This document shows, piece after piece, positions 1-64,000 of a stretch of 64,000 nt of DNA; the stretch's first letter is position 1, and every line of letters starts with the position of its first letter. A model generated the notes under the pieces. That model did no database searches. It was not told the origin of the DNA and saw nothing but the letters and a program-made list of their open reading frames with translations. The DNA comes from Streptomyces atratus. Lineage in GTDB: Bacteria; Actinomycetota; Actinomycetes; Streptomycetales; Streptomycetaceae. The stretch is from positions 1 to 64,000 of the forward strand of contig NZ_BMRN01000039.1 in NCBI RefSeq assembly GCF_014648655.1, read 5' to 3'. The translations under genes were made by a program, and so were the position numbers.

Positions 1-1635
1 CTGTCCGTCGCAGGGAAGGCCGGCAAGGTCATCGACCCGATGACCTACATCGCCAAGGGCGCAGGCGCCGGCCTCTCCAAGATCGGCGACATCACCAAGG
101 GCCTGAAGGGGATCGGCAACATCGAGATCCCCAAACTCCCCGACGACGCCATCGTGCTGCCCGAGGGCTCCCTCAAACTGCCCGACGGCACCGTCCACCT
201 CCCCGAAGGCGCGGCTGTTCCGGACGGCGGGATCAAGCTCCCCGACGGGAACGTCAAGTTCCCCGACGGTGCCCCCGTCCTGCCCGAGGGCACCACGAAG
301 CTGCCCACCGGCCCCGGTGAACCGGCACGCTACTTCGACAGCGAGTACAACCTCCTCGACGAGAACGGCAACGTCCTCCAGAAGGCAGAAGACGCCCGCC
401 CCGAACGCTCCCCGGACATCCACCCGGACACGACAGACACCGGCACCCCGCACATCGGCTCACCCGACAGAGAACCGGTCCTGGCCGGCGTCGGCGCCCA
501 CACCGCCGACAACGCCGCCCACACCGCCGACAACGCCGCCCACATCGGCGACAATCCCACCGGCCTCGGCAGCAGCCTCGACACCGACCTCGGAGACATC
601 GGCCGCACCGGCGAACACATCCCCGACGGCACCATCGGCGACAATCTCCCGGGCACCCGCACCGGAGACAACGCCCCCACCGGCCACGCGGGCCACAACC
701 TCCCCGGCGCCCATGCCGGAGACACCATGCTGCCCCCGAGCAGCCACGTCCCGGGCGGCCACGTCGCCGACAACCTGCCACCCACCCGGGTCGCCGACAG
801 AGCCGAAACCGGCCCCGCCGGTCACGACGTGCCGGGCGGATCCACGACGGACACCCTGCCGCGCCATGCCGATTCACGCGGCGCAGGTGCCTCCGACGAC
901 CTGGGGCGTGCCGGTGACGACGCGACCGACGGCGTGGGCCGCGGAACCGACGATGCGCCCGGCGAGCACGGCGACGCGACGGGCCATGACGACGGGCCCG
1001 CGCACATCGACGACACCGAGGGCCCGAACCCGGCAGACGACCAGCCGGACGCGACCGACACCGGCGCGAAGCCCGGCGACGACCATCCCTACGCGGGGTA
1101 CGAACCGGACTATTCACGGCCGGCTCTCCTGCCTGCGGACGGCCCTCTCACGCTCAGGGACGTCCGCAATACGCACGACGTCCGCACCCGTTGGGAACGC
1201 GGTGAAGAATTCCATCGCCAGATGTGGGGTGGTGGCCCCGAACGGCACTACCCGGTCCCCACGAGCGAAGGTTCGCGGTATCCCGTAACTGCGACCGGCG
1301 GCAGGAAAGTTGACGTTCCCGTTGATCTGCCCGACGGGCGCACGGTCGCTGTCGAGGTGAAGACGTACGGTCCCTATCGCACCATCACGCTCAAGGACGG
1401 CACGCACCAGACGATCCAGAACGAGGTCCCGCTCAGCAAGCACATCAAGGAGCAGATTCACAAGGACATAGCCTTGAGGAATATGGATCCCGGCTATGAC
1501 CCACGATGGTCGTTCACCCATGCAGGCCCGTCGGCGGAGCTTCGCAGCTATCTCCAGGAAGCAAAAATCATATTCCTGGAATACGGACCCACACCCAAGA
1601 AAGACCAGTGGGACCTGCCGCCGAAGAAGAAGTAG
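1..1635 (+). CDS. Polymorphic toxin, C-terminal part, nuclease-like tip (5' partial)
   Basis: The reading frame is open from base 1, so the gene starts upstream and only its last 544 or so codons are here. The visible part begins with an Ala/Gly/Lys-rich stretch, followed by short repeats of the form xLPDG or xLPEG (bases 150-310). Then comes a long low-complexity spacer rich in His, Gly, Asp and Pro (about 480-1080). The last 170 residues form a compact domain with a GRKVDVPV strand followed by AVEVKTYG, the spacing expected of a PD-(D/E)xK nuclease (Asp, then Glu-x-Lys). The same Ala/Lys hydrophobic stretch, FPDG motif and low-complexity spacer occur in the large toxin at 41410, so both probably share one export route (type VII-like). 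The tip has less extreme GC than the spacer. DNase function is inferred from motif spacing only. Confidence 0.7.
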   Translation: MSVAGKAGKVIDPMTYIAKGAGAGLSKIGDITKGLKGIGNIEIPKLPDDAIVLPEGSLKLPDGTVHLPEGAAVPDGGIKLPDGNVKFPDGAPVLPEGTTKLPTGPGEPARYFDSEYNLLDENGNVLQKAEDARPERSPDIHPDTTDTGTPHIGSPDREPVLAGVGAHTADNAAHTADNAAHIGDNPTGLGSSLDTDLGDIGRTGEHIPDGTIGDNLPGTRTGDNAPTGHAGHNLPGAHAGDTMLPPSSHVPGGHVADNLPPTRVADRAETGPAGHDVPGGSTTDTLPRHADSRGAGASDDLGRAGDDATDGVGRGTDDAPGEHGDATGHDDGPAHIDDTEGPNPADDQPDATDTGAKPGDDHPYAGYEPDYSRPALLPADGPLTLRDVRNTHDVRTRWERGEEFHRQMWGGGPERHYPVPTSEGSRYPVTATGGRKVDVPVDLPDGRTVAVEVKTYGPYRTITLKDGTHQTIQNEVPLSKHIKEQIHKDIALRNMDPGYDPRWSFTHAGPSAELRSYLQEAKIIFLEYGPTPKKDQWDLPPKKK

Positions 1636-1668
1636 GATCACTCCGGGTCGACCGAAGGGCTACACACA

Positions 1669-2148
1669 ATGTCGCAGAGCAGTAACCCGGATTCCGCGGA
1701 CGCAGAGGTCCAGGAGTGGACAGAGGGCGCGCACCTCAACGCTGTCGGTCTTGCGACCGTGCTCGGTGTGGCGCCCGAGGAGTACACGGCGGACCCATTG
1801 GCGCTTCTGCCGGGCCTCCAGAACTATGTGGACCGCCTGCCGTTGGGCGAGTTCGAACAGTCGGACTGGGTCACGCTCCACACGGACCTGACGTCATACC
1901 TCGGTGATCTGCTCGTACGGCGTCGCGGGGCCATCTGGAAGAAGGTCGACGACCGCAGCTCACCCGCCGGCTATCGATACCTCATCGAGGCCGAGGGGCT
2001 CGACGGAAAGAGATATCAGGCGGAGCCCTACGACGTGGTGATGGAAGAATTCCAACACCTTCCCATTGAAATCGGGCGCATGATTGCAAACGCGGAAGCC
2101 GTCTTGCATGTAACGCCGACCATCAATGAAGATGCACTGGGCGGATAA
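1669..2148 (+). CDS. Candidate immunity protein for the upstream toxin
   Basis: This 159-residue acidic, soluble protein starts 33 bases after the toxin stop, with GAAGGG upstream of ATG 1669. It has no signal peptide or membrane segment. I do not recognise the family with certainty; the second half (IWKKVDD, then YRYLIEAEGLDGKRYQAEPYD) looks like an alpha/beta fold. Small size, acidity and position directly behind a polymorphic toxin are the usual signs of a cognate immunity protein. The function is inferred from context, not from a recognised domain. Confidence 0.55.
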   Translation: MSQSSNPDSADAEVQEWTEGAHLNAVGLATVLGVAPEEYTADPLALLPGLQNYVDRLPLGEFEQSDWVTLHTDLTSYLGDLLVRRRGAIWKKVDDRSSPAGYRYLIEAEGLDGKRYQAEPYDVVMEEFQHLPIEIGRMIANAEAVLHVTPTINEDALGG

Positions 2149-2280
2149 CGTCGCGATCTTGATCATTGGTCAACGCGATCGAATGCAGGACGGTGGATTG
2201 ACCGACGCCGAGAGGGATGCCCGGGTGCGGGGCCGGATCGGACAGCCCCGGCAATACGGGGCCGGGACGAGTACCGATGG

Positions 2281-2691
2281 TCAGCCGGACCCGCCCTCCG
2301 ACGGGACCAGGGACATCTTCACCAGCTCTCCGGCCCTGTTGACCAAGAGTTCGGGAACGTCTTCCTCGTAGAAGCGGATCTGCCCGACGACGCCCTCGGT
2401 GCCGGAGTTCCCTACGAGCCGCTCGGCCAGCGAATCAAGTTCGGGAATGACTTCGGCGTGCATCTCCTGGCGCACCGTCAGGGACCATCCGTCGTCCGTC
2501 CGGGCCAGCTCACCGACCTGGATCCCGCCGATGCGCGCAGCGGGTCCGCGCTCCGCCAACAGCGGGTACATACCCGCTGGGGCAGCCTCTCCGCCCTCGA
2601 TACCGAGATGCCATCGCAGATCGGCGAGCACGGAGCCCGGTACGGAGGCCCGGATGTCCAGGGCAAGGTCCACGGCGTACACGTCACTCAT
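2281..2691 (-). CDS. Hypothetical protein, 136 aa
   Basis: A single-domain soluble protein beginning MSDVYAVDLALDIRASVPG. It has good codon bias but no motif I recognise and no membrane segment. The ATG at 2691 has no clear Shine-Dalgarno sequence upstream, so a leaderless message is possible. The gene runs opposite to the toxin/immunity pair and is probably unrelated to it. The 132 bases between the immunity gene and this one hold nothing I can identify. Confidence 0.6.
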   Translation of the reverse strand: MSDVYAVDLALDIRASVPGSVLADLRWHLGIEGGEAAPAGMYPLLAERGPAARIGGIQVGELARTDDGWSLTVRQEMHAEVIPELDSLAERLVGNSGTEGVVGQIRFYEEDVPELLVNRAGELVKMSLVPSEGGSG

Positions 2692-2958
2692 ACGGACAGC
2701 CTAACGAGCATCGCTGGGGCCGACGGGCCTGTGCACGCCGCGAACGGTGCCTCGGCCGTGGACAGCCCTGGGTATGACCAACGCCCGGGGGCGGGAACGC
2801 TGTTCCGCGTACGCGACCGCTCGGGCGGACCGGAGTGCTCGTGGGGATGTGACAGTGGGAGCCCTTTGTGTCACGTCCGGTTCCGGGTGGGGTGCGGGCG
2901 GGCTCGGGGTCGCCGCCTCCAGGACCTGCCACACGGTTGCCACCACTGACAGGTCAGA
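2692..2958. other. Gene-free stretch
   Basis: About 270 bases between two minus-strand genes. Short frames exist on both strands but none has a convincing start, composition or recognisable product. No terminator or repeat was identified. Confidence 0.3.
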
Positions 2959-3477
2959 TCAGGGTCGCGGCCACCGGCGTCCGCTCAGGCGCTCGATGTC
3001 GGCGTTGAAGCGCCTGAGGTACGCGGCGAAGGCCGAGACGTCCTCCTCGGACCAGTCGGACATGATCTGGTCCAGCGAGCTCGTATTGCGCTCCCGCTCA
3101 TCGTCGAGCATGCGCGCACCCTCGTCGGTGATGCGGAACTTGCGGGCCATGCCACCGTCGGGGTCGGGTATGCGCTCGACGAGACCGGCGCGCTTCGCCG
3201 CGGCGGTCTGCCGGTTGAGGGTCGAGGCGTCGAGCCCGAAGGCGTCGCTCAGTTCACCGATCGACATCGGGCCCTGGACGCGGATGCGGCTGAGCAGGAT
3301 GTAGGCGCTCCGCTCCAGCCGGCTGTCCTCGCGGCGGCCGTTCCTGTGATGCAGAAGTCCATGGCGGCTGAGCAGCATCTGCTCGTACTCGACCTCTTGC
3401 GTAGCCCTGACCATTGCGACCGCTGCCTCTCGCTCCTTGCCGGGCCGCCGGCACGTTTCATTTCGGAGCGGCCCCAC
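2959..3477 (-). CDS. MarR family transcriptional regulator
   Basis: A winged-helix regulator of up to 172 residues. The helix-turn-helix region reads SIGELSDAFGLDASTLNRQ and is followed by a wing (LVERIPDPDGG) typical of MarR proteins. A GTG at 3477 preceded by GAGAGG gives 172 residues; an internal ATG at 3414 would give 151, closer to the usual family length, so the start is uncertain. It is divergent from an exporter of the DHA2 family, with a large palindrome in the shared promoter region. It is therefore likely to be that exporter's local repressor, released by a ligand. Confidence 0.85.
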   Translation of the reverse strand: MGPLRNETCRRPGKEREAAVAMVRATQEVEYEQMLLSRHGLLHHRNGRREDSRLERSAYILLSRIRVQGPMSIGELSDAFGLDASTLNRQTAAAKRAGLVERIPDPDGGMARKFRITDEGARMLDDERERNTSSLDQIMSDWSEEDVSAFAAYLRRFNADIERLSGRRWPRP

Positions 3478-3495
3478 TTCATCCTCTCACATGAC

Positions 3496-3528
3496 TATGC
3501 ATCGCACACATGATGTGCGCGATGCATA
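3496..3528. promoter_or_regulatory. Palindromic operator between marR and exporter
   Basis: Two 16-base arms around a single central base: left arm TATGCATCGCACACAT, right arm ATGTGCGCGATGCATA. They are reverse complements with one mismatch. A further half-site CGATGCA lies near 3538-3544. The position between divergent marR and MFS genes fits a MarR operator controlling both promoters. The palindrome is seen directly; binding is inferred. Confidence 0.75.
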
Positions 3529-3579
3529 AGCCATGTACGATGCAATTCGATACCCGACAGCCATCCGAGGAGTCCCGAT

Positions 3580-5037
3580 ATGGGAGCCCCCCAAGCATCG
3601 ACCCGCGCGAACGGTGTGATCGCCACGCTGGCGTTCGCCGGCATCGTGGCCGCGATCATGCAGACCCTGGTCACGCCGCTCATCGCGGAACTGCCGCAGA
3701 TCCTGCACACCAGCTCCGCGAACGCCGCCTGGGTGATCACGGTGACCCTGCTGGCGGGGGCCGTGTGCGTGCCCGTCACCGGACGCCTCGGCGACCTGCT
3801 GGGCAAGCGCCGGATGCTCCTCGCCTGTTCCGTCCCCCTCATCGTGGGGTCGGTGGTCTGCGCCCTCGCATCGTCCGTCGTGCCCATGATCATCGGACGT
3901 GGTCTGCAGGGCATGGGCATGGGCATGGTGCCGCTCGGCATCGCCCTGCTCCGCGACGTGGTCCCCGCCGAGAAGCTCAGCTCCTCCATCGCCCTGGTCA
4001 GCGCGTCCATGGGTATCGGCGGCGGCCTCGGCCTGCCGATCGCCTCCGCCGTCGCGCAGTACGCGAACTGGCGCGTGCTGTTCTGGGGCTCCGCCGTCCT
4101 GGCCGTGGCCATCGCCACCCTGATCTGGTTCCTCATCCCGGACGTCCCGGCCGGCGCCAAGGGGCAGCGTTTCGACGCACCCGGCGCGCTCGGCCTCGGC
4201 GTCGGCCTGGTCTGCCTGCTGCTCGCCGTCTCCAAGGGCGCCGAGTGGGGATGGACCTCCGTGACGACGCTCAGCCTGTTCATCGCCGCCGTCGTCGTGC
4301 TGCTGGCCTGGGGCGCGTGGGAACTGCGCACCCGTGACCCGCTGGTCGACCTGCGCACCACGGCCCGCCCCCGCGTACTGATCACCAACGTCGCCTCGAT
4401 CTTCGTCGGCTTCGGCATGTACGCCAGCATGCTGATCGTGCCTCAGCTGCTCCAGTTCCCCGAGGCCACCGGCTACGGTCTCGGCCAGTCGATGCTGGCG
4501 GCGGGCCTCTGGATGGCCCCCGGCGGCGTCATGATGATGATCGTCTCTCCGTTCGGCGGAAAGCTCACCGACGCCCGCGGCCCGAAGTTCACCCTGATCT
4601 GTGGCGTCCTGGTGCTGGCCGCCGGGTACGGCCTCTCTCTCGTCCTCATGGGCTCCGCCTGGGGGCTGATGCTGTCCCTCATGGTCATCAACAGCGGTGT
4701 GGGTCTCGCCTACGGCTCCATGCCGGCCCTGATCATGGGCTCCGTGCCGCTCTCCGAAACCGCCGCGGCCAACGGCTTCAACACGCTGATGCGTTCCCTC
4801 GGCACCTCGATCGGTGCGGCCGTGATCGGCGTGGTCCTGTCCCAGATGACCACCACGACGGGCGGCTACAGCTTCACCTCGGAGAGCGGCTTCCGCACCG
4901 GCCTGATCATCGGCTGCGGCGTCGCCCTGGTCGCCGCGGCGATCGCCCTCGTCATCCCGGCGGTGCGCCGCAGCGCGTCCGACACCGCGAAGGACGATGC
5001 GGCCCCCGCCCCCGAGCAGGCCGCTGTCGAAGCCTGA
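3580..5037 (+). CDS. MFS drug exporter, DHA2 (EmrB/QacA) family
   Basis: A 485-residue integral membrane protein with about 14 hydrophobic segments, the count expected for 14-TM DHA2 exporters. The segment GRLGDLLGKRRMLL (about residues 67-80) is the MFS loop 2-3 signature. The start at ATG 3580 is set by GAGGAG eight or so bases upstream. The C-terminal tail is short, charged and cytoplasmic. It is divergent from a MarR regulator with a shared palindrome, so expression is probably induced by its own substrate. Substrate unknown. Confidence 0.88.
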   Translation: MGAPQASTRANGVIATLAFAGIVAAIMQTLVTPLIAELPQILHTSSANAAWVITVTLLAGAVCVPVTGRLGDLLGKRRMLLACSVPLIVGSVVCALASSVVPMIIGRGLQGMGMGMVPLGIALLRDVVPAEKLSSSIALVSASMGIGGGLGLPIASAVAQYANWRVLFWGSAVLAVAIATLIWFLIPDVPAGAKGQRFDAPGALGLGVGLVCLLLAVSKGAEWGWTSVTTLSLFIAAVVVLLAWGAWELRTRDPLVDLRTTARPRVLITNVASIFVGFGMYASMLIVPQLLQFPEATGYGLGQSMLAAGLWMAPGGVMMMIVSPFGGKLTDARGPKFTLICGVLVLAAGYGLSLVLMGSAWGLMLSLMVINSGVGLAYGSMPALIMGSVPLSETAAANGFNTLMRSLGTSIGAAVIGVVLSQMTTTTGGYSFTSESGFRTGLIIGCGVALVAAAIALVIPAVRRSASDTAKDDAAPAPEQAAVEA

Positions 5038-5100
5038 CCGGCCCGACATCCGTTGCGGCACCCCACCCGGGCCACGAGCCCGGCGGGGAAGCCGATCCGC

Positions 5101-5137
5101 GCTGCCCGGCGTCACCCCTCCGCCGACGCCGGGCAGC
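5101..5137 (+). terminator. Hairpin terminator after the MFS exporter
   Basis: A perfect 13-base stem: GCTGCCCGGCGTC at 5101-5113 pairs with GACGCCGGGCAGC at 5125-5137 around an 11-base loop. It lacks a clear U-run, as is usual in Streptomyces. It lies between convergent genes and may serve both. Confidence 0.65.
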
Positions 5138-5282
5138 GGACCGGGCGGCGGGCGGGAGAACGTTCAGCCGGAGGCCGGAACACGGTCGAGCGTCGACCGG
5201 CCCGCGGGTTCCCAGGTCGCCTTGCCGCCGGGAAGGCCCAGGTCCCCGGCTCGGCCGATACCGATGCACCGCCGATTGCCCT

Positions 5283-6269
5283 TCAGGCGGTCTCGGCCGG
5301 GTTCGCCGCGAGGGAGGCGACTCGTTCGCGCCAGGGGATGTGTGAAGGCTGCTGCGCATACGCGGCTGCTTGGGCGGCCCAGGATGCCCGTGCCTCCTCC
5401 TGGCGGCACGGGGCGCAGTGTGTTTCGTCCCCCACCGACCGGAAGACGTGATCCTCGCCGGGACCGGCGCAGGGGACGAGTTCCCTGACGCGGGGTGGTG
5501 CCGCGGGGCGGGCATCGGTGGGCGCCGGGGGTTCCGGGAGTTTCTGTACGAGGCGGTGGCGCAGGAATCCGACCGCCGACCGCACGCCCTCCGGGGGCAG
5601 TTCGCTGGTCAGGGCCCGACGTAAGTCGGTGGTCGTGATGCCGCGCCGAATCCACTCCGCAGCCAGCTCGGCGAGCCCCCGGGCCTCGCGGACTCCCAGG
5701 TGCAGCTGGGGTGTTGCGTGGCGAAGTGACAGCAGGAGCCGTTCTGTCACGTTCAGTTCGGGGGCAGGGGTGCTGTCGCGACCGGGCTCGGCTTCGGACT
5801 CGGGCTCGGCTTCGGAGGGTGGGTGGGGATAGTTCTTCTCACGTTCTTCTTCCACCGGTAGTGAGCCACCGACCGCCCGGATCCCCGGCTGACCGACCGT
5901 CCGTTCCTGCTCACTCGGCTGGGGCGCAGGCGCCACCACCAGACCGTCCAGGACCCGTCGGGCCTGTTCCGCCGTGAGAGGGACGTTCGAGCAGAGTTGG
6001 TCGGTGGCCCAGTGACCCCGGCCCACCTGCCGCCGCCGCTCATGCACGAAACCGTTCTCCACCAGCTGTTTCTTGGCCTTCTGGTACGCCCGTCCAGTGA
6101 TCCCGAGATTCTTCGCATGCTCACTGAGCGCCTGCCCGGCCCGGTCTTCGGGAAGCCCCTGTACGTGCAGGAGGAGAACCTTCGCGTCACTGCCCAGACG
6201 CGGATGGCGCACGACGTCGTGCGAAGCCTTCGTGTAGCGCCGAGAGGGCGCGATAGCATGCCGAAGCAT
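5283..6269 (-). CDS. Putative DNA-binding/helix-turn-helix protein
   Basis: A 328-residue soluble protein. Residues 10-80 (VVRHPRLGSDAKVLLLHV, then GITGRAYQKAKKQLVENGF) look like a winged-helix domain of the kind found in replication-initiator-like and phage-type regulators. A charged Pro/Glu-rich linker follows, then an Ala/Arg-rich helical region and a C-terminal Cys/His pair (HCAPCRQEEA) near residue 285. ATG 6269 has AGGAG upstream at a good distance. Similar orphan proteins are common in Streptomyces, but I cannot name a function. Confidence 0.6.
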   Translation of the reverse strand: MLRHAIAPSRRYTKASHDVVRHPRLGSDAKVLLLHVQGLPEDRAGQALSEHAKNLGITGRAYQKAKKQLVENGFVHERRRQVGRGHWATDQLCSNVPLTAEQARRVLDGLVVAPAPQPSEQERTVGQPGIRAVGGSLPVEEEREKNYPHPPSEAEPESEAEPGRDSTPAPELNVTERLLLSLRHATPQLHLGVREARGLAELAAEWIRRGITTTDLRRALTSELPPEGVRSAVGFLRHRLVQKLPEPPAPTDARPAAPPRVRELVPCAGPGEDHVFRSVGDETHCAPCRQEEARASWAAQAAAYAQQPSHIPWRERVASLAANPAETA

Positions 6270-6443
6270 CCCGGTGGACTCCTGTATCCACTCGTGGTGA
6301 AGGCCCTCGGAGCGGTGTTGGTAGCACCCCCGGGGGCCGCTCTGTGTGCAGGTGCGCCACAGAGCGTTATGACGCGATCACCGTACCGCAGGCTGCGGGA
6401 GCCTTGTCCCCTTTCGCTCACACTCGTGCGACAGATGTGCACC

Positions 6444-6460
6444 TACTACATTCACTACAT
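6444..6460 (+). promoter_or_regulatory. Direct repeats at the antitoxin start
   Basis: Two copies of ACTACAT lie immediately upstream of and across the antitoxin ATG (6444-6450 and 6454-6460). Type II antitoxins usually bind repeats overlapping their own promoter, and these may be that operator. They are short, so the assignment is tentative. Confidence 0.35.
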
Positions 6461-6737
6461 GAGTGAGCCTGTCGTTGAGTCCATGGCAGAGGTCCGCCGT
6501 CACCTCGCCGATGTCATAGACCGCGCGCGACGGGATGGGATCCCGACGATCATCACCCGCCGCGGCAAGAGCGAAGCCGTGCTGGTCGATATCGACGAAT
6601 ACCGACGCCTGAAGCAGGTCGCCGAGCAGTACGAGGAAGAGTGGCTCAACCGACTGGCCGACGAGGCCGAGTCCGAGGGCCTCAACGGTTCGGTCTCCGT
6701 GGAAGAGATGGCCGCACTCCTCCGATCTGCGCCCTGA
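6459..6737 (+). CDS. Phd/YefM family antitoxin
   Basis: A 92-residue protein with the Phd/YefM fold. The N-terminal DNA-binding part (SMAEVRRHLADVIDRAR) is followed by the strand PTIITRRGKSEAVLVDIDEYRRL, a hallmark of this family. The acidic C-terminal helix would wrap the toxin. A frame is open far upstream, but the family alignment favours ATG 6459. The stop is four bases before the next start, so the pair is an operon. The partner toxin carries a nonsense codon, making this an orphaned antitoxin unless the stop is read through. Confidence 0.85.
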   Translation: MSEPVVESMAEVRRHLADVIDRARRDGIPTIITRRGKSEAVLVDIDEYRRLKQVAEQYEEEWLNRLADEAESEGLNGSVSVEEMAALLRSAP

Positions 6738-6741
6738 CCTC

Positions 6742-7020
6742 ATGGGATACGTCATGCGGTTCACTTCGCGCGCACAGCGGGACTTGCTGAAGATTCCTCG
6801 TCAGGACGCGCTCCGCATCCTCTTCCGTCTCACCGAGCTCCAGAAGTCGCTGGACAAGTGAGATACCGCAGCCTTTGACATCAAAGCCCTCCAGGTGCAC
6901 TCGGCCAGGTGGCGGCTGAGAATCGGCGACTACCGCGCCGTGTACACCGTCGAAGACGGTCAGCTCATCCTGTGGGCGCTGGCCGTCGCACACCGCGGCG
7001 AGGTCTACCGCAACCTGTAA
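6742..7020 (+). pseudogene. RelE/ParE-type toxin interrupted by in-frame TGA
   Basis: Reading from ATG 6742 gives MGYVMRFTSRAQRDLLKIP and continues as a RelE-type toxin for 39 codons. It then meets TGA at 6859-6861. The same frame stays open afterwards to TAA at 7018-7020 and encodes the conserved second half: DIKALQVHSARWRLRIGDYR, then AVYTVEDGQLILWALAVAHR and EVYRNL. Restored length would be 92 residues, normal for the family. Family members usually have Gly-Asp at this point (GGA GAT), so a single G-to-T change of GGA to TGA explains the stop. Either a recent inactivation or a sequencing error. Confidence 0.8.
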
Positions 7021-7049
7021 CTCACGCTCCGGGCCCCTGGGGCACGCCC

Positions 7050-7469
7050 TCACCCCTCCCTGGCCGTCACCTCCAGGACCAGTTCGTGCAGTAGGCCGGC
7101 GTCCACGAACGGCGCCTCGGCCGTGGGCAGTGAGCGCCAGTCGAGCGGCCAGGTCAGCCCGTGCAGCGCGGGCACCCCGACGAACGCCGCGTTCTGCCCG
7201 TAGCACCCCATCAACTGCGCCCCCGACGGCCACCGGTGCGCGCGGGCGCTTCGCGGCGGCAACAGGAAGTACATGCTGCGCTCCCCGATCCCCGACCGCA
7301 CGATCGGGCCCGCCTGGAAGTCGGTTAACTGCATGATCTCGTAAGCGACTTGCTCGCCGAGTACGCCCGGGATCCGTACCGCGTCGAAGTGAATACCGAC
7401 GTGACGCAGGGCGTGTCCGGACGCGGGTACCCACGAGGGCGCCGGGGTGGGTGAACTTTTCCGTTCCAT
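7050..7469 (-). CDS. Conserved hypothetical protein near an XRE/DUF397 pair
   Basis: A 139-residue soluble protein from ATG 7469. It contains LRHVGIHFDAVRIPGVLGEQ and a run of aromatic and Pro residues (MYFLLPPRSARAHRWP). Proteins of this kind often sit beside WhiJ-like XRE/DUF397 clusters in Streptomyces, as here. A longer frame reaches 7637 but would overlap the divergent XRE gene. No good Shine-Dalgarno precedes ATG 7469, so a leaderless start is possible. Molecular function unknown. Confidence 0.6.
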   Translation of the reverse strand: MERKSSPTPAPSWVPASGHALRHVGIHFDAVRIPGVLGEQVAYEIMQLTDFQAGPIVRSGIGERSMYFLLPPRSARAHRWPSGAQLMGCYGQNAAFVGVPALHGLTWPLDWRSLPTAEAPFVDAGLLHELVLEVTAREG

Positions 7470-7550
7470 GGGGAAAGCGTCCCGGTCGACACCTACCGTG
7501 ACCAGGGACACAGGACGTCTGTGCACTGTTGTGTTCGCAGGGGAGAGATT

Positions 7551-8363
7551 GTGCACTCCAGTGGTCGTGGCGGCAGCAACGCCGAAATGTTCGGCAAAAT
7601 GCTGCGTTTCTTCCGTGAACGGGCCGGGCTCTCGCAAGAGGCCCTCGGCTTGAAGATCGGCTATTCCAAGTCACAGGTGGCGATGGTCGAACGGGGGCAA
7701 CGGCCTCCTAGGGACGAATTCATCGCGGAGGCGGACTGCGCGTTGGGTGCACAGGGTGCACTGAAGGCCGCAGGCGAGGGGTTGACGTTCGGCTATCTGG
7801 CGTCCTGGTTCGAGCCGTTCGCCGAGGAAGAGATCACCGCTTCCGCCAGGCACGAGTACGAAACTCACGTCGTGCCCGGGATGTTGCAGACAGACGGCTA
7901 CGCCCGCACCGTATTGGGCAGCGGCTACCCACCCGTCGACGATGACAAGGTCGAGGGTCGGGTCGCGGCCCGTTTGGCACGCCAGAGGCTCCTGTTCCGA
8001 AAGCCCGTGCCGGACATCGGCTTTGTCCTGGAGCTCGCCGCTCTTACCCGGCCCATCGGGGGTCGTCGGGTGCACAAGGAGCAGCTCGACCACATCCTGG
8101 AGGTCGGGGCGCTACGGCATGTGCAGGTGCAGGTGATGTCACCACGTCGGCAGACTCACGCCGGTCTCAGTGGCCCGTTCGTTCTGCTGGAGACCAAGGA
8201 ACGGCGTCAGCTCGCCTACGTCGAAGTTCAGGACCACAACTTCCTCGTCAGCGAACAACCGGCGCTGGGAAACCTGTTCGGGAAATATGGCATTCTGCGG
8301 GCGCAGGCCCTCAGCCCCGAAGAGTCCAGAGACGTGATCGAACAGGTGGCGAAAGACCTATGA
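7551..8363 (+). CDS. XRE family regulator with DUF5753 domain (WhiJ-like)
   Basis: A 270-residue protein from GTG 7551, preceded by GGGGAGAG; an upstream in-frame GTG at 7521 lacks such a site. The N-terminal helix-turn-helix (RAGLSQEALGLKIGYSKSQV, then VERGQRPP) is followed by a DUF5753 ligand-sensing domain with the motif HVVPGMLQTDGYART. This architecture is abundant in Streptomyces and is usually paired with a DUF397 protein that modulates it. The next gene overlaps its stop by four bases (ATGA) and is such a protein. The pair probably forms a developmental or stress switch. Confidence 0.88.
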   Translation: MHSSGRGGSNAEMFGKMLRFFRERAGLSQEALGLKIGYSKSQVAMVERGQRPPRDEFIAEADCALGAQGALKAAGEGLTFGYLASWFEPFAEEEITASARHEYETHVVPGMLQTDGYARTVLGSGYPPVDDDKVEGRVAARLARQRLLFRKPVPDIGFVLELAALTRPIGGRRVHKEQLDHILEVGALRHVQVQVMSPRRQTHAGLSGPFVLLETKERRQLAYVEVQDHNFLVSEQPALGNLFGKYGILRAQALSPEESRDVIEQVAKDL

Positions 8364-8599
8364 ACACCGGCCTCAATTGGTTCAAGAGCAGCTACAGCGG
8401 CGAAAACAGCGGCAACTGCGTAGAGGTCGCCGTCACTTGGAACAAGTCCAGCTACAGCGGCGACCAGGGCGGCGACTGCGTCGAGGTCGCCGCGTGCCCC
8501 GACACCATCCACGTCCGCGACTCCAAGGACCTGACCGTCCCCGCCCTCACCCTCTCCCCCGCCGCCTGGGCCGACTTCCTCCCCTACGCCGCGCAGTAA
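8360..8599 (+). CDS. DUF397 protein with internally duplicated N-terminal motif
   Basis: A 79-residue small acidic protein translationally coupled to the XRE gene (ATGA overlap). A normal DUF397 protein has one W-K-S-S-Y-S-G ... NCVEVA unit. This one has two in tandem: WFKSSYSGENSGNCVEVA followed by WNKSSYSGDQGGDCVEVA. A single C-terminal part follows (IHVRDSKDL, then LSPAAWADFL). At DNA level the two units are also close, pointing to recent in-frame duplication. It probably acts as partner or antagonist of the upstream regulator. Confidence 0.88.
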   Translation: MNTGLNWFKSSYSGENSGNCVEVAVTWNKSSYSGDQGGDCVEVAACPDTIHVRDSKDLTVPALTLSPAAWADFLPYAAQ

Positions 8600-8642
8600 G
8601 GCCGCGTCACCGGCTGTCGGCCCCGCTCCGTAGGGTGTCGGC

Positions 8643-9965
8643 ATGTCCAACGAGTCGCCCCTGATCCAGAGCATGCGGACCGCTGTCGCCGCGGCGCCCG
8701 CCGACGTACCGCTGCGCCTGCACCTCGCCGAGCTCCTGCTCGGAGAAGGGCTGGGCGAGGCCGCCGTCGCCGAGGCCGCCGTCGCGTTGCAGCACGCGCC
8801 CGGGGACGCAGCCGCGCGGGCGCTCATGATGCGGGCGATGGGGCTGCCCGCCCCGGCCGACGACAAGGCGGAGAAGGCCGAGGAGCCCCCGAAGGCGGAG
8901 GAGCCGGAGCAGCCCGCCGCACACCGCCCCTCCACCGGGTTCGACTGGGCCGCCGCCGAGAACGAGGTCGCGGGCGCCGTCCCGCCGCGCTTCGTGGCCC
9001 CCGCCCCCGCTGCCGGCCCGGGTGCCACCGCCCCCGAGGCGCCCCTCGCCGCCGACGGCAGCGGTGATCCGGGCAACGCCGCCGCCTGGGAGGTCGACGC
9101 CCCCGGTACCGTCACGCTCGCCGACGTCGGCGGCATGGAGGAGATCAAGGAGCGCCTCGAAGCCGCGTTCCTGGCTCCCATGCGCAATCCCGAACTGGGC
9201 AGGCTGTACGGGAAGAGCCTGCGCGGCGGGCTGTTGATGTACGGGCCGCCCGGGTGCGGGAAGACGTTCATCGCGCGGGCCGTCGCGGGTGAGCTCGGGG
9301 CCAGCTTCATGTCCGTGTCGATCAACGATGTGCTCGACATGTGGATGGGCAACTCCGAGCGCAATATGCACGAGGTCTTCGAGACGGCCCGCCGCCAGGC
9401 ACCGTGCGTGCTGTTCCTCGACGAGGTGGACGCGCTGGGCGCCAAGCGCAGTCGTATGCAGCACGGCGGGATGCGTAACACCGTCAATCAGCTGCTCACC
9501 GAGCTGGACGGGGTCGGCGGGGCCAACGAGGGGGTGTTCGTGCTTGCCGCGACCAACGTCCCCTGGGACGTGGACATCGCGCTGCGGCGCCCCGGCCGGC
9601 TGGACAGGACGCTGCTCGTGCTGCCGCCGGACGCACCCGCGCGCGAGGCGATCCTCCGCTACCACCTGCGCGACCGGCCGATCGAATCCGTCGACCTGGG
9701 CAAGCTGGTCAAGGTCACCGAGGATCTGTCCGGCGCCGATCTGGCCCACGTCTGCGAGTCCGCGTCCGAGCGGGCGCTGCTCGACTCGACCCGTACCGGC
9801 GTGGTCCGGATGATCAACATGAAGGATCTGCTGGGCGCGGCGAAGGAAGTGCGGCCGTCCACCGATCCGTGGTTCGCCTCAGCACGCAATGTGGCGATGT
9901 TCGCCAACGAGGGTGGCATGTATGACGAGTTGCTCGCCTATCTGAAGAGGAAGCGCAAGCTGTGA
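8643..9965 (+). CDS. AAA+ ATPase with N-terminal TPR-like region
   Basis: A 440-residue protein. Residues 10-65 form TPR-like helices, and residues 70-155 are an Ala/Pro/Glu-rich linker. The rest is a single AAA module of the Cdc48/meiotic (Vps4, katanin, FIGL) clade: Walker A GPPGCGKT (about 200-207), pore-loop region DMWMGNSERN (about 233-242), Walker B VLFLDEVDALG (about 255-265), sensor 1 VLAATNVPW and arginine-finger segment RRPGRLDR. The C-terminus (RPSTDPWFASARN) resembles the closing helix of that clade. It overlaps the next gene by four bases (GTGA), so the pair is a coupled operon. A hexameric unfoldase or remodelling enzyme is expected; its substrate is unknown. Confidence 0.88.
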   Translation: MSNESPLIQSMRTAVAAAPADVPLRLHLAELLLGEGLGEAAVAEAAVALQHAPGDAAARALMMRAMGLPAPADDKAEKAEEPPKAEEPEQPAAHRPSTGFDWAAAENEVAGAVPPRFVAPAPAAGPGATAPEAPLAADGSGDPGNAAAWEVDAPGTVTLADVGGMEEIKERLEAAFLAPMRNPELGRLYGKSLRGGLLMYGPPGCGKTFIARAVAGELGASFMSVSINDVLDMWMGNSERNMHEVFETARRQAPCVLFLDEVDALGAKRSRMQHGGMRNTVNQLLTELDGVGGANEGVFVLAATNVPWDVDIALRRPGRLDRTLLVLPPDAPAREAILRYHLRDRPIESVDLGKLVKVTEDLSGADLAHVCESASERALLDSTRTGVVRMINMKDLLGAAKEVRPSTDPWFASARNVAMFANEGGMYDELLAYLKRKRKL

Positions 9966-11032
9966 CCACGGCGGGGCACGAACTGACCGAGCAGGCGAGC
10001 GCGCTGCTCATACTCGGCCGGGTCGATGAGGCGAAGGCCATGCTGGCCAAGCGGCTGGCCCAGGACCCCGAGGACGTCCGCGCCTGGTCCCAGCTGGGCC
10101 GGTGCCATGAGCAGCTGAAGGAGTACGAGCAGGCTGTCGAGGCGACCGGGGCTGCGCTCGCGATCGACCCCGAGTACGTCAACGCCCTGATCATCCGGAC
10201 CTACGCGTTGCGCCGGCTGCGGCGCACCGACGAGTCGCTGGCGGCGGCACAGGAGGCGGTACGGCTCGCGCCGCATTACTGGCAGTCGTACATGGCGCTC
10301 GCCGAGGCGCTCAACGCCTGGCAGCCGCGCTGGCCCGAGGTGCTCGCGGCGGCGCAGGAGGCGGTGCGGCTGGGGCCTGAGGAGACCGGGGCGTACGGCT
10401 CGCTGTGGAAGGCCGCGCTGCTCAACGGCAGGAGCGACCTCGTCGACCTCGCGGTGCGCGAGACCTTGCGTATTGATCCCAATGACGCCTGGGCGCTGAG
10501 CCAGCAGGCGGAGAAGCAGCTCGCCGCGCCCGGCATGAAACCGAAGCAGCGGGCGGAGGTGTATGCGTCCGCGCTTGCCGCCGACCCCGCTTCGGACCGG
10601 ATGCGCCTGGGACTGGACCGGGCCGTTTTCCAGATGCTGCGCCGTACCCGGTGGCTTGCGGTACTGAGCCTGGTGCTGGCGGGGGCGGCGATCGACCTGT
10701 TCCCGTCCGACGGGGAGGCCAAGGAGCTGCCGCTGCCGCTCGGCATCCGGGTGTATGTGCTGGCGCTGATCGGAGTGATCTGGGCGCTCGGCGCGTGGTG
10801 GCGCTACCGGAAGCTGCGCGCAGGGGTGCAGCTGAGTGTGCGGTCGTTGCTGCGGCGGATGTTCTGGGCGCGGCTGGTGCTGGTGCAGGCGGTGCTGGGG
10901 ACGTTGTGCGCGGTGGCCATCGCGGCGGTGCCGTGGACGGGCCGGGGTGTTCCGCAGGTGCTGTTCTGGGTGGGGCTCGTACCGACGCTGCTGACGATCT
11001 GGTTCGACCGGCCGCGCACGCGACAGGCGTAA
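9962..11032 (+). CDS. TPR membrane protein, partner of the AAA+ ATPase
   Basis: A 356-residue protein starting at GTG 9962 inside the stop of the ATPase gene. Residues 1-220 are tetratricopeptide repeats (for example ALLILGRVDEAKAMLAKRL, AWSQLGRCHEQLKEYEQAV). The C-terminal third has about four hydrophobic segments (around 230-248, 262-282, 302-325 and 332-350). The TPR part should face the cytoplasm and could dock the AAA+ ATPase or its clients at the membrane. The coupling of the two genes supports a shared complex. No enzyme motif is visible. Confidence 0.8.
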   Translation: MTTAGHELTEQASALLILGRVDEAKAMLAKRLAQDPEDVRAWSQLGRCHEQLKEYEQAVEATGAALAIDPEYVNALIIRTYALRRLRRTDESLAAAQEAVRLAPHYWQSYMALAEALNAWQPRWPEVLAAAQEAVRLGPEETGAYGSLWKAALLNGRSDLVDLAVRETLRIDPNDAWALSQQAEKQLAAPGMKPKQRAEVYASALAADPASDRMRLGLDRAVFQMLRRTRWLAVLSLVLAGAAIDLFPSDGEAKELPLPLGIRVYVLALIGVIWALGAWWRYRKLRAGVQLSVRSLLRRMFWARLVLVQAVLGTLCAVAIAAVPWTGRGVPQVLFWVGLVPTLLTIWFDRPRTRQA

Positions 11033-11093
11033 CCGAAGGTCCGGCAGTGCGTGGTCGCCGGTCAGGAGATGCTGCGGTCAGAAGATGCTGCGG

Positions 11094-11252
11094 TCAGGAG
11101 ACGAGGATGCCGATGCCGTCTCCGAGCGGTTTCGCCCCGGGTACGAAGAACAGGGCTGCCATGACAGCGACCTTGTGCCGGGCGGTCCAGTCCTTCCAGC
11201 CGCTGAGCACGGTCGTCGCCCGCTCCTCCGTGAACAGCAGTACTGCGAGCGG
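11094..11252 (-). pseudogene. Remnant of a GAP/Sap-type membrane protein (C-terminal end only)
   Basis: On the minus strand about 52 codons read like the last part of a GAP (sulfolipid-addressing-like) family membrane protein. They include a W-K-D-W-TARHKVAVMAALFF segment followed by GAKPLGDGIGIL and a stop at 11094-11096. That family typically ends with a helix near GxKLIGDGI. No start codon or upstream membrane domains are present; the adjacent bases do not continue the similarity. It looks like a decayed gene end beside the ABC operon. The family match is from memory and should be treated as tentative. Confidence 0.45.
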
Positions 11253-11313
11253 ACGTCGACACCGCTGAGCCCGGGTCCGACGACAAGCCGCGGACAGGAC
11301 GGCTCCGCGGTGC

Positions 11314-12177
11314 TCAGCGGGCCAGGCGGCCCAGCAGAGAACCGGCGGCGACGATGCCGGCCAGCGCCGCGAACGCGAGGACGGCGAGGTCGAGGCCCAG
11401 GTGGGCCTGGGTGCCGATGAGCAGTCCGCGCAGGGCGTCGACCTGGTAGCTCAGCGGGTTCACCCTGCTGACGGCTTGGAGCCAGCCGGGCATCAGGGCG
11501 ACCGGGTAGAGCGCGTTGGAGGCGAAGAAGAGCGGCATCGTGATGGCCTGGCCGATGCCCATCAGCCGGTCGCGGGTCAGGACGATCCCGGCGATCGACA
11601 TCGACAGGCAGGAGAAGAACGCCGAGGCGAGGAGGACCACGACGACCACGCCGAGCAGCCGCAACGGGTTCCAGGTCATGCCGACACCGATCAGCGCGGC
11701 GATCACGATGACGACCGCGGCCTGGATCACGGCCTTCACCCCGGCGGCGAAGGCCTTGCCGGTCACCAGGGCGGTCCGGGGCGTGGGCGTGACCATGAGT
11801 TTGGTGAGTACGCCCGAGTCCCGCTCCCAGATGATCATGATTCCGTAGAAGATCGCGATGAACATGGCGGACTGGGCGATGATGCCCGGCGCCAGGAAGT
11901 CGAGATAGGGGACGCCGCCGGTCGGGATGGCGTGGATACGGGAGAACGTCACGCCGAAGATCAGCAGCCAGAGCGCGGGCTGCACGGCGCGGGTGTAGAT
12001 CTCGGTGCGGTCGTGGCGCAGTTTCTGCAGTTCGACGACGCACATCGCGGTGACGCGCGCGGGGACGACGCGCCAGCCGGTGCGGGGCGGCGGCGGGGTC
12101 AGCAGCAACGCGAACCGCTGATCCGGCGGGACGGACTCAGCCGAGGCGGGATGCGGTGCGACGGGTACGGCGGACAT
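11314..12177 (-). CDS. ABC-2 type permease, DrrB-like
   Basis: A 287-residue membrane protein with about six hydrophobic segments after a 50-residue cytoplasmic N-terminus. It carries the ABC-2 signature near the end (FFASNALYPVALMPGWLQ, then VNPLSYQVDALR). It overlaps the ATPase gene upstream by 41 bases, indicating coupled translation. With that ATPase it would form an exporter of the daunorubicin-resistance (DrrAB) type. The exported compound is not known and no biosynthetic genes lie nearby. Confidence 0.88.
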   Translation of the reverse strand: MSAVPVAPHPASAESVPPDQRFALLLTPPPPRTGWRVVPARVTAMCVVELQKLRHDRTEIYTRAVQPALWLLIFGVTFSRIHAIPTGGVPYLDFLAPGIIAQSAMFIAIFYGIMIIWERDSGVLTKLMVTPTPRTALVTGKAFAAGVKAVIQAAVVIVIAALIGVGMTWNPLRLLGVVVVVLLASAFFSCLSMSIAGIVLTRDRLMGIGQAITMPLFFASNALYPVALMPGWLQAVSRVNPLSYQVDALRGLLIGTQAHLGLDLAVLAFAALAGIVAAGSLLGRLAR

Positions 12178-13003
12178 CTCGGAACGCTCCTTTCCCTTCG
12201 TCGGAGCCGGAGCCGGGGTCGTTCAGTCCGGCTCCGGAGTGGTGGCGGAAGACGTCCTCCAGGGACGGTGGCGGAAGGCCCGTCTCGCCCGATTCCCTGC
12301 GGTGGGCGACGAGCTCGTTCTTGAGCTGGGCGGGGGTGCCGAGCGCGCGGAGTCTGCCGAGGTGCATCAGCGCGAGCCGGTCGCAGCGCTGGTCGGCCTC
12401 GTCCATGGAGTGGGTGGTGACCAGCACGGTCATGCCGGCGGCGACCCGTATCTCGGTGATGCGTTCCCAGACGCTGTCCCGTGCGATCGGGTCCAGGCCG
12501 ATGGTCGGCTCGTCCAGGATCATCAGCCGGGGCGCGCTGACCAGGGCCTGCGCGAGTTCGAGGCGGCGGACCATGCCGCCGGAGTACGTGGCGGCGAGTC
12601 GGTGCGCGACATCGCCGAGGCCGACCGCGTCCAGCGCCTGGGAGACCCGCGCGGCGCGCTGGCGGCGGGGCACGTCGAAGACGCGGGCGAAGAGCTGGAC
12701 GTTCTCCCGTCCGGTGAGGCTCGCATCGGCCGACAGCTGCTGCGGTACGTAGCCGAGCAGGCGCCGCACCGCCATCTTCTGCCGGGCCGCGTCATGGCCG
12801 AACACCTCGATGACGCCGGGCGGTACGGGCAGGAGCGTGGTGATCGCGCGCATCGTCGTGGTCTTGCCCGCGCCGTTGGGCCCCAGGAGGCCGAACACCT
12901 CCCCCTGGCCGACCAGCAGGTCCAGGCCGTCGACGACCTTCGCGTCGCCGAAGCTGTAGCTCAGACCGGTGCAGTTGAGGGCGGGGGCGGTTTGCGTGGT
13001 CAC
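12137..13003 (-). CDS. ABC transporter ATPase, DrrA-like
   Basis: A 288-residue ATPase. Walker A is GPNGAGKT at residues 41-48, the signature is YSGGMVRRLELA, Walker B is LMILDEPTIGLDP, and the switch histidine lies in TTHSMDEAD. The C-terminal extension beyond the core is typical of DrrA-type drug-export ATPases. It starts at GTG 13003, overlapping the stop of the MarR gene by four bases, and overlaps the permease at its other end. The three genes therefore form one transcript: regulator, ATPase, permease. Confidence 0.9.
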   Translation of the reverse strand: MTTQTAPALNCTGLSYSFGDAKVVDGLDLLVGQGEVFGLLGPNGAGKTTTMRAITTLLPVPPGVIEVFGHDAARQKMAVRRLLGYVPQQLSADASLTGRENVQLFARVFDVPRRQRAARVSQALDAVGLGDVAHRLAATYSGGMVRRLELAQALVSAPRLMILDEPTIGLDPIARDSVWERITEIRVAAGMTVLVTTHSMDEADQRCDRLALMHLGRLRALGTPAQLKNELVAHRRESGETGLPPPSLEDVFRHHSGAGLNDPGSGSDEGKGAFRDVRRTRRTASRLG

Positions 13004-13458
13004 GCGGTCTCATCCCCTTCGCTTCGCAGTGAGGCGGCGAGTCTGTGCAGGGCCGGGAGCGCGGCGGCGAGTGCCGCCCGGTCGGCCGCGTCGAGCCCGG
13101 CCAGATGCTCGCGGAAGAGCGCCTCGCGACGGGCGTGCCAGTCGCTCAGCCTCCCGATCCCTGCGGAGGTCGGATGCAGCAGCGCGGCCCGCCCGTCTTC
13201 GGGGTCCTTCTCCCGTCGCAGCAGTCCGTCGGCGACGAGATGGTTCACCAGGGTGCTGACCGAGTTGGGCGCGAGACAGAGGCTGTGTGCGGCCGTGGAG
13301 ACGCGGATGCCGGGTCGGTCGGCCACCAGCCGCAGCAGTTCGGCGTGCGCCCCGCGCAGCCGGGGCGCCGGCAGGCCGCTCCACAGCCGCCGCCGGGCGA
13401 GCCTCTGGATGCGGGGCAGAAGTCCGGCGAGCTCATCAGGCAGATCGCCCGCCACCAT
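13000..13458 (-). CDS. MarR family regulator of the ABC exporter operon
   Basis: A 152-residue winged-helix protein. The recognition region reads RVSTAAHSLCLAPNSVSTLV and the wing is LLRREKDPEDGRAALL, both typical of MarR. It is the first gene of the exporter operon and overlaps the ATPase start (GTGA). ATG 13458 lacks a clear Shine-Dalgarno; the AT-rich bases just upstream suggest a promoter and possible leaderless start. It probably represses its own operon until a toxic ligand is present. Confidence 0.85.
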   Translation of the reverse strand: MVAGDLPDELAGLLPRIQRLARRRLWSGLPAPRLRGAHAELLRLVADRPGIRVSTAAHSLCLAPNSVSTLVNHLVADGLLRREKDPEDGRAALLHPTSAGIGRLSDWHARREALFREHLAGLDAADRAALAAALPALHRLAASLRSEGDETA

Positions 13459-13518
13459 TTATTCATTTTAACTCTGTATGAGACCTAATGTCCCTGTTGT
13501 TTTTGCCTGTACGGAAAC

Positions 13519-13559
13519 GGGGCCGCCACCCCCCGCGATGAGCGGAGGACGGCGGCCCC
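13519..13559 (-). terminator. Hairpin terminator
   Basis: GGGGCCGCC at 13519-13527 pairs with GGCGGCCCC at 13551-13559, with smaller inner complementarity. It lies downstream of the cupin gene (minus strand) and ahead of the marR operon, so it likely ends the cupin transcript. Confidence 0.6.
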
Positions 13560-13625
13560 GGTCGAGGGATCTCGGCGTGCGCCGCAAAGACCTTGGCGCC
13601 CGCCAACCGGAGTACCGCCGCGCGG

Positions 13626-14120
13626 TCAGTGGCCGGCGAACCGCTCCCCGCACCGACTGCAGAACACCGGCTCCGGGTCCTGCGAGAGCCGGCCGCACCC
13701 GGGGCAGACCCGGTCCAGCATGCAGGGCGCCTCGCCGCCCTCGTATCCGGCCGGGGGCGCGACCGAGGGCTTGATGGTCAGGCCGGGGCGTCGGCGGTGG
13801 ACGGTCACATAGGCCAGACCGTCCGGTCCCGCGGCGAGGGCGCGGCGGGAGGTGCGGGGCAGCCAGACGACGCCGGTCGGCGTCAGGTTCAGCGCGTCGC
13901 CCCCGGCGACGACCCGGCCGCTGCCCGCGATGACGACGAGAAGGACGTCCAGGACGTCCTCCTGATGCTCACCCACCTCCGCGCCCGGCGGAAGACGTAC
14001 CAGATTGGCATCCAGCTCCCGGCCCTGCTCGGCCAGTTGCCACAGCGCACCGCGGTCGTCGTGGGCGGCGGCGGTCAGCAGGTCGTCGAGTACGGCCAGT
14101 ACCCGGGGTTCGGAATTCAC
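13626..14120 (-). CDS. Cupin-domain protein with C-terminal zinc ribbon
   Basis: A 164-residue protein starting at GTG 14120. The centre (RLPPGAEVGEHQEDVLDVLL, then GSGRVVAGGDALNLTPTGVV) is a small cupin barrel. The tail has two Cys pairs, CPGCG and CSRCG, about 17 residues apart, forming a zinc ribbon. The usual cupin metal histidines are only partly present, so a sensor or binding role is as likely as catalysis. It is divergent from the proline iminopeptidase gene. Confidence 0.7.
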   Translation of the reverse strand: MNSEPRVLAVLDDLLTAAAHDDRGALWQLAEQGRELDANLVRLPPGAEVGEHQEDVLDVLLVVIAGSGRVVAGGDALNLTPTGVVWLPRTSRRALAAGPDGLAYVTVHRRRPGLTIKPSVAPPAGYEGGEAPCMLDRVCPGCGRLSQDPEPVFCSRCGERFAGH

Positions 14121-14186
14121 GGCAATCAGGCTACGCCCGCCCTACGCTGACCCCTTTGCACGCCGAGCCGAGGGAGCCACCGCGCC

Positions 14187-15164
14187 ATGGACCGCAAGCC
14201 CGACGAGAAGTACCCGCCGATCGAACCGTACGAGCACGGCATGCTCGATGTCGGGGAAGGCAACCTCGTGTACTGGGAGGCGTGCGGCAACCCGGACGGC
14301 AAACCCGCACTGGTCGTGCACGGCGGTCCGGGGTCGGGATGCAAGGAGCGGCCCCGGCAGTACTTCGACCCGGACCACTACCGCGTCGTCCTCTTCGACC
14401 AGCGGGGCTGCGGCCGCTCCACCCCGCACGCGAGCGATCCTGCCGCCGACATGCGGTACAACACGACCGACCGGCTGATCGCCGACATGGAACGGCTGCG
14501 CGTCCACCTCGGGATCAGCACCTGGCTGCTGTACGGCGGGTCCTGGGGCTCGACGCTGATCCTCGCGTACGCCGAGCAGTACCCGGAGCGGGTCTCCGAG
14601 ATCGTGATCCCGGCCGTCACGACGACCCGGCGCTCCGAGATCGACTGGCTGTACCGGGGCGCGGGCCGGATCTTCCCCGAGGCCTGGGACCTGTTCCGGG
14701 CCGGGGTGCCGGAGGCCGAGGGGGACGCGACTCCTGACGTACTCGCCGCGTACGCCCGGCGGTTGGAGAGCCCCGACGCGGGGGTGCGGGAGAAGGCGAC
14801 GGCCGACTGGTGCGCCTGGGAGGACGCGGTGCTCTCCCAGGAGGCGTACACCGGACCGCCGCCGTACAGCGGGCGCCCCGGCCGGGCGCAGCAGGCGCTG
14901 GTGCGGATCTGCTCGCACTACTTCTCCCACGGCGCCTGGCTGGAGGAGGGGCAGCTGATCCGGGACGCGGGGCGGCTGACGGGGATTCCGGGCGTGCTGG
15001 TGCACGGACGGTTCGACCTGGGCGGGCCGCTGATCACCGCGTGGGAGCTGGCGAAGGCGTGGCCGGACGCGGAGCTGACCGTGATCGACGGTGCGGGGCA
15101 TCTGGGCGGTCCGGCGACGAGCCGGGCGGTGCTGGCGGCGCTGGACCGGTTTGCCCGGCAGTGA
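14187..15164 (+). CDS. pip: Proline iminopeptidase
   Basis: A 325-residue alpha/beta hydrolase of the S33 family, which removes N-terminal proline from peptides. The oxyanion-hole motif HGGPG is at residues 45-49 and DQRGCGRS follows near 71-78. The nucleophile elbow GGSWGS (117-122) carries Ser119. The acid is probably in HGRFDLGG near 275 and the histidine in GAGHLGG near 303. The length is typical. ATG 14187 has GAGGGAG ten bases upstream. It is cytoplasmic and probably a single-gene transcript. Confidence 0.9.
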   Translation: MDRKPDEKYPPIEPYEHGMLDVGEGNLVYWEACGNPDGKPALVVHGGPGSGCKERPRQYFDPDHYRVVLFDQRGCGRSTPHASDPAADMRYNTTDRLIADMERLRVHLGISTWLLYGGSWGSTLILAYAEQYPERVSEIVIPAVTTTRRSEIDWLYRGAGRIFPEAWDLFRAGVPEAEGDATPDVLAAYARRLESPDAGVREKATADWCAWEDAVLSQEAYTGPPPYSGRPGRAQQALVRICSHYFSHGAWLEEGQLIRDAGRLTGIPGVLVHGRFDLGGPLITAWELAKAWPDAELTVIDGAGHLGGPATSRAVLAALDRFARQ

Positions 15165-15360
15165 ACGTAAGTGGAATTTGCGCCATTCGCGGACGGCAGG
15201 AGCAGGGGGGAGGGTCGGGCTGTCGGAGAGGCATGGCAAGCTAAGCCTCCGCTGCATGTGCGGTAGCACTCGTACCCCCCACTGGTCCCATCGTGACCAG
15301 CTGTCGCCAGCCGCAGCGCCTGACGAATCAAGTGTCCGAAAACGATCCTTGGGGTACGAC

Positions 15361-17634
15361 TTGAGATCGAAGCGAAGAATCTGGCTCACGGCTGCCCTGG
15401 CCACGTCCGCCGTGGCGGGCGTCCTGGTCTTCGAGGGGGTGACGGGCAACTCCTCGGTGGACGCCGACGCCAAGCCCGGCCCGGCCAAGGCCGACGTGCA
15501 CGCGACTGCGCTGAAGGTCGACGGCGACGGCACCTCGGCCACTCTCGGCAAGCGGGACACCAAGCCGTTCAGCATGCTGGGCATCACCTGGACCGACCCT
15601 GCGGCCAAGGTCACCGGAGCCGTGGAGGTACGGACCAGGTCCGCCGCCAACGGGAACTGGACGTCCTGGCTGCCGCTCGAAACCGAGGTCGACGGGCGCA
15701 CGGAGACCGGTCGGTCCGGCGTACGAGGGAGCACCGAGCCGCGCTGGGTGGGCCCCTCCAACGGTGTCGAGGTACGGATCAACGCAGGCGGCAAGGTCTC
15801 CGCGAAGCTGCCCGCGGGGCTGCGGCTGGACACCGTGGACCCGGGCCGGAGCGGCACCCTGAACGCGGACCCGGCCGCCTTCGCCGCCGACATCCCCGCG
15901 GCCGACCCCTCGGCCGATCCGTCGGACCCGGCCGCAACCGAGCCGCCCGCGCCGAACGACAGCACCGAACCGCCCGCCGAGGTCATACCGTCCGCCCCGG
16001 CGTCACCGAGCCCTTCCGACACGGCCACGGTGGAGCCCGCTCCCCCGGTGAGCCCGAGTCCCTCCGCGCCCGCGAGTTCGTCCCCGGCCGCGACCCTGCC
16101 GCCCGCGCCGCCGTCGACCGTGCCCAAGCCGCCCATCACCTCGCGTGCGGGCTGGGGCGCCGACGAGTCGATGAGCCCTGAGGCGCCGGAGTACACCGAC
16201 ACCATCAAGGCCGTCTTCGTCCACCACACCGCGGGGACCAGCAACTACTCGTGCGCCGACTCCGCGGCGATCGTGCGCAGCGTGTACGCGTACCACGTCA
16301 AGAGCAACGGCTGGAAGGACATCGGCTACAACTTCCTGGTCGACAAGTGCGGGACGATCTTCGAGGGCCGTAAGGGCGGGGTGGACCGGCCGGTCTTCGG
16401 TGCGCACACCTACGGCTTCAACCGGCAGACGGCCGGCATCTCGGTCATCGGTACGTACACGGACTCGGCCGCCCCGAGCGCGGTGACCACCTCGGTGGCC
16501 CGGATCGCCGCGTGGAAGCTCGGCCAGTACAAGGGCAACCCGACGGGCAGCACCATGCTCACCGCGGGCGCCACCGGCAGCAACCTCGCCGGCACCAAGT
16601 TCACCGCCGGTACGCAGTACTCCTTCAAGCAGATCTCCGGCCACCGCGACGGCTTCGCGACCGAATGCCCCGGCACCAAGCTGTACGGGCAGCTGCCCGC
16701 GATCCGCAGCCTCGCCGCGGGTCCGGTCACCGGACTGGCCATCAAGTCGGTGACCGGCGCCGGGCTCTCGGGCACGACGTACTACACCAAGTCCACGGTC
16801 ACCGTGGGCTGGTCGGCGACCACCCCGAGCGCGTTCATCTCCAAGTACGAGCTGCTGGTCGACGGCAAGTCCGTCGCCACCACCACGGGCACCGCCACCT
16901 CCGCCAAGGCCACGCCGGCCGTCGGCAGCCACCAGGTCCAGGTCCGCGCCACCCACCAGTCGGGCAAGGTCACCACGTCCGCCGCGGCCACCGTGGTCGC
17001 CGACCAGACGGCGCCCGCCTTCACCACCAAGCCGAACCTGGCCCTGCGCACCGGCACGGTGAACACCACGGCCGTCCCCGTCACCCTGAAGTGGAAGGCC
17101 GCCGACGCCGCTTCGCTCAAGGAGGTCAGGCTCACCGCCCCCCTCGCCAAGACCTACGGCCCGACGACCACCAGCGCCTCGCACACCGCGAAGTCGGGTG
17201 TGGCGACCAGCTGGGCCATGACCGCGTACGACCAGGCGGGCAACACCGCCGCCGCATCGGTCTCCGGCACGCCGGTCATCGTCCAGGAGAGCTCGGCGAC
17301 GAAGACGGGCACCTGGACGACGAAGTCCTCGTCCAGCTACCTCGGCGGCAAGTCGTACTCCAGCTCGTCGAAGAGCGCGAGCCTGAGCTGGACGTTCACC
17401 GGCCGCTCGGTCGCCCTGGTGGCCTCCAGGGCTGCCACCTCCGGCCAGGTGTACGTCTATGTGGACGGCGTGAAGGTGTCCACGACGGACCTGAAGTCCA
17501 GCACCACCAAGTACCGCGACGCGCTGTGGACGAAGAGCTGGTCGAGCAGCGCCAAGCACACCGTCAAGATCGTCGTCGTGGCCACATCGGGCCGGCCGAC
17601 GGTCACCACCGACGGCATCGTGTACCTGAAGTGA
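15361..17634 (+). CDS. Secreted PGRP-type N-acetylmuramoyl-L-alanine amidase
   Basis: A 757-residue exported protein starting at TTG 15361, with GGGG just upstream and an immediate basic-hydrophobic signal peptide (RSKRRIWLTAALATSAVAGV). A jelly-roll-like N-terminal part and a Pro/Ser/Ala linker (about 180-255) precede the PGRP/amidase_2 domain at about 260-455. There, VHHT and SGHRDGFATECPG provide the zinc-binding His, His and Cys. Two Ig-like domains follow, then a Ser/Lys-rich beta domain with a W-T-F-T-G motif that may bind the wall. It should cut the stem peptide from muramic acid outside the cell. The 196 bases upstream hold no gene. Confidence 0.88.
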   Translation: MRSKRRIWLTAALATSAVAGVLVFEGVTGNSSVDADAKPGPAKADVHATALKVDGDGTSATLGKRDTKPFSMLGITWTDPAAKVTGAVEVRTRSAANGNWTSWLPLETEVDGRTETGRSGVRGSTEPRWVGPSNGVEVRINAGGKVSAKLPAGLRLDTVDPGRSGTLNADPAAFAADIPAADPSADPSDPAATEPPAPNDSTEPPAEVIPSAPASPSPSDTATVEPAPPVSPSPSAPASSSPAATLPPAPPSTVPKPPITSRAGWGADESMSPEAPEYTDTIKAVFVHHTAGTSNYSCADSAAIVRSVYAYHVKSNGWKDIGYNFLVDKCGTIFEGRKGGVDRPVFGAHTYGFNRQTAGISVIGTYTDSAAPSAVTTSVARIAAWKLGQYKGNPTGSTMLTAGATGSNLAGTKFTAGTQYSFKQISGHRDGFATECPGTKLYGQLPAIRSLAAGPVTGLAIKSVTGAGLSGTTYYTKSTVTVGWSATTPSAFISKYELLVDGKSVATTTGTATSAKATPAVGSHQVQVRATHQSGKVTTSAAATVVADQTAPAFTTKPNLALRTGTVNTTAVPVTLKWKAADAASLKEVRLTAPLAKTYGPTTTSASHTAKSGVATSWAMTAYDQAGNTAAASVSGTPVIVQESSATKTGTWTTKSSSSYLGGKSYSSSSKSASLSWTFTGRSVALVASRAATSGQVYVYVDGVKVSTTDLKSSTTKYRDALWTKSWSSSAKHTVKIVVVATSGRPTVTTDGIVYLK

Positions 17635-17677
17635 CCGAAGCAGCCGAAGCATCCGCGTGAGGCATTCGCATGACCCC

Positions 17678-17704
17678 CTGCCCCCGGCACTCCGCCGGGG
17701 GCAG
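17678..17704 (+). terminator. Terminator after the amidase
   Basis: An 11-base perfect stem, CTGCCCCCGGC pairing with GCCGGGGGCAG, around a 5-base loop. It starts 43 bases after the amidase stop. Confidence 0.75.
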
Positions 17705-17761
17705 GACGCGTTCGGGGTCACCCTTGCTTCGAGCGGACTCGAAGGCGTTGGCTTGGTGCCC

Positions 17762-18757
17762 ATGAAGTACACGCAGCTCGGACGCACCGGACTCAAGGTC
17801 AGCCGCCTCGTCCTCGGCACCATGAACTTCGGCCCGCAGACCAATGAGGTGGACAGCCACGCCATCATGGACGCGGCGCTGGACACGGGCTTGAACTTCT
17901 TCGACACGGCCAATGTCTATGGGTGGGGTGAGAACAGGGGCCGTACCGAGGAGATCATCGGCACCTGGTTCGCCAAGGGCGGCGAACGCCGCGACAAGGT
18001 GGTCCTGGCCACCAAGATGTACGGGAACATGGCCGCCGACGGCGAGGCCTGGCCCAACCACGACAAGCTCTCCGCCGTGAACATCCGACGCTCGGTCGAC
18101 GCGTCGCTGAAGCGGCTCCAGACGGACTACATCGACCTCTACCAGTTCCACCACGTCGACCGGAACACCCCCTTCGAGGAGATCTGGCAGGCGATCGACG
18201 TCCTGGTCCAGCAGGGCAAGATCCTCTACGCGGGCTCGTCGAACTTCGCCGGTTACAAGATCGCCCAGGCCAATGAACTGGCCGCCAGGCGCGGCTCGTT
18301 GGGCCTGGTCAGCGAGCAGTGCATCTACAACCTGATGGAACGCCGCGCCGAGATGGAGGTCATCCCGGCCGCGCAGGAGTACGGCCTCGGCGTCATCCCG
18401 TGGTCCCCGCTGCACGGCGGCCTGCTGGGCGGTGTGCTGAGGAAGGAGCGCGAGGGCACGGCAGGGCGTCCGGCCTCCGGCCGCAGCGCGGACGCGCTGC
18501 GGAACTCGGCGCAGCGCGAGAAGATCCAGGCGTACGAGGACCTGCTCGACAAGCACGGCCTGGAGCCGGGCGAGGTCGGCCTGGCGTGGCTGCTCGCACA
18601 GCCGGGGGTGACGGGGCCGATCGTCGGACCGCGCAACCAGGAGCAGTTGGACTCGGCGCTGCGGGCGCTGGAGCTGGAACTCTCCGCGGAGGTGCTGGCG
18701 TCGCTGGACGAGATCTTCCCGGGTCCGGGTCCGTCGCCGGAGGCGTTCGCCTGGTGA
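17762..18757 (+). CDS. Aldo/keto reductase
   Basis: A 331-residue (beta/alpha)8 oxidoreductase of the AKR superfamily, using NADPH to reduce carbonyls. It opens MKYTQLGRTGLKVSRLVLGT, the typical AKR start. The catalytic Asp and Tyr lie in NFFDTANVYGWGENR, the Lys in VLATKMYG, and the His in QFHHVDRN. Cofactor loops appear near the C-terminus (GVTGPIVGPRNQEQLDSAL). A longer frame begins upstream, but ATG 17762 matches the family start, and a terminator lies just before it. Substrate unknown. Confidence 0.88.
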   Translation: MKYTQLGRTGLKVSRLVLGTMNFGPQTNEVDSHAIMDAALDTGLNFFDTANVYGWGENRGRTEEIIGTWFAKGGERRDKVVLATKMYGNMAADGEAWPNHDKLSAVNIRRSVDASLKRLQTDYIDLYQFHHVDRNTPFEEIWQAIDVLVQQGKILYAGSSNFAGYKIAQANELAARRGSLGLVSEQCIYNLMERRAEMEVIPAAQEYGLGVIPWSPLHGGLLGGVLRKEREGTAGRPASGRSADALRNSAQREKIQAYEDLLDKHGLEPGEVGLAWLLAQPGVTGPIVGPRNQEQLDSALRALELELSAEVLASLDEIFPGPGPSPEAFAW

Positions 18758-18790
18758 GGACGGCCTGACGGACTGTCCGTCCGATACGTA

Positions 18791-18841
18791 CGGGCCGCCG
18801 CCGCCCCGTCCCCGTTCGGGGGCGAGGGCGACGGCGGCCCG
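18791..18841. terminator. Bidirectional terminator between convergent genes
   Basis: A long GC-rich inverted repeat: CGGGCCGCCGCCG pairs with CGACGGCGGCCCG (one mismatch), with further inner pairing around CCCCGTTCGGGG. It sits between the convergent reductase and PadR genes. Confidence 0.75.
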
Positions 18842-18854
18842 TTGTGTGTCCGCG

Positions 18855-19385
18855 TCAGAGCGAGGCGTCGAGTTCCTTGAGCGTCTCATCGAGCCAGCTC
18901 AGCTCCGCCTGGCTGGTCGCACGGGCGATCCTCAGCAGACCCTGCCGGAACGGGTCCTCGAACGTCTCGGCGCCGAGGGGCTGCTCGCCCTCGTAGAAGA
19001 AGCTGCTCGGCTCCTCCAGGAACGTGAGCCGGCGCCGCAGCACCTCCGCCTGCTCGGCCGGGGACGCCAGATGGCGCAGGAAGGCGAGGACGGTGAACCA
19101 GCGGTTCTCGTCACTGATGTCCGTCTCGTCGGCCTCCCGCAGCCGGCGCCGCAGCTCCTCGCGCCCCGGCTCGGTCAGGGTCAGCGTGTGGCGGGGGGCG
19201 GCCCTGCTGCCCGGCTCCGTCCGGCGCTCCAGCCATCCGGCTCGCTCCAGGCGCTTGATCGCCGGGTACAGCGTGCCGTCCGCGATGGGGCGGACGTGTC
19301 CGGTGAGGTGGGCGACCCGACGCTTCAGCTCGTAGCCGTGCAGCGGCTGTTCGTACAGAAATCCCAGGATGGCCAGTTCCAGCAT
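18855..19385 (-). CDS. PadR family transcriptional regulator
   Basis: A 176-residue regulator. The winged helix opens LELAILGFLYEQPLHGYELK and includes the PadR wing GTLYPAIKRLERAGWL. The C-terminal half is the long helical dimerisation part. A frame extends ten codons further upstream, but ATG 19385 has GGAGG at a good distance and matches the family start. It is divergent from an alpha/beta hydrolase with a likely operator between them, so it probably represses that gene and itself. Confidence 0.87.
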   Translation of the reverse strand: MLELAILGFLYEQPLHGYELKRRVAHLTGHVRPIADGTLYPAIKRLERAGWLERRTEPGSRAAPRHTLTLTEPGREELRRRLREADETDISDENRWFTVLAFLRHLASPAEQAEVLRRRLTFLEEPSSFFYEGEQPLGAETFEDPFRQGLLRIARATSQAELSWLDETLKELDASL

Positions 19386-19408
19386 GCAAGCATCCTCCCC
19401 CATGGCGT

Positions 19409-19430
19409 TATACATAGATGCCGATATATA
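19409..19430. promoter_or_regulatory. Candidate PadR operator
   Basis: An AT-rich imperfect palindrome, TATACAT ... ATATATA with an 8-base spacer, in an otherwise GC-rich region between the divergent padR and hydrolase genes. The position suits autorepression plus control of the hydrolase. Confidence 0.45.
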
Positions 19431-19472
19431 GTCTCGCCGAGGTCATCGATGGTGGGGTACGGAGGAGGAAAC

Positions 19473-20249
19473 ATGCAGAACGCTCAGGTGACGGCCGACG
19501 GTGCGCGCATCCGGTGGGTGGAGCTCCCCGGCCGCCCCGGCACGTCCCGTACCAGGGTCTATCTGCACGGGCTCGGGGCCTCGTCCGGCCCGTACTTCAC
19601 CGCGAGCGCCGTGCATCCCCTGCTGGCCGACAGCCGGTCGCTGCTCATGGACCTGCTCGGCTTCGGAATCAGCGACCGCCCCACGGACTTCGGCTACACC
19701 ATGGAGGAGCACGCCGACGCGGTGGCGGCGGCGCTGAAGACGGCCGACGCGTACGACTCGGACGTGGTCGCGCACAGCATGGGCGGCGCGGTGGCCATCG
19801 TGCTCGCGGCACGCCACCCGCAGCTGGTGGCCCGGCTGGTGCTGGTCGACGCCAATCTGGACCCGGTCGCCCCGGACCCGGCCCGGCCGGGCAGCAGCGG
19901 TCTCGCCCGGTACACGGAGGAGGAGTTCCTGGCCGGCGGCCTGGAGGAAGTACGCGACCGAGTGGGGCCCCACTGGTGGGCAACCATGCGCCTCGCGGGC
20001 CCCGAGGCACTGCACCGCACCGCCGTGCATCTCGCCCGCGGGACGACGCCGACGATGCGCGAGCTACTGCTGGACCTGAAGATTCCGCGTACGTATCTGC
20101 GCCCCCGGGACAACGGACCGCTGCCCGGCGAGGAATCGCTGATCGAGAACGGGGTGCGGGTCGTGGCGGTCCCGGACTGCGGGCACAACATCATGCTGGA
20201 CAACCCGGAGGCGTTCGCCAAGGAGACGGCGTCGGCCGTCAACGCCTGA
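19473..20249 (+). CDS. Alpha/beta hydrolase
   Basis: A 258-residue alpha/beta-hydrolase fold enzyme. The oxyanion region is YLHGLGASSG (about 29-38), the nucleophile elbow AHSMGGA (Ser near 100), and the catalytic His lies in PDCGHNIMLDNP near the end. ATG 19473 has GGAGGAGG directly upstream; a frame open further upstream overlaps padR and is spurious. The divergent PadR regulator suggests induction by a phenolic or other small molecule. Its substrate cannot be read from sequence. Confidence 0.85.
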   Translation: MQNAQVTADGARIRWVELPGRPGTSRTRVYLHGLGASSGPYFTASAVHPLLADSRSLLMDLLGFGISDRPTDFGYTMEEHADAVAAALKTADAYDSDVVAHSMGGAVAIVLAARHPQLVARLVLVDANLDPVAPDPARPGSSGLARYTEEEFLAGGLEEVRDRVGPHWWATMRLAGPEALHRTAVHLARGTTPTMRELLLDLKIPRTYLRPRDNGPLPGEESLIENGVRVVAVPDCGHNIMLDNPEAFAKETASAVNA

Positions 20250-20640
20250 GACGGAGGGGTGCGCGCCGGACGCGCCGGGCCCACGCTCGCGCCCTTGGGT
20301 CGGTTCGTACCGCTCCTGGTCGGAGCCCTTGCCGCGGTCATGGGCTTCTTCACCCGGCCGACGATCGTCGCACGTCGCCGCGGGGTTGCGGGCGCGGCAA
20401 TCAGCGCGGCCCCGGCCTCCTGCAACGAGGCCCGCCGAGGCACCGACGAGGCACCGCCCACCAGGCGTACCACGAGATCCGGGCACAGGCAGAACGCCAG
20501 GTGCCGATCCCATCACCCGATGATGCGTGGCGGCCGGGACGACCGGACGAGGAGGGCGCACGCCTCCACCGCCCACTTGCGCGCCGGCCGCTGCGGCGTC
20601 TTCGCAGCCGGATCGGCCGCCTGAGACACCGCCGCCGACG
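20250..20640. other. Gene-free stretch
   Basis: About 390 bases downstream of the hydrolase. Frames on both strands are Arg/Ala/Gly-rich with no credible start site or recognisable domain. It could be decayed coding sequence, but I cannot support any gene in it. Confidence 0.3.
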
Positions 20641-20730
20641 TCACGCTCCGACGGCGGCTGCCACGGCGACGACGACGAACATCAGCACGAGGGCGGCGGC
20701 CATGATGCGGTTTCTGGTCTTCGGATCCAC
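20641..20730 (-). CDS. Very small single-helix membrane protein, 29 aa
   Basis: The minus strand reads a GTG start then DPKTRNRIMAAALVLMFVVV and AVAAAVGA before TGA. That gives a short basic N-terminus followed by one clean transmembrane helix, with alternating codon use typical of real genes. GGAGG lies immediately before the GTG, too close for normal use, so the message may be leaderless or start at another codon. Similar tiny proteins recur in Streptomyces genomes as I remember them. It lies just downstream of the ThpR gene on the same strand. Confidence 0.5.
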   Translation of the reverse strand: MDPKTRNRIMAAALVLMFVVVAVAAAVGA

Positions 20731-20752
20731 CCTCCGAGCGTAACCGCCCGTC

Positions 20753-21325
20753 TCAGTGACCCAGCGACCAGGATGCGATCACCTCGTACCGCGGCTGCTC
20801 GCCCCGCACCCCGGCGACCGGCAGGTTGCTGCGTACGAGGGCGAGCTCACCGACCTCCCACGGGGTGCCCTCGAAGCCTCCGAGAGCCTCGACGAAGGGG
20901 CGCAGGTCGGCGTCGGTGCGGCTGCGGGCGAGGGTGAGGTGCGCGCTGTAGCGGCGGTGCTCCTCCATCGGGATGCCGGTGCGGCGGGCGGCGGCGTCGG
21001 CTCGTTCGGCCAGAAGCCGCAATGTGTCGATCCCGCCCGCGGCCCCCGCCCACAGCGCCCGCCCGCCGAACCGGCCGGCGCCGTGGATGCGCAACGGGAA
21101 GGGATCAGTACGGTGGGCCGCCCGTTCGAGGCGCGCATGCAGCTCGGGCAGCACCTCCTCGTCCACGGACCCGAGGAACGCGAGCGTGAAGTGCCAGCTG
21201 GGCGTACCGGTCCAGCGCAGTTTCCCGGCACCGGGGAGCGCGCGCAGCGGGTCGACGGCGCGGCGCAGTTCCTGGATCGCATGGTCGGGCGGCGACACGG
21301 CGACAAAGAGTCTGAGGCGGCTCAT
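20753..21325 (-). CDS. thpR: RNA 2',3'-cyclic phosphodiesterase (2H family)
   Basis: A 190-residue 2H phosphoesterase. The two catalytic HxTx motifs are HFTL at residues 45-48 and HLTL at 129-132, the correct spacing for LigT/ThpR. It hydrolyses 2',3'-cyclic phosphate ends of RNA to 2'-phosphates and is cytoplasmic. ATG 21325 is the natural start (MSRLRLFVAV). Confidence 0.9.
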   Translation of the reverse strand: MSRLRLFVAVSPPDHAIQELRRAVDPLRALPGAGKLRWTGTPSWHFTLAFLGSVDEEVLPELHARLERAAHRTDPFPLRIHGAGRFGGRALWAGAAGGIDTLRLLAERADAAARRTGIPMEEHRRYSAHLTLARSRTDADLRPFVEALGGFEGTPWEVGELALVRSNLPVAGVRGEQPRYEVIASWSLGH

Positions 21326-21425
21326 GGGCCGAGTGTCGCACCGTAACGGCGTGTCCCGGGCTCCGTGCGTATCGTTGTACTACGCGGCTGCCCGCGCCCG
21401 TGCGGCAGCGGGGAGGAGCGGCACG

Positions 21426-22010
21426 ATGACCGTCGTGGACACCGACAGGATCGAGATGGCCGACATCAGCGACGAGCGCACTCTGGACATGATGTTCGAG
21501 TGGCTTGAGCCCACCCCCGAGGGATTCAAGGTCGAGATCGTCGAGGGGAACATCTACATGTCGCCACAGCGGCGCACACACTGGCGGATCATTCTCGACA
21601 TCATCGAACAGTTGCGCGAAAGGTATCCGCGGGAGAGTTTGCTGTCCGACGTGCGTATCGACTTCCCGGGCCTCCTCAACGGCTTCGCTTGCGACGTGGT
21701 CGCCCTGGCCGAGGGCGCCACCGAGGACGCCAACGGCCGCTGCCGCTACCAGGACATCGAGTTCGTGGCCGAGGTGATCTCCAAGAACACCGCCGCCAAC
21801 GACTACGGGGCGAAGAAGGCCACGTACGCCACGGCCGGCGTACCCGTGTACGTCATCGTCGACCCGTACACCGGCACGTGGCATCTCCACACGCTCCCGA
21901 AGGGCGACGAGTACCGCAGCGTGCTGAGCCTCGACTTCGGCACCCCGATCGACCTCACCGCGACCCTTGTGGGCCTCACCTTGGAGACGGGCGAGTTCCC
22001 CCGCGACTGA
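21426..22010 (+). CDS. Uma2 family (DUF820) putative endonuclease
   Basis: A 194-residue protein of the Uma2 family, a PD-(D/E)xK fold. The key acidic residues are in FACDVVALAEG and EFVAEVISKNT, the expected Asp and Glu-x-x positions. The Lys is displaced as in other family members. ATG 21426 follows GGGGAGGAG. These genes are numerous in Streptomyces and cyanobacteria and their role is unsettled. It ends at a very strong hairpin. Confidence 0.85.
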   Translation: MTVVDTDRIEMADISDERTLDMMFEWLEPTPEGFKVEIVEGNIYMSPQRRTHWRIILDIIEQLRERYPRESLLSDVRIDFPGLLNGFACDVVALAEGATEDANGRCRYQDIEFVAEVISKNTAANDYGAKKATYATAGVPVYVIVDPYTGTWHLHTLPKGDEYRSVLSLDFGTPIDLTATLVGLTLETGEFPRD

Positions 22011-22013
22011 CAT

Positions 22014-22063
22014 ACGTGCCACGGGCCCCGACCGGTATCCACCGGTCGGGGCCCGTGGCACGT
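22014..22063. terminator. Strong bidirectional terminator hairpin
   Basis: A perfect inverted repeat with 23-base arms (22014-22036 and 22041-22063) around the 4-base loop ATCC. It lies between the convergent uma2 and MFS genes and is followed by GTTTTG on the plus strand. Confidence 0.85.
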
Positions 22064-22079
22064 GTTTTGCGGCCGGCCC

Positions 22080-23414
22080 TCAGGCCGCCGTGGCCAGCTC
22101 TTCGCGCGGGACGAACCGCACGTGCGGGCGGCCCGGGCGAAGGTCGACCTTGAGGCGGAGGCCGCCCACGCGGGCCAGCATGAAGCCGACGCCGAGTGCG
22201 GCCACCAGTGAGAACGCACCGCCGACCACCATGCCCGTACGGACCCCGTAGGCGTCGCTGACCCAGCCGATGATCGGGGCGCCCACCGGCGTACCACCGG
22301 CGAAGACCATCATGTACAGGCTCATGACCCGGCCGCGCATCGCCGGGTCGGCGGCCATCTGGACGCTCGTGTTCGCGCTGATGTTGGTCGTCAGGCCGAT
22401 CATGCCGATCGGGACCAGCAGGATCGCGAAGAGCCAGACGGACGGCGACAGGGCCGCGACGATCTCCAGCAGACCGAAGGCCGTGCCCGCGGCCACCAGC
22501 ATCCGCAGCCTCGAGGAGCGGCGACGGGCGGCGAGCAGGGCGCCGGCGAGGGAGCCGGCCGCCATGAGGATGTTGAAGAACGAGTACATCCCGGCGCCGC
22601 CGTGGAAGATCTCGTCCGCGAAGGCCGTGAGCCAGATCGGGAAGTTGAACCCGAACGTGCCGACGAAGCCGACCAGGACGATCGGCCAGATCAGCTCGGG
22701 GCGGCCGGAGACATAGCGCAGGCCCTCCCGCAGCTGCCCCTTGGCACGCGGCACGACGGTGGCCTTGTGCAGCTCGCTCGTACGCATCAGCATCAGGCCG
22801 ACCAGCGGGGCCGCGAAGGACAGACCGTTGAACATGAAGGCCCAGCCGCTGCCGACCGTGGTGATCAGGACACCCGCGACGGCGGGGCCGATGAGCCGGG
22901 CGGACTGGAAGTTCGCCGAGTTGAGACTGACCGCGTTCCGCAGCTGGGCGGGGCCGACCATCTCGGAGACGAACGACTGGCGGGCCGGGTTGTCGACGAC
23001 CGTCACCATGCCGAGCAGGAACGCGATGAGGTAGACGTGCCACACCTGGACGACACCGGAGAGCGTGAGCACCGCGAGGGCGATCCCGCACAGGCCGAGA
23101 GCCGCCTGGCTGACGAGAAGAAGCTTCCGCTTCGGGAGACGGTCGGCGATGACGCCGCCGTACAGGCCGAAGAGAAGCATCGGAAGAAACTGGAGGGCCG
23201 TGGTGATGCCGACGGCGGTGGCGGACCCGGTGAGGCTCAGGACGAGCCAGTCCTGCGTGATGCGGGACATCCAGGTACCGGTGTTGGAGATCACGGCGCC
23301 CGTGGCGAACAGGCGGTAGTTACGGATCTTCAGCGACGAGAAGGTCCCGCCGGGCTTGCTCTCGTGGGTGGAAGTCGGTGCGGGGGCGGAGTCTGCTCCG
23401 GATCCCGTACTCAA
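22080..23414 (-). CDS. MFS transporter, DHA3/EntS-like
   Basis: A 444-residue membrane protein with about 12 hydrophobic segments and the loop signature GGVIADRLPKRKLLL. The sequence FATGAVISNTGTWMSRITQD and the conserved VTVVDNPARQSFVSEMV are typical of the DHA3 (EntS/enterobactin exporter-like) group. The frame is open upstream, but TTG 23414 with GAGGAGG nine bases before it fits best. A MarR gene lies upstream in the same direction, separated by 95 bases. Probably a drug or siderophore exporter; substrate not determined. Confidence 0.85.
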   Translation of the reverse strand: MSTGSGADSAPAPTSTHESKPGGTFSSLKIRNYRLFATGAVISNTGTWMSRITQDWLVLSLTGSATAVGITTALQFLPMLLFGLYGGVIADRLPKRKLLLVSQAALGLCGIALAVLTLSGVVQVWHVYLIAFLLGMVTVVDNPARQSFVSEMVGPAQLRNAVSLNSANFQSARLIGPAVAGVLITTVGSGWAFMFNGLSFAAPLVGLMLMRTSELHKATVVPRAKGQLREGLRYVSGRPELIWPIVLVGFVGTFGFNFPIWLTAFADEIFHGGAGMYSFFNILMAAGSLAGALLAARRRSSRLRMLVAAGTAFGLLEIVAALSPSVWLFAILLVPIGMIGLTTNISANTSVQMAADPAMRGRVMSLYMMVFAGGTPVGAPIIGWVSDAYGVRTGMVVGGAFSLVAALGVGFMLARVGGLRLKVDLRPGRPHVRFVPREELATAA

Positions 23415-23509
23415 AAGGGTTCGCCTCCTCGGGCGTATACATTTCGCTGACTGACGGGATGCGGCGGTGCGGGCGGTGCGCCGGCTGTGGTCCGGCGCGG
23501 TCGGCCCCG

Positions 23510-23950
23510 CTACAGGTGGGCGAGCTTCTCCAGCACGGGCGCCGCCTTGCGCAGCGTCTCCCACTCTTCCTCGTCCAGGCCCTCGGCGAGGGTGGTCAGC
23601 CAGGCGTTCCGCTTGGAGCGGCTCTCTTCGAGCATGGCTTCCGCCTGTTCGGTCTGGCTGACCATCTTCTGGCGACGGTCATCGGGGTGCGGTTCCAGTC
23701 TGACCAGTCCCTTGGCTTCCAGCAGCGCGACGATGCGAGTCATCGATGGAGGCTGCACGTGCTCCTTGCGGGCCAGCTCACCGGGCGTGGCCGAACCGCA
23801 GCGGGCGAGCGTGCCGAGCACCGACATCTCGGTGGGGCTCAGCGACTCGTCGACGCGCTGGTGCTTCAGGCGTCGGCCGAGCAGCATCACGGCGGAGCGA
23901 AGGGAGCTCACGGCGGCCGCACTGTCGCCGTCGTGGATCAGGTCAGGCAT
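23510..23950 (-). CDS. MarR family regulator upstream of the MFS gene
   Basis: A 146-residue MarR protein. The recognition part reads ELARKEHVQPPSMTRIVALL and the wing is LVRLEPHPDDRRQKMVSQT with the conserved DDRR. It runs in the same direction as the MFS gene and probably controls it. The bases upstream (23955-23980) are AT-rich and include GTAATGAGTTAC on the minus strand, a weak dyad that could be its operator. Confidence 0.87.
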   Translation of the reverse strand: MPDLIHDGDSAAAVSSLRSAVMLLGRRLKHQRVDESLSPTEMSVLGTLARCGSATPGELARKEHVQPPSMTRIVALLEAKGLVRLEPHPDDRRQKMVSQTEQAEAMLEESRSKRNAWLTTLAEGLDEEEWETLRKAAPVLEKLAHL

Positions 23951-24095
23951 GTTTATTAGCGTAACTCATTACCTACCCTAAAGACCATTCGTGTTACACG
24001 CGCGAGAGCCACCTCACCCAATCGATCACCCGAACGAGTGAGTTGGATCCGGAAAGTGACGCCAAAAGACCTCGTGGGCCGTAACCCTGCTTGCC

Positions 24096-24311
24096 ATGGG
24101 ATCGACTGTGCTCAGCCTGCGGATAGACGGTGAGCTGCTCGACCGGCTCAGGCAGCATGCCGCCAAACGCGGAATGAGCGTCCAGGACTATGTCGTCCGG
24201 ACGCTCATTCGCGATGACTTCGACGAGCGCTTCAAGGCGGCCGTCGACGAGACGGAGAAGTTCTACGGCTCGGAAGGGACCGCAGGGATCAGGGCGGAAG
24301 AGGTCACGTGA
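24096..24311 (+). CDS. Ribbon-helix-helix (CopG-like) DNA-binding protein
   Basis: A 71-residue protein. The N-terminal strand STVLSLRIDGELLDRLRQHA and helix KRGMSVQDYVVRTLIRDDF form a ribbon-helix-helix domain as in CopG-type antitoxins. A short acidic tail follows. There is no toxin gene beside it; its 3' end overlaps the convergent NCS2 permease gene by eight bases. It may be an orphan antitoxin or stand-alone regulator. Confidence 0.7.
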   Translation: MGSTVLSLRIDGELLDRLRQHAAKRGMSVQDYVVRTLIRDDFDERFKAAVDETEKFYGSEGTAGIRAEEVT

Positions 24312-25758
24312 GGCCGAGGGCCGGCATCGCGTAGTAGAAGACGAAGACCGCCGACACCACATACATGGCCGCCGGCACCTCGCGCCAGCGCCCGGCCACG
24401 ACCCGCAGCACGGAGAAGGCGATGAAGCCGATGCCGATGCCGTTGGTGATCGAGTACGTGAACGGCATCATCAGCATGGCCAGGAAGGCCGGGATGGCGA
24501 GCGTGTAGTCGCTCCAGTCGATGTCCCGCACCGAACCCGAGATGATCAGGAAGCCGACCGCCAGCAGCGCCGGGGTGGCCGCCTGCGACGGGACCATGGT
24601 CGCCAACGGCGTCAGGAACAGCGCCACCGTGAACAGCAGACCCGTCACGATGCTCGCGAAGCCGGTGCGGGCACCCTCACCGACACCCGCCGTGGACTCC
24701 ACGAAGCAGGTACCCGCCGAGGCGGAGCTCGCACCGCCCGCGGCGACCGCGACGCCGTCGACGAACAGCACCTTGTTGATGCCGGGGAAGTTGCCGTCCT
24801 TGTCCGTCAGCTTCGCCTCGTCGCCGACACCGAGGATGGTGCCCATCGCGTCGAAGAAGCAGGACAGCAGCACGGTGAAGACGAACAGAATGCCGGTGAG
24901 CACACCGACCTTGCTGAAGCCGCCGAACAGGCTGACATTCCCGATCAGCCCGAAGTCCGGGGTGGCGACCGGGTTGCCCGGCCACTGCGGGACGGTCAGA
25001 CCCCATGCCTCGCCCGGCAGATCGGCGACCGCGTCGATGATCATCGCGAGGGCCGTCATCGCGACGATGGAGATCAGGATCGCGCCCGGCACCTTGCGGA
25101 CGATCAGCGCGAGGGTGAGCAGCGCGCCGAGGATGAAGACCAGAACCGGCCAGCCGTTGAGGTGGCCGTCGCTGCCGAGCTGGAGCGGCACGGTGGTGTG
25201 CGCGGCGTCCGGGATGCGGGAGACGAAGCCCGAGTCGACCAGGCCGATCAGCAGGATGAAAAGACCGATGCCGATCGCGATGCCCTTGCGGAGCGACTGC
25301 GGTACGGCGTGCATCACGCGTTCGCGAAGCCCGGTCGCGACCAGCAGCATGACCACGATGCCCGCGAGGACGACCATGCCCATCGCGTCCGGCCAGCTCA
25401 TCCTGGGAGCGAGCTGGAGGGCCACGACGGTGTTGACGCCGAGGCCGGCGGCCAGCGCGATCGGCACATTGCCGATGACACCCATCAGGAGCGTGGAGAA
25501 CGCGGCGGTCAGCACGGTGGCGGTGACCAGTTGCCCGCCGTCGAGCTGGTGCCCGTACATGTCCTTCGCGCTGCCGAGAATGATCGGGTTCAGCACGATG
25601 ATGTACGCCATTGCGAAGAACGTGGCGAATCCGCCGCGGATCTCGCGCGCAACCGACGACCCCCGCTCGGAGATCTTGAAGAAACGATCCAGGCCGTTGT
25701 GCGGCTGAGGAGCCGGAGACTGCTTGGAGTCGACCGAAGCGGTGGCCGAGGGGGACAT
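24304..25758 (-). CDS. NCS2 family purine permease (AzgA-like)
   Basis: A 484-residue membrane protein with about 13-14 hydrophobic segments. It begins LDRFFKISERGSSVAREIRG and continues GGFATFFAMAYIIVLNP, the hallmark of the AzgA/PbuG hypoxanthine-guanine permeases. The substrate-site region (ESTAGVGEGARTGFASIVTG) is intact. It would import purine bases with protons. ATG 25758 is preceded by GAGG. It is divergent from a DUF2530 gene, an arrangement I recall in other Streptomyces. I see no convincing purine riboswitch in the 221 bases upstream. Confidence 0.9.
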   Translation of the reverse strand: MSPSATASVDSKQSPAPQPHNGLDRFFKISERGSSVAREIRGGFATFFAMAYIIVLNPIILGSAKDMYGHQLDGGQLVTATVLTAAFSTLLMGVIGNVPIALAAGLGVNTVVALQLAPRMSWPDAMGMVVLAGIVVMLLVATGLRERVMHAVPQSLRKGIAIGIGLFILLIGLVDSGFVSRIPDAAHTTVPLQLGSDGHLNGWPVLVFILGALLTLALIVRKVPGAILISIVAMTALAMIIDAVADLPGEAWGLTVPQWPGNPVATPDFGLIGNVSLFGGFSKVGVLTGILFVFTVLLSCFFDAMGTILGVGDEAKLTDKDGNFPGINKVLFVDGVAVAAGGASSASAGTCFVESTAGVGEGARTGFASIVTGLLFTVALFLTPLATMVPSQAATPALLAVGFLIISGSVRDIDWSDYTLAIPAFLAMLMMPFTYSITNGIGIGFIAFSVLRVVAGRWREVPAAMYVVSAVFVFYYAMPALGLT

Positions 25759-25979
25759 GTATGACCTCAGTCGTACGTAGAGGGGGGTTAAAAGTGGTCA
25801 GCTTTGGACTTTCACACGAATAATTCGAGACAGCCGTAAGCAGATTCAGTATGAATACATAAGGCGAAGATCGCTATCTCCGCGCGTAGACCCTTGAGCC
25901 GGCTGACCTGTCGACCTTTATGCATGCCGTCTATACGGGGTACGGGAAGCGGCCACAGGTGGGCCCATACACTGAGGTC

Positions 25980-26285
25980 ATGGCGAAGTGGACACCGAAG
26001 CACGAGGCACCCGAGCCCCTGGAGGGGCCCGTCGTCGCCACCATCACCGGCGGCACGATCCTCTGGTTCGTCCTCTTCCTGGTCCAGCTGCCGTTCTACG
26101 GCTGGTTCGACGACCACGGGCACCTGTGGTGGGTGTGGACCTGCCTGGCCGGTGCGGGGCTCGGCCTGATCGGCATCTGGTACGTACGGGGGCGCGACGC
26201 GGCGATCAAGCGGGCGGCGGCTTCCGGGGCTTCCGCGCCGGATTCCGGAACGGACCACAAGGGCACGTCGGGCGCCACGGCCTGA
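25980..26285 (+). CDS. DUF2530 membrane protein
   Basis: A 101-residue protein with two transmembrane helices (about 21-40 and 51-68) and conserved WFDDHGHLWWVWTC between them, matching DUF2530. ATG 25980 follows CTGAGG. The C-terminal tail (after residue 75) is Ala/Ser-rich and its last codons form the first copy of a tandem DNA repeat that runs past the stop. Function unknown. Confidence 0.8.
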   Translation: MAKWTPKHEAPEPLEGPVVATITGGTILWFVLFLVQLPFYGWFDDHGHLWWVWTCLAGAGLGLIGIWYVRGRDAAIKRAAASGASAPDSGTDHKGTSGATA

Positions 26286-26381
26286 CGCCGCACGACGCCT
26301 CGGGCGCCACGGCCCGACGTTCTATTACGCGGGTGCCACGGCCCGACGTTCTACGGCGACGCGGGCGCCACGGCCCGACCC
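26270..26381. repeat. Tandem repeat at and after the DUF2530 stop
   Basis: Four near-identical units of the form GGG(C/T)GCCACGGCC(C/T)GAC start at 26270, 26302, 26331 and 26363, so the period is about 30 bases. The first unit encodes the end of the DUF2530 protein; the others are non-coding. The two middle units share a longer match (continuing GTTCTA). Confidence 0.8.
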
Positions 26382-26502
26382 TGATCGCACGCGCCCGACG
26401 ACGGGATCCGCGTCCGACCACAGGACCATTCCCCTCCTCCCCCGGTCTGATCTTCGGACCCCCAGTGGGTGAATCGGACGATCCACCCGTACCGTCGGAA
26501 CC

Positions 26503-28983
26503 ATGACGCAGCGGGCACCCCACTCCTTCGGCGAGCAGACCCCCGGGGCATCCGGCACTTCCGGCCGCCCCGGGCCGGCCATGATCGACGCCGGGTCCGA
26601 GCTCGACCCGGTCCATCCGATGAAACTGCCGGCCCCGGCCGTGAGCACCCGCGGGCTGACCGCGGCCGAGGTGGCCGAGCGGATCGCCCGCGGTGAGGTC
26701 AACGACGTACCCGTCCGCTCGTCCCGTTCCGTCCGCGAGATCGTCCGCGCGAACGTCTTCACCCGGTTCAACCTGATCATCGGCGTGCTCTGGCTGATCA
26801 TGCTGTCCGTCGCGCCGATCCAGGACAGCCTCTTCGGCTTCGTGATCATCGCCAACACCGGCATCGGCATCATCCAGGAGTGGCGGGCCAAGAAGACCCT
26901 CGACAGCCTCGCGGTCATCGGCGAGGCCAAACCCACGGTGCGACGCGACGGGGTCTCGGCCGAGATCTCCACCACCGAGATCGTCCTGGGCGATCTCGTC
27001 GAGCTGGGCCCCGGCGACAAGGTCGTCGTGGACGGCACGGTCGCCGAGGCCGACAGCCTGGAGATCGACGAATCGCTGCTCACCGGCGAGGCCGACCCGG
27101 TGCTGAAGCAGCCCGGCGACCCCGTGATGTCCGGCAGCTTCGTCGTCGCGGGCGGCGGCTCGTTCGCCGCCACCAAGGTCGGCCGCGAGGCCTACGCCGC
27201 ACAGCTCGCCGAGGAGGCGTCCCGCTTCACCCTCGTCCAGTCCGAGCTGCGCACCGGTATCTCCACCATCCTCAAGTACGTCACCTGGATGATGGTGCCG
27301 ACCGCGATCGGCCTGATCATCAGCCAGCTCTTCGTCAACAACAACGACTTCAAGGGGTCGGTCGCCCGGACCGTCGGCGGCATCGTCCCGATGATCCCGG
27401 AAGGCCTGGTGCTGCTCACCTCGGTCGCCTTCGCGATCGGTGTCGTACGGCTCGGCCGCAAACAGTGCCTGGTGCAGGAACTCCCCGCCATCGAGGGTCT
27501 GGCCCGCGTCGACGTCGTCTGCCTGGACAAGACCGGCACCCTCACCGAGGGCGGCATGGACGTCACCGAGGTCAGGACGCTGGGCGGTGCGGACGACACG
27601 TACATACAGCGCGTACTGGGTGCCCTCGGCGCGTCCGACCCCCGGCCCAACGCCAGCCTGCAGGCCATCGTCGACGCCTACCCGGACGGGGAGGAGTGGC
27701 GGTGCACGCAATCGTTGCCGTTCTCCTCGGCCCGCAAGTACAGCGGCGCCGCGTTCGACGAGGGCGGCGGCCGGGCGTCGGCCTGGCTCCTGGGCGCGCC
27801 CGATGTGCTGCTGCCCGAGCAGGACCCGGCACTCACCGAGGTCGGGCAGCTCAACGAGCGGGGGCTGCGGGTGCTGCTGCTGGCCCGCGCGCAGGGCGAG
27901 CTCGAAGGGCCTGACATCGCCGCCGGAGCCGTACCGAGCGCGCTGGTCGTGCTGGAACAGCGGCTGCGGCCGGACGCCGGGGAGACGCTGGCCTACTTCG
28001 CCGACCAGCGGGTCGCCGCGAAGGTCATCTCCGGCGACAACGCCGTCTCCGTCGGAGCGGTCGCCGGAAAGCTCGGCCTGCCGGGCGCCGAGAACACCCT
28101 GGACGCGCGCCGGCTGCCCACCGACCCGGACGACATGGCCACGGCCATGGAGGAGAACGCGGTCTTCGGCCGGGTCACCCCGCAGCAGAAGCGGGACATG
28201 GTCGGCGCGCTCCAGTCCCGCGGTCACACCGTCGCGATGACCGGCGACGGCGTCAACGACGTGCTGGCGCTGAAGGACGCCGACATCGGCGTCTCCATGG
28301 GTTCGGGCTCCGAGGCGACCCGGGCCGTCGCCCAGATCGTGCTGCTCAACAACAGCTTCGCGACGCTGCCGTCCGTCGTCGCCGAGGGCCGCCGGGTGAT
28401 CGGCAACATCACCCGGGTCGCCACCCTGTTCTTGACCAAGACCGTCTACTCGGTGCTGCTGGCGATCCTGGTGGTCTGCTTCCAGGTCGACTACCCGTTC
28501 CTGCCGCGCCATCTGACCCTGCTGTCGACGCTGACGATCGGCGTCCCGGCCTTCTTCCTGGCCCTGGCCCCCAACAAGGAACGGGCCCATCCGCACTTCG
28601 TGCGCCGCGTCATGCGGTATGCGATCCCGTCGGGCGTCATCGCGGCCGTCGCCACCTTCGTGACGTATCTGATCGCCCGGCACTACTACTCCGGTACGGG
28701 TGCGCTGGACGCGGAGACCAGCGCGGCCACGCTCACGCTGTTCCTGGTCTCGATGTGGGTCCTGGCGATCATCGCCCGCCCGTACACCTTGTGGCGGATC
28801 TGCCTGGTGGCGGCGATGGGGCTGGCGTTCCTGATCGTGCTGGTGGTGCCGTGGCTGCAGAACTTCTTCGCGCTGAAGCTGGTGGGAGCGGCGATGCCGT
28901 GGACCGCGGTGGGCATCGCGGTGGTGGCGGCGGCCGGCCTGGAGTTCGCCTGGCGGCTGGTCGGCCGCCGCTTCCCGGTGTAG
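26503..28983 (+). CDS. P-type cation ATPase, CtpE-like (probable calcium)
   Basis: An 826-residue HAD-type P-ATPase. The phosphorylated Asp lies in CLDKTGTLTEGG (about residue 342), the actuator motif is LLTGEADPV, and the hinge motif is TGDGVNDVLALKDADIG. The helix-4 ion motif MIPEGL and the region ANVFTRFNLIIGVL resemble mycobacterial CtpE, a calcium-uptake pump. There are no N-terminal metal-binding Cys motifs, which argues against a copper or zinc role. ATG 26503 is chosen; the first 55 residues are low complexity. Confidence 0.85.
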   Translation: MTQRAPHSFGEQTPGASGTSGRPGPAMIDAGSELDPVHPMKLPAPAVSTRGLTAAEVAERIARGEVNDVPVRSSRSVREIVRANVFTRFNLIIGVLWLIMLSVAPIQDSLFGFVIIANTGIGIIQEWRAKKTLDSLAVIGEAKPTVRRDGVSAEISTTEIVLGDLVELGPGDKVVVDGTVAEADSLEIDESLLTGEADPVLKQPGDPVMSGSFVVAGGGSFAATKVGREAYAAQLAEEASRFTLVQSELRTGISTILKYVTWMMVPTAIGLIISQLFVNNNDFKGSVARTVGGIVPMIPEGLVLLTSVAFAIGVVRLGRKQCLVQELPAIEGLARVDVVCLDKTGTLTEGGMDVTEVRTLGGADDTYIQRVLGALGASDPRPNASLQAIVDAYPDGEEWRCTQSLPFSSARKYSGAAFDEGGGRASAWLLGAPDVLLPEQDPALTEVGQLNERGLRVLLLARAQGELEGPDIAAGAVPSALVVLEQRLRPDAGETLAYFADQRVAAKVISGDNAVSVGAVAGKLGLPGAENTLDARRLPTDPDDMATAMEENAVFGRVTPQQKRDMVGALQSRGHTVAMTGDGVNDVLALKDADIGVSMGSGSEATRAVAQIVLLNNSFATLPSVVAEGRRVIGNITRVATLFLTKTVYSVLLAILVVCFQVDYPFLPRHLTLLSTLTIGVPAFFLALAPNKERAHPHFVRRVMRYAIPSGVIAAVATFVTYLIARHYYSGTGALDAETSAATLTLFLVSMWVLAIIARPYTLWRICLVAAMGLAFLIVLVVPWLQNFFALKLVGAAMPWTAVGIAVVAAAGLEFAWRLVGRRFPV

Positions 28984-29007
28984 TTCCTGTGCTGCTGCGT
29001 GCGGGGG

Positions 29008-29892
29008 CTACTTCACGTCGACGAAGTCGCCCGCGGTCGTGACGGCCGGGGTGGTGGACGTACCGGCGAAGCTGTAGCGCCAGTAACCGTCGACCGACGC
29101 CTTGACGGTCGTCTTCAGGTTGCCCGTGCTGTTCGTCTTGATCGTCTTGACCGTGGTGTAGGTGCTGCTGGTCTTCTTGCGGAACTGGAGCTTCACCGGC
29201 TGCCCGGTGTAGCCGTGGTACGCGTGGTCCTCCCAGTTCGCCCGCGACAGCTTCCCGGTGACCGTGATCGTCCCGCCCTTCTTCACGGGCTCCGGAGCGG
29301 CGTTCACCGTCAGCTTCGACAGCCGCTGCACACGGGCCGTGCTGTAGAAGTCGGTGTAGGCGACGTCGGTGTCGTTACCGGCGAACGCACCCGCGGTGAC
29401 GTGCCAGGTGCCGGCCAGGGAGTTCTTGTACAGGTCGTAGCGCGGGTCGATCGTGAAGGTCCGCTTGCAGGTCGAGGTCGTCGCGTTGACCTTGGTGCAC
29501 GTCGCCACGTCCTCGTTCGGCAGGATGGCCCCGTCGATGGTGTTCTCGGAGGACGGGTCCGTACCGTGCCACAGGTCGGCGTAGGCATTGACGACACCGT
29601 CCGGGTGCGACGCGGTGACCGAGATGGAGATCGTCTTCGTGGCGGTGGTGCCCAGGACGATGTCCTTGCCGCCGTTGACGACGACCTTGGAGATGACGGG
29701 TTCCGCCGTGGCCGCGCGGGTGGCCACGGCGGCCTTCGAAGAACCCTTGGCGGCGGTGCCGAAGACCTCGGCGGCCGACGTCGGCTTGTGCAGGTTCGCA
29801 GCAGAGTGGTCGCCCGCCTGGGCGGCCGGAACGGCAAGAGCGGACAGAGCCAGGGCGCCGGAAACGGCTGCAACAGTGGCACGAATTCGCAT
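29008..29892 (-). CDS. Secreted protein, paralogue A
   Basis: A 294-residue exported protein with signal peptide RIRATVAAVSGALALSALAV ending near AAQA. The middle domain has an intramolecular Cys pair (ATCTKVNATTSTCKRTF). The C-terminal half is an Ig-like domain (ITVTGKLSRANWEDHAYHGY, then KLQFRKKTSSTYTTVKTIKT). The last 110 residues are almost identical to those of the neighbouring gene at 30141, whereas the middle domains have diverged. GGGGA precedes ATG 29892 by five bases. Extracellular; function unknown. Confidence 0.85.
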   Translation of the reverse strand: MRIRATVAAVSGALALSALAVPAAQAGDHSAANLHKPTSAAEVFGTAAKGSSKAAVATRAATAEPVISKVVVNGGKDIVLGTTATKTISISVTASHPDGVVNAYADLWHGTDPSSENTIDGAILPNEDVATCTKVNATTSTCKRTFTIDPRYDLYKNSLAGTWHVTAGAFAGNDTDVAYTDFYSTARVQRLSKLTVNAAPEPVKKGGTITVTGKLSRANWEDHAYHGYTGQPVKLQFRKKTSSTYTTVKTIKTNSTGNLKTTVKASVDGYWRYSFAGTSTTPAVTTAGDFVDVK

Positions 29893-29956
29893 GTGTTTCC
29901 CCAGTGGAGAAAGGGGCCCCCGCGAGTACGTGGTTCGACCCGGCCGGGGCTCGTTC

Positions 29957-29985
29957 GGTCTGTGAGTCTGCTGACTCGGAAGACC
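29957..29985 (-). promoter_or_regulatory. 5' region hairpin of secreted paralogue A
   Basis: GGTCT and AGACC outside and GAGTC with GACTC inside form an interrupted stem around the loop TGCT. It lies 65 bases upstream of the start. A hairpin of different sequence but the same place and a 4-base loop stands upstream of paralogue B. Confidence 0.45.
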
Positions 29986-30140
29986 AGACCTCTTACGCAT
30001 GTGAAGGGTTGTACGCAAAGTGGAGTTTTCACCCGGTCGTCCCGCGGCGAGAAGCGCGGCGGCCCACGCGGCGGGCCGTGCCCGGGGACGGGAGCCGTCC
30101 CCGGGCACGGCCCGGAGTGGTGCGTGTTGTGCGACGGAAA

Positions 30141-31073
30141 TTACCTCACGTCGAGGAAGTCACCCGCGGCCGAGACGGCCGGGGTGGTGGACGTACCGGC
30201 GAAGCTGTAGCGCCAGTAACCGTCGACCGACGCCTTGACCGTGGTCTTCAAGGTGCCGGTGCTGCTCGACTTGATCGTCTTGACCGTGGTGTACGTGGAG
30301 CTGCCCTTCTTGCGGAACTGGAGCTTCACCGGCTGCGAGGCGTAGCCGTGGTACTTCAGGTCGTCGAAGTTCGCACGCGACAGCTTGCCGGTGACCGTGA
30401 TCGTCCTGCCCTTCTTCACGGGCTCCGGAGCGGCGTTCACCGTCAGGCTCGACTGCCGCTGCACACGGGCGGTGCCCAGGCCGTCCTGCAGCGCGAAGCC
30501 GATCTTGGTGACGTCGGGGTTCATCGGGTCCTCGCCGTTGTAGTCGACGGCGAAGCCCATCGCCTTCCACGTCGTGGCGTCGGCGTTGCCGATCAGGTCG
30601 TACTGCGGCCAGACGGCGATCTGCCCCTTGCAGGTGGCGACCGTGGAGGACACGGCCTTGCAGGTGGGGTCGACATCGCCGTAGAGCTCGTTCGTCGGAG
30701 AGTTGAACGAGCCGCGGTAGAGCTCGGCACCGAGCTTGAAGTCCGAGGCGAAGATGTTCACATCGGCGGCGTGCGTCACGGTGAACGTGGTCGGCACGGT
30801 CTTCGTGGCGGTGGTGCCCACGGCGATCGGCTTGCCGCCGTTCACCGTGAACTTGGAGAAGGTGAGGTCGAGCTGACCGGGGGCGCTCTCAGCCGCGAGG
30901 GAGCGCGCGCCGGACTTGGCACCGGAGTCGGCACCGGTGGTGGACTGAGCGGCGCGCGCGACGTCGCTGACGGTCGAGCGGTGCGCGTCGTCGGCCTGAG
31001 CCGCCGACGGAATGACAAGGGCGGAGAGAGCCAGGGCGCCGGTTACGGCGGCCACGGTGGCACGAATGCGCAT
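30141..31073 (-). CDS. Secreted protein, paralogue B
   Basis: A 310-residue exported protein and tandem paralogue of the gene at 29008. Signal peptide RIRATVAAVTGALALSALVI; middle domain with a Cys pair (TCKAVSSTVATCKGQIAVWP); C-terminal Ig-like domain nearly identical to that of paralogue A (VTGKLSRANFDDLKYHGYAS). GGGGA six bases before ATG 31073 mirrors the ribosome site of paralogue A; the in-frame ATG two codons earlier is too close to it. Each gene has its own leader region, so they are probably transcribed separately. Confidence 0.85.
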   Translation of the reverse strand: MRIRATVAAVTGALALSALVIPSAAQADDAHRSTVSDVARAAQSTTGADSGAKSGARSLAAESAPGQLDLTFSKFTVNGGKPIAVGTTATKTVPTTFTVTHAADVNIFASDFKLGAELYRGSFNSPTNELYGDVDPTCKAVSSTVATCKGQIAVWPQYDLIGNADATTWKAMGFAVDYNGEDPMNPDVTKIGFALQDGLGTARVQRQSSLTVNAAPEPVKKGRTITVTGKLSRANFDDLKYHGYASQPVKLQFRKKGSSTYTTVKTIKSSSTGTLKTTVKASVDGYWRYSFAGTSTTPAVSAAGDFLDVR

Positions 31074-31134
31074 GTTCATTCCCCAACATGGAGAAGGGGG
31101 CCCGCGGAGGTCGTCCGCCCACAGGCCCACGATC

Positions 31135-31162
31135 GTCTGTGAAGCCTGGTGGCTTCACAGAC
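31135..31162 (-). promoter_or_regulatory. 5' region hairpin of secreted paralogue B
   Basis: A perfect 12-base inverted repeat, GTCTGTGAAGCC and GGCTTCACAGAC, around the loop TGGT, 62 bases upstream of the gene start. About 16 bases further out both paralogues share GTGAA(C/G)GGTTGT (minus strand ACAACC(G/C)TTCAC), a possible promoter element. Confidence 0.6.
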
Positions 31163-31263
31163 GAGACCATCGAGACACGTGAACGGTTGTGCAGCTGTTG
31201 GGGATTTCTTGCGCATGTGCCCCGCGCCCCGGCGCCGATGTACTTCGGACCCGCTCCGGTCCG

Positions 31264-34200
31264 TCAGTCGAACCAGCGGTCCCGGGCCAGTTCCTCCGTA
31301 CGGGACGGGTCCTCCAGCAGCGCCGCGACCTCGAAGCGGCGCGGCCACTGCCCCGCCGCCCAGGCCAGGCCCGCAGCGACGCCCTCCAGCGTGGCGGCGT
31401 GCACGGTCCCGTCGGGGGTGCGGCGCCAGTCCAGTTCGACGCCGCCCGCGCGCAGTTCGCCGTGCTCGATGTACACGTCCGGCGTTCCGGCGCCGAGCAG
31501 GACCCGTACCGAATCCGGCACTTGGTGCTCCTCACCCTCCGTCGTCACCTCAGCCTCGACGCTCTCGCCGAGCCTGCTCACCTGGAACAGCTCGGCCAGA
31601 TCGGCCGCGCGTGTCGAGGTGACCGGGAGCAGCGGGAGTCCTCCGGCGAGCGGCAGCAGATCCGGGGCGTCCGCGATCACGGCGTCAGCCGCGTCGACGA
31701 CCCGGACCTCGCCGTCGACCACGGCCCGCAGTTCGTCGGGCAGCGTGACCTGTTCCGGGTCGAGATCGGCCAGGGCCGTGTACAGGGAGTGCAGTTGTAC
31801 GGGGTCGACCACACGGTCCCCGTCCGCGAGCCGGCCGAGGAGTTCGGCGGCGCCGCCCGGCTCGTCGAGGAGGGCGGTCACGGACGTCCGTACGCCGAGG
31901 GCACGCAGCACCTGGGCGTCGTCGAAGCCGGTCGCGTCGGCGGAGTCGTACAGTCCGGCCAGCCGCGGGTCACCGCCCGCAGACCGCAGACCGGCCGGGC
32001 GGCGGCCGTCGAGCACGGGGTGGTCGCGCAGCCACCAGGCCGTATAAGGGCGGACGGACTGCGTCGTGCCGTCGGGCAGCAGCACCCGCACCGGCTGGGT
32101 CAGCGCGTCGCGCAACGGCGGCTGGGCGAGCAGGGCGAGCGCCTGCGGCCAGGCGCCGTCGTCGACGAGGTCCAGGTCGCGAACGGCGACGAGTTCGGTG
32201 GCGACCGGCGGCACGACGGTGTCGGGCAGCTGGTCGAGGATGTCCTCGCACCACACGTCCACGGCGTCGAGCAGCCCGGCGTCGTCGGGCTCGGCGAAGT
32301 CGCCCTCGCGGGGCTCCAGTTCGTCCGGGTCCAGGACGACATCGGTGGCCCGCACGAGGGCGAAGGTGGCGAGCACACCACAGGCGGTGAGCGGCTGCTC
32401 GCCCCAGCGGTCGGTCAATTCCTGGTCGCAGAGAGCAAGTTCACCCTCCCGCATGATGGCCGCGAACGGGCTGCCGGGCAGCACGAGTTCACCGGCAGGT
32501 GCGGGTTCGCCGTCCTCGTCGGGAAGGGCGAGCGCGCCGAGCCAGGGCTCGTCGCCCGGTGCCAGTTCCGCGTCCCGCACAAGGGTGAGGACGGTCTCTG
32601 CGAGCTCTTCGGCGTCCAGCGCGTCCTCGTCCCAGATCTCACCCGCGTCCAGCGATCCGGCGACGGCTGCCCGCACCTGCGGGGTCGTCAGCACGGCGCG
32701 GGGCGTGGCGGGCAGGGCGCCCAGCTTCTCCAGCAGCGGATGGGCGGCGTCCGGGTGCGCGACCTTCAGACCGAGCCGGGCGAGGCGGCCCAGGACCGGG
32801 CCGGTGAGCGCGTCGGGGAACGGGAGGAGGACCTGGCGGGGTCCGATGGCGGTGCGGGGGGCGGTCGGGGTCGCGGCTTCCTGTGCTTCCGGTGTACCGG
32901 CGAGCGGGACGGGCAGGCCGGAGAGACGGTCCGGGTCGATGCCGGACAGGCTGTCGTACAGCCGCCGCCACCAGCCGGGGTCGCGCTCCAGACCGGCGAG
33001 ACGGTCGATCGCCTCGGTCAACGGGACGCGGGCGATACCGAGGGTGCGCAGTTCGCTGCGGCGCTCCAGTCCGGCGGGCAGCAGGCACGGCAAGACCTCG
33101 GCGAGCACCCGTACGGTCTCGGCGCCCACGCCTTCCAGTACCTCGGCCTCGATGGGGCGCAGCGCGGTGGTGGCCGTCTCGCGGATGCCGTCCGCCTGCG
33201 CGTCCCAGGTGTCCCACCGGTCCATTTCGGTGGTGGCGTCGCGCGGGGCGGCAGGCTCCAGGAACGCGACGCGCGGCAGCCGCTCCAGGATCGCGCCGCG
33301 CAGGGCGCCGTCCAGTTCGCCCTTGCCGAGCGGTCCGGGGACGAGGTCGATGGTGTCGATGGACACCGGCTGCCAGTCGGCGAGCAGCTCGGCGTACGCA
33401 TCGGCCGCACGCTGCACCAGGAAGTCGGTGAGCGGTCCCGGTGCGAAGTGGCGGCGGGCGGTGTCGAGCGGCAGCGACGCGATGAGCAGCGCCGGGATAC
33501 CGAGGGGTTCGTCGGTGGGCGTCGGCGCGTGGACGACGGGGACGGTGCGGGGGCGTACCGGGGCGCCCTCCGTGTCCACCGGCACCGCCCAGGTGACCGA
33601 CCAGTGCGGGCGAAGCCGTTCCTCGCGGGGCCGGTCGGCCAGCAGGGCGGGCTCGACGGGGCCGTGCCGGGTGACGGTGCGCCAGCGGTGCGTACCGTGC
33701 GCGGAGTCCTCGACATGGGTGTACGGGCCGTGCTGCGACCGGCGCAACGTCCGTACGGTGTCAGGGGTTTCGATCACGATCTCGTCGAGGCCGCGCAGAG
33801 TGAGCAGGAGCGCGTCGTCGACCGCGTCGAGCAGCCGGACCACGAGGTCCTCGGCGCCGCCGTCGCGCAGCGGGAGGACGACGACGGTGTCGTACCCGTC
33901 GGGTGCGGTGCCCTCGGCGGGCAACGGGAGCCGCAGCAGGGGTACGTGGCCGTCGCGGCGGCGGAGCTCGTCGCCGAGGCCCGGACTGGCGACGGCCGTC
34001 CTTGCGGCGAGGTCGCGGGCCTCGGCGAGGGACCAGCGGACGCCGCCGTGCCGGCCGACGACGGCGGGCTCGTCGCTCACCGCGAGCACGGCGGCGAACC
34101 CGACGCCGAACCTGCCGACAGCCCCCTCGTGGCCCTCGCGCTTGGCGGAGGCGCGCAGGGTGGAGAGCGACTCCACGCCGGTGGCGTCGAGGGGGGCGCC

Positions 34201-34470
34201 GGTGTTGGCGGCGGCAAGTGCGGCGGGAGCGTCCGCGGTCGCCGGGTGCAGAGTGAGGCGGAGCCGGCCGGGGACCTGTGCGCGGGCGGCGGCGTCGGCG
34301 GCGTTCTGGGCCAGCTCGACGACGAGGCGGTCGCGGTAGCCGCCGAGCGCGAGGTCCTCCTCGGCGTTGGCGTCCTCACGGAATCTGGCAGGGCCGGCGC
34401 CCCAGGCGTCGAGCACGCCGCGTCGCAGCCGTGCGGTCCCGAACGGGTCGGCCCCCTCGGTCGCATTCAT
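31264..34470 (-). CDS. Large sacsin-type HATPase protein
   Basis: A 1,068-residue protein. Residues 1-180 are a GHKL (Hsp90-like) ATP-binding domain: VVELAQNAADAA supplies the N-box Glu and Asn, and AVGRFGVGFAAVLAV the glycine lid, as in the N-terminal sacsin repeat. The remaining 880 residues are mixed alpha/beta without known motifs and without membrane segments. ATG 34470 is chosen; a GTG two codons upstream is also possible. It probably acts as an ATP-dependent chaperone-like factor. Its conserved neighbour is DUF3027. Substrate unknown. Confidence 0.82.
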   Translation of the reverse strand: MNATEGADPFGTARLRRGVLDAWGAGPARFREDANAEEDLALGGYRDRLVVELAQNAADAAARAQVPGRLRLTLHPATADAPAALAAANTGAPLDATGVESLSTLRASAKREGHEGAVGRFGVGFAAVLAVSDEPAVVGRHGGVRWSLAEARDLAARTAVASPGLGDELRRRDGHVPLLRLPLPAEGTAPDGYDTVVVLPLRDGGAEDLVVRLLDAVDDALLLTLRGLDEIVIETPDTVRTLRRSQHGPYTHVEDSAHGTHRWRTVTRHGPVEPALLADRPREERLRPHWSVTWAVPVDTEGAPVRPRTVPVVHAPTPTDEPLGIPALLIASLPLDTARRHFAPGPLTDFLVQRAADAYAELLADWQPVSIDTIDLVPGPLGKGELDGALRGAILERLPRVAFLEPAAPRDATTEMDRWDTWDAQADGIRETATTALRPIEAEVLEGVGAETVRVLAEVLPCLLPAGLERRSELRTLGIARVPLTEAIDRLAGLERDPGWWRRLYDSLSGIDPDRLSGLPVPLAGTPEAQEAATPTAPRTAIGPRQVLLPFPDALTGPVLGRLARLGLKVAHPDAAHPLLEKLGALPATPRAVLTTPQVRAAVAGSLDAGEIWDEDALDAEELAETVLTLVRDAELAPGDEPWLGALALPDEDGEPAPAGELVLPGSPFAAIMREGELALCDQELTDRWGEQPLTACGVLATFALVRATDVVLDPDELEPREGDFAEPDDAGLLDAVDVWCEDILDQLPDTVVPPVATELVAVRDLDLVDDGAWPQALALLAQPPLRDALTQPVRVLLPDGTTQSVRPYTAWWLRDHPVLDGRRPAGLRSAGGDPRLAGLYDSADATGFDDAQVLRALGVRTSVTALLDEPGGAAELLGRLADGDRVVDPVQLHSLYTALADLDPEQVTLPDELRAVVDGEVRVVDAADAVIADAPDLLPLAGGLPLLPVTSTRAADLAELFQVSRLGESVEAEVTTEGEEHQVPDSVRVLLGAGTPDVYIEHGELRAGGVELDWRRTPDGTVHAATLEGVAAGLAWAAGQWPRRFEVAALLEDPSRTEELARDRWFD

Positions 34471-34622
34471 GCTCACGCTCTGACTCCGCTCTCTCCGGTT
34501 ACGCGTTGCCCGTGCCGCCAGTGTGCGCCTGAAGGTACCGGGTCCTCTCGCCGGACGGGGGGCGGTGTCTGCGGGGTGACCCACGGCAGGCCGGATTCTG
34601 CCGCACCGCACACCACCGCTCA

Positions 34623-34785
34623 GGTTCCGTCCTCGAACGCCGGACGGGCTGGGGCGTGCGAAATCAAGCCCGTCGAGGGGGTCCCCCCATGCCCTCAAGG
34701 CCATGGGGGAGATTGAGGACAAAGCGGTTCGCCGGGCGGGCCCACAGGCACGTCTCAAGCCCGTCCGGCGTTCGAGGACGGAACC
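34623..34785. repeat. Perfect 28-base inverted repeat in the intergenic region
   Basis: Bases 34623-34650 and 34758-34785 are exact reverse complements with 107 bases between them. The core (CCGTCCTCGAACGCCGGACG) recurs in altered form at 54268 and 62805, so this is a dispersed intergenic repeat. The surrounding 34471-34846 stretch contains no gene; the spacer also has CCCCCATGCC with GGCCATGGGGG pairing. Confidence 0.8.
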
Positions 34786-34846
34786 GGTTCGCGGGGCGGG
34801 CCCGCAGGTTCGATGGCCGGGCGCGCCGGGGAAACCCCGGCCCCGC

Positions 34847-35782
34847 TCAGGAGTGACCGAGGTCCTCCGTAGGGCCGTCCGGTTCCGCCGGGACCGAGCC
34901 CGAGTCCCGCGCCGGACGCAACGGATACTCGTCCACCTGCATCGTGTCCAGCGCATGCGGCGCCGGCTTCGGCGGCTTCGGCATCACCGCCGCCTCCGAA
35001 TGCCCACCGCACCCGTACGACAGCGACACCACATGCCCGTCCGCCGGACCGAACTCGTTCGCACACACCCCGAACGCCTGCTTCAGCGAACCCGCCAACG
35101 GCACCAGGAACGCACAGGTGACACAGGACGCCGGAGCAGCCTGAGCCATCGGCGTCTTCGCGCCGAACGCCTCGTCCCACCGGTCGGCCGCCGTGTGCAG
35201 CCCGTACCGCGAGAGCACCCGCGCCCGGCGCATACCGAGCTCCTCCGCGACCGCCGAGATCGAGCCCCGGCTCGTCGTCGCGGGGTGCGTCGTCAGCTCC
35301 GCGTCCTCCGCGTCGACGAGGTCGGCCATCTCCTGGGACACCTCGGAGACCGCGGAGTTCGGCGGCGGCTCCTCCTCGCCGGTGTAGCCGGGCTCCAGAC
35401 GGAGGTCGTCCGCCTCGGTCGGCAGCAGATCGCCGGGCCCCATGTCCCCGGGACGCAGCCGCTCGCTCCACGGCACCCACTCCGGGGCGAGGATCGCGTC
35501 GCTGCCGGGCAGCAGCACCGTCTCGTCGAGGGTGACGTTCTTCGCGCGGGACGCCCGGGCGACGGTCACCGCCCAACGCCAGCCCCGGTAGCCCGGCTCC
35601 TCGCACTCGAAGAAGTGCGTGACGACCCGGTCCCCCTCGGAGACCACGGCCACATGCTCACCGACGACCCCCGGCGCGGCTGCTTCCTCGGCCGCCGCGC
35701 GGGCGAGGTCCACCGCCTCGGCGCACAGACGGTCGGGAACAGGGGTACGGGCCGTACGGCTTCGCGTCGTCACAGCACTCAC
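34847..35782 (-). CDS. DUF3027 protein
   Basis: A 311-residue cytoplasmic protein matching DUF3027. It contains CEEPGYRGWRWAVTVARA, the motif WVPWSERLRPGDMGPGD and a late Cys cluster (CVTCAFLVP, then GVCANEFGPADG and SYGCGGHSEA) that may bind zinc. The family is restricted to actinobacteria as I recall. It lies downstream of the large ATPase's repeat region on the same strand. Function unknown. Confidence 0.85.
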   Translation of the reverse strand: MSAVTTRSRTARTPVPDRLCAEAVDLARAAAEEAAAPGVVGEHVAVVSEGDRVVTHFFECEEPGYRGWRWAVTVARASRAKNVTLDETVLLPGSDAILAPEWVPWSERLRPGDMGPGDLLPTEADDLRLEPGYTGEEEPPPNSAVSEVSQEMADLVDAEDAELTTHPATTSRGSISAVAEELGMRRARVLSRYGLHTAADRWDEAFGAKTPMAQAAPASCVTCAFLVPLAGSLKQAFGVCANEFGPADGHVVSLSYGCGGHSEAAVMPKPPKPAPHALDTMQVDEYPLRPARDSGSVPAEPDGPTEDLGHS

Positions 35783-36215
35783 AGGTCTCGCTTCTCTCCT
35801 ACGCCAGTCTCACGAGCGCGCCAGCACATCCATCGATTTCGGCCATGACGGATGCGGGCGGAGCGGACCTGAGGGCCGCGTCGACGTCCACACCCGTTGT
35901 GCCTGCCTCGGGCGCACCTTCTGCTATCCATTCTGCGGGATCGCCGATAGGCGCGCGGCCGAGAACAACCGCCGGTGGCGCGCTACGCACGCTACCCTCT
36001 CCGCCGCCCCCCGCCCACCTGCCCGTCCCAATCAAGGCCGTATCCGGCGCCGTGGCCCGTGCAAAGTCCGCCTCGGAACCGTCACAATCGCCCGCCGGCC
36101 CGGTCCGGGCAGGCCGTGCCCGGACCGGGCGGACCACTGACCCGACAGGGCGGAGTGCACCGTGCCTCGCGCCGATCCCGGTTCGCCACCGCCGTGACTG
36201 GGGCACTATGACGAA
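35783..36215. other. 433-base divergent intergenic region
   Basis: It separates DUF3027 (minus) and an MFS gene (plus). A plus-strand frame 35845-36219 starts at ATG and overlaps the MFS start by four bases, but its product is Pro/Ala/Arg-rich low complexity without a good ribosome site, so I do not call it. GGTCCGGGCAGGCC and GTGCCCGGACCGGG near 36105-36130 can form a hairpin. Confidence 0.3.
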
Positions 36216-37628
36216 GTGACTTCCGCCCGGTCGCACAAGGATTCCGGCCCGCTCCGCAGGACGGGCCGGACGATCGGTCATGCCCTCCACGCCCCGTTCA
36301 CCGGCACCGCGAGAGGAATCCGGAAGGCGACGCACGCCCACGGCGCCGGGGAGTCCGGTCTCGGCAAACTGATCGAACTGCACGCCGTGAACGGCGCGGG
36401 CGATGTGATGATCACGGTCGCGCTCGCCTCGACGGTTTTCTTCTCCGTACCGACGGACGAGGCCCGCGGCCGCGTCGCCCTCTACCTCGCCGTCACCATG
36501 GCGCCCTTCACCCTCCTCGCGCCCGTGATCGGCCCGCTCCTGGACCATCTTCCGCACGGCCGCCGCGCCGCGATGGCCGGTGCGATGCTGGCCCGTGCGG
36601 TGCTCGCGCTCACCATGGCGGGCGCGGTCGCCACCGGCGGCCTGGAGCTGTATCCGGCCGCGCTGGGCGTCCTGGTCTGCTCGAAGGCGTACGGAGTCGT
36701 ACGCAGCGCTGTCGTGCCGCGTCTGCTGCCACCCCGCTTCTCCCTGGTGAAGGCGAACTCCCGGGTCACCCTGGCCGGGCTCCTGGCGACCGGGGTCGCC
36801 GCCCCGATCGGGGCGGGGCTGCACACCATCGGGTCCGCGTGGCCGCTGTACGGCGCGTGCGTGATCTTCATCGGAGGGGCCGTCCTCGCCTTCACGCTGC
36901 CGCACAAGGTCGACTCCTCGAAGGGCGAGCGGAAGGCCCAGCTGGTGCCGCCGTACGGCGTGACGGCCCCCCGGCCCGAACCGAAGAGGAACGGGAAGGC
37001 GAGGGGCCGCGAGAAGAACGGCGAGAAGCGGCCGGGGCTGCGGTCCGTGGGGCCGTCCGTACTCAACGGGCTCCAGGCCAACACCGCGCACCGCGCGCTC
37101 TCCGGCTTCCTGATCTTCTTCCTGGCGTTCCTGCTGCGCGAACAGCCGCTCGCCGGGCAGAGCGCCGCCGTCTCGCTCGGCATCGTCGGTGTGGCGGCCG
37201 GTGTCGGCAACGCGCTCGGTACGGCGGTCGGCTCCTGGCTCCGGGCCCGCGGCCCCGAAGTGATCGTCGCCTCGGTGCTGGCCCTGGCCCTGGGCGTCGC
37301 CGTGCTCGCCGCGCTCTTCTTCAGCACCGTCATGGTCACCGCGCTCAGCGCGACGGCGGGCTTCACCCAGGCCCTGTCGAAGCTCTCGCTGGACGCGATG
37401 ATCCAGCGCGACGTGCCCGAAGAGGTACGGACATCCGCGTTCGCCCGGTCCGAGACAGTGCTCCAGATGGCGTGGGTGATCGGCGGCGGCATCGGCATCG
37501 CCCTCCCCCTCAACGGCGTACTGGGCATGTCGGTCGCCTCGGGCATCCTCACCCTGGGCGCCGCCACGTCCGTACGGGGGCTGCTGAGCGCCGCGCGACG
37601 CGGCTCGCCGCACCCCCGCGTGGCATGA
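36216..37628 (+). CDS. MFS transporter
   Basis: A 470-residue membrane protein starting at GTG 36216. About 12 hydrophobic segments are split by a basic cytoplasmic loop (residues 240-275: KRNGKARGREKNGEKRPG). It has LLDHLPHGRRAAMA in place of the usual loop 2-3 motif and a conserved LQANTAHRALSGFLIFFLAF. It is followed within 27 bases by the DUF2771 lipoprotein and the menaquinone genes, a gene order I recall from other Streptomyces. The substrate is unknown. Confidence 0.82.
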   Translation: MTSARSHKDSGPLRRTGRTIGHALHAPFTGTARGIRKATHAHGAGESGLGKLIELHAVNGAGDVMITVALASTVFFSVPTDEARGRVALYLAVTMAPFTLLAPVIGPLLDHLPHGRRAAMAGAMLARAVLALTMAGAVATGGLELYPAALGVLVCSKAYGVVRSAVVPRLLPPRFSLVKANSRVTLAGLLATGVAAPIGAGLHTIGSAWPLYGACVIFIGGAVLAFTLPHKVDSSKGERKAQLVPPYGVTAPRPEPKRNGKARGREKNGEKRPGLRSVGPSVLNGLQANTAHRALSGFLIFFLAFLLREQPLAGQSAAVSLGIVGVAAGVGNALGTAVGSWLRARGPEVIVASVLALALGVAVLAALFFSTVMVTALSATAGFTQALSKLSLDAMIQRDVPEEVRTSAFARSETVLQMAWVIGGGIGIALPLNGVLGMSVASGILTLGAATSVRGLLSAARRGSPHPRVA

Positions 37629-37655
37629 GCCGGAGCGACCGATAGCCTTCGGCCC

Positions 37656-38138
37656 ATGACCGTTGCGTTCTTCTCCGGTAAGGGCCGTCGAATCGGCGTC
37701 GCTCTTGGTGCCGTGTCCGCGGGACTCCTTGTCCTCTCCGCCTGCGACAAGCCGACCCCGCTCGCGACCGTAACGGTCGGCGGCGACACGGTGAGCACCG
37801 AGGCGTCCTGCTACAACGACGGCAATGCCCTCAAGGCGTCCGACATCCAGGACTGCCTCAACAAGAAGGCTCAGAAGACCGTCGAGGTCGCGATGGACGA
37901 CAAGGTCCGCTTCGGCGTCGACCCGGAGATCGCGGACAACGGCTGGACGCTGTTCATCAACGGCCAGCAGGCCGAGCAGGAGCCGTACAAGAAGACCTAC
38001 CGGTCCATCCCGGGCAGCGCCTTCTTCTCCAGCCAGACCGGCGAGACCGTGAGCAACAAGACACAGATCAGCATCGTGGAGACCAAGGGCAAGAAGCTCA
38101 CCGGCGTCTGGCACTTCGAGCTGAAGAAGACCTCCTGA
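37656..38138 (+). CDS. DUF2771 lipoprotein
   Basis: A 160-residue exported lipoprotein. After a basic start and hydrophobic segment the lipobox LSAC (Cys near residue 30) predicts lipid anchoring on the outer face of the membrane. The rest fits DUF2771, with ACDKPTPLATVTVGGDTVST after the Cys and two further cysteines (SCYNDG, DCLNKK). It lies between the MFS gene and mqnB, 40 bases before the latter. Role unknown. Confidence 0.85.
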   Translation: MTVAFFSGKGRRIGVALGAVSAGLLVLSACDKPTPLATVTVGGDTVSTEASCYNDGNALKASDIQDCLNKKAQKTVEVAMDDKVRFGVDPEIADNGWTLFINGQQAEQEPYKKTYRSIPGSAFFSSQTGETVSNKTQISIVETKGKKLTGVWHFELKKTS

Positions 38139-38178
38139 CCTGCTTCCCTCCCCCTCCTGACCTCGGAGGATCCGCCCC

Positions 38179-38901
38179 GTGCGTGTGCTCGTCGTGACCG
38201 CTGTCCCAGCAGAACGGGACGCGGTCACGCGTGCGTTCGGGGACGTGTCCGAGGTGGCCGTGCGCGAGGTGCCGGGCGCGCGGCTCCACCGTGTCGACGC
38301 CCCCGGCGGCTGCGGCGTCGTCGATGTCCTCGCGGGCGGTGCCGGACCGGCCGCCGCGGCCGCCTCGACGGCTTTCGGCCTCGTCTCCGGGCCGTACGAC
38401 CTTGTCGTCTCGGCCGGAATCGGTGGCGGATTCACGCCCGTGGCGCCGGTCGGCTCGCTCGTCGTCGCGAACGGCATCGTCGCCGCCGATCTGGGCGCCG
38501 AGACCCCCGAGGGCTTCGTGCCCGTCACCGGTCTGGGCTTCGGCCGCGACCGGCATCTCCCGCCCCGGTCGCTGGTGCGGGACGTGGCCGCCGCCACCGG
38601 CGCGCTCAGCGGCGAGATCCTCACCGTCTCCACCGTGACCGGCAGCGCCGAGCGCGCCGCCGCCCTGCTGGCCGCGCACCCTCGGGCCGCTGCCGAGGCC
38701 ATGGAGGGCTTCGGTGTCGCCGAGGCCGCCGAACGCACGGGCGTACCGGTGCTGGAACTGAGGGCGGTCTCGAACGCCGTCGGCCCGCGCGACCGGGACG
38801 CCTGGCGCATCGGCGACGCGCTGGCCGCACTCACCGGGGCGTTCGGGAAGCTCATCCCTGTACTGGAAGGTTGGACCCACCATGAACGACACGACTCGTA
38901 G
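38179..38901 (+). CDS. mqnB: Futalosine hydrolase
   Basis: A 240-residue nucleoside-phosphorylase-fold enzyme that cleaves futalosine to dehypoxanthine futalosine in the alternative menaquinone pathway. Family marks are VSAGIGGGFTPVAPVGSLVV, the AEAMEGFGVA active-site segment and ELRAVSNAVGPRDRDAW. GTG 38179 follows CGGAGGA. It overlaps mqnD by 20 bases, so the two are translationally coupled. This is the Streptomyces arrangement (mqnB-mqnD) known from S. coelicolor. Confidence 0.93.
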   Translation: MRVLVVTAVPAERDAVTRAFGDVSEVAVREVPGARLHRVDAPGGCGVVDVLAGGAGPAAAAASTAFGLVSGPYDLVVSAGIGGGFTPVAPVGSLVVANGIVAADLGAETPEGFVPVTGLGFGRDRHLPPRSLVRDVAAATGALSGEILTVSTVTGSAERAAALLAAHPRAAAEAMEGFGVAEAAERTGVPVLELRAVSNAVGPRDRDAWRIGDALAALTGAFGKLIPVLEGWTHHERHDS

Positions 38902-39748
38902 CCCGTCGCATCCGTTGAACATCGCCTTCTCTCCGTGCCCGAACGACACCTTCGTCTTCGACGCCTGGGCGCACGGAAGGGTCCCCGGCGCGCCCGCCCT
39001 CGATGTCACCTTCGCCGACATCGACATCACCAACGGCATGGCCGAGCGCGGCGAGCTCGACGTGCTCAAGGTTTCGTACGCGGTGCTGCCCTGGGTGCTC
39101 GACGAGTACGCGCTGCTGCCGTGCGGCGGGGCGCTGGGGCGGGGCTGCGGACCGCTCGTCCTCACGAAGGAGGCGGGCACGGATCTGACGGGCAGGACCG
39201 TCGCCGTGCCGAGTGAGCGCTCCACGGCTTATCTGCTGTTCCGGCTCTGGGCTGCGGAAGTGGTGCCGGGCGGGGTCGGCGAGATCGTCGTCATGCCGTT
39301 CGACGAGATCATGCCCGCCGTGCGCGACGGGAAGGTGGACGCCGGTCTCGTCATCCACGAGGCCCGTTTCACGTACCAGAACTACGGGCTGCACAACCTC
39401 GCGGACATGGGCCGGCACTGGGAGGAGACGACCGGGCTGCCGATCCCGCTCGGCGCGATCATCGCCAAGCGGTCGCTGGGCGCAAAGACGCTGGAGCTGC
39501 TCGCCGAGTCGGTGCGCACCTCGGTACGGATGGCCTGGGACGACCCTCAGGCGTCACGGCCCTACGTGCTGGAGCACGCGCAGGAGATGGACCCGGCCGT
39601 GGCGGACCAGCACATCGGGCTGTACGTCAACGAGTTCACCGCCGACCTCGGCGAGGACGGCTACGCGGCGATCCGCGGACTGCTGACCCGCGCCGCGGCC
39701 GAGGGGCTGGTACCGCCCCTCGGCCCGGATGCGCTGTCGTTCGTCTGA
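38882..39748 (+). CDS. mqnD: 1,4-dihydroxy-6-naphthoate synthase
   Basis: A 288-residue periplasmic-binding-protein-fold enzyme of the futalosine pathway, converting the cyclic intermediate to 1,4-dihydroxy-6-naphthoate. It begins NIAFSPCPNDTFVFDAWAHG, diagnostic of MqnD, and has VPSERSTAYLLFRLW and VIHEARFTYQNYGL. ATG 38882 lies inside the end of mqnB with GGAAGG upstream. Cytoplasmic. The other pathway genes (mqnA, mqnC) are not in this window. Confidence 0.93.
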   Translation: MNDTTRSPSHPLNIAFSPCPNDTFVFDAWAHGRVPGAPALDVTFADIDITNGMAERGELDVLKVSYAVLPWVLDEYALLPCGGALGRGCGPLVLTKEAGTDLTGRTVAVPSERSTAYLLFRLWAAEVVPGGVGEIVVMPFDEIMPAVRDGKVDAGLVIHEARFTYQNYGLHNLADMGRHWEETTGLPIPLGAIIAKRSLGAKTLELLAESVRTSVRMAWDDPQASRPYVLEHAQEMDPAVADQHIGLYVNEFTADLGEDGYAAIRGLLTRAAAEGLVPPLGPDALSFV

Positions 39749-39768
39749 GATCAGCCGGGAGGCCGGGG

Positions 39769-40161
39769 TCAGACGTCGAGCTGATCGGCGACCGCGCGCA
39801 GCAGGCCACCGATCTTCTTACCGGCCGCCTTGTCGGGGTAGCGGCCGCGCTCCAGCATCGGCGTGATGTTCTCCAGCAGGGTGGTCAGGTCCTGCACGAT
39901 GGACGCGAGCTCGTCCGGCTTGCGGCGCTGCGCGGCCGCGACGGACGGGGTCGGGTCCAGGACCGCCACCGAGAGCGCCTGGTCTCCGCGCTGACCTGCG
40001 ACGACGCCGAATTCGACGCGCTGGCCGGGCTTGAGTGCGTCGACGCCGTCGGGAAGCACCGAGGAGTGCACGAAGACGTCACCGCCGTCGTCGCGGGAGA
40101 GGAAGCCGAAGCCCTTCTCGCTGTTGAACCATTTGACCTTGCCAGTCGGCAAAGCACGCAC
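39769..40161 (-). CDS. Cold-shock domain protein with C-terminal extension
   Basis: A 130-residue protein. Residues 5-68 are a cold-shock domain with RNP1 (KGFGFL) and RNP2 (DVFVHSS) that binds single-stranded nucleic acid. The extra C-terminal 60 residues form a helical region (ELASIVQDLTTLLENITPML) absent from ordinary CspA proteins. GTG 40161 has GAGATGGGG upstream. It is convergent with mqnD, as in related genomes. Confidence 0.9.
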   Translation of the reverse strand: MRALPTGKVKWFNSEKGFGFLSRDDGGDVFVHSSVLPDGVDALKPGQRVEFGVVAGQRGDQALSVAVLDPTPSVAAAQRRKPDELASIVQDLTTLLENITPMLERGRYPDKAAGKKIGGLLRAVADQLDV

Positions 40162-40373
40162 CCCATCTCAACCCGTATGCAACCTGTATGCCGGAACAAG
40201 CCTCAGCAGGTCAGGCTATCCAGTGGTGGTGCTCCCCTGCTGGCAGAAGCCTCCCCAGGTGAAGTACCCCTCGTCAAGCCTGGTCATCCGGACTGCTGTC
40301 CAGAAACGGTGCATGTCTTTGCGCGCCGCATGCCGTGGGGTGGGTCGCCCGGGTCGGGAACTACCCTGGCGGG

Positions 40374-40598
40374 GTGAGCACTACTCCTTCTGGCGCAGGT
40401 GACCGGCTCGTCCGGATCGGCGCGATCGTCTTCTTCATCGGCGCACTGGCCACGATGGCCACGATGGCCCCGCTGTTCCTCGGAACCCATCCGCTTCCGT
40501 CCATCGCGTGGTCGCTGTGCATGCTGATGGGGGTCGGCTTCCTGATCGCCGCGGCAGGCGTGGTGCGCTCGGTGCGGGCGGGGGCGCCGAAGCGGTAG
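40374..40598 (+). CDS. Small two-helix membrane protein, 74 aa
   Basis: Starting at GTG 40374 the product is STTPSGAGDRLVRIGAIVFF followed by two hydrophobic helices (about 15-35 and 42-62) and a basic tail (VRSVRAGAPKR). The frame extends a few codons upstream, but this start fits the pattern of similar Streptomyces proteins. It is divergent from the cold-shock gene. Function unknown. Confidence 0.7.
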   Translation: MSTTPSGAGDRLVRIGAIVFFIGALATMATMAPLFLGTHPLPSIAWSLCMLMGVGFLIAAAGVVRSVRAGAPKR

Positions 40599-41005
40599 GG
40601 CCGCGGGGCGCCCAGCGGGCCGTATCGGCCTCGCGCCGGACGGGCTCGGTCTTCGGCGCGGGCCCGGCTCCGGACGGGATTGAGCTTGCCCAGGCCTGGC
40701 ACTCACGGACCTCTTGCCGACCGCAAACACTGCTGAGTCCCGCCCTATTGCCGTCCGACCCCCGCCTCACAGGACAGCAACAGGACCAAAAAGGGGGCAG
40801 CACAAGCCGCCCATCCAGCGATGTTTCTCGATCGCCACGCAGCCCGGCAACAACGCTGCGCGCCCACCACAACAGGCATTTGGCCTGAAATGCATTGCAA
40901 ACGCTACGAGCACCTTGATACAGATGAAGATCCTGTTGTCAGTGGCACGCGTGTTGCCGGACGCAGTTGACGAGACGTATCAGCCGGGGGATGCAGGGGG
41001 GCGGC
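40599..41005. other. Gene-free stretch with lower GC
   Basis: About 400 bases before the toxin cassette. From about 40780 onward the sequence is clearly less GC-rich than its surroundings. It contains a short dyad GCATTTGGCCTGAAATGC (near 40876-40893) and TTGATACAG that could belong to a promoter for the cassette. No gene is supported. Confidence 0.35.
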
Positions 41006-41404
41006 ATGACGGGGTGGGACATCAGGCCGAGCGGGGTGGAGTCCGTTCTGTCGTTGGTGGGGCTGGCGGCCGAGGACCTGAGCAAGGACGTCAGGGGCTA
41101 CGGCGAGAGCGTGGAGGACGCCGCACTGCACGCGGGGACGATCAGTGGGCCGTACTGCGGTGAGGCACCTGCGGGGCCGGTCGGGGCTGCGGTGGCGAAC
41201 TTCGTCGCCGACACCCAGCAGCGGATCAGGTTCATGGCCGCCCGGACGAAGAAGTCGATGGACGGCACGGTCGAGGCCGTCACCGAGTACATCGAGGGTG
41301 ACCTCGCCATGGCCGCCCAGGCCCAGCGCGACGCGGCCAAGGCACCCACCCCTGCCGAGATCAGGGCGGTCGGGCAGAAGCCCGGCCACCGGGGCGGGGA
41401 GTAG
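41006..41404 (+). CDS. DUF6507 protein, type VII secretion-associated
   Basis: A 132-residue helical protein opening TGWDIRPSGVESVLSLVGLA, the mark of DUF6507, a small family found beside Streptomyces polymorphic toxins. It is WXG100-like in length and helical content and may be the toxin's secretion partner. ATG 41006 follows GGGGGG. The toxin gene starts six bases after its stop, so they share a transcript. Confidence 0.78.
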   Translation: MTGWDIRPSGVESVLSLVGLAAEDLSKDVRGYGESVEDAALHAGTISGPYCGEAPAGPVGAAVANFVADTQQRIRFMAARTKKSMDGTVEAVTEYIEGDLAMAAQAQRDAAKAPTPAEIRAVGQKPGHRGGE

Positions 41405-41409
41405 CCGGC

Positions 41410-43719
41410 GTGATCGAACCGGGTGGGATACCGCAGTACACGGGTGACTTCGGTCAGCTGGAGAAGGCCGCGTCCAGTCTGCGTACGCATGCCACGGGCA
41501 TCCGGACCGGAGGAAAGGACGTCCACTCCCGTTTCCAGGCGACGGCCGCCTATTACAAGGCCCCCGAGGCCGACAAGCTGTTCTCCTCCACCCAGCCGGT
41601 GATGGATACGGCGGAGGAGTTCGCCGGGGACATCGAGGCGCTGGCCGATGCCCTGGACACGTTCATCTTCGAGGCCAAGCCGCACGCGGACCGGCTGGGG
41701 CAGTTGAAGCTGGACGCGTTCACCTTTGTCGACAGTGTCCGGGGCGATGACGACTGGACCGAGGACCAGAGCAAGACCGACGCGCACCAGGCACTGATGG
41801 ACGGGGTCGCGGCGGCACGCGAGGGCTTCCAGGAAGCCGAACGCAACGCGGCCAACAAGATCAACGCGATCAGCCCCGGCATGTGCCGCCCGCAGTGGGT
41901 CGTGGACGACGGCACCCACGGGCTCGGCATGTACGGCCAGACCGCCGACGCGCTCAAGGACGTGAAGGATCTGCCGTGGGGCAGCCCCGAAGGGCGCACC
42001 TATGAGCGCTGGAGCCTGGACTGGTGGGGCCACGGGGCCAAGAGCTGGGCATGGGACGGCATCGCCAAGGACAGCATCTGGGGCGGCATCGACGGCCTGG
42101 TCACCCTGATCGGCTTCCACGGGGAGCAAGAGCGTGACCAGGCCTGGGACGGTCTCAAGCGCACCGCCGTCGGCGGCTACGCCTACGGCATGGACCTGTT
42201 CGGACAGGACGAGCACCTGACCGACTGGCAGCGCGACAGCAAGGCGTACGCCAAGGAGTTCGGCAAGCAGTTCATCGCGTACGACATGTGGGAGGAGGAT
42301 CCCGCCCGCGCCCATGCCGTGGTCTCCTTCAACCTGCTCACGCTCGCCTCCGGCCCGCTGGCCGCCGCCTCGAAGCTCGGCAAGGGCGGCACATTCGCGA
42401 AGGCGGCCGGCACCATGGCGAAGATCGGCGACGCCCTCGACCCGCTCGGTGGCGCCTTCAAGGCCGCCAAGGCACTCTCGGACCTGCCGAAGGTCTCCCA
42501 GGTCCTGGCCAACGTCAGCGACCACCTCCAGATACCGAAGACGAAGTTCCCCGACGGCGCCCTCGACCTCAGCGACCGCTACCGGGTCGACAAGGGCGGC
42601 AAGTTCGTCCCACTCGACCCGGACGGCAAACCGAACGTCGACCCGGTCAAGCGCGAACCCTCCGCAGACGAACGGGGAGTCGGCGGACGGCAGGGCGACC
42701 GCGAACCGGTCGGCGTCGGGGGACGCACCCCCGGCGCGACCGCGCACGCGGGCGACGGCCTGCCGCCGCGCGGCGGCCATGACGCGGGCGGCGGCGGGGG
42801 TGCGAGAGACGGAGCACCTGGGCCGAGAGGCGAGGGCGGCCATGCCGCTGCGGGGCAGCACGGCCCTGGGGATGGTCATGGCGCCGGACCAGGCGAACAT
42901 TCGGGCGGCGGCAGTCACTGGGGCGAATCTGCAGATTCCAGCCATGGGGATGCTGCGCACGTGGACACCCCGGTGGCAGGTGGTGGCGGAGACGGTACAG
43001 GGCACGCCAATAGCGATCACGGATCCGACACTTCCTCCGGATCGAACGATTCCGGGCCCATGGAGTTGGGAGGTGAGGCCGAGCGTCAATTCCGTGAAGG
43101 AATGCGCAAAATCCCTAATAACAATATCAAGCCCAAGGTTCTGGAGAAGATTGTCGCTCGAATGGGAGCGTATCCCCAGGGTCGCGAAATCGCCGATATA
43201 ATCACCTCCGGACATCTTTCACAGACACGGAACTTCAGAGACGTCGTATCCATGCTGGGATCCGGCATTCGCGGCCAGGACCTTCGGGCCATTGATCAAA
43301 TCCGACTCGGCGACCAGTTCTACAGGAGCGGGCTGCGCGACATCGAATTCGAGATCAAAAACCAGGCGTTCAAGGCAGATCTGGACGTTCGGGTGACTGA
43401 CGCGAACGGAGAAAGTTACGGATATCAGATGAAGCGTCTGGAAAACCCCAAGAATCCTTTTGAATCGATCGCAAAGGCAGATCATCTGGGCCAGCTGTCG
43501 AAGTCGACCGCCGATCACAGGATCATGCTTGTGGACGGGCAGGGGACCGTAGCCGAGTGGCAGGCAAGAGGAATTCCCGAAGAGTTGCTTCAGGTTCACC
43601 GAGGTGAGCACGCCATCAAGAGCGGAAAGGGGCGTGGCATCCTGTTTGTCATCCGGCTCGACGACGGGACGATCACGATCCCTCCGGGCGCCAAGGCCGA
43701 TCCGCGAGGTGTCCTGTGA
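41410..43719 (+). CDS. Large polymorphic toxin with nuclease-like C-terminus
   Basis: A 769-residue protein from GTG 41410. Residues 1-150 are helical (LEKAASSLRTHATGIRTGGK) and WXG/LXG-like. The middle has Trp-rich motifs (RWSLDWWGHGAKSWAWDGIA) and hydrophobic Ala/Leu stretches. Residues 415-550 are Gly/His/Asp-rich low complexity. The last 220 residues form the toxic tip: AFKADLDVRVTDANGESYGY followed by QMKRLENP fits a PD-(D/E)xK fold with Gln-x-Lys. From about 43080 the base composition drops sharply, as if the tip was acquired separately. The stop overlaps the next gene by four bases (GTGA). Confidence 0.78.
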   Translation: MIEPGGIPQYTGDFGQLEKAASSLRTHATGIRTGGKDVHSRFQATAAYYKAPEADKLFSSTQPVMDTAEEFAGDIEALADALDTFIFEAKPHADRLGQLKLDAFTFVDSVRGDDDWTEDQSKTDAHQALMDGVAAAREGFQEAERNAANKINAISPGMCRPQWVVDDGTHGLGMYGQTADALKDVKDLPWGSPEGRTYERWSLDWWGHGAKSWAWDGIAKDSIWGGIDGLVTLIGFHGEQERDQAWDGLKRTAVGGYAYGMDLFGQDEHLTDWQRDSKAYAKEFGKQFIAYDMWEEDPARAHAVVSFNLLTLASGPLAAASKLGKGGTFAKAAGTMAKIGDALDPLGGAFKAAKALSDLPKVSQVLANVSDHLQIPKTKFPDGALDLSDRYRVDKGGKFVPLDPDGKPNVDPVKREPSADERGVGGRQGDREPVGVGGRTPGATAHAGDGLPPRGGHDAGGGGGARDGAPGPRGEGGHAAAGQHGPGDGHGAGPGEHSGGGSHWGESADSSHGDAAHVDTPVAGGGGDGTGHANSDHGSDTSSGSNDSGPMELGGEAERQFREGMRKIPNNNIKPKVLEKIVARMGAYPQGREIADIITSGHLSQTRNFRDVVSMLGSGIRGQDLRAIDQIRLGDQFYRSGLRDIEFEIKNQAFKADLDVRVTDANGESYGYQMKRLENPKNPFESIAKADHLGQLSKSTADHRIMLVDGQGTVAEWQARGIPEELLQVHRGEHAIKSGKGRGILFVIRLDDGTITIPPGAKADPRGVL

Positions 43720-44744
43720 TTACAACAAATCCTGTGGGTAGCTGGTCCTGGGAGACCAAGGAAGAAAAACCGGGGCAAGACCTCGCGCTGCGTTGTGGCC
43801 GTATGGCCCTCCAGGCATGGGCAGCGATGCACGCTCTCGGCATCGTCAACGGAGACGCGACAGCTGACGTCACCATGCGTGCCGAGGACGACCACTCCGT
43901 CTTGTTCACGCGCAAGCGAGTACACGCGGCCCTGGCCGACGCCGCGAATGACAGTGAACTCTTCGCCGTCCTGAGGTCGACAGAACTGGAGCAGGTTGGC
44001 ATGGTGGAGGTCAACCTGACCACGCCCGGCACCTGCATGCGCAATGGGGAAGCCCACCGGGTCGAGAAGCTCTTCGTGATTTCGGTCGAAGAGTGGGCAA
44101 GCGGCGCTGGAACCGTGACACTTGACACGTACGGCGATGCCTGGATGTCTCACGATCTGCGCGGCCATCGGCAGCCCGGCATTCAGAAGGAGAATGCTCC
44201 ACGCCTCAAGGCTGCCCTCATCGCGATTACACGGATGGTCGGAGTTGAGGTCGTTGCCTCGGACTTCACTTCCTATGGAATCCCTACCAAGGACGGGTTC
44301 GAGGATCTTCCGGACGAAGACCCAGACCTTCTGGATTCCTGGTATATGGCGGAAGTTCCGCGTCGGACCGAGTGGCTCCAGTCATGCCTGCCGCCAAACT
44401 CACCCCGCTTTGAGGCAGAGACCGATGCGCCGGTCAGCTTCGTCAAAGTGGCTAGGGGCAGCCGCACAGTCGGCTATCTCTGGGCGGCAGAGGATGAAGT
44501 TGCGGCAGGGTTTGAACCTCGCACCCCGGCCGGTGATGAGGCACTCGACGCCGGACAGGATTGGCTGATGCGTCTCAGCGAGGCGAAGCAGCGGGGGCTG
44601 ACGCCTGCCCAAGCGGTGCGTGAATTGGCGTCCTGGCCCGGCAGCGCTCGTTCCGGAACTGTTGTGCCTGGGACTCAAAAAGAAGCCTCCTCATTGGAGG
44701 ACTTGCAGGACCTCTCAGGACGCGAGTGGTGTTCCGACACGTGA
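43716..44744 (+). CDS. Candidate immunity protein, 342 aa
   Basis: Translationally coupled to the toxin through a GTGA overlap at GTG 43716. It is a soluble protein without signal peptide. It starts TTNPVGSWSWETKEEKPGQD and includes DLPDEDPDLLDSWYMAEVPR; I do not recognise a domain. Base composition is lower in GC, like the toxin tip, suggesting toxin and immunity travelled together. It is longer than most immunity proteins, so a chaperone or adaptor role is an alternative. Confidence 0.6.
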   Translation: MITTNPVGSWSWETKEEKPGQDLALRCGRMALQAWAAMHALGIVNGDATADVTMRAEDDHSVLFTRKRVHAALADAANDSELFAVLRSTELEQVGMVEVNLTTPGTCMRNGEAHRVEKLFVISVEEWASGAGTVTLDTYGDAWMSHDLRGHRQPGIQKENAPRLKAALIAITRMVGVEVVASDFTSYGIPTKDGFEDLPDEDPDLLDSWYMAEVPRRTEWLQSCLPPNSPRFEAETDAPVSFVKVARGSRTVGYLWAAEDEVAAGFEPRTPAGDEALDAGQDWLMRLSEAKQRGLTPAQAVRELASWPGSARSGTVVPGTQKEASSLEDLQDLSGREWCSDT

Positions 44745-44817
44745 GACAAGAAGCCTGGGCCGCTCGCGAGGGAAAACCGGCTCCCTCACCTCCTGGATCC
44801 GTCTGTACGGAGCGCAC

Positions 44818-46224
44818 ATGACCCAGGACGTCATCGCCCTCACCCCGCAGATGCCGGACACGAAGACGCTGCTGGCTGGGCTCCACGCCGGTGGCCCGGA
44901 CCTGCGGGTGAACCGGGCGGGTGGTGGGTCCGTTGTTCAGTTGTGCACCGCTGCCGGGCAAGCGTTGGTGTCGCTCGAAGCGCCCCGGTATATCCAAGTG
45001 CCGGGCGAGGTAACCCGGTTGCTCGGGACGACGGTGCACGCGGAGTCGCCCGTGTGGTGGACCGAGGCGCGAGCGACCACCGCTGTGGATGAGGCCGGGC
45101 GGCTGGCCGGGTCCGTCGCCGGGCGCCTGACGGCTGTGCTCGGGGGCACCGTCTGGCCGCGCGAGGCCGGTCATACCGACGTCGTGACCGATCTCGCAGG
45201 CGCCGTCACAGAGGCGGCCCCCATGGGTGTCGACATGCTCACCGACACGGCCGCCGTCGTCATCCAGGGCCGCCCCGTCGTCGCTGCCACGACCTGGCTG
45301 ACCGACGTGGTGCGCAACGCGGTCCGCACCGGGCGTGAGCTACAGATCCTCACCCCGCCCGGCACCCGGCTCACACTCCCCGCCCGCACGCTACTGGACG
45401 GATTGCCCTCCCGCTGGGTCGTTCGGGACCCCGAGTGCGGCTACTACGACGGGCTCTCCGGAGCCGTACTGCACTGGCACGGCGGGCGATTCGTCCCGGT
45501 CGTCGGCGACGGCCCCCGGATCGCGGACGCCTTCCGGCCCCGACCCGGCAAGGAAGGGGAACGGCAACTGCTGCTCTCCATCCGCACGATCCACCCGGCC
45601 GACGAACGGCTCGTCCTGGGCAGCGCCCTGGAGCAGGCATGGCGCACGCTCACCGGCGCCCCGCCCGCCGGATGGGCCACCGCCGAACCCGTCAACGTTC
45701 CCTGGTCGCCACGGCAGTTGACCGACCTGGCCCGCACCCGTGCCCAGCAGTCCCTGCCCACCTGGATCGTCGCCGTCGGCGCCCCCGACCGCCCGGCGAT
45801 CGCCGCCGTGCGCACCGTCCGCACCCGCGCCGGCGTCGAGGAGCACATCACCCTGGCCATCGGCTGCGGTGCAGACCAGAGCACTCCGGTGGACGCCCTG
45901 CCCGAGCTGGCCGAGACCCTGGCCACCGGCCACAACCTCGCCACGATGATCACCCAACTACGCACCGCACGCGCAGATCTGACCACCCCGGCCCACTACG
46001 AGCCGCCCCCGGTACCTGTCGGCCTTACTCTGGGCCCCGACGCTGTGGCCGACCGCGGCCTCGACCAGGACCGCGGGGTGTTCGACGGCATCACGCCTGC
46101 CCGGCTCGGCCCGGCCACCCGGCCCGCCCTGCACTATGCGCTCGGCGACGGAACCGACCTTGCCGCCTGGCAGCGCCTCCAGCGGATCAACGACCGCCTG
46201 AACGGCGCCCGGCAGAAGGAATGA
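44818..46224 (+). CDS. DUF6177 protein, type VII secretion-associated
   Basis: A 468-residue cytoplasmic protein opening TQDVIALTPQMPDTKTLLAG, matching DUF6177. It continues QALVSLEAPRYIQVPGEVTR and has no membrane segment. These genes sit in Streptomyces type VII secretion and toxin loci. ATG 44818 is the family start. Probably part of the toxin transcript (73-base gap). GC returns to the genome norm here. Confidence 0.78.
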   Translation: MTQDVIALTPQMPDTKTLLAGLHAGGPDLRVNRAGGGSVVQLCTAAGQALVSLEAPRYIQVPGEVTRLLGTTVHAESPVWWTEARATTAVDEAGRLAGSVAGRLTAVLGGTVWPREAGHTDVVTDLAGAVTEAAPMGVDMLTDTAAVVIQGRPVVAATTWLTDVVRNAVRTGRELQILTPPGTRLTLPARTLLDGLPSRWVVRDPECGYYDGLSGAVLHWHGGRFVPVVGDGPRIADAFRPRPGKEGERQLLLSIRTIHPADERLVLGSALEQAWRTLTGAPPAGWATAEPVNVPWSPRQLTDLARTRAQQSLPTWIVAVGAPDRPAIAAVRTVRTRAGVEEHITLAIGCGADQSTPVDALPELAETLATGHNLATMITQLRTARADLTTPAHYEPPPVPVGLTLGPDAVADRGLDQDRGVFDGITPARLGPATRPALHYALGDGTDLAAWQRLQRINDRLNGARQKE

Positions 46225-46318
46225 GCAGGGTCTCGGCGACCTGCGTGGAGGACGTGGAGGTCAAGCGCCGCCGATATCCCGGGTGCGCTCCGGCAGCGAA
46301 TGCTGGGAAACTCCAAGC

Positions 46319-47206
46319 ATGCCGATTGTTGAAGTCTCGCCCGGAGTGTCCATCGCGTACGAGACCTTCGGTGACCCTTCTGACGCACCTGTCCTGCTCG
46401 TGATGGGTTTCAGCGCTCAGATGATCGCCTGGCACGAGGATTTCTGCCGTGCACTCGCCCGTCGTGGCCGCTACGTGATCCGGTACGACAACCGTGACTG
46501 CGGGCTGTCCACCAAGTTCGATGATCATCCCGTCGACACAGGCCGGCTCATCGCCGCTGTGAGCTCGGGAGACATTCCGTCCGCCCTCGCGATGGTTCCC
46601 TACACGCTTCAGGACATGGCCGACGACGGCCTCGGCCTGCTCACGGCGCTCGGAATCGAACGAGCTCACGTGGTCGGATCCTCGATGGGCGGAATGCTCG
46701 CCCAGATGATGGCCATCAGCCAGCCGACGCGGGTGCTCACCCTGACGTCGATGATGTCCTCGACCGGCGAACCCGAATACGGCCGGTCCAGTCCCGAAGC
46801 CCAGGCGGTGGTCTCCAGTCCGAAGCCGACGGACCGCGAGGGATACATCGCAGCGGCGGAGAGAGATCTGGTGTGGGCCTCCAAGCGCTATGGCGACCCC
46901 GCGGCCCTTCGTGAGCTGGCTGCCGACAGTTACGACCGCGCGTACTGCCCAGCCGGAGTCGGACGTCAACTCGGAGCGATGGTCCTCAGTGGTTCCCGCG
47001 CACATGCGCTCCGGGAGCTTCAGGTCCCGACCCTGGTGATCCATGGCCTGGATGACACGCTGGTCGACCCCAGCGGTGGGGAACGCACCGCAGATCTCGT
47101 GCCCGGAGCGAAGCTCTTGTTGATCCCCGGTATGGGTCACGACCGCCCCCGCGAACTCTGGCCCGAGATCAACGACGCCATCGAGGCGCACACCAGCCGC
47201 GAATGA
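46319..47206 (+). CDS. Alpha/beta hydrolase
   Basis: A 295-residue alpha/beta-hydrolase. The oxyanion region is LLVMGFSAQMIAW, the nucleophile elbow GSSMGGMLAQMMA (Ser near 118), the acid in IHGLDDTLVDPSGG and the His in PGMGHDRP. It resembles the aclacinomycin-methylesterase/TesA-like hydrolases found widely in actinobacteria. ATG 46319 is the family-matching start. Substrate unknown; no biosynthetic cluster surrounds it. Confidence 0.85.
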   Translation: MPIVEVSPGVSIAYETFGDPSDAPVLLVMGFSAQMIAWHEDFCRALARRGRYVIRYDNRDCGLSTKFDDHPVDTGRLIAAVSSGDIPSALAMVPYTLQDMADDGLGLLTALGIERAHVVGSSMGGMLAQMMAISQPTRVLTLTSMMSSTGEPEYGRSSPEAQAVVSSPKPTDREGYIAAAERDLVWASKRYGDPAALRELAADSYDRAYCPAGVGRQLGAMVLSGSRAHALRELQVPTLVIHGLDDTLVDPSGGERTADLVPGAKLLLIPGMGHDRPRELWPEINDAIEAHTSRE

Positions 47207-47230
47207 AGAGTTTCTCGTTGCCTCGTGACG

Positions 47231-47476
47231 TCAGGACGGGGTGACCAGGCCCTCGCCGTCGAGTTCGGCGAAGTGATCGAACTCGCCAGCAACGACGCCC
47301 TTGGTGAAGGCGTCCCATTTCGTCGTGGTCGTCGTCACGACGTTCTCGGGGTCGCTGGTCTCCCGGAGGTAGACGAGTTCGTCCGGGCCGAAGGCGATCT
47401 CGATCCAGGGGCCGGGGCCCTCCTCGCCCTCGGGGGCGGCGCGGACCCAGGTGAGGTCGGTGGGGATGTCAGCCAT
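47231..47476 (-). CDS. DUF397-type protein
   Basis: An 81-residue protein in the downstream position of the XRE/DUF397 cluster: EIAFGPDELVYLRETSDPEN then KWDAFTKGVVAGEFDHF. This fits the C-terminal part of DUF397 (charged strand, then W-x-x-F helix), although the N-terminal SSY motif is replaced. It overlaps the preceding DUF397 gene by eight bases. Confidence 0.78.
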   Translation of the reverse strand: MADIPTDLTWVRAAPEGEEGPGPWIEIAFGPDELVYLRETSDPENVVTTTTTKWDAFTKGVVAGEFDHFAELDGEGLVTPS

Positions 47477-47660
47477 GGGTGTGGCTCTCCTTGAGCGTGC
47501 GTACGAGGGCTGCCCAGGCGGCGGGTGTGGCGCGGAGTATCGCTCCGGTGGGGTCGCTGCTCTCGGTGAGTTCGACCGTGCTGTTGCGCGCGGCGACGTG
47601 CATGCACGAGTCCCCCTGGGCGCAGTAGGACGACTTCTGCCAGTGGCCGTACGTGGGCAT
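47469..47660 (-). CDS. DUF397 protein, tandem copy 2
   Basis: A 63-residue protein with WQKSSYCAQGDSCMHVAARN and TPAAWAALVRTLKES. It is nearly identical to the gene at 47692 (SSYC-Q-G-SC, VAARNSTV, LTESSDPTGAILR), so the two arose by recent tandem duplication. ATG 47660 is chosen; an in-frame ATG upstream would overlap the neighbour. Probable small partner of the XRE regulator. Confidence 0.85.
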   Translation of the reverse strand: MPTYGHWQKSSYCAQGDSCMHVAARNSTVELTESSDPTGAILRATPAAWAALVRTLKESHTHG

Positions 47661-47691
47661 GAATGCTCCCCTCAAGGGTGCTGACGGAATG

Positions 47692-47880
47692 TCAGCCATA
47701 GGCGCGGTTCTCCTTGAGGGTGCGTACAAGGGCGGCCCAGGTGGCAGGCGTGGTGCGGAGTATTGCCCCGGTGGGGTCGCTGCTCTCGGTGAGGCTGACC
47801 GTGCTGTTGCGCGCGGCGACGTACAGGCAGGATTCGCCCTGTCCGCAGTACGAGGACCTCTGCCATGAGTGCTGGTGCAT
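47692..47880 (-). CDS. DUF397 protein, tandem copy 1
   Basis: A 62-residue DUF397 protein from ATG 47880, preceded by GAAGGAA; an in-frame GTG at 47895 overlaps the XRE stop. It contains WQRSSYCGQGESCLYVAARN and LTESSDPTGAILRTTPATWA. It is the first DUF397 gene after the XRE gene and likely its translational and functional partner. Confidence 0.87.
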   Translation of the reverse strand: MHQHSWQRSSYCGQGESCLYVAARNSTVSLTESSDPTGAILRTTPATWAALVRTLKENRAYG

Positions 47881-47891
47881 ATCCGGTTCCT

Positions 47892-48743
47892 TCACTGGTC
47901 GGCAATCAGACTGTGGATAAAGTCCCGGGACTTGTCCGGCGTCAGCGCCACGGCCGCCATGCGTGCCAGCAGGAGACGGTAGGCCTCCAACTCCGCCTCG
48001 GCATCCACCAGGACAGGGCCGTGCGACTGATCCAGCGAAACCGTGTCGAGGCGGGGCACCGAGCCGTGCACGTACAGGATGGTCTGCCCGGATCCGGGAT
48101 AGGCGCCGATGAAGAACGGGATTACCTGGACCGTGATGTGTTCCCGCTCGCCCTGCTCAAGCAGATGTCGAAGCTGGTTCCTGGCGATGACAGGGCCGCC
48201 AACCGGCACGCGGAGAGCAGCTTCATGAATGACTGCCCGGTACGTTGGCGGGTTTGGTCGGTCAAGGAGGACCTGGCGCTGAAGTCGGTGACTCACGCGG
48301 TGCTCGATGTCCGAACGAGAGAACTCCGGCACCACCTGCCGGAAGATCTCGCGAGCATGGTCCGTGGTCTGGAGGAGACCCGGAACATGGGACGTGTTGG
48401 CGGACCGCAGCCCGGTCGCGTGGTGCTCCAGTTCCGCGATGTCCAGCAAAGGGGAGGGCAGGACCTCGCGGAACGTCTCCCACCAGCCCGATGAGCGTTC
48501 CCCGGCGAGATCGAGCAGCCCTGCGACATATGCGGAGTCCGAGCAGCGGTAGTTGCGAGCCATTGCCCGCAGCCGTTCCGCGCTCACACCGAAACGACTC
48601 GCCTCGATGTTGCTGAGCTGGGCCTGGCTGATGCCGAGCAGCCGGGCGCCCTCAGTGGCCGTGAGCCCAGCGCGTTCTCGCAACCGACGCAACTCGGCCC
48701 CAAGGCGCAGGCGTCGCACGCCGGGGGTGCTTCTGGACGCCAT
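47892..48743 (-). CDS. XRE family regulator with DUF5753 domain
   Basis: A 283-residue WhiJ-like regulator. The helix-turn-helix reads RAGLTATEGARLLGISQAQL and then SNIEASRFGVS. The DUF5753 domain includes SHVPGLLQTTDHAREIFRQV and TVQVIPFFIGAYPGSGQTIL. It heads a row of three DUF397 genes on the minus strand and is divergent from a HATPase gene, the classic three-part cluster seen around whiJ and abaA in Streptomyces. Confidence 0.88.
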   Translation of the reverse strand: MASRSTPGVRRLRLGAELRRLRERAGLTATEGARLLGISQAQLSNIEASRFGVSAERLRAMARNYRCSDSAYVAGLLDLAGERSSGWWETFREVLPSPLLDIAELEHHATGLRSANTSHVPGLLQTTDHAREIFRQVVPEFSRSDIEHRVSHRLQRQVLLDRPNPPTYRAVIHEAALRVPVGGPVIARNQLRHLLEQGEREHITVQVIPFFIGAYPGSGQTILYVHGSVPRLDTVSLDQSHGPVLVDAEAELEAYRLLLARMAAVALTPDKSRDFIHSLIADQ

Positions 48744-48955
48744 GTGTCAACTCTCCTTAATCAGGAACGTGTTGGCAACGTCACTCACACGAGTGCATAT
48801 CTCAATCGATTGCCGATCTCGCAAATATTTTATGTCGCGTGCCGCTAATTTAGATCCAGGCCACCCGCCCGGAAGTGCCCCGCTCGACGGAGCGGCCTCG
48901 TCACCGGGCAACCCGAAGTGCACCTTCCAACTTCCCTCCGTGAACGGAGACTTCC
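48744..48955. promoter_or_regulatory. AT-rich divergent promoter region
   Basis: About 210 bases between the XRE gene (minus) and the HATPase gene (plus), notably AT-rich around 48795-48855. ACGTGTTGGCAACGT near 48767-48781 is an imperfect dyad that could be an XRE operator. No gene is present. Confidence 0.35.
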
Positions 48956-49417
48956 ATGGTCAGTGCCACGGTATCCCCGCCCTGGACGTACACCCTCCAA
49001 CTCCCGCAGGATCCCCGCGCCCCCGGCGTGGCCCGCGCCACCCTCCGCACGATCCTGCGCGTGCACGGCATGCGCGAACTCACCGAGATCGCCGAACTGT
49101 TGGCGAGCGAGCTGGTCACCAATGCCTACCTGCACTCCTCGGGGGCGTACTCCCTGCGCCTGCGCGATGCCGGGCGCAGGCGTATCCGGCTGAGCGTCTG
49201 GGACACCAACCCGCACATCCCCGCCCCCTTCCGATGGGCCGCCGAAGCCCCGGAGGAACTCGCCGAGCGCGGACGGGGGCTCTATCTCGTCACCCTCTAC
49301 GCGGAGAGCTGGGGCGCCCACCCCATGGGGACCGGACTGCCGGGGCAGGGCGGGAAGCTGCTCTGGGTGGAATGCGCGGCGAAGACGGACGATGCTCCGT
49401 CGTACGGCGCTCGGTGA
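48956..49417 (+). CDS. HATPase (anti-sigma-like) ATP-binding protein
   Basis: A 153-residue GHKL ATP-binding protein of the RsbW/AbaA-like type. The N-box is ELLASELVTNAYLHS (Glu and Asn), the G1 motif VWDTNPHIP and the lid EERGRGLYLVTLYAE-like (seen as ELAERGRGLYLVTLYAESWG). It is divergent from the XRE regulator and probably belongs to the same switch. In Streptomyces such stand-alone HATPases are linked to developmental or antibiotic control. Confidence 0.83.
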   Translation: MVSATVSPPWTYTLQLPQDPRAPGVARATLRTILRVHGMRELTEIAELLASELVTNAYLHSSGAYSLRLRDAGRRRIRLSVWDTNPHIPAPFRWAAEAPEELAERGRGLYLVTLYAESWGAHPMGTGLPGQGGKLLWVECAAKTDDAPSYGAR

Positions 49418-49437
49418 CCCCGCACCCGCCAAAGGCC

Positions 49438-50061
49438 CTACGCCGCGTAACCGTCCAGCCAGGACGGGAAATCCGTCAGCGACGACAGGACGACGTCCGC
49501 GCCCGCAGCCCGGAGCTCCTCCGCATCGCACGGGCCCGTGGTCACCGCCACCGAGAGCGCCCCGGCCGTGCGGGCACCCCGTACGTCGCCGGTGTGGTCG
49601 CCCACGTACACACCCGCCCCGTGCTCGCGCAGCGCCTCCCCCTTGGCCTCCGCCCACAGACCGCCGATCACCGCATCCGGCTCGATCCCGAGGTGCGCCA
49701 GGTGCAGCTCGGCGTTCGGCAGGTGCTTGGCGGTGACGACTATCGCCCGGCCGCCCCGCTCACGGATCGCCGCGACCGACTCCCGGGCACCCGGCAGCGC
49801 GGGGCTCGGGGCGATGGCGTATGTGGGATAGATCTCCCGGTAGCGGTCGGCGGTGGCGGCCACCGCATCGGCCGGAAACCAGTTCCGCAGCTCGTCGTCG
49901 ACCGGCGGGCCGAGCCTGCTCACCACCAGATCCGCGTCGATCGGCGTCCCCGTCTCGGCGGAAAGCGCCAGGTAGGCGGCCTTGATACCGGGCCGGGAGT
50001 CGATGAGCGTCATGTCGAGGTCGAAGCCGACCGTCAGTGGGTGTGAAGGCATGGAATCCAT
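49438..50061 (-). CDS. HAD hydrolase, phosphoglycolate-phosphatase-like
   Basis: A 207-residue HAD-superfamily enzyme. Motif I is GFDLDMTLID (nucleophile and acid Asp), motif II IVVTAKH, motif III Lys in EAKGEAL and motif IV GDHTGDVRGARTAG. The helical cap between motifs I and II places it with Gph-like phosphatases. ATG 50061 is chosen; ATG 50052 is also possible. It is divergent from the iron-uptake operon. The phosphate ester it hydrolyses is unknown. Confidence 0.85.
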   Translation of the reverse strand: MDSMPSHPLTVGFDLDMTLIDSRPGIKAAYLALSAETGTPIDADLVVSRLGPPVDDELRNWFPADAVAATADRYREIYPTYAIAPSPALPGARESVAAIRERGGRAIVVTAKHLPNAELHLAHLGIEPDAVIGGLWAEAKGEALREHGAGVYVGDHTGDVRGARTAGALSVAVTTGPCDAEELRAAGADVVLSSLTDFPSWLDGYAA

Positions 50062-50123
50062 TGTCACGGGGCCGCGCACGGCGGCGGTCCCGGTACGGGC
50101 CTCGGGCCGTGGAACGGCGATGC

Positions 50124-50143
50124 TTAGACTTAGCCAAGCCTAA
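50124..50143 (+). promoter_or_regulatory. Iron box (DmdR/IdeR-type operator)
   Basis: TTAGACTTAGCCAAGCCTAA is an imperfect palindrome close to the actinobacterial iron box (TTAGGTTAGGCTAACCTAA). It is 27 bases upstream of the first permease gene. Repression by the iron-loaded DmdR regulator when iron is plentiful is expected. Confidence 0.8.
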
Positions 50144-50169
50144 CTTTGCTTCGCTTTTGATTGGGTCCG

Positions 50170-51180
50170 ATGTCAGCCGCCGCACCACGCCGCTCCAGAC
50201 GCGCACTCGCGACGGCGGCGGCCGTCGTGGCGCTGCTGGTGGCGATACTCCTCAGCCTCGCCGTAGGGGCCCGCTCCATACCCCCGTCCGAGGTGATCGA
50301 CGCCCTGCTGCACGGCGGGCACTCCGACGCCGCCGAAGTCATCCGGAACATGCGGGTGCCGCGCACCCTGATCGGGCTGATGGTCGGCGCGGCGCTGGCC
50401 CTCGCGGGCACGGTGCTCCAGGGCATCACCCGTAACCCCATCGCCGATCCCGGCATCCTCGGCATCAGCCAGGGCGCCTCGGTGGGCGTGGTGCTGGCCA
50501 TCGCGTACGCCGGGATCCACACCTTGACGGGATACGTGTGGTTCGCGTTCGCGGGGGCGGCGATCGCCTCCGTCGCCGTGTACGCCATCGCCTCCAGCGG
50601 ACGCGGGGGCGCCACCCCTGTGAAACTCGCCCTCGGCGGCGCCGCGATCAACGCGCTGCTGGTGTCGGTGACGATGGCGGTACTGACGACCAAGGCGTCC
50701 GCGCTGGACGAATTCCGCTTCTGGCAGGTCGGCTCCATCGCCGGGCGCGAGGCCGATGTGGCCCAGCAGATCTGGCCGTTCATGCTGGTCGGGACCGTGC
50801 TCGTGCTGTCCGTCGCCCGCGGGCTCGATGCGCTGGCGCTCGGCGAGGACGTGGCGAAGGGGCTCGGGCAGAAGGTCGCGACGGTACGGATCGTCGGCGG
50901 CATCGGGGCCACCGTGCTGACCGGTGTCGGCGTCGCGGCGGCCGGCCCGATCGCGTTCATCGGACTCGCCGTCCCGCACATCGCCCGCGCGATCGTCGGC
51001 AGCGACCACCGCTGGGTACTGCCGATGGCGGCACTGATCGGACCCGTCATGCTGCTCGTCTCCGATGTCATCGGCCGCATCCTCTTCCCGCCGAGCGAGG
51101 TCCCAGCGGGCGTGATGACGGCGCTGATCGGCGTTCCCTTCCTGGTCACTCTGGTACGCCGGAAGGCGGTGCCCGCATGA
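50170..51180 (+). CDS. Iron-siderophore ABC permease (FecCD family) 1
   Basis: A 336-residue membrane protein with about nine to ten helices, typical of FecCD/BtuC. Key segments are MRVPRTLIGLMVGAALALAG, the conserved GITRNPIADPGILGISQGAS and the ATPase-contact loop ALGEDVAKGLGQK. ATG 50170 is chosen over an upstream TTG. It is the first gene of the operon behind the iron box and its stop overlaps the next start (ATGA). With its partner it forms the siderophore channel. Confidence 0.9.
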   Translation: MSAAAPRRSRRALATAAAVVALLVAILLSLAVGARSIPPSEVIDALLHGGHSDAAEVIRNMRVPRTLIGLMVGAALALAGTVLQGITRNPIADPGILGISQGASVGVVLAIAYAGIHTLTGYVWFAFAGAAIASVAVYAIASSGRGGATPVKLALGGAAINALLVSVTMAVLTTKASALDEFRFWQVGSIAGREADVAQQIWPFMLVGTVLVLSVARGLDALALGEDVAKGLGQKVATVRIVGGIGATVLTGVGVAAAGPIAFIGLAVPHIARAIVGSDHRWVLPMAALIGPVMLLVSDVIGRILFPPSEVPAGVMTALIGVPFLVTLVRRKAVPA

Positions 51181-52256
51181 GCGACACCACTGTCCGGGTG
51201 CGGCCCGCCGGGTACCACGTCGTACGGATCGGGGCGCGGGGCCGGTTCCTGCTGCACCGGCGGGCGACCGTCGTCGCCGCCGCCCTCGTCGTCTCGCTGG
51301 CCGCCGTCTGTGTCGCGTACCTCTGCGTCGGCGAGAGCTTCGTCGCGCCCGGCGAGGTCGTGAAGGTGATCCTGGGGCAGCCGTCCCCGGACGAACTGGT
51401 CGTCGGGACGCTGCGGCTGCCGCGGATGGTCGTCGGGCTGCTGGTCGGTGCGGCGTTCGGGATCGCCGGTGCGCTGATCCAGACCGTCGCCCGCAATCCA
51501 CTGGCCAGCCCCGACATCATCGGCATCAGCCAGGGGGCGAGCGCGCTCACGGTCGGTGCGATGACCTTCGGCGTCACCTCGTACACCGTGCTGCCGTACC
51601 TGTCCGTCATCGGCGGAGTGGCCGCGGCGGCGCTGGTGTACGTCTTCGCCTGGCGCGGCGGGCTGCACGCCACCCGCTTCGTCCTCATCGGCATCGGCTT
51701 CGCCATCGCGCTGCGGTCCGTCACCACACTGTTCCTGACGAAGGGCGACTATCTGGTCGCCCAGCAGGCGCAGATCTGGATGACCGGTTCGCTCAACGGC
51801 CGCGGCTGGTCCGAGGCCGCGCCGATCGGCTGGACGCTGCTGATCCTGCTGCCGGCCGTCCTGTGGGCCGCCCGCGCCCAGCGCACCGTCTCGATGGACG
51901 ACGACACCGCGACGGCCCTCGGGGTGCGTCTGGGACGGGTACGGCTGGGGCTCGTCGCACTCGGTGTGGTCCTGGCGTCCGTGGCGACCGGGACGGCCGG
52001 TCCGGTCGACTTCGTGGCGCTGCTCGCCCCGCAGATCGCCCGCCGGATGACCCGTACCGCGCAGATTCCGCTGTTCTGCTCGGCGCTGCTCGGTGCGTTG
52101 ATCGTCGTCTTCGCGGATCTGCTGGCGCGCAGGCTCTTCTCGCCCACCGAGCTGCCGGTGGGCGTTCTGACGGCGGCGGTCGGCGCCCCGTATCTGATCT
52201 GGCTGATCATCCGCGGCCACGGCGGCGGTCGCGGCCGTAGTGGAGGCACTGCATGA
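51177..52256 (+). CDS. Iron-siderophore ABC permease (FecCD family) 2
   Basis: A 359-residue FecCD permease. RLPRMVVGLLVGAAFGIAGA, then TVARNPLASPDIIGISQGAS, and the coupling loop TALGVRLGRVRLGLV are characteristic. It overlaps its neighbours on both sides by four bases (ATGA). The extra 30 residues before the first helix are polar. It forms the heterodimeric channel with the preceding permease. Confidence 0.9.
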   Translation: MSDTTVRVRPAGYHVVRIGARGRFLLHRRATVVAAALVVSLAAVCVAYLCVGESFVAPGEVVKVILGQPSPDELVVGTLRLPRMVVGLLVGAAFGIAGALIQTVARNPLASPDIIGISQGASALTVGAMTFGVTSYTVLPYLSVIGGVAAAALVYVFAWRGGLHATRFVLIGIGFAIALRSVTTLFLTKGDYLVAQQAQIWMTGSLNGRGWSEAAPIGWTLLILLPAVLWAARAQRTVSMDDDTATALGVRLGRVRLGLVALGVVLASVATGTAGPVDFVALLAPQIARRMTRTAQIPLFCSALLGALIVVFADLLARRLFSPTELPVGVLTAAVGAPYLIWLIIRGHGGGRGRSGGTA

Positions 52257-53107
52257 GCTCGACCCGTACGTCCGACGCCACGGCGACCGCGACCAGCCGG
52301 CTCACGGTGCGGGAGCTGACTCTCGCCTACGAGGACCGCACCGTCGTCCACGAACTGGACCTCGCCGTTCCCGACGGACAGGTCACCGTCATCGTCGGCC
52401 CGAACGCCTGCGGCAAGTCGACCACGCTGCGCGCGCTCGGCCGGCTCCTCAAGCCGCGCGGCGGGGCCGTGCTCCTCGACGGCACCGAGCTGTCGAAGAT
52501 CCCCACGCGGAAGATCGCCCAGTCGATCGGGCTGCTGCCGCAGACCCCGGTGGCTCCGGAGGCCATCAGCGTCTCCGATCTCGTCGCCCGCGGTCGGCAG
52601 CCGCATCAGCACTGGTGGCAGCAGTGGTCCCAGGAGGACGAGCGGGCGGTGACGGACGCGATGGAGCGTACGGACGTCACCGCGCTCGGCGACCGGTCGG
52701 TGGACGAGCTGTCCGGCGGGCAGCGCCAGCGGGTCTGGATCGCGATGGCCCTCGCGCAGGAGACCGATCTGCTGCTGCTCGACGAGCCGACCACGTACCT
52801 CGACATCGCCCACCAGGTGGAGGTCCTGGACCTGGTGCGCCGGCTCACCGCCCCGGCGGCGGACGGCACCCGCGGCCGGACCGTCGTCACCGTGCTCCAC
52901 GACCTCAACCAGGCCGCCCGGTACGCGGACCACCTGGTCGCCATGAAGGCGGGCCGGATCGTCGCCGAGGGCCACCCGAACGACATCGTCACCGCCGGTC
53001 TCGTGCGCGAGGTCTTCGGCCTGGACGCGGTGATCGTCCCGTGCCCGGTGACGGGTTCGCCGCTCGTGGTGCCGGGGGCGCCTTGGCAGGCCACGCCGGA
53101 GCTGTGA
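52253..53107 (+). CDS. Iron-siderophore ABC ATPase (FepC-like)
   Basis: A 284-residue ATPase energising siderophore import. Walker A is GPNACGKST (about 47-55), the signature LSGGQRQRVWIAMALAQ, Walker B LLLLDEPTTYLDIAHQ and the switch His in VLHDLNQAARY. The THY-L-D-I-A-H string is typical of FepC-type importers. It is coupled to the second permease by an ATGA overlap. Confidence 0.93.
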   Translation: MSSTRTSDATATATSRLTVRELTLAYEDRTVVHELDLAVPDGQVTVIVGPNACGKSTTLRALGRLLKPRGGAVLLDGTELSKIPTRKIAQSIGLLPQTPVAPEAISVSDLVARGRQPHQHWWQQWSQEDERAVTDAMERTDVTALGDRSVDELSGGQRQRVWIAMALAQETDLLLLDEPTTYLDIAHQVEVLDLVRRLTAPAADGTRGRTVVTVLHDLNQAARYADHLVAMKAGRIVAEGHPNDIVTAGLVREVFGLDAVIVPCPVTGSPLVVPGAPWQATPEL

Positions 53108-53232
53108 ATCCGCGCCCCGCTTCCGGCCGGACCCCCCTCGCCATCCCGCCCCGGCAACCGGTTCGCCCGCGACGGCCGGCCGCCGGCACATCCGTGACCG
53201 CCCCGCCCCCGATCCCCCCGAAAGGCAAGTCC

Positions 53233-54210
53233 ATGACCACCCACGCCCGCCGCCGCGGACTCAGCCTCGGCGCCCTCGCCCTGACCGGCGCCCTCGCGCT
53301 CTGTGCCTGTGGCTCCTCGGACTCCGACAGCGGCAACGACAGCGGCTCCGGCGCCGCCAGGACCCACACCATGAAGACGGCCATGGGCGACGTCAAGGTC
53401 CCCGTGAACCCGCAGCGCGTCGTGGTCCTCGACACCGGTGAGCTGGACTCCGCACTCACCCTCGGCGTGCAGCCGGTCGGCGCGACGCACTCGGCGACGG
53501 AGGACGGCTTCCCCTCCTACCTGCCCGAGAGCCGGACGAAGGACATCAAGGAAGTCGGCGAGATCGCCAACCCCAACCTGGAGACCGTCGCCTCGCTGAA
53601 GCCGGACCTCATCCTCACCAGCAAGGTCCGTGACGGTGACCGTTACGAGCAGCTCAGTGCGATCGCCCCCACCGTGATGACCGAGTCCACCGGGACCGCC
53701 TGGAAGGAGAACTTCCGGACGCACGCGGAGGCGCTCGGCAAGCAGGCCGAGGCGAAGAAGGTCGTCGCCGAGTACGACGCCCATGTCGCGGACGTGACCG
53801 AGGCGATCGGCGGCAAGGAGAAGGCGGCCGCCACGGACGTCAACTTCGTCCGCTTCGTCGAGGGCGCCGACATCCGCATCTACGGCAAGCAGAACTACAT
53901 CGGCTCGATCCTCGCCGACCTCGGCATGGGCCGCCCCGCGATCACCGACAAGGCCAAGGACGGCTTCTCGTACGACGTGTCCCCCGAGAAGATCGACCTC
54001 GCGGACACGGACGTCATCTTCACGTCGACGTACGGCGACCCGGAGAAGGCGGGGGCGACCAAGACGATGAACAGCGGCCTGTGGAAGGGGCTGACGGCGT
54101 CCAAGGACGACAAGGTCTTCAAGGTCGACGACCGCCTGTGGATCGCGGGCATCGGGTACACGGCCGCGGACCAGATCCTCGACGAGTTCCAGACGGATCT
54201 GACGAAGTAG
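53233..54210 (+). CDS. Iron-siderophore binding lipoprotein (FepB/FhuD-like)
   Basis: A 325-residue lipoprotein. The signal peptide ends at the lipobox LCAC (Cys about residue 26), then a Ser/Asp/Gly linker. The periplasmic-binding fold of class III follows: NPQRVVVLDTGELDSALTLG, VGEIANPNLETVASLKPDLI and GSILADLGMGRPA. It captures ferric siderophore at the cell surface for the two permeases. ATG 53233 follows AAAGGCAAG. The gap to the ATPase gene is 125 bases, so it may have extra control. Confidence 0.92.
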   Translation: MTTHARRRGLSLGALALTGALALCACGSSDSDSGNDSGSGAARTHTMKTAMGDVKVPVNPQRVVVLDTGELDSALTLGVQPVGATHSATEDGFPSYLPESRTKDIKEVGEIANPNLETVASLKPDLILTSKVRDGDRYEQLSAIAPTVMTESTGTAWKENFRTHAEALGKQAEAKKVVAEYDAHVADVTEAIGGKEKAAATDVNFVRFVEGADIRIYGKQNYIGSILADLGMGRPAITDKAKDGFSYDVSPEKIDLADTDVIFTSTYGDPEKAGATKTMNSGLWKGLTASKDDKVFKVDDRLWIAGIGYTAADQILDEFQTDLTK

Positions 54211-54267
54211 GGCGGGACAGGGTGAGCCTTTCCGGCGGGCATTCGGGCCCGGGCGAGAACGCGCAAC

Positions 54268-54296
54268 GGTTCCGTCCTCAATCGCCGGACGGGCTT
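54268..54296. repeat. Copy of the dispersed intergenic repeat
   Basis: GGTTCCGTCCTCAATCGCCG followed by GACGGGCTT matches one arm of the repeat at 34623-34650 with few differences. It lies just after the siderophore-binding gene. Confidence 0.7.
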
Positions 54297-54327
54297 GATC
54301 TTGCCGCCGGCCGGCGCGCGCCCCCGC

Positions 54328-55419
54328 CTACCCCTCCCGCTTCCGCGCCCGCCACACCAGGAACACCGCCGACGCCACCGCGGCCGTGCGCACCACCACC
54401 GGCCACACCCCGCTCAGCGCCTCCGCCATCCCGTCCTGCGGGATCGGCTCGCCCCAGCGGCCCTCCGTCCGGCCCCAGAGCCAGACGAGTGCGCCCGCCA
54501 CGACCACGCCGGGCAGCCCCATCGCGGCCCATTTCGCCTCCGCGCGGGACAACTTGCGCGAGCTGTACGCGAGCAGCCAGCCACCCGCCAGGGCCAGCCA
54601 GGAGCCCATCACGGCGCCCACGACCAGCAGCCCTGCGGCAAGCAGCAAAAAGGGGTGGGAGAAACCCCGGGCCCTCGACTCGCGCGGGGCGCGGCGGCGG
54701 AGGCCAGGGAGCCGTCGGCGTCGCGGCGCGGCCTCGTCGGTGCCGACGTCCTCGGCCGGACCGTCGTCCGCCGAGTCGCCCGCGCGCGGGCGCGGAACGG
54801 CGTCCCGGGCCGGCGGCGGCTTCATCATGTCCGGGATCTCGACGCCACCGACGAACCCCGGCACACCGACCCCGTCACCGAACGGCTCCGGCTCGATCCG
54901 CCACCAGTCGGGCTCGCTCCCGGACGGCCCCAGTTCGTCCGTACCGGCCATGTGCGGCGGCGAAGGCACCCGACCGGCCGCCGCTTCCGGAGCCGCGGAG
55001 TCCGCTGTGTCCGCCGTGTTCGCTGTGTCCGCTGTGTTCTCGGGGTCCCTGTCCGGCGCCTGTGCCCGCGCCCGCGACGCGCCCTTGCCGGAACTGTCTT
55101 TCCGGAGCATCCCCTTGCGCGGACGGGGAACGCCGCGCCCCTCCCCCGCGGCGGGTCCCGGCCCCTGCGGCAGCTCCACCGTGCCGTCCGCCGACGCGGC
55201 CGCAGCGGCGACCAGTTCGTCCGGCGTGCCGAGCCTCCCGATGATGCGGCGGACCGCCGCCGGGGCGTCCCCGGACTGCTCTCCGCGCTGCCGGTCGATC
55301 TCGCCCCGGAGTGTCGCGACGAGCCTCATCCGCGTACCCGAGGACAGTTGTTGCTGCTGTGCCAGGTCCCCGACCCGGCTCAGATAGTCGTAGACGAGCT
55401 GGTCGCTCTCGATGCCCAC
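54328..55419 (-). CDS. Membrane protein with cytoplasmic helical domain
   Basis: A 363-residue protein from GTG 55419 with GGGGAA upstream. The first 90 residues (YDYLSRVGDLAQQQQLSSGT, then VRRIIGRLGTPDELV) resemble small cytoplasmic helical domains seen ahead of membrane parts (DUF1700-like). Residues 100-260 are charged low complexity. Four hydrophobic segments (about 270-355) end the protein. Its neighbour is the divergent helicase-C protein. Function unknown. Confidence 0.72.
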   Translation of the reverse strand: MGIESDQLVYDYLSRVGDLAQQQQLSSGTRMRLVATLRGEIDRQRGEQSGDAPAAVRRIIGRLGTPDELVAAAAASADGTVELPQGPGPAAGEGRGVPRPRKGMLRKDSSGKGASRARAQAPDRDPENTADTANTADTADSAAPEAAAGRVPSPPHMAGTDELGPSGSEPDWWRIEPEPFGDGVGVPGFVGGVEIPDMMKPPPARDAVPRPRAGDSADDGPAEDVGTDEAAPRRRRLPGLRRRAPRESRARGFSHPFLLLAAGLLVVGAVMGSWLALAGGWLLAYSSRKLSRAEAKWAAMGLPGVVVAGALVWLWGRTEGRWGEPIPQDGMAEALSGVWPVVVRTAAVASAVFLVWRARKREG

Positions 55420-55494
55420 GCGATGGTTCCCCTCTACGGCCCTGCACCGACGGTAGCGCCCTTGAGCCTGTCCGGAGCGACTACCGTGGGACGG

Positions 55495-57960
55495 ATGGGG
55501 ATGACCACACCACCGCGGACGCTCGCCGAAGCTCTCCGCGCCCGGGACGACGAGTCGTTGGCGGGGCTGCTGCGTGCCCGCCCCGATCTCCTCACCCCCG
55601 TACCGGGCGACATCACTCAGCTCGCGACGAGAGCCGGCACGCGCGCCTCCGTCGTACGCGCCCTGGAACACCTCGACCGGTTCGCTCTGCAGACCGCCGA
55701 GGCGCTCGCCGTGGCCCCCGACCCCGCCCCGTACGAGACGCTGCTCGGCCTCCTCACCGGCGACGGCAGGGACGACGGCGAGTACCGCGGCGACGCGGAC
55801 GCGGCGATCGGAGACGCGCTGCCCGCCGCCCTGACCACCCTGCGCGAACAGGCCCTCGTCTGGGGCGAGGACGACCGGCTACGGCTGGTGCGCACCGCAC
55901 GCGAACTCCTCGCGCCCTCCCCGCAGTACCCCTCCCCGACCGGTCTGGGCCCGACCGTCGCGGAGGCCACCGCCGGAATGTCGCCGGGCCGACTCCAGGA
56001 CATCCTGGCGACCGCCGGACTGCCCGCCACCCATGACCCGGTCTCCGCCGTGACGTCCCTGTCCGCGCTCTTCACCGACCGGGCCAGAATGGGCGAGCTG
56101 CTGGACACCGCCCCCGCAGAAGCCCTGTCCGTACTGGACCGGCTGGTGTGGGGGCCGCCGTACGGGGAAGTGACCCCGAACCCCACCCCGCCCGTGAAAT
56201 GGCTGCGCGACCGCGGGCTGCTGCTGCCCGTGTCGACCCGCACCGTGGTGCTGCCCCGCGAGGCCGCCCTGCATCTGCGGGCCGGGCGCGCCCACCGTGT
56301 GCCGGAACCTCAGCCGCCCGCCGTGGAGGCGGTCGCGAACCGTGATCCCCAGGCTGTGGACAGTGCCGCGGCCGGCCAGGCGTTCCTGGCGGTGACCACC
56401 GTCGAGGAGCTGCTGAAGAGCTGGAACGGCGGCGGCCCCGCGATACTGCGCGCCGGCGGGCTCAGTGTGCGCGAGCTGAAGAAGACCGCCACCACCCTCG
56501 ACGTCTCCGAGCCCGTCGCCGCGTTCTGGGTCGAACTCGCCTACGCGGCCGGGCTGCTGGCCTCCGACGCAGAGGCCGACGAACGGTACGCGCCGACGCC
56601 CGCGTACGACGACTGGGCCGAACTCCCCGCCCAGGACCGCTGGGTACGCCTCGCCACCGCCTGGCTCGCCGCCACCCGTACCCCGGGCCTGGTCGGCGGC
56701 CAGGACGCCAAGGGCCGGGCCCTGTCCGCCCTCGGCCCCGACCTCGACCGCTCCGCCGCCCCCGAGGTGCGCCACCGGGTCCTGGCCCTCCTCGCCTCCC
56801 TGGACCCGGGCACCGCCCCCGCCCCGGAGACAGTGCTCGCCCGGCTCCGCTGGGAACGCCCCCTGCGCGGTGCCTCCGCCTCCGCCGGGGACACCACCGA
56901 CCTGCGGTCCCGGATCGCCCTGTGGACGCTCAACGAGTCCGAGCTCCTCGGCATCACCGGCCGCGGGGCGCTCGCCGCGCACACCCGCGCCCTGCTCGAC
57001 TCCGGACCGGCCGAGGCCGCCGCGCTGCTCGCGCCCCTCATCCCGGAGCCGCTGGACCACGTCCTGCTCCAGGCCGACCTGACGGCCGTCGCCCCCGGTC
57101 CGCTGGAGCGCCCCCTGGCGGACATGCTCTCCGCCCTCGCGGACATCGAGTCGAAGGGCGGCGCGACGGTCTACCGGTTCACCCCCGGGTCCGTACGCCG
57201 CGCCCTGGACGCCGGACAGTCCGCAGCCGATCTGCACGCGTTCCTCGCCGCACACAGCCGTACCCCGGTGCCGCAGCCGCTCAGCTACCTCATCGACGAC
57301 GTCGCCCGCCGCCACGGCCATCTGCGGATCGGCGCCGCCTCCTCGTACGTGCGCTGCGACGACGAGGCCGTGCTGAACGAGCTCCTCGCCGACAGGCGCT
57401 CGGCCACCCTGCGCCTGCGTCGCCTCGCACCGACGGCCCTGGCCGCCCAGGTCGACCCGGCGTCCCTGCTCGAAGGGCTGCGCGAGATGGGGTACGCGCC
57501 GGCCGCCGAGTCCGCCGAGGGCGATGTCCTGATCACCCGCGCGGGCGCCCGCCGCACCCCGCCCCGCACGGCCCCCGTCCCCGTGCCCGAGGGCCCTCCG
57601 GTCCCGGACGCCACCCTGCTCGGCGCGGCGGTAAGGGCGATCCGCGCCGGGGACACGGCCGCCACGGTGGCCCGCAAGGACAACGGCACCACCGACGCGC
57701 CCGCGGCCTCGTCCGGCTCCCTGCCCCGTACGACCTCCGCCGAGACCCTCGCCACCGTCCAGGCCGCCGCGATGACCGGCTCGGCGCTCTGGATCGGCTA
57801 CGTCAACGCGGACGGCGCGGCCAGCCAGCGCGTCATCGCCCCGGTCCGGGTCGAGGGCGGGTTCGTCACCGCGTACGACCACACGGCGGACGAGGTCCGC
57901 ACGTACCCGCTGCACCGGATCACCGGCGTCGCCGAACTGGCCGACGACGCCACGCCCTGA
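55495..57960 (+). CDS. Helicase-C-associated protein with WYL-like C-terminus
   Basis: An 821-residue protein from ATG 55495 (55501 also possible). The N-terminal region (AEALRARDDESLAGLLRARP) and long helical middle match the helicase_C_3 family proteins that stand beside XPB in actinobacteria. Near the end, ALWIGYVNADGAASQRVIAP followed by a YPLHRITGVAEL segment looks like a WYL ligand/nucleic-acid-binding fold. There is no Walker motif. It precedes the XPB helicase by 223 bases and probably works with it in DNA repair. Confidence 0.83.
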   Translation: MGMTTPPRTLAEALRARDDESLAGLLRARPDLLTPVPGDITQLATRAGTRASVVRALEHLDRFALQTAEALAVAPDPAPYETLLGLLTGDGRDDGEYRGDADAAIGDALPAALTTLREQALVWGEDDRLRLVRTARELLAPSPQYPSPTGLGPTVAEATAGMSPGRLQDILATAGLPATHDPVSAVTSLSALFTDRARMGELLDTAPAEALSVLDRLVWGPPYGEVTPNPTPPVKWLRDRGLLLPVSTRTVVLPREAALHLRAGRAHRVPEPQPPAVEAVANRDPQAVDSAAAGQAFLAVTTVEELLKSWNGGGPAILRAGGLSVRELKKTATTLDVSEPVAAFWVELAYAAGLLASDAEADERYAPTPAYDDWAELPAQDRWVRLATAWLAATRTPGLVGGQDAKGRALSALGPDLDRSAAPEVRHRVLALLASLDPGTAPAPETVLARLRWERPLRGASASAGDTTDLRSRIALWTLNESELLGITGRGALAAHTRALLDSGPAEAAALLAPLIPEPLDHVLLQADLTAVAPGPLERPLADMLSALADIESKGGATVYRFTPGSVRRALDAGQSAADLHAFLAAHSRTPVPQPLSYLIDDVARRHGHLRIGAASSYVRCDDEAVLNELLADRRSATLRLRRLAPTALAAQVDPASLLEGLREMGYAPAAESAEGDVLITRAGARRTPPRTAPVPVPEGPPVPDATLLGAAVRAIRAGDTAATVARKDNGTTDAPAASSGSLPRTTSAETLATVQAAAMTGSALWIGYVNADGAASQRVIAPVRVEGGFVTAYDHTADEVRTYPLHRITGVAELADDATP

Positions 57961-58183
57961 GGCTTCCCCCGCTCAGGCCCGGTCCGGCGACGACAGCAGC
58001 CACCGGGCTCCGGTCGTCCGGCCGGTCCGGTCGTTCCGGAGCCGTCGCCCCGGCGGCAGCGTCGGTCGTCCCGGGACCGTACGCCCCTGTGCGGAGCAGC
58101 ACACCGCCCCATGGCCCCCGCATGCGGCACACTGGACGTTTGGCCGTTCCCGGCCGTTCCCGCAGCAGAAAGGGCCGAAGCGC

Positions 58184-59827
58184 GTGACCGGACCCCTCAT
58201 CGTCCAGAGCGACAAGACACTGCTCCTGGAAGTCGACCACGATCAGGCCGACGCCTGCCGTCGGGCGATCGCGCCCTTCGCCGAGCTGGAGCGGGCACCC
58301 GAGCACATCCACACCTACCGGCTGACCCCGCTCGGGCTGTGGAACGCGCGCGCCGCCGGGCACGACGCCGAGCAGGTCGTCGACGCGCTCGTGCAGTACT
58401 CGCGCTATCCCGTTCCGCACGCGCTGCTCGTCGACATCGCCGAGACGATGGCCAGGTACGGCCGCCTCACCCTCTCCAAGCATCCGGTCCACGGTCTGGT
58501 GCTGACCTCCACGGACCGGCCCGTGCTGGAGGAGATCCTCCGGTCGAAGAAGGTCCAGCCACTGGTCGGGGCGCGGATCGACCCGGACACCGTGGCCGTG
58601 CACCCCTCGGAGCGCGGGCAGATCAAGCAGACGCTGCTGAAGCTGGGCTGGCCGGCCGAGGACCTCGCGGGTTACGTGGACGGCGAGGCGCACCCCATCG
58701 AGCTCGCGGAGGACGGCTGGGCGCTGCGGCCGTACCAGAAGCAGGCCGTCGAGGGGTTCTGGCACGGCGGCTCGGGTGTCGTCGTGCTGCCCTGCGGTGC
58801 GGGGAAGACGCTGGTCGGGGCAGGTGCGATGGCCCAGGCCAAGGCGACCACGCTGATCCTGGTGACGAACACCGTCTCGGCCCGGCAGTGGAAGCACGAG
58901 CTGGTGAAGCGGACCTCGCTGACCGAGGACGAGATCGGCGAGTACAGCGGTACGCGCAAGGAGATCCGGCCGGTCACCATCGCCACTTACCAGGTGCTGA
59001 CGACCCGCCGCAAGGGCATCTACCCGCACCTGGAGCTGTTCGACTCCCGCGACTGGGGTCTGGTGATCTACGACGAGGTGCATCTGCTGCCCGCGCCCGT
59101 CTTCAAGTTCACCGCCGACCTGCAGGCCCGGCGCCGCCTCGGCCTCACCGCGACGCTGGTGCGTGAGGACGGCCGCGAGTCGGACGTCTTCTCGCTGATC
59201 GGGCCCAAGCGGTTCGACGCCCCGTGGAAGGAGATCGAGGCGCAGGGCTACATCGCGCCCGCCGACTGTGTCGAGGTACGGGTCAATCTGACGGACTCGG
59301 AGCGGCTCGCGTACGCGACCGCCGAAACCGAGGAGAAGTACCGGTTCTGTGCGACGACCGCGACGAAGCGGAAGGTGACGGAGGCGCTGGTACGCAAGCA
59401 CCGGGGCGAGCAGACCCTTGTCATCGGGCAGTACATCGACCAGCTCGACGAGCTGGGTGAGCATCTGAACGCCCCGGTGATCAAGGGCGAGACGAGCAAC
59501 GCCCAGCGCGAGAAGCTCTTCGACGCGTTCCGGGAGGGCGAGCTCAGCGTCCTCGTGGTGTCGAAGGTCGCGAACTTCTCCATCGACCTGCCGGAGGCGA
59601 CCGTCGCCATTCAGGTCTCGGGTACGTTCGGCTCGCGGCAGGAGGAGGCGCAGCGGCTCGGCCGGGTGCTGCGGCCGAAGGCCGACGGGCACGAGGCGCG
59701 GTTCTACTCGGTGGTCGCCCGCGACACGATCGACCAGGACTTCGCGGCGCACCGCCAGCGCTTCCTGGCCGAGCAGGGGTACGCCTACCGGATCGTGGAC
59801 GCGGACGAGCTGCTGACCGACAACTGA
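58184..59827 (+). CDS. DNA repair helicase XPB
   Basis: A 547-residue SF2 helicase of the bacterial XPB group, a 3'-5' DNA translocase related to the eukaryotic TFIIH subunit. Walker A is CGAGKT (about 204-209), motif II DEVH (about 297-300), motif III TATL and the XPB-specific RED motif in TLVREDGRESD. The C-terminal lobe has VSKVANFSIDLPEAT and QRLGRVLRP. GTG 58184 follows AAGGG. The N-terminal damage-recognition-like part is present, so length is normal. Confidence 0.93.
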   Translation: MTGPLIVQSDKTLLLEVDHDQADACRRAIAPFAELERAPEHIHTYRLTPLGLWNARAAGHDAEQVVDALVQYSRYPVPHALLVDIAETMARYGRLTLSKHPVHGLVLTSTDRPVLEEILRSKKVQPLVGARIDPDTVAVHPSERGQIKQTLLKLGWPAEDLAGYVDGEAHPIELAEDGWALRPYQKQAVEGFWHGGSGVVVLPCGAGKTLVGAGAMAQAKATTLILVTNTVSARQWKHELVKRTSLTEDEIGEYSGTRKEIRPVTIATYQVLTTRRKGIYPHLELFDSRDWGLVIYDEVHLLPAPVFKFTADLQARRRLGLTATLVREDGRESDVFSLIGPKRFDAPWKEIEAQGYIAPADCVEVRVNLTDSERLAYATAETEEKYRFCATTATKRKVTEALVRKHRGEQTLVIGQYIDQLDELGEHLNAPVIKGETSNAQREKLFDAFREGELSVLVVSKVANFSIDLPEATVAIQVSGTFGSRQEEAQRLGRVLRPKADGHEARFYSVVARDTIDQDFAAHRQRFLAEQGYAYRIVDADELLTDN

Positions 59828-59854
59828 GGCCGGCAACCGACCCGCGTACGCCGG

Positions 59855-60118
59855 TCAGTTGCTGAAGATCAGCAGCGGCAGCAGGTCCGCCGCGATCACC
59901 GCGTGCGGCAGCAGCGCGAAGGCCGCGGCCCGTCGACGGGCCGCGGTCCAGCGCGAGCGCCATGGCAGAACCCACGTGACGAACAGGCCCAGAGGTGTCA
60001 CGTACAAAATCGCTCGGGCGGCGGTCCACATGATGTTCCGGGTGGCCCCGGCGCCCCAGGAGCAGGCACTCTGCGCGTCACAGCTGCCGGGCCCCATGAG
60101 GGCGAAGAGGACGATCAT
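59855..60118 (-). CDS. Small membrane protein, 87 aa
   Basis: A hydrophobic protein with an initial short helix (IVLFALMGPG), a Cys pair (SCDAQSACSWG) and two more helices (ARAILYVTPLGLFVTWVL; AFALLPHAVIAADLLPLLIF). The first helix is short, so the gene may be 5'-truncated or start at a non-canonical site. It is convergent with XPB. Function unknown. Confidence 0.55.
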   Translation of the reverse strand: MIVLFALMGPGSCDAQSACSWGAGATRNIMWTAARAILYVTPLGLFVTWVLPWRSRWTAARRRAAAFALLPHAVIAADLLPLLIFSN

Positions 60119-60139
60119 CCCCGGTGAGGTTGTGCGTAC

Positions 60140-60364
60140 TCAGTGCTCGCGGCGGTGAACGCCTCGGTGGACGCCTCGGTGGACGCCCGCCTCTTCCGCG
60201 TACTCGCCGAGGACGAGCACGCCGAACGCGGCGCGGGCGTAGACCTTGACGGCACGCAGGGCGTCGCCGACGTGATGGGTGTACGGGTGACCGGTGGCCG
60301 CGGTCGCGCCGTGCGCGGGGCCGGTCCTGCGGGGGTTCAAAGAGACGGTGCTCATGTACTCCAT
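60140..60364 (-). CDS. Small hypothetical protein with C-terminal VHRG repeats
   Basis: A 74-residue soluble protein from ATG 60364 (60355 also possible). Its body includes GHPYTHHVGDALRAVKVYAR followed by AAFGVLVLGEYAEEAG, which I believe recurs in Streptomyces. The end is three copies of VHR(G/R) encoded by a 12-base tandem repeat (GCCTCGGTGGAC, 60160-60185), a likely slippage expansion. No known domain. Confidence 0.5.
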   Translation of the reverse strand: MEYMSTVSLNPRRTGPAHGATAATGHPYTHHVGDALRAVKVYARAAFGVLVLGEYAEEAGVHRGVHRGVHRREH

Positions 60365-60718
60365 GGTCCTGCGGCCGGCCCGTGAAGGCATCGCCCCGCG
60401 GACGGAACCCTGGGGCGGTGCGCGTAGGTCTCCGGTCGCACGGCGTCCCCTACGGAACGGTCCCGGCATCAAAACCGTTCGACCGTGGCGAGGACGGTCG
60501 ATACAATCGCCGGTCTGCCCGCCTCCCGCACCGTGGTACCGGCCATCGCCGGCAGCCGGGGGAGCGCCGCCGACCGGACGGAAACCGGCCGACAGCTGTA
60601 CGTACACCTGCGTGCGTACCCCGTGATCGATCCCCCGAGCGGACCGCGTCACCCCCGAGCCGTAACAGGGGGCGAGGTGCGGTCCGCCGTCCTGCGTTGA
60701 ACAGCCGGAGGCAACACC
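60365..60718. other. 354-base divergent promoter region of the HelD gene
   Basis: No gene is supported here. It contains an imperfect hairpin, GGACCGC (60641-60647) with GCGGTCC (60679-60685) and inner CCCCC/GGGGG pairing, 33 bases upstream of the helicase start. It may be an operator or attenuator for the HelD-type gene. Confidence 0.4.
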
Positions 60719-62791
60719 GTGCCCGCGCACGAACACGAAAGCGACACCACCACCGATCCCCTGGCTCGTGAACGCGCCCATCTCGCCGCGTCCCGCTCCG
60801 CGTTGCGCGCCATGCGCGAGGACGCCCAGGCCCTCGACATCCGCGATGTCACCGCGAACTGGGTCAACGCGGCCGTCCTGCAGGCCCAGATCGACGAGCG
60901 CATCAAGTCCCTCGCCGATCTCGCCCACACCCCGCTCTTCTTCGGCCGCCTGGACTATCTGCACCGGGTCGGTGCCGAGCAGGCCGAGGGCGCCGAGGGA
61001 GAGCAGTTCTACATCGGGCGCCGCCACGTCCATGACGCCGACGGCGACCCGATGGTCATCGACTGGCGTGCCCCCGTCTCGCAGCCGTTCTACCGGGCCT
61101 CCAAGAAGGATCCCCAGGATGTCGGCCAGCGCCGCCGCTTCGGCTACACCGGCGGCGAGCTGACGGCGTACGAGGACGAGCACCTCAGCGACCCCACCGA
61201 GGCCGCGCAGACCAGCAAGCTCCTCCAGGCGGAGATCGAGCGGCCGCGTGTCGGTCCGATGCGTGACATCGTCGCGACGATCCAGCCGGAGCAGGACGAG
61301 ATCGTCCGTAGCGGTCTCGGCGGGACGGTCTGCGTGCAGGGAGGGCCCGGCACCGGTAAGACGGCCGTCGGCCTGCACCGTGTCGCGTACCTCCTGTACG
61401 CCCACCGGGAGCGCCTGGCCCGTACCGGCACGCTGGTCATCGGGCCGAACCGTTCCTTCCTCCACTACATCGAGCAGGTGCTCCCGGCCCTCGGTGAGCT
61501 GGAGGTGAAGCAGGCGACCGTCGACGATCTCGTGACGGCGGGCATCGAGGTGCGCGGCACGGACTCGGCGGCAGCCGCCGTCGTCAAGGGCGACGCCAGG
61601 ATGGCGGAGGTGCTGCGGCGGGCGATCCGTTCCCATGTGACGTTGCCGACGGAGCCGGTGATGGTGGTGCGCGGTTCGCGCCGCTGGCGGGTGCCGGCGT
61701 ACGAGCTGGAGGAGATCGTCACCGAACTGCTGGCCCGCGACATGCGGTACGGGGCCGCCCATGAGGCGCTTCCGCAGCGCATCGCGCACTGTGTCCTGGT
61801 CCGGATGGAGGAGGCCGGCGAGGCGCCCGACGACCGGGTGCAGAACGCGGTGGCCCGTAACCCCGCCGTGAAGGCGGCCGTGAAGGCGATCTGGCCGGCC
61901 GTCGAACCGGCCAAGCTGGTGCTGCGGCTGCTCGTCGACGCGGAGTTCCTGGCCGCCCACGCTCAGGGGCTGCTCACCGAGGACGAGCAGAAGACGATCC
62001 TGTGGACCAGGCCGGTCCGCAGCGTGAAGTCCGCGAAGTGGTCGGCGGCGGACGCGGTGCTGATCGACGAGGCGAACGACCTGGTGGCGCGTACGCACTC
62101 GCTCGGCCATGTCGTGCTCGACGAGGCGCAGGACCTGTCCCCCATGCAGTACCGGGCGGTGGGCCGCCGCTGCTCGACGGGTTCGGCGACGGTTCTCGGT
62201 GACCTGGCGCAGGGCACGACGCCGTGGTCGACGGAGAGCTGGGCGCAGGCGCTGCACCACCTGGGCAAGTCGGACGCGGTGGTGGAGGAGCTGACGGCGG
62301 GCTTCCGTGTGCCGCGCGAGGTGATCGCGTACGCCTCACGGCTGTTGCCGGTGATCTCGCCGGGCCTCGCGGCGGTGGAGTCGGTGCGTGAGTCGCCGGG
62401 TTCGCTGGAGGTACGGGAGGTGGGCGATCCGGCGGAGCTGGACGCGGCGGTGCTGGCGGCGTGCGAGGAGTCGTTGAGGCAGGAGGGGTCGATCGGGCTG
62501 ATCGCGGCCGATGCGCGGATTCCGGCGCTGGCCGATGCGCTGGCCGCGGCTGGCCACGCGTATCTCTCCCCCGGTGAGGAGACGACCGCCGAGTCCCGGC
62601 TGACCCTGGTCCCGGCGTCGCTGGCGAAGGGCCTGGAGTACGACTACGTGGTACTGGACGAGCCGGCCGCGGTGGTGGACGGCGAGCCGGACGAGCGCAC
62701 GGGGCTGCGCCGGTTGTACGTGGCGCTGACGCGTGCGGTGTCGGGGCTGACGGTGGTGCATGCGGCGGAACTGCCGGCTCAGCTGCTGTAG
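60719..62791 (+). CDS. HelD-type UvrD-like helicase (RNA polymerase recycling factor, HelR candidate)
   Basis: A 690-residue SF1 helicase-like ATPase. The N-terminal helical part (ARERAHLAASRSALRAMRED) is the coiled arm that enters RNA polymerase in HelD. FYIGRRHVHDADGDPMVIDW, then APVSQPFY is diagnostic of the family. Walker A is GGPGTGKT (about 207-214), motif II DEAQD (about 467-471), and the C-terminal motif LYVALTRAVSGLTV. HelD removes stalled polymerase from DNA; the actinobacterial homologue HelR also gives rifamycin tolerance. GTG 60719 follows CCGGAGG. Confidence 0.88.
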   Translation: MPAHEHESDTTTDPLARERAHLAASRSALRAMREDAQALDIRDVTANWVNAAVLQAQIDERIKSLADLAHTPLFFGRLDYLHRVGAEQAEGAEGEQFYIGRRHVHDADGDPMVIDWRAPVSQPFYRASKKDPQDVGQRRRFGYTGGELTAYEDEHLSDPTEAAQTSKLLQAEIERPRVGPMRDIVATIQPEQDEIVRSGLGGTVCVQGGPGTGKTAVGLHRVAYLLYAHRERLARTGTLVIGPNRSFLHYIEQVLPALGELEVKQATVDDLVTAGIEVRGTDSAAAAVVKGDARMAEVLRRAIRSHVTLPTEPVMVVRGSRRWRVPAYELEEIVTELLARDMRYGAAHEALPQRIAHCVLVRMEEAGEAPDDRVQNAVARNPAVKAAVKAIWPAVEPAKLVLRLLVDAEFLAAHAQGLLTEDEQKTILWTRPVRSVKSAKWSAADAVLIDEANDLVARTHSLGHVVLDEAQDLSPMQYRAVGRRCSTGSATVLGDLAQGTTPWSTESWAQALHHLGKSDAVVEELTAGFRVPREVIAYASRLLPVISPGLAAVESVRESPGSLEVREVGDPAELDAAVLAACEESLRQEGSIGLIAADARIPALADALAAAGHAYLSPGEETTAESRLTLVPASLAKGLEYDYVVLDEPAAVVDGEPDERTGLRRLYVALTRAVSGLTVVHAAELPAQLL

Positions 62792-62804
62792 CGCGGCGCG
62801 TTCC

Positions 62805-62830
62805 AGCCCCTCCGGCGTTTGAGGAGCGGG
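62805..62830. repeat. Copy of the dispersed intergenic repeat
   Basis: AGCCCCTCCGGCGTTTGAGG followed by AGCGG is a variant of the right arm at 34758-34785. It lies directly after the HelD gene; the following 85 bases are GC-rich and gene-free. Confidence 0.6.
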
Positions 62831-62917
62831 GTCCGGGGCGGAGTCCCGGTTACGGGAAGGGGCGGGTCGGGGAACAAGCCCTCCGCGGGGCGACCCGCGC
62901 CGCCCCGCCCCGCCCCG

Positions 62918-63607
62918 CTACGCGTCGAGCACCGCCCGCCACTCCCGTACCGCCGCCGCGTCCACCGGACCCGACCAGCCGTGCGGGCGTGCGGCGCCGC
63001 CGATGTGTACGGCGTCGATGCCCGCGGACAGCAGCTGTGGCAGGTGCTCCAGGCGGAGCCCGCCGCCCACCAGGATCTGCGGCTCGTAGCCGGGCTCACC
63101 CTTGCGCGCCGCCTCGGCCAGCAGCGTCGGGATGCCGTCGTCGACGCCCTTGGGCGAACCCGCGGTGAGGTACGTGTCCAGGCCCGGCATGTCCGCCAGC
63201 TGCTTGCGCAGGGCGTCCCGGTCGGCGGCCCGGTCGATCGCGCGGTGGAAGGTCCAGCGGCAGCCGTCCAGCTCGGCGACGAGGCGTTCGACGGCGACCA
63301 GGTCCGGGTGGCCCTCGGCGTCCAGGAAGCCCAGGACGAATTCCTCGGCGCCCTGCGCCCGCAGCTCGTGCGCCCTGGCCACGAGCACATCGATGTCACC
63401 GGCCGCGAAGCCGTCCGCCAGTCTGAGCATCACCCGCAGCGGAATGTCCACCGCCGCCCGGATCTCCGCGAAGGTCGCGCAGGACGGCGTCAGACCGTCC
63501 GCCGCCATGTCGGTGACCAGCTCGAGCCGGTCTGCACCACCCGCCTGGGCAGCGACCGCGTCCCCCGCGTCGAGAGCGATCACCTCCAGGACTGCACGGT
63601 TGCTCAT
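62918..63607 (-). CDS. cutC: CutC family protein
   Basis: A 229-residue TIM-barrel protein of the CutC family, associated with copper homeostasis. It opens LEVIALDAGDAVAAQAGGAD, with RLELVTDMAADGLTPS and PLRVMLRLADGFA as family marks, and ends with the conserved ILVGGGLRLEHL. ATG 63607 is the family start. It is divergent from a copper P-type ATPase, which supports a copper link, although the biochemical role of CutC is not settled. Confidence 0.9.
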   Translation of the reverse strand: MSNRAVLEVIALDAGDAVAAQAGGADRLELVTDMAADGLTPSCATFAEIRAAVDIPLRVMLRLADGFAAGDIDVLVARAHELRAQGAEEFVLGFLDAEGHPDLVAVERLVAELDGCRWTFHRAIDRAADRDALRKQLADMPGLDTYLTAGSPKGVDDGIPTLLAEAARKGEPGYEPQILVGGGLRLEHLPQLLSAGIDAVHIGGAARPHGWSGPVDAAAVREWRAVLDA

Positions 63608-63777
63608 GTGATCCCAATCCTCCAGGAAGCAGCAATGAATAAATAGGTCTAGTCCAATGACCAGCTTACGGGCGGTCGACCGAGGGCGCAGCCTCGATGT
63701 GACGTGAAGATACGTGAGGTCAGACGCACATCAGGCGATCGGGCGCGCACACTCCGGACCCCGGCGGTGGATCACCC

Positions 63778-63806
63778 TTGCGCTTTATAGGGGTGGGGGG
63801 TATACA
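63778..63806 (+). promoter_or_regulatory. Promoter of the copper ATPase gene
   Basis: A -35 TTGCGC (63778-63783) and a -10 TATACA (63801-63806) are spaced by 17 bases. The -10 lies inside the copper operator palindrome, so a bound repressor would block it. Confidence 0.65.
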
Positions 63807-63837
63807 TGAATCAGCAATGTATACCCCCTAGGGGTAT
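63796..63837 (+). promoter_or_regulatory. Overlapping CsoR-like copper operators
   Basis: Two dyads share sequence. The first has perfect 12-base arms GGGGGTATACAT (63796-63807) and ATGTATACCCCC (63817-63828). The second is ATACCCCCTAGGGGTAT (63821-63837), of the form known for CsoR operators in actinobacteria. CsoR releases DNA when it binds Cu(I). Confidence 0.78.
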
Positions 63838-63862
63838 CGACGTCTCCGCCAGGGAGGACATC

Positions 63863-64000
63863 GTGTCCGCGCACACCGCCACAACCGGCACCGGAACAGC
63901 CGTCGGCACCACCGCAGAGGTCGAGCTCGCGATCGGCGGCATGACCTGCGCCTCCTGCGCGGCCCGTATCGAGAAGAAGCTCAACCGGATGGACGGCGTC
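63863..64000 (+). CDS. Copper-translocating P-type ATPase, N-terminus (3' partial)
   Basis: The gene runs off the window after 46 codons. It begins at GTG 63863 (AGGGAGG upstream) and soon reaches VELAIGGMTCASCAARIEKK, the heavy-metal-associated domain with the CxxC pair that binds Cu(I). Long exporters of the CopA/CtpV type start this way. An in-frame ATG at 63806 lies within the operator and is unlikely to be used. Assignment as an ATPase rests on the N-terminal length and the divergent cutC; a CopZ chaperone would be shorter at its N-terminus. Confidence 0.75.
   Translation, partial: MSAHTATTGTGTAVGTTAEVELAIGGMTCASCAARIEKKLNRMDGV

Follow-up and report, generated by a model that had tools for sequence, protein, structure and literature searches.

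Messenger RNAs of the ompA type carry 5' stem-loops that act as stabilisers. For ECF promoters in general, the transcription start can be placed relative to the -10 element. In excerpts of two papers, RNA pyrophosphohydrolases are described as blocked by terminal stem-loops (PMC4681348), and mRNAs as protected by 5' stem-loops (PMC7509114). The S. coelicolor sigma-E list, as excerpted from PMC6767563, contains promoters with the same letters and spacing as those described below, for example AACC-N16-GGTCT.

The window (the whole stretch analysed, 64,000 nucleotides) is set on contig C39 of a 9.8 Mb genome. It holds two tandem minus-strand genes, A and B, encoding secreted proteins with two beta-sandwich domains (Table 1). 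Upstream of both genes the layout is (A/G)CAAC(C/T)-N17-(A/G)TCT-N8, followed by a 5-bp stem with a 4-nt loop. An earlier note on this DNA had described tandem secreted paralogues, each with an upstream hairpin with a 4-base loop and stems of differing sequence, and this description holds (loops ACCA in B and AGCA in A). In gene B, the stem is the inner part of an inverted repeat of 13 bp per side (arms CGTCTGTGAAGCC and GGCTTCACAGACG, loop ACCA), the outer part of which is imperfect in gene A. The distance of 60-65 bases between hairpin and start codon given in that note fits gene B, where the inner stem ends 62 nt upstream of the first ATG (31079), and is slightly short for gene A (71 nt).

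Table 1. Coordinates of genes A and B and of their leader elements
Feature	Coordinates	Strand	Basis or remark
Gene A (P0001), secreted two-domain protein, 294 aa	29008..29892	-	ORF/translation
Gene A, predicted stem over the Shine-Dalgarno	29896..29912	-	minimum-energy fold; no covariation
Gene A, predicted second leader stem	29916..29950	-	minimum-energy fold
Gene A, inner hairpin GAGTC-AGCA-GACTC	29964..29977	-	sequence, fold, covariation
Gene A, -10 element GTCT	29986..29989	-	sequence
Gene A, -35 element ACAACC	30007..30012	-	sequence
Gene B (P0002), secreted two-domain protein, 312 aa	30141..31079	-	alternative start 31073
Gene B, predicted stem over the Shine-Dalgarno	31079..31095	-	minimum-energy fold; no covariation
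Gene B, predicted second leader stem	31098..31128	-	minimum-energy fold
Gene B, complete inverted repeat with outer arms	31134..31163	-	left arm adjoins the -10
Gene B, inner hairpin AAGCC-ACCA-GGCTT	31142..31155	-	sequence, fold, covariation
Gene B, -10 element GTCT	31164..31167	-	spacing; TCT at fixed place in 101/122 hairpin-anchored genes
Gene B, -35 element ACAACC	31185..31190	-	sequence; CAAC at fixed place in 107/122 hairpin-anchored genes

Promoter and inner hairpin

The string ACAACC(G/C)TTCAC is common to both upstream regions, as had been noted. It had been regarded as a separate site; instead, it appears to form the -35 region of a promoter, the -10 of which sits 8 bases before the inner stem. 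It is read as the -35 plus the start of the spacer because core and spacing match the S. coelicolor sigma-E promoters in the excerpt of PMC6767563. The proposed genome search for the string gave four exact sites in 9.8 Mb and none reversed; two of the four lie away from family genes, and a role as a stand-alone regulatory element was rejected. A reading of ACAACC as a sigma-70 -10 box (TACAAC) was also rejected, the preceding base being T in A and C in B, and TCT following at a fixed distance.

The geometry is rigid. A hairpin together with a CAAC(C/T)...TCT pair 10-24 nt apart was found at 154 starts; 145 of these have a spacing of 18, 121 have a TCT-to-loop distance of 13, and 131 have a loop of 4 nt. 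CAAC(C/T) and TCT were built into the patterns of the column-pair and arm-shuffling analyses, and their invariance there arises by construction. Circularity was avoided by anchoring on the inner-stem consensus only, which asks for no promoter letters. In the 122 genes anchored in this way, TCT is in place in 101, CAAC in 107 and both in 101; CAAC lies at most 5 nt from its expected place in 120. AAC in the -35 and TC in the -10, 16-17 bp apart, as in ECF sigma-E-like promoters, were found in 101 of these 122 genes. These letters support an ECF, sigma-E-like (cell-envelope stress) promoter for the family, and the sigma factor using it would itself be sigma-E-like. If the -10 is (A/G)TCT, transcription should start at about the first base of the inner stem, with predicted RNA 5' ends at ~31155-31157 for gene B and ~29977-29979 for gene A.

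At four other loci (L074, L076, L078 and L079), a stretch TGA(C/T)(C/T)TTCACAG(A/G)AA(A/G)GTC is common ~10-30 bases upstream of ACAACC. It is a possible activator site; none was seen by eye before the window genes.

For the hairpin, 180 leaders of the family were compared. They represent 175 genes, five (L106, L136, L153, L156 and L166) being counted twice for two in-frame starts, and were taken from genes whose start fits a signal-peptide pattern, which misses others; exact duplicates were removed, and close strains remain. Promoter and hairpin occur together in 147 leaders and the promoter without hairpin in 6, while 27 have no promoter by the pattern, some of these being spacing variants with a hairpin. 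At least four of five Watson-Crick pairs are present in 147 of the 153 promoter-bearing leaders, against 27.7% of random positions in the same leaders, an excess that carries no p-value because the leaders are homologous. All five pairs occur at 4.9% of random positions (register best of 15). The loops (n = 154) are mostly of the form A-N-C-A (88 in all: AACA 47, ATCA 15, AGCA 14, ACCA 12), and AAGA was found 12 times. By position (n = 123), the first A is present in 106, the C in 94 and the last A in 87.

The inner pair 38-45 has the highest covariation of all column pairs (APC z 7.5), with the letters TA 58, CG 31 and TG 11 (n = 123). Shared ancestry was taken into account with a quick tree under a simple model, made from the N-terminal and middle domains without the C-terminal domain. 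In independent pairs of rows differing on the 5' side, the 3' side was scored as same, opposite or unchanged. In the fixed register, pair 36-47 gave 10.0 same, 0 opposite and 5.0 unchanged of 15 independent pairs (median p 0.002), and pair 38-45 gave 8.7, 1.0 and 1.3 of 11 (median p 0.02). In the best register, the corresponding values are 9.0, 0 and 1.0 of 10 for pair 38-45, and 2.6, 0 and 4.4 of 7 for pair 36-47. Only these two of the five inner pairs vary enough for the test; the outermost gave 3 independent pairs and was not significant. The 153 rows were required to have at least three of five pairs in the best of 15 registers, by which few rows, if any, were dropped. Two further alignments (A1 and A2) consist of rows picked for at least four of five inner pairs, with 6 of 77 and 5 of 53 rows dropped by hand, including the deviant L024; the results from them are biased by this selection and were not used as proof.

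The mismatches show a strand bias. What reads as G.T on the sense strand reads as A.C on the opposite one, and a DNA site or cruciform would be expected to show the two equally. Four or more of the inner pairs are Watson-Crick in 118 leaders in the fixed register, and the remaining cells of these leaders are 20 G.T, 0 A.C and 0 other. In the best register, they are 22, 0 and 3 (120 leaders), and 24, 2 and 11 when at least three pairs are required. Without the stem-quality filter, the fixed register gives 51 G.T against 28 A.C of 765 cells, a ratio partly due to the inclusion of off-register leaders. In all these counts, the related sequences are not independent.

The column-pair, tree and strand-bias tests all point to a conserved RNA stem-loop, and the formation of the inner hairpin in the sense RNA is well supported by the covariation together with mismatches that are G.T and not A.C. 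The earlier note had proposed that a structure is kept despite sequence change, and the compensatory changes in two inner pairs, phylogenetically independent, bear this out; the covariation check in homologues thus found covariation, not its absence. It had left the choice between leader RNA and protein site. The evidence favours RNA, and a protein site in the DNA is disfavoured for the inner stem.

In the window, the fold z of the leaders is -3.38 for B and -1.74 for A, with a median of -1.9 over 120 leaders. A scan of positions 29700-31400 with Rfam release 15 gave no match near threshold (best score 19.6 bits, gathering threshold 80).

Occurrence in other genes and genomes

Six matches to protein B, itself included, are present in this genome, and 102 of 150 same-genus genomes, its own included, have at least one. 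A model of the full element (R1) gave three matches at E ≤1 in this genome, all before family genes, with 150 of 4241 first-look candidates scored. At E ≤0.05, 32 of 61 same-genus genomes have a match. The 70 named loci gave 72 matches below 1e-4; three Planotetraspora loci gave none at E ≤1. In the family set (41 genomes), matches at E ≤0.001 occur in 6 genomes; these include 2 of the 36 from other genera, both with the match before a family gene. For the 61 same-genus genomes, positions were compared with those of the family matches and 20 stretches were read; matches below E 0.001 sit before family genes, L202 excepted. Some of the weaker matches also precede family genes, and in eight of 20 stretches read they precede other, mostly secreted, proteins. 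The exception, at ~327-400 of L202, matches with E 4.7e-8, has a degenerate -10 and is followed by no intact family gene; it is perhaps a relict leader. Another leader lies upstream at L065, L066 and L090. It has no ACAACC promoter but a shared stem, CCCGCCGGGGGGAAA(A)C.CGGCGGG, just ahead of the start codon, and these three perhaps form a second leader class.

With a stricter promoter pattern, 39 sites were found in 101 genomes; the reversed pattern gave 0. The promoter ACAACC-N17-GTCT precedes LytR-CpsA-Psr-like genes at L218 and L248, and D-alanyl-D-alanine-carboxypeptidase-like genes at L230 and L242 (all named by eye), which would fit an envelope-stress regulon. The hairpin does not accompany this promoter type in general. 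At 14 non-family sites, three further sites of the stricter pattern lying outside this count, a 5/5 stem was found in 2 (one gene family) and a 4/5 stem in 4, a rate close to that of random positions.

One other family has a comparable arrangement. A search of 121 genomes for a secreted protein that looks VCBS-like by eye (562 aa were read, and the record ends inside the protein) found 7 loci in 5 genomes. The arrangement is present at three of these seven. L251, L252 and L253 carry the ACAACC-N17-GTCT promoter with a 12-bp hairpin directly after the -10. The letters of these hairpins (loci 100, 62 and 58% identical) are quite different and include some compensatory changes, in only three sequences. 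At L257 the promoter is accompanied by a poor hairpin, and L254-L256 have no such promoter in the stretch scanned.

Encoded proteins and their two domains

Genes A and B are flanked on one side by an E1-E2 (P-type) ATPase gene (26503-28983) and on the other by a long ORF (31264-34956). Gene B has two candidate ATG starts, 31079 and 31073. About 28 bases past its stop, at ~30073-30113 between B and A, lies a long, very GC-rich inverted repeat with no T run, which is probably a terminator-like hairpin of gene B.

Protein A scores 24.4 bits against PF18968 (DUF5707), under the cut-off of 26.8, and protein B gives no match up to E 1. A paralogue on contig C64 passes with 33.6 bits, which A and B do not, and the match is confined to part of the middle domain. 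No mention of DUF5707 was found in 5.39 million open-access papers. The NCBIfam search led nowhere, and a sequence search of solved structures returned nothing below E 0.05. The best named matches of protein B are from Streptomyces, the closest being 94% identical. An AlphaFold model of protein B, with 46 sequences from the window and the named loci as input, consists of two beta sandwiches (mean pLDDT 82.5). In a fold search, the modelled C-terminal domain (residues 207-307) matched 9jtz_C best (Z 9.3, rmsd 2.8, 92 aligned), and Ig and scFv domains at Z ~7, a level common for the tool. The domain resembles Ig-type domains in the model, and the label 'Ig-like' is fair but not proven. The whole protein superposed poorly overall (TM ≤0.32 among the matches listed).

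The C-terminal domains of A and B (B residues 206-312) are identical at 90 of 107 amino acids and 89.7% of nucleotides, against 55 of 154 and 55.8% for residues 31-205. The set of tandem members comprises 49 loci, 105 genes and 63 within-locus pairs. Nucleotide identity of the C-terminal domain is 0.851 within a locus vs 0.775 between loci, and codon agreement for its identical residues is 0.845 vs 0.752; for the middle domain, nucleotide identity is 0.596 vs 0.578. In 43 of 105 genes, the C-terminal domain is more similar to that of the tandem neighbour than to that of the orthologue, for which the best middle-domain match elsewhere was used and only the tandem set was considered; for the middle domain this holds in 0 of 105. 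The suggestion of the earlier note that nearly identical C-terminal and diverged middle domains reflect selection or gene conversion keeping one end the same is supported, as concerted evolution. Neighbour-closer C-terminal domains number 23 of 37 where the match elsewhere is below 80%, and 6 of 37 where it is at least 90%. For the window pair and its 94% relative, the orthologues are at 0.97 and 0.95 and A-B at 0.90, so any conversion there predates the split from that relative. Homogenisation of the C-terminal domain between tandem copies, with a diversifying middle domain, is supported by these comparisons and would most simply occur by gene conversion. One domain that evolves in concert, next to another that diversifies, is a second clear signal on how these secreted proteins change.

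Possible roles of the hairpin

The shape of the hairpin is kept while its letters change, and it therefore probably matters for the lifetime or usage of the message. The reading we favour, tentatively and with slightly less than even confidence, is an mRNA that begins with a protective, ompA-like 5' hairpin set by an envelope-stress promoter. An ECF, sigma-E-like promoter would drive each gene, and transcription would start at, or within about two bases of, the 5-bp hairpin with its often A-N-C-A loop, as judged from promoter geometry. The mRNA would then begin with the hairpin, which most likely would shield the 5' end against removal of its pyrophosphate and against 5'-end-dependent decay. 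Through this shielding, we propose, the secreted proteins could be made in bulk during envelope stress. Two features speak against a 5' stabiliser. The stem is only 5 bp long, and in many leaders the inverted repeat extends beyond the predicted start as far as the -10, a feature that a pure 5'-end hairpin would not require.

In the main rival, which we consider unlikely on balance, the hairpin is a binding site through which an RNA-binding protein or a small RNA controls translation or decay. A-N-C-A loops in 88 of the 154 leaders would suit such a site, but 66 leaders have other loops, no partner is known, and the hairpin is restricted to this family and one other among the sites examined. 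The extended repeats bring in a DNA operator, which would span about -10 to +20 and bind a dimeric regulator. The outer arms adjoin the -10, and the left one, which touches it, probably lies outside the transcript. A leader's own outer arms match at 4.52 of 8 positions, against 3.78 when shuffled (sd 0.084, 126 leaders), and GATC/GATC (45) and GGTC/GACC (19) recur among 153 rows. Where 5 or more of the 8 outer pairs are formed, the outer-arm mismatches lean to A.C (10 G.T, 25 A.C); in the tree test, independent pairs gave 1.9 same, 0 opposite and 4.1 unchanged of 6. On these values, an RNA-type signal was not supported for the outer arms, and covariation beyond shared ancestry was not established. 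The independent-pair result counts against an operator too, as does the wide variation of the half-site letters. The mismatches of the inner stem, 20 G.T vs 0 A.C, are not alike on both strands and are unpredicted for a DNA site, and we regard this reading as quite improbable.

The rigid distance to the -10 would also fit an effect on early elongation, in which the hairpin forms behind RNA polymerase and acts on promoter escape or pausing, not on the lifetime of the mRNA. No observation here separates this from the stabiliser, and it is given a very low probability. The whole leader could act as a translational switch, in which the second and third stems alternate to hide or free the Shine-Dalgarno. 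Of 120 leaders folded, 112 have a recognisable Shine-Dalgarno, and the minimum-energy fold pairs it in 101 of them; the arms of the second stem slightly favour their own partner (6.42 vs 5.95 of 7 when swapped, sd 0.06, 89 long leaders). The second stem, however, has no strand bias (11 G.T, 9 A.C), the stem over the Shine-Dalgarno shows no covariation (4.46 of 6 with its own partner, 4.50 with swapped ones, 91 leaders), and several short leaders (19 of 96 good-stem leaders are below 104 nt) are too small for both stems. A switch is judged the least probable of these explanations.

Beyond the favoured protective hairpin, a bolder and rather doubtful generalisation can be made. The promoter-hairpin unit, an envelope-stress ECF promoter tied rigidly to a hairpin in the earliest transcribed bases, would be a recurring Streptomyces design that arose separately in the DUF5707-related and VCBS-like families, giving stress-induced mRNAs with a protected or protein-readable 5' end, with the outer arms adding a second role at the promoter. 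The leader motif of the family was not found in the open-access literature. The locus offers a compact natural case in which promoter class and mRNA 5'-end structure go together. If the favoured reading is true, envelope-stress transcription would be linked to mRNA stability in Streptomyces, a covarying leader motif with no Rfam match found would be added, and a short cassette would be available for long-lived mRNAs in laboratory and industrial strains.

As a covarying hairpin leader, the element is like the structured leaders in Rfam, none of which it matches in positions 29700-31400. With the ompA-type stabilisers, it would share a stem-loop at the 5' end (predicted here) of an mRNA for a surface or secreted protein. 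It differs from them in its short 5-bp stem, rigidly set on an ECF-type promoter and repeated across a paralogue family. The promoters of the S. coelicolor sigma-E regulon, as excerpted from PMC6767563, are alike in AACC, the 16-17 bp spacer, (G)GTCT and the secreted or envelope genes that follow. In comparison with the same excerpt, the -35 of the family usually reads ACAACC, in many cases followed by one base and then TTC, the -10 is ATCT or GTCT, and a hairpin follows at a fixed distance.
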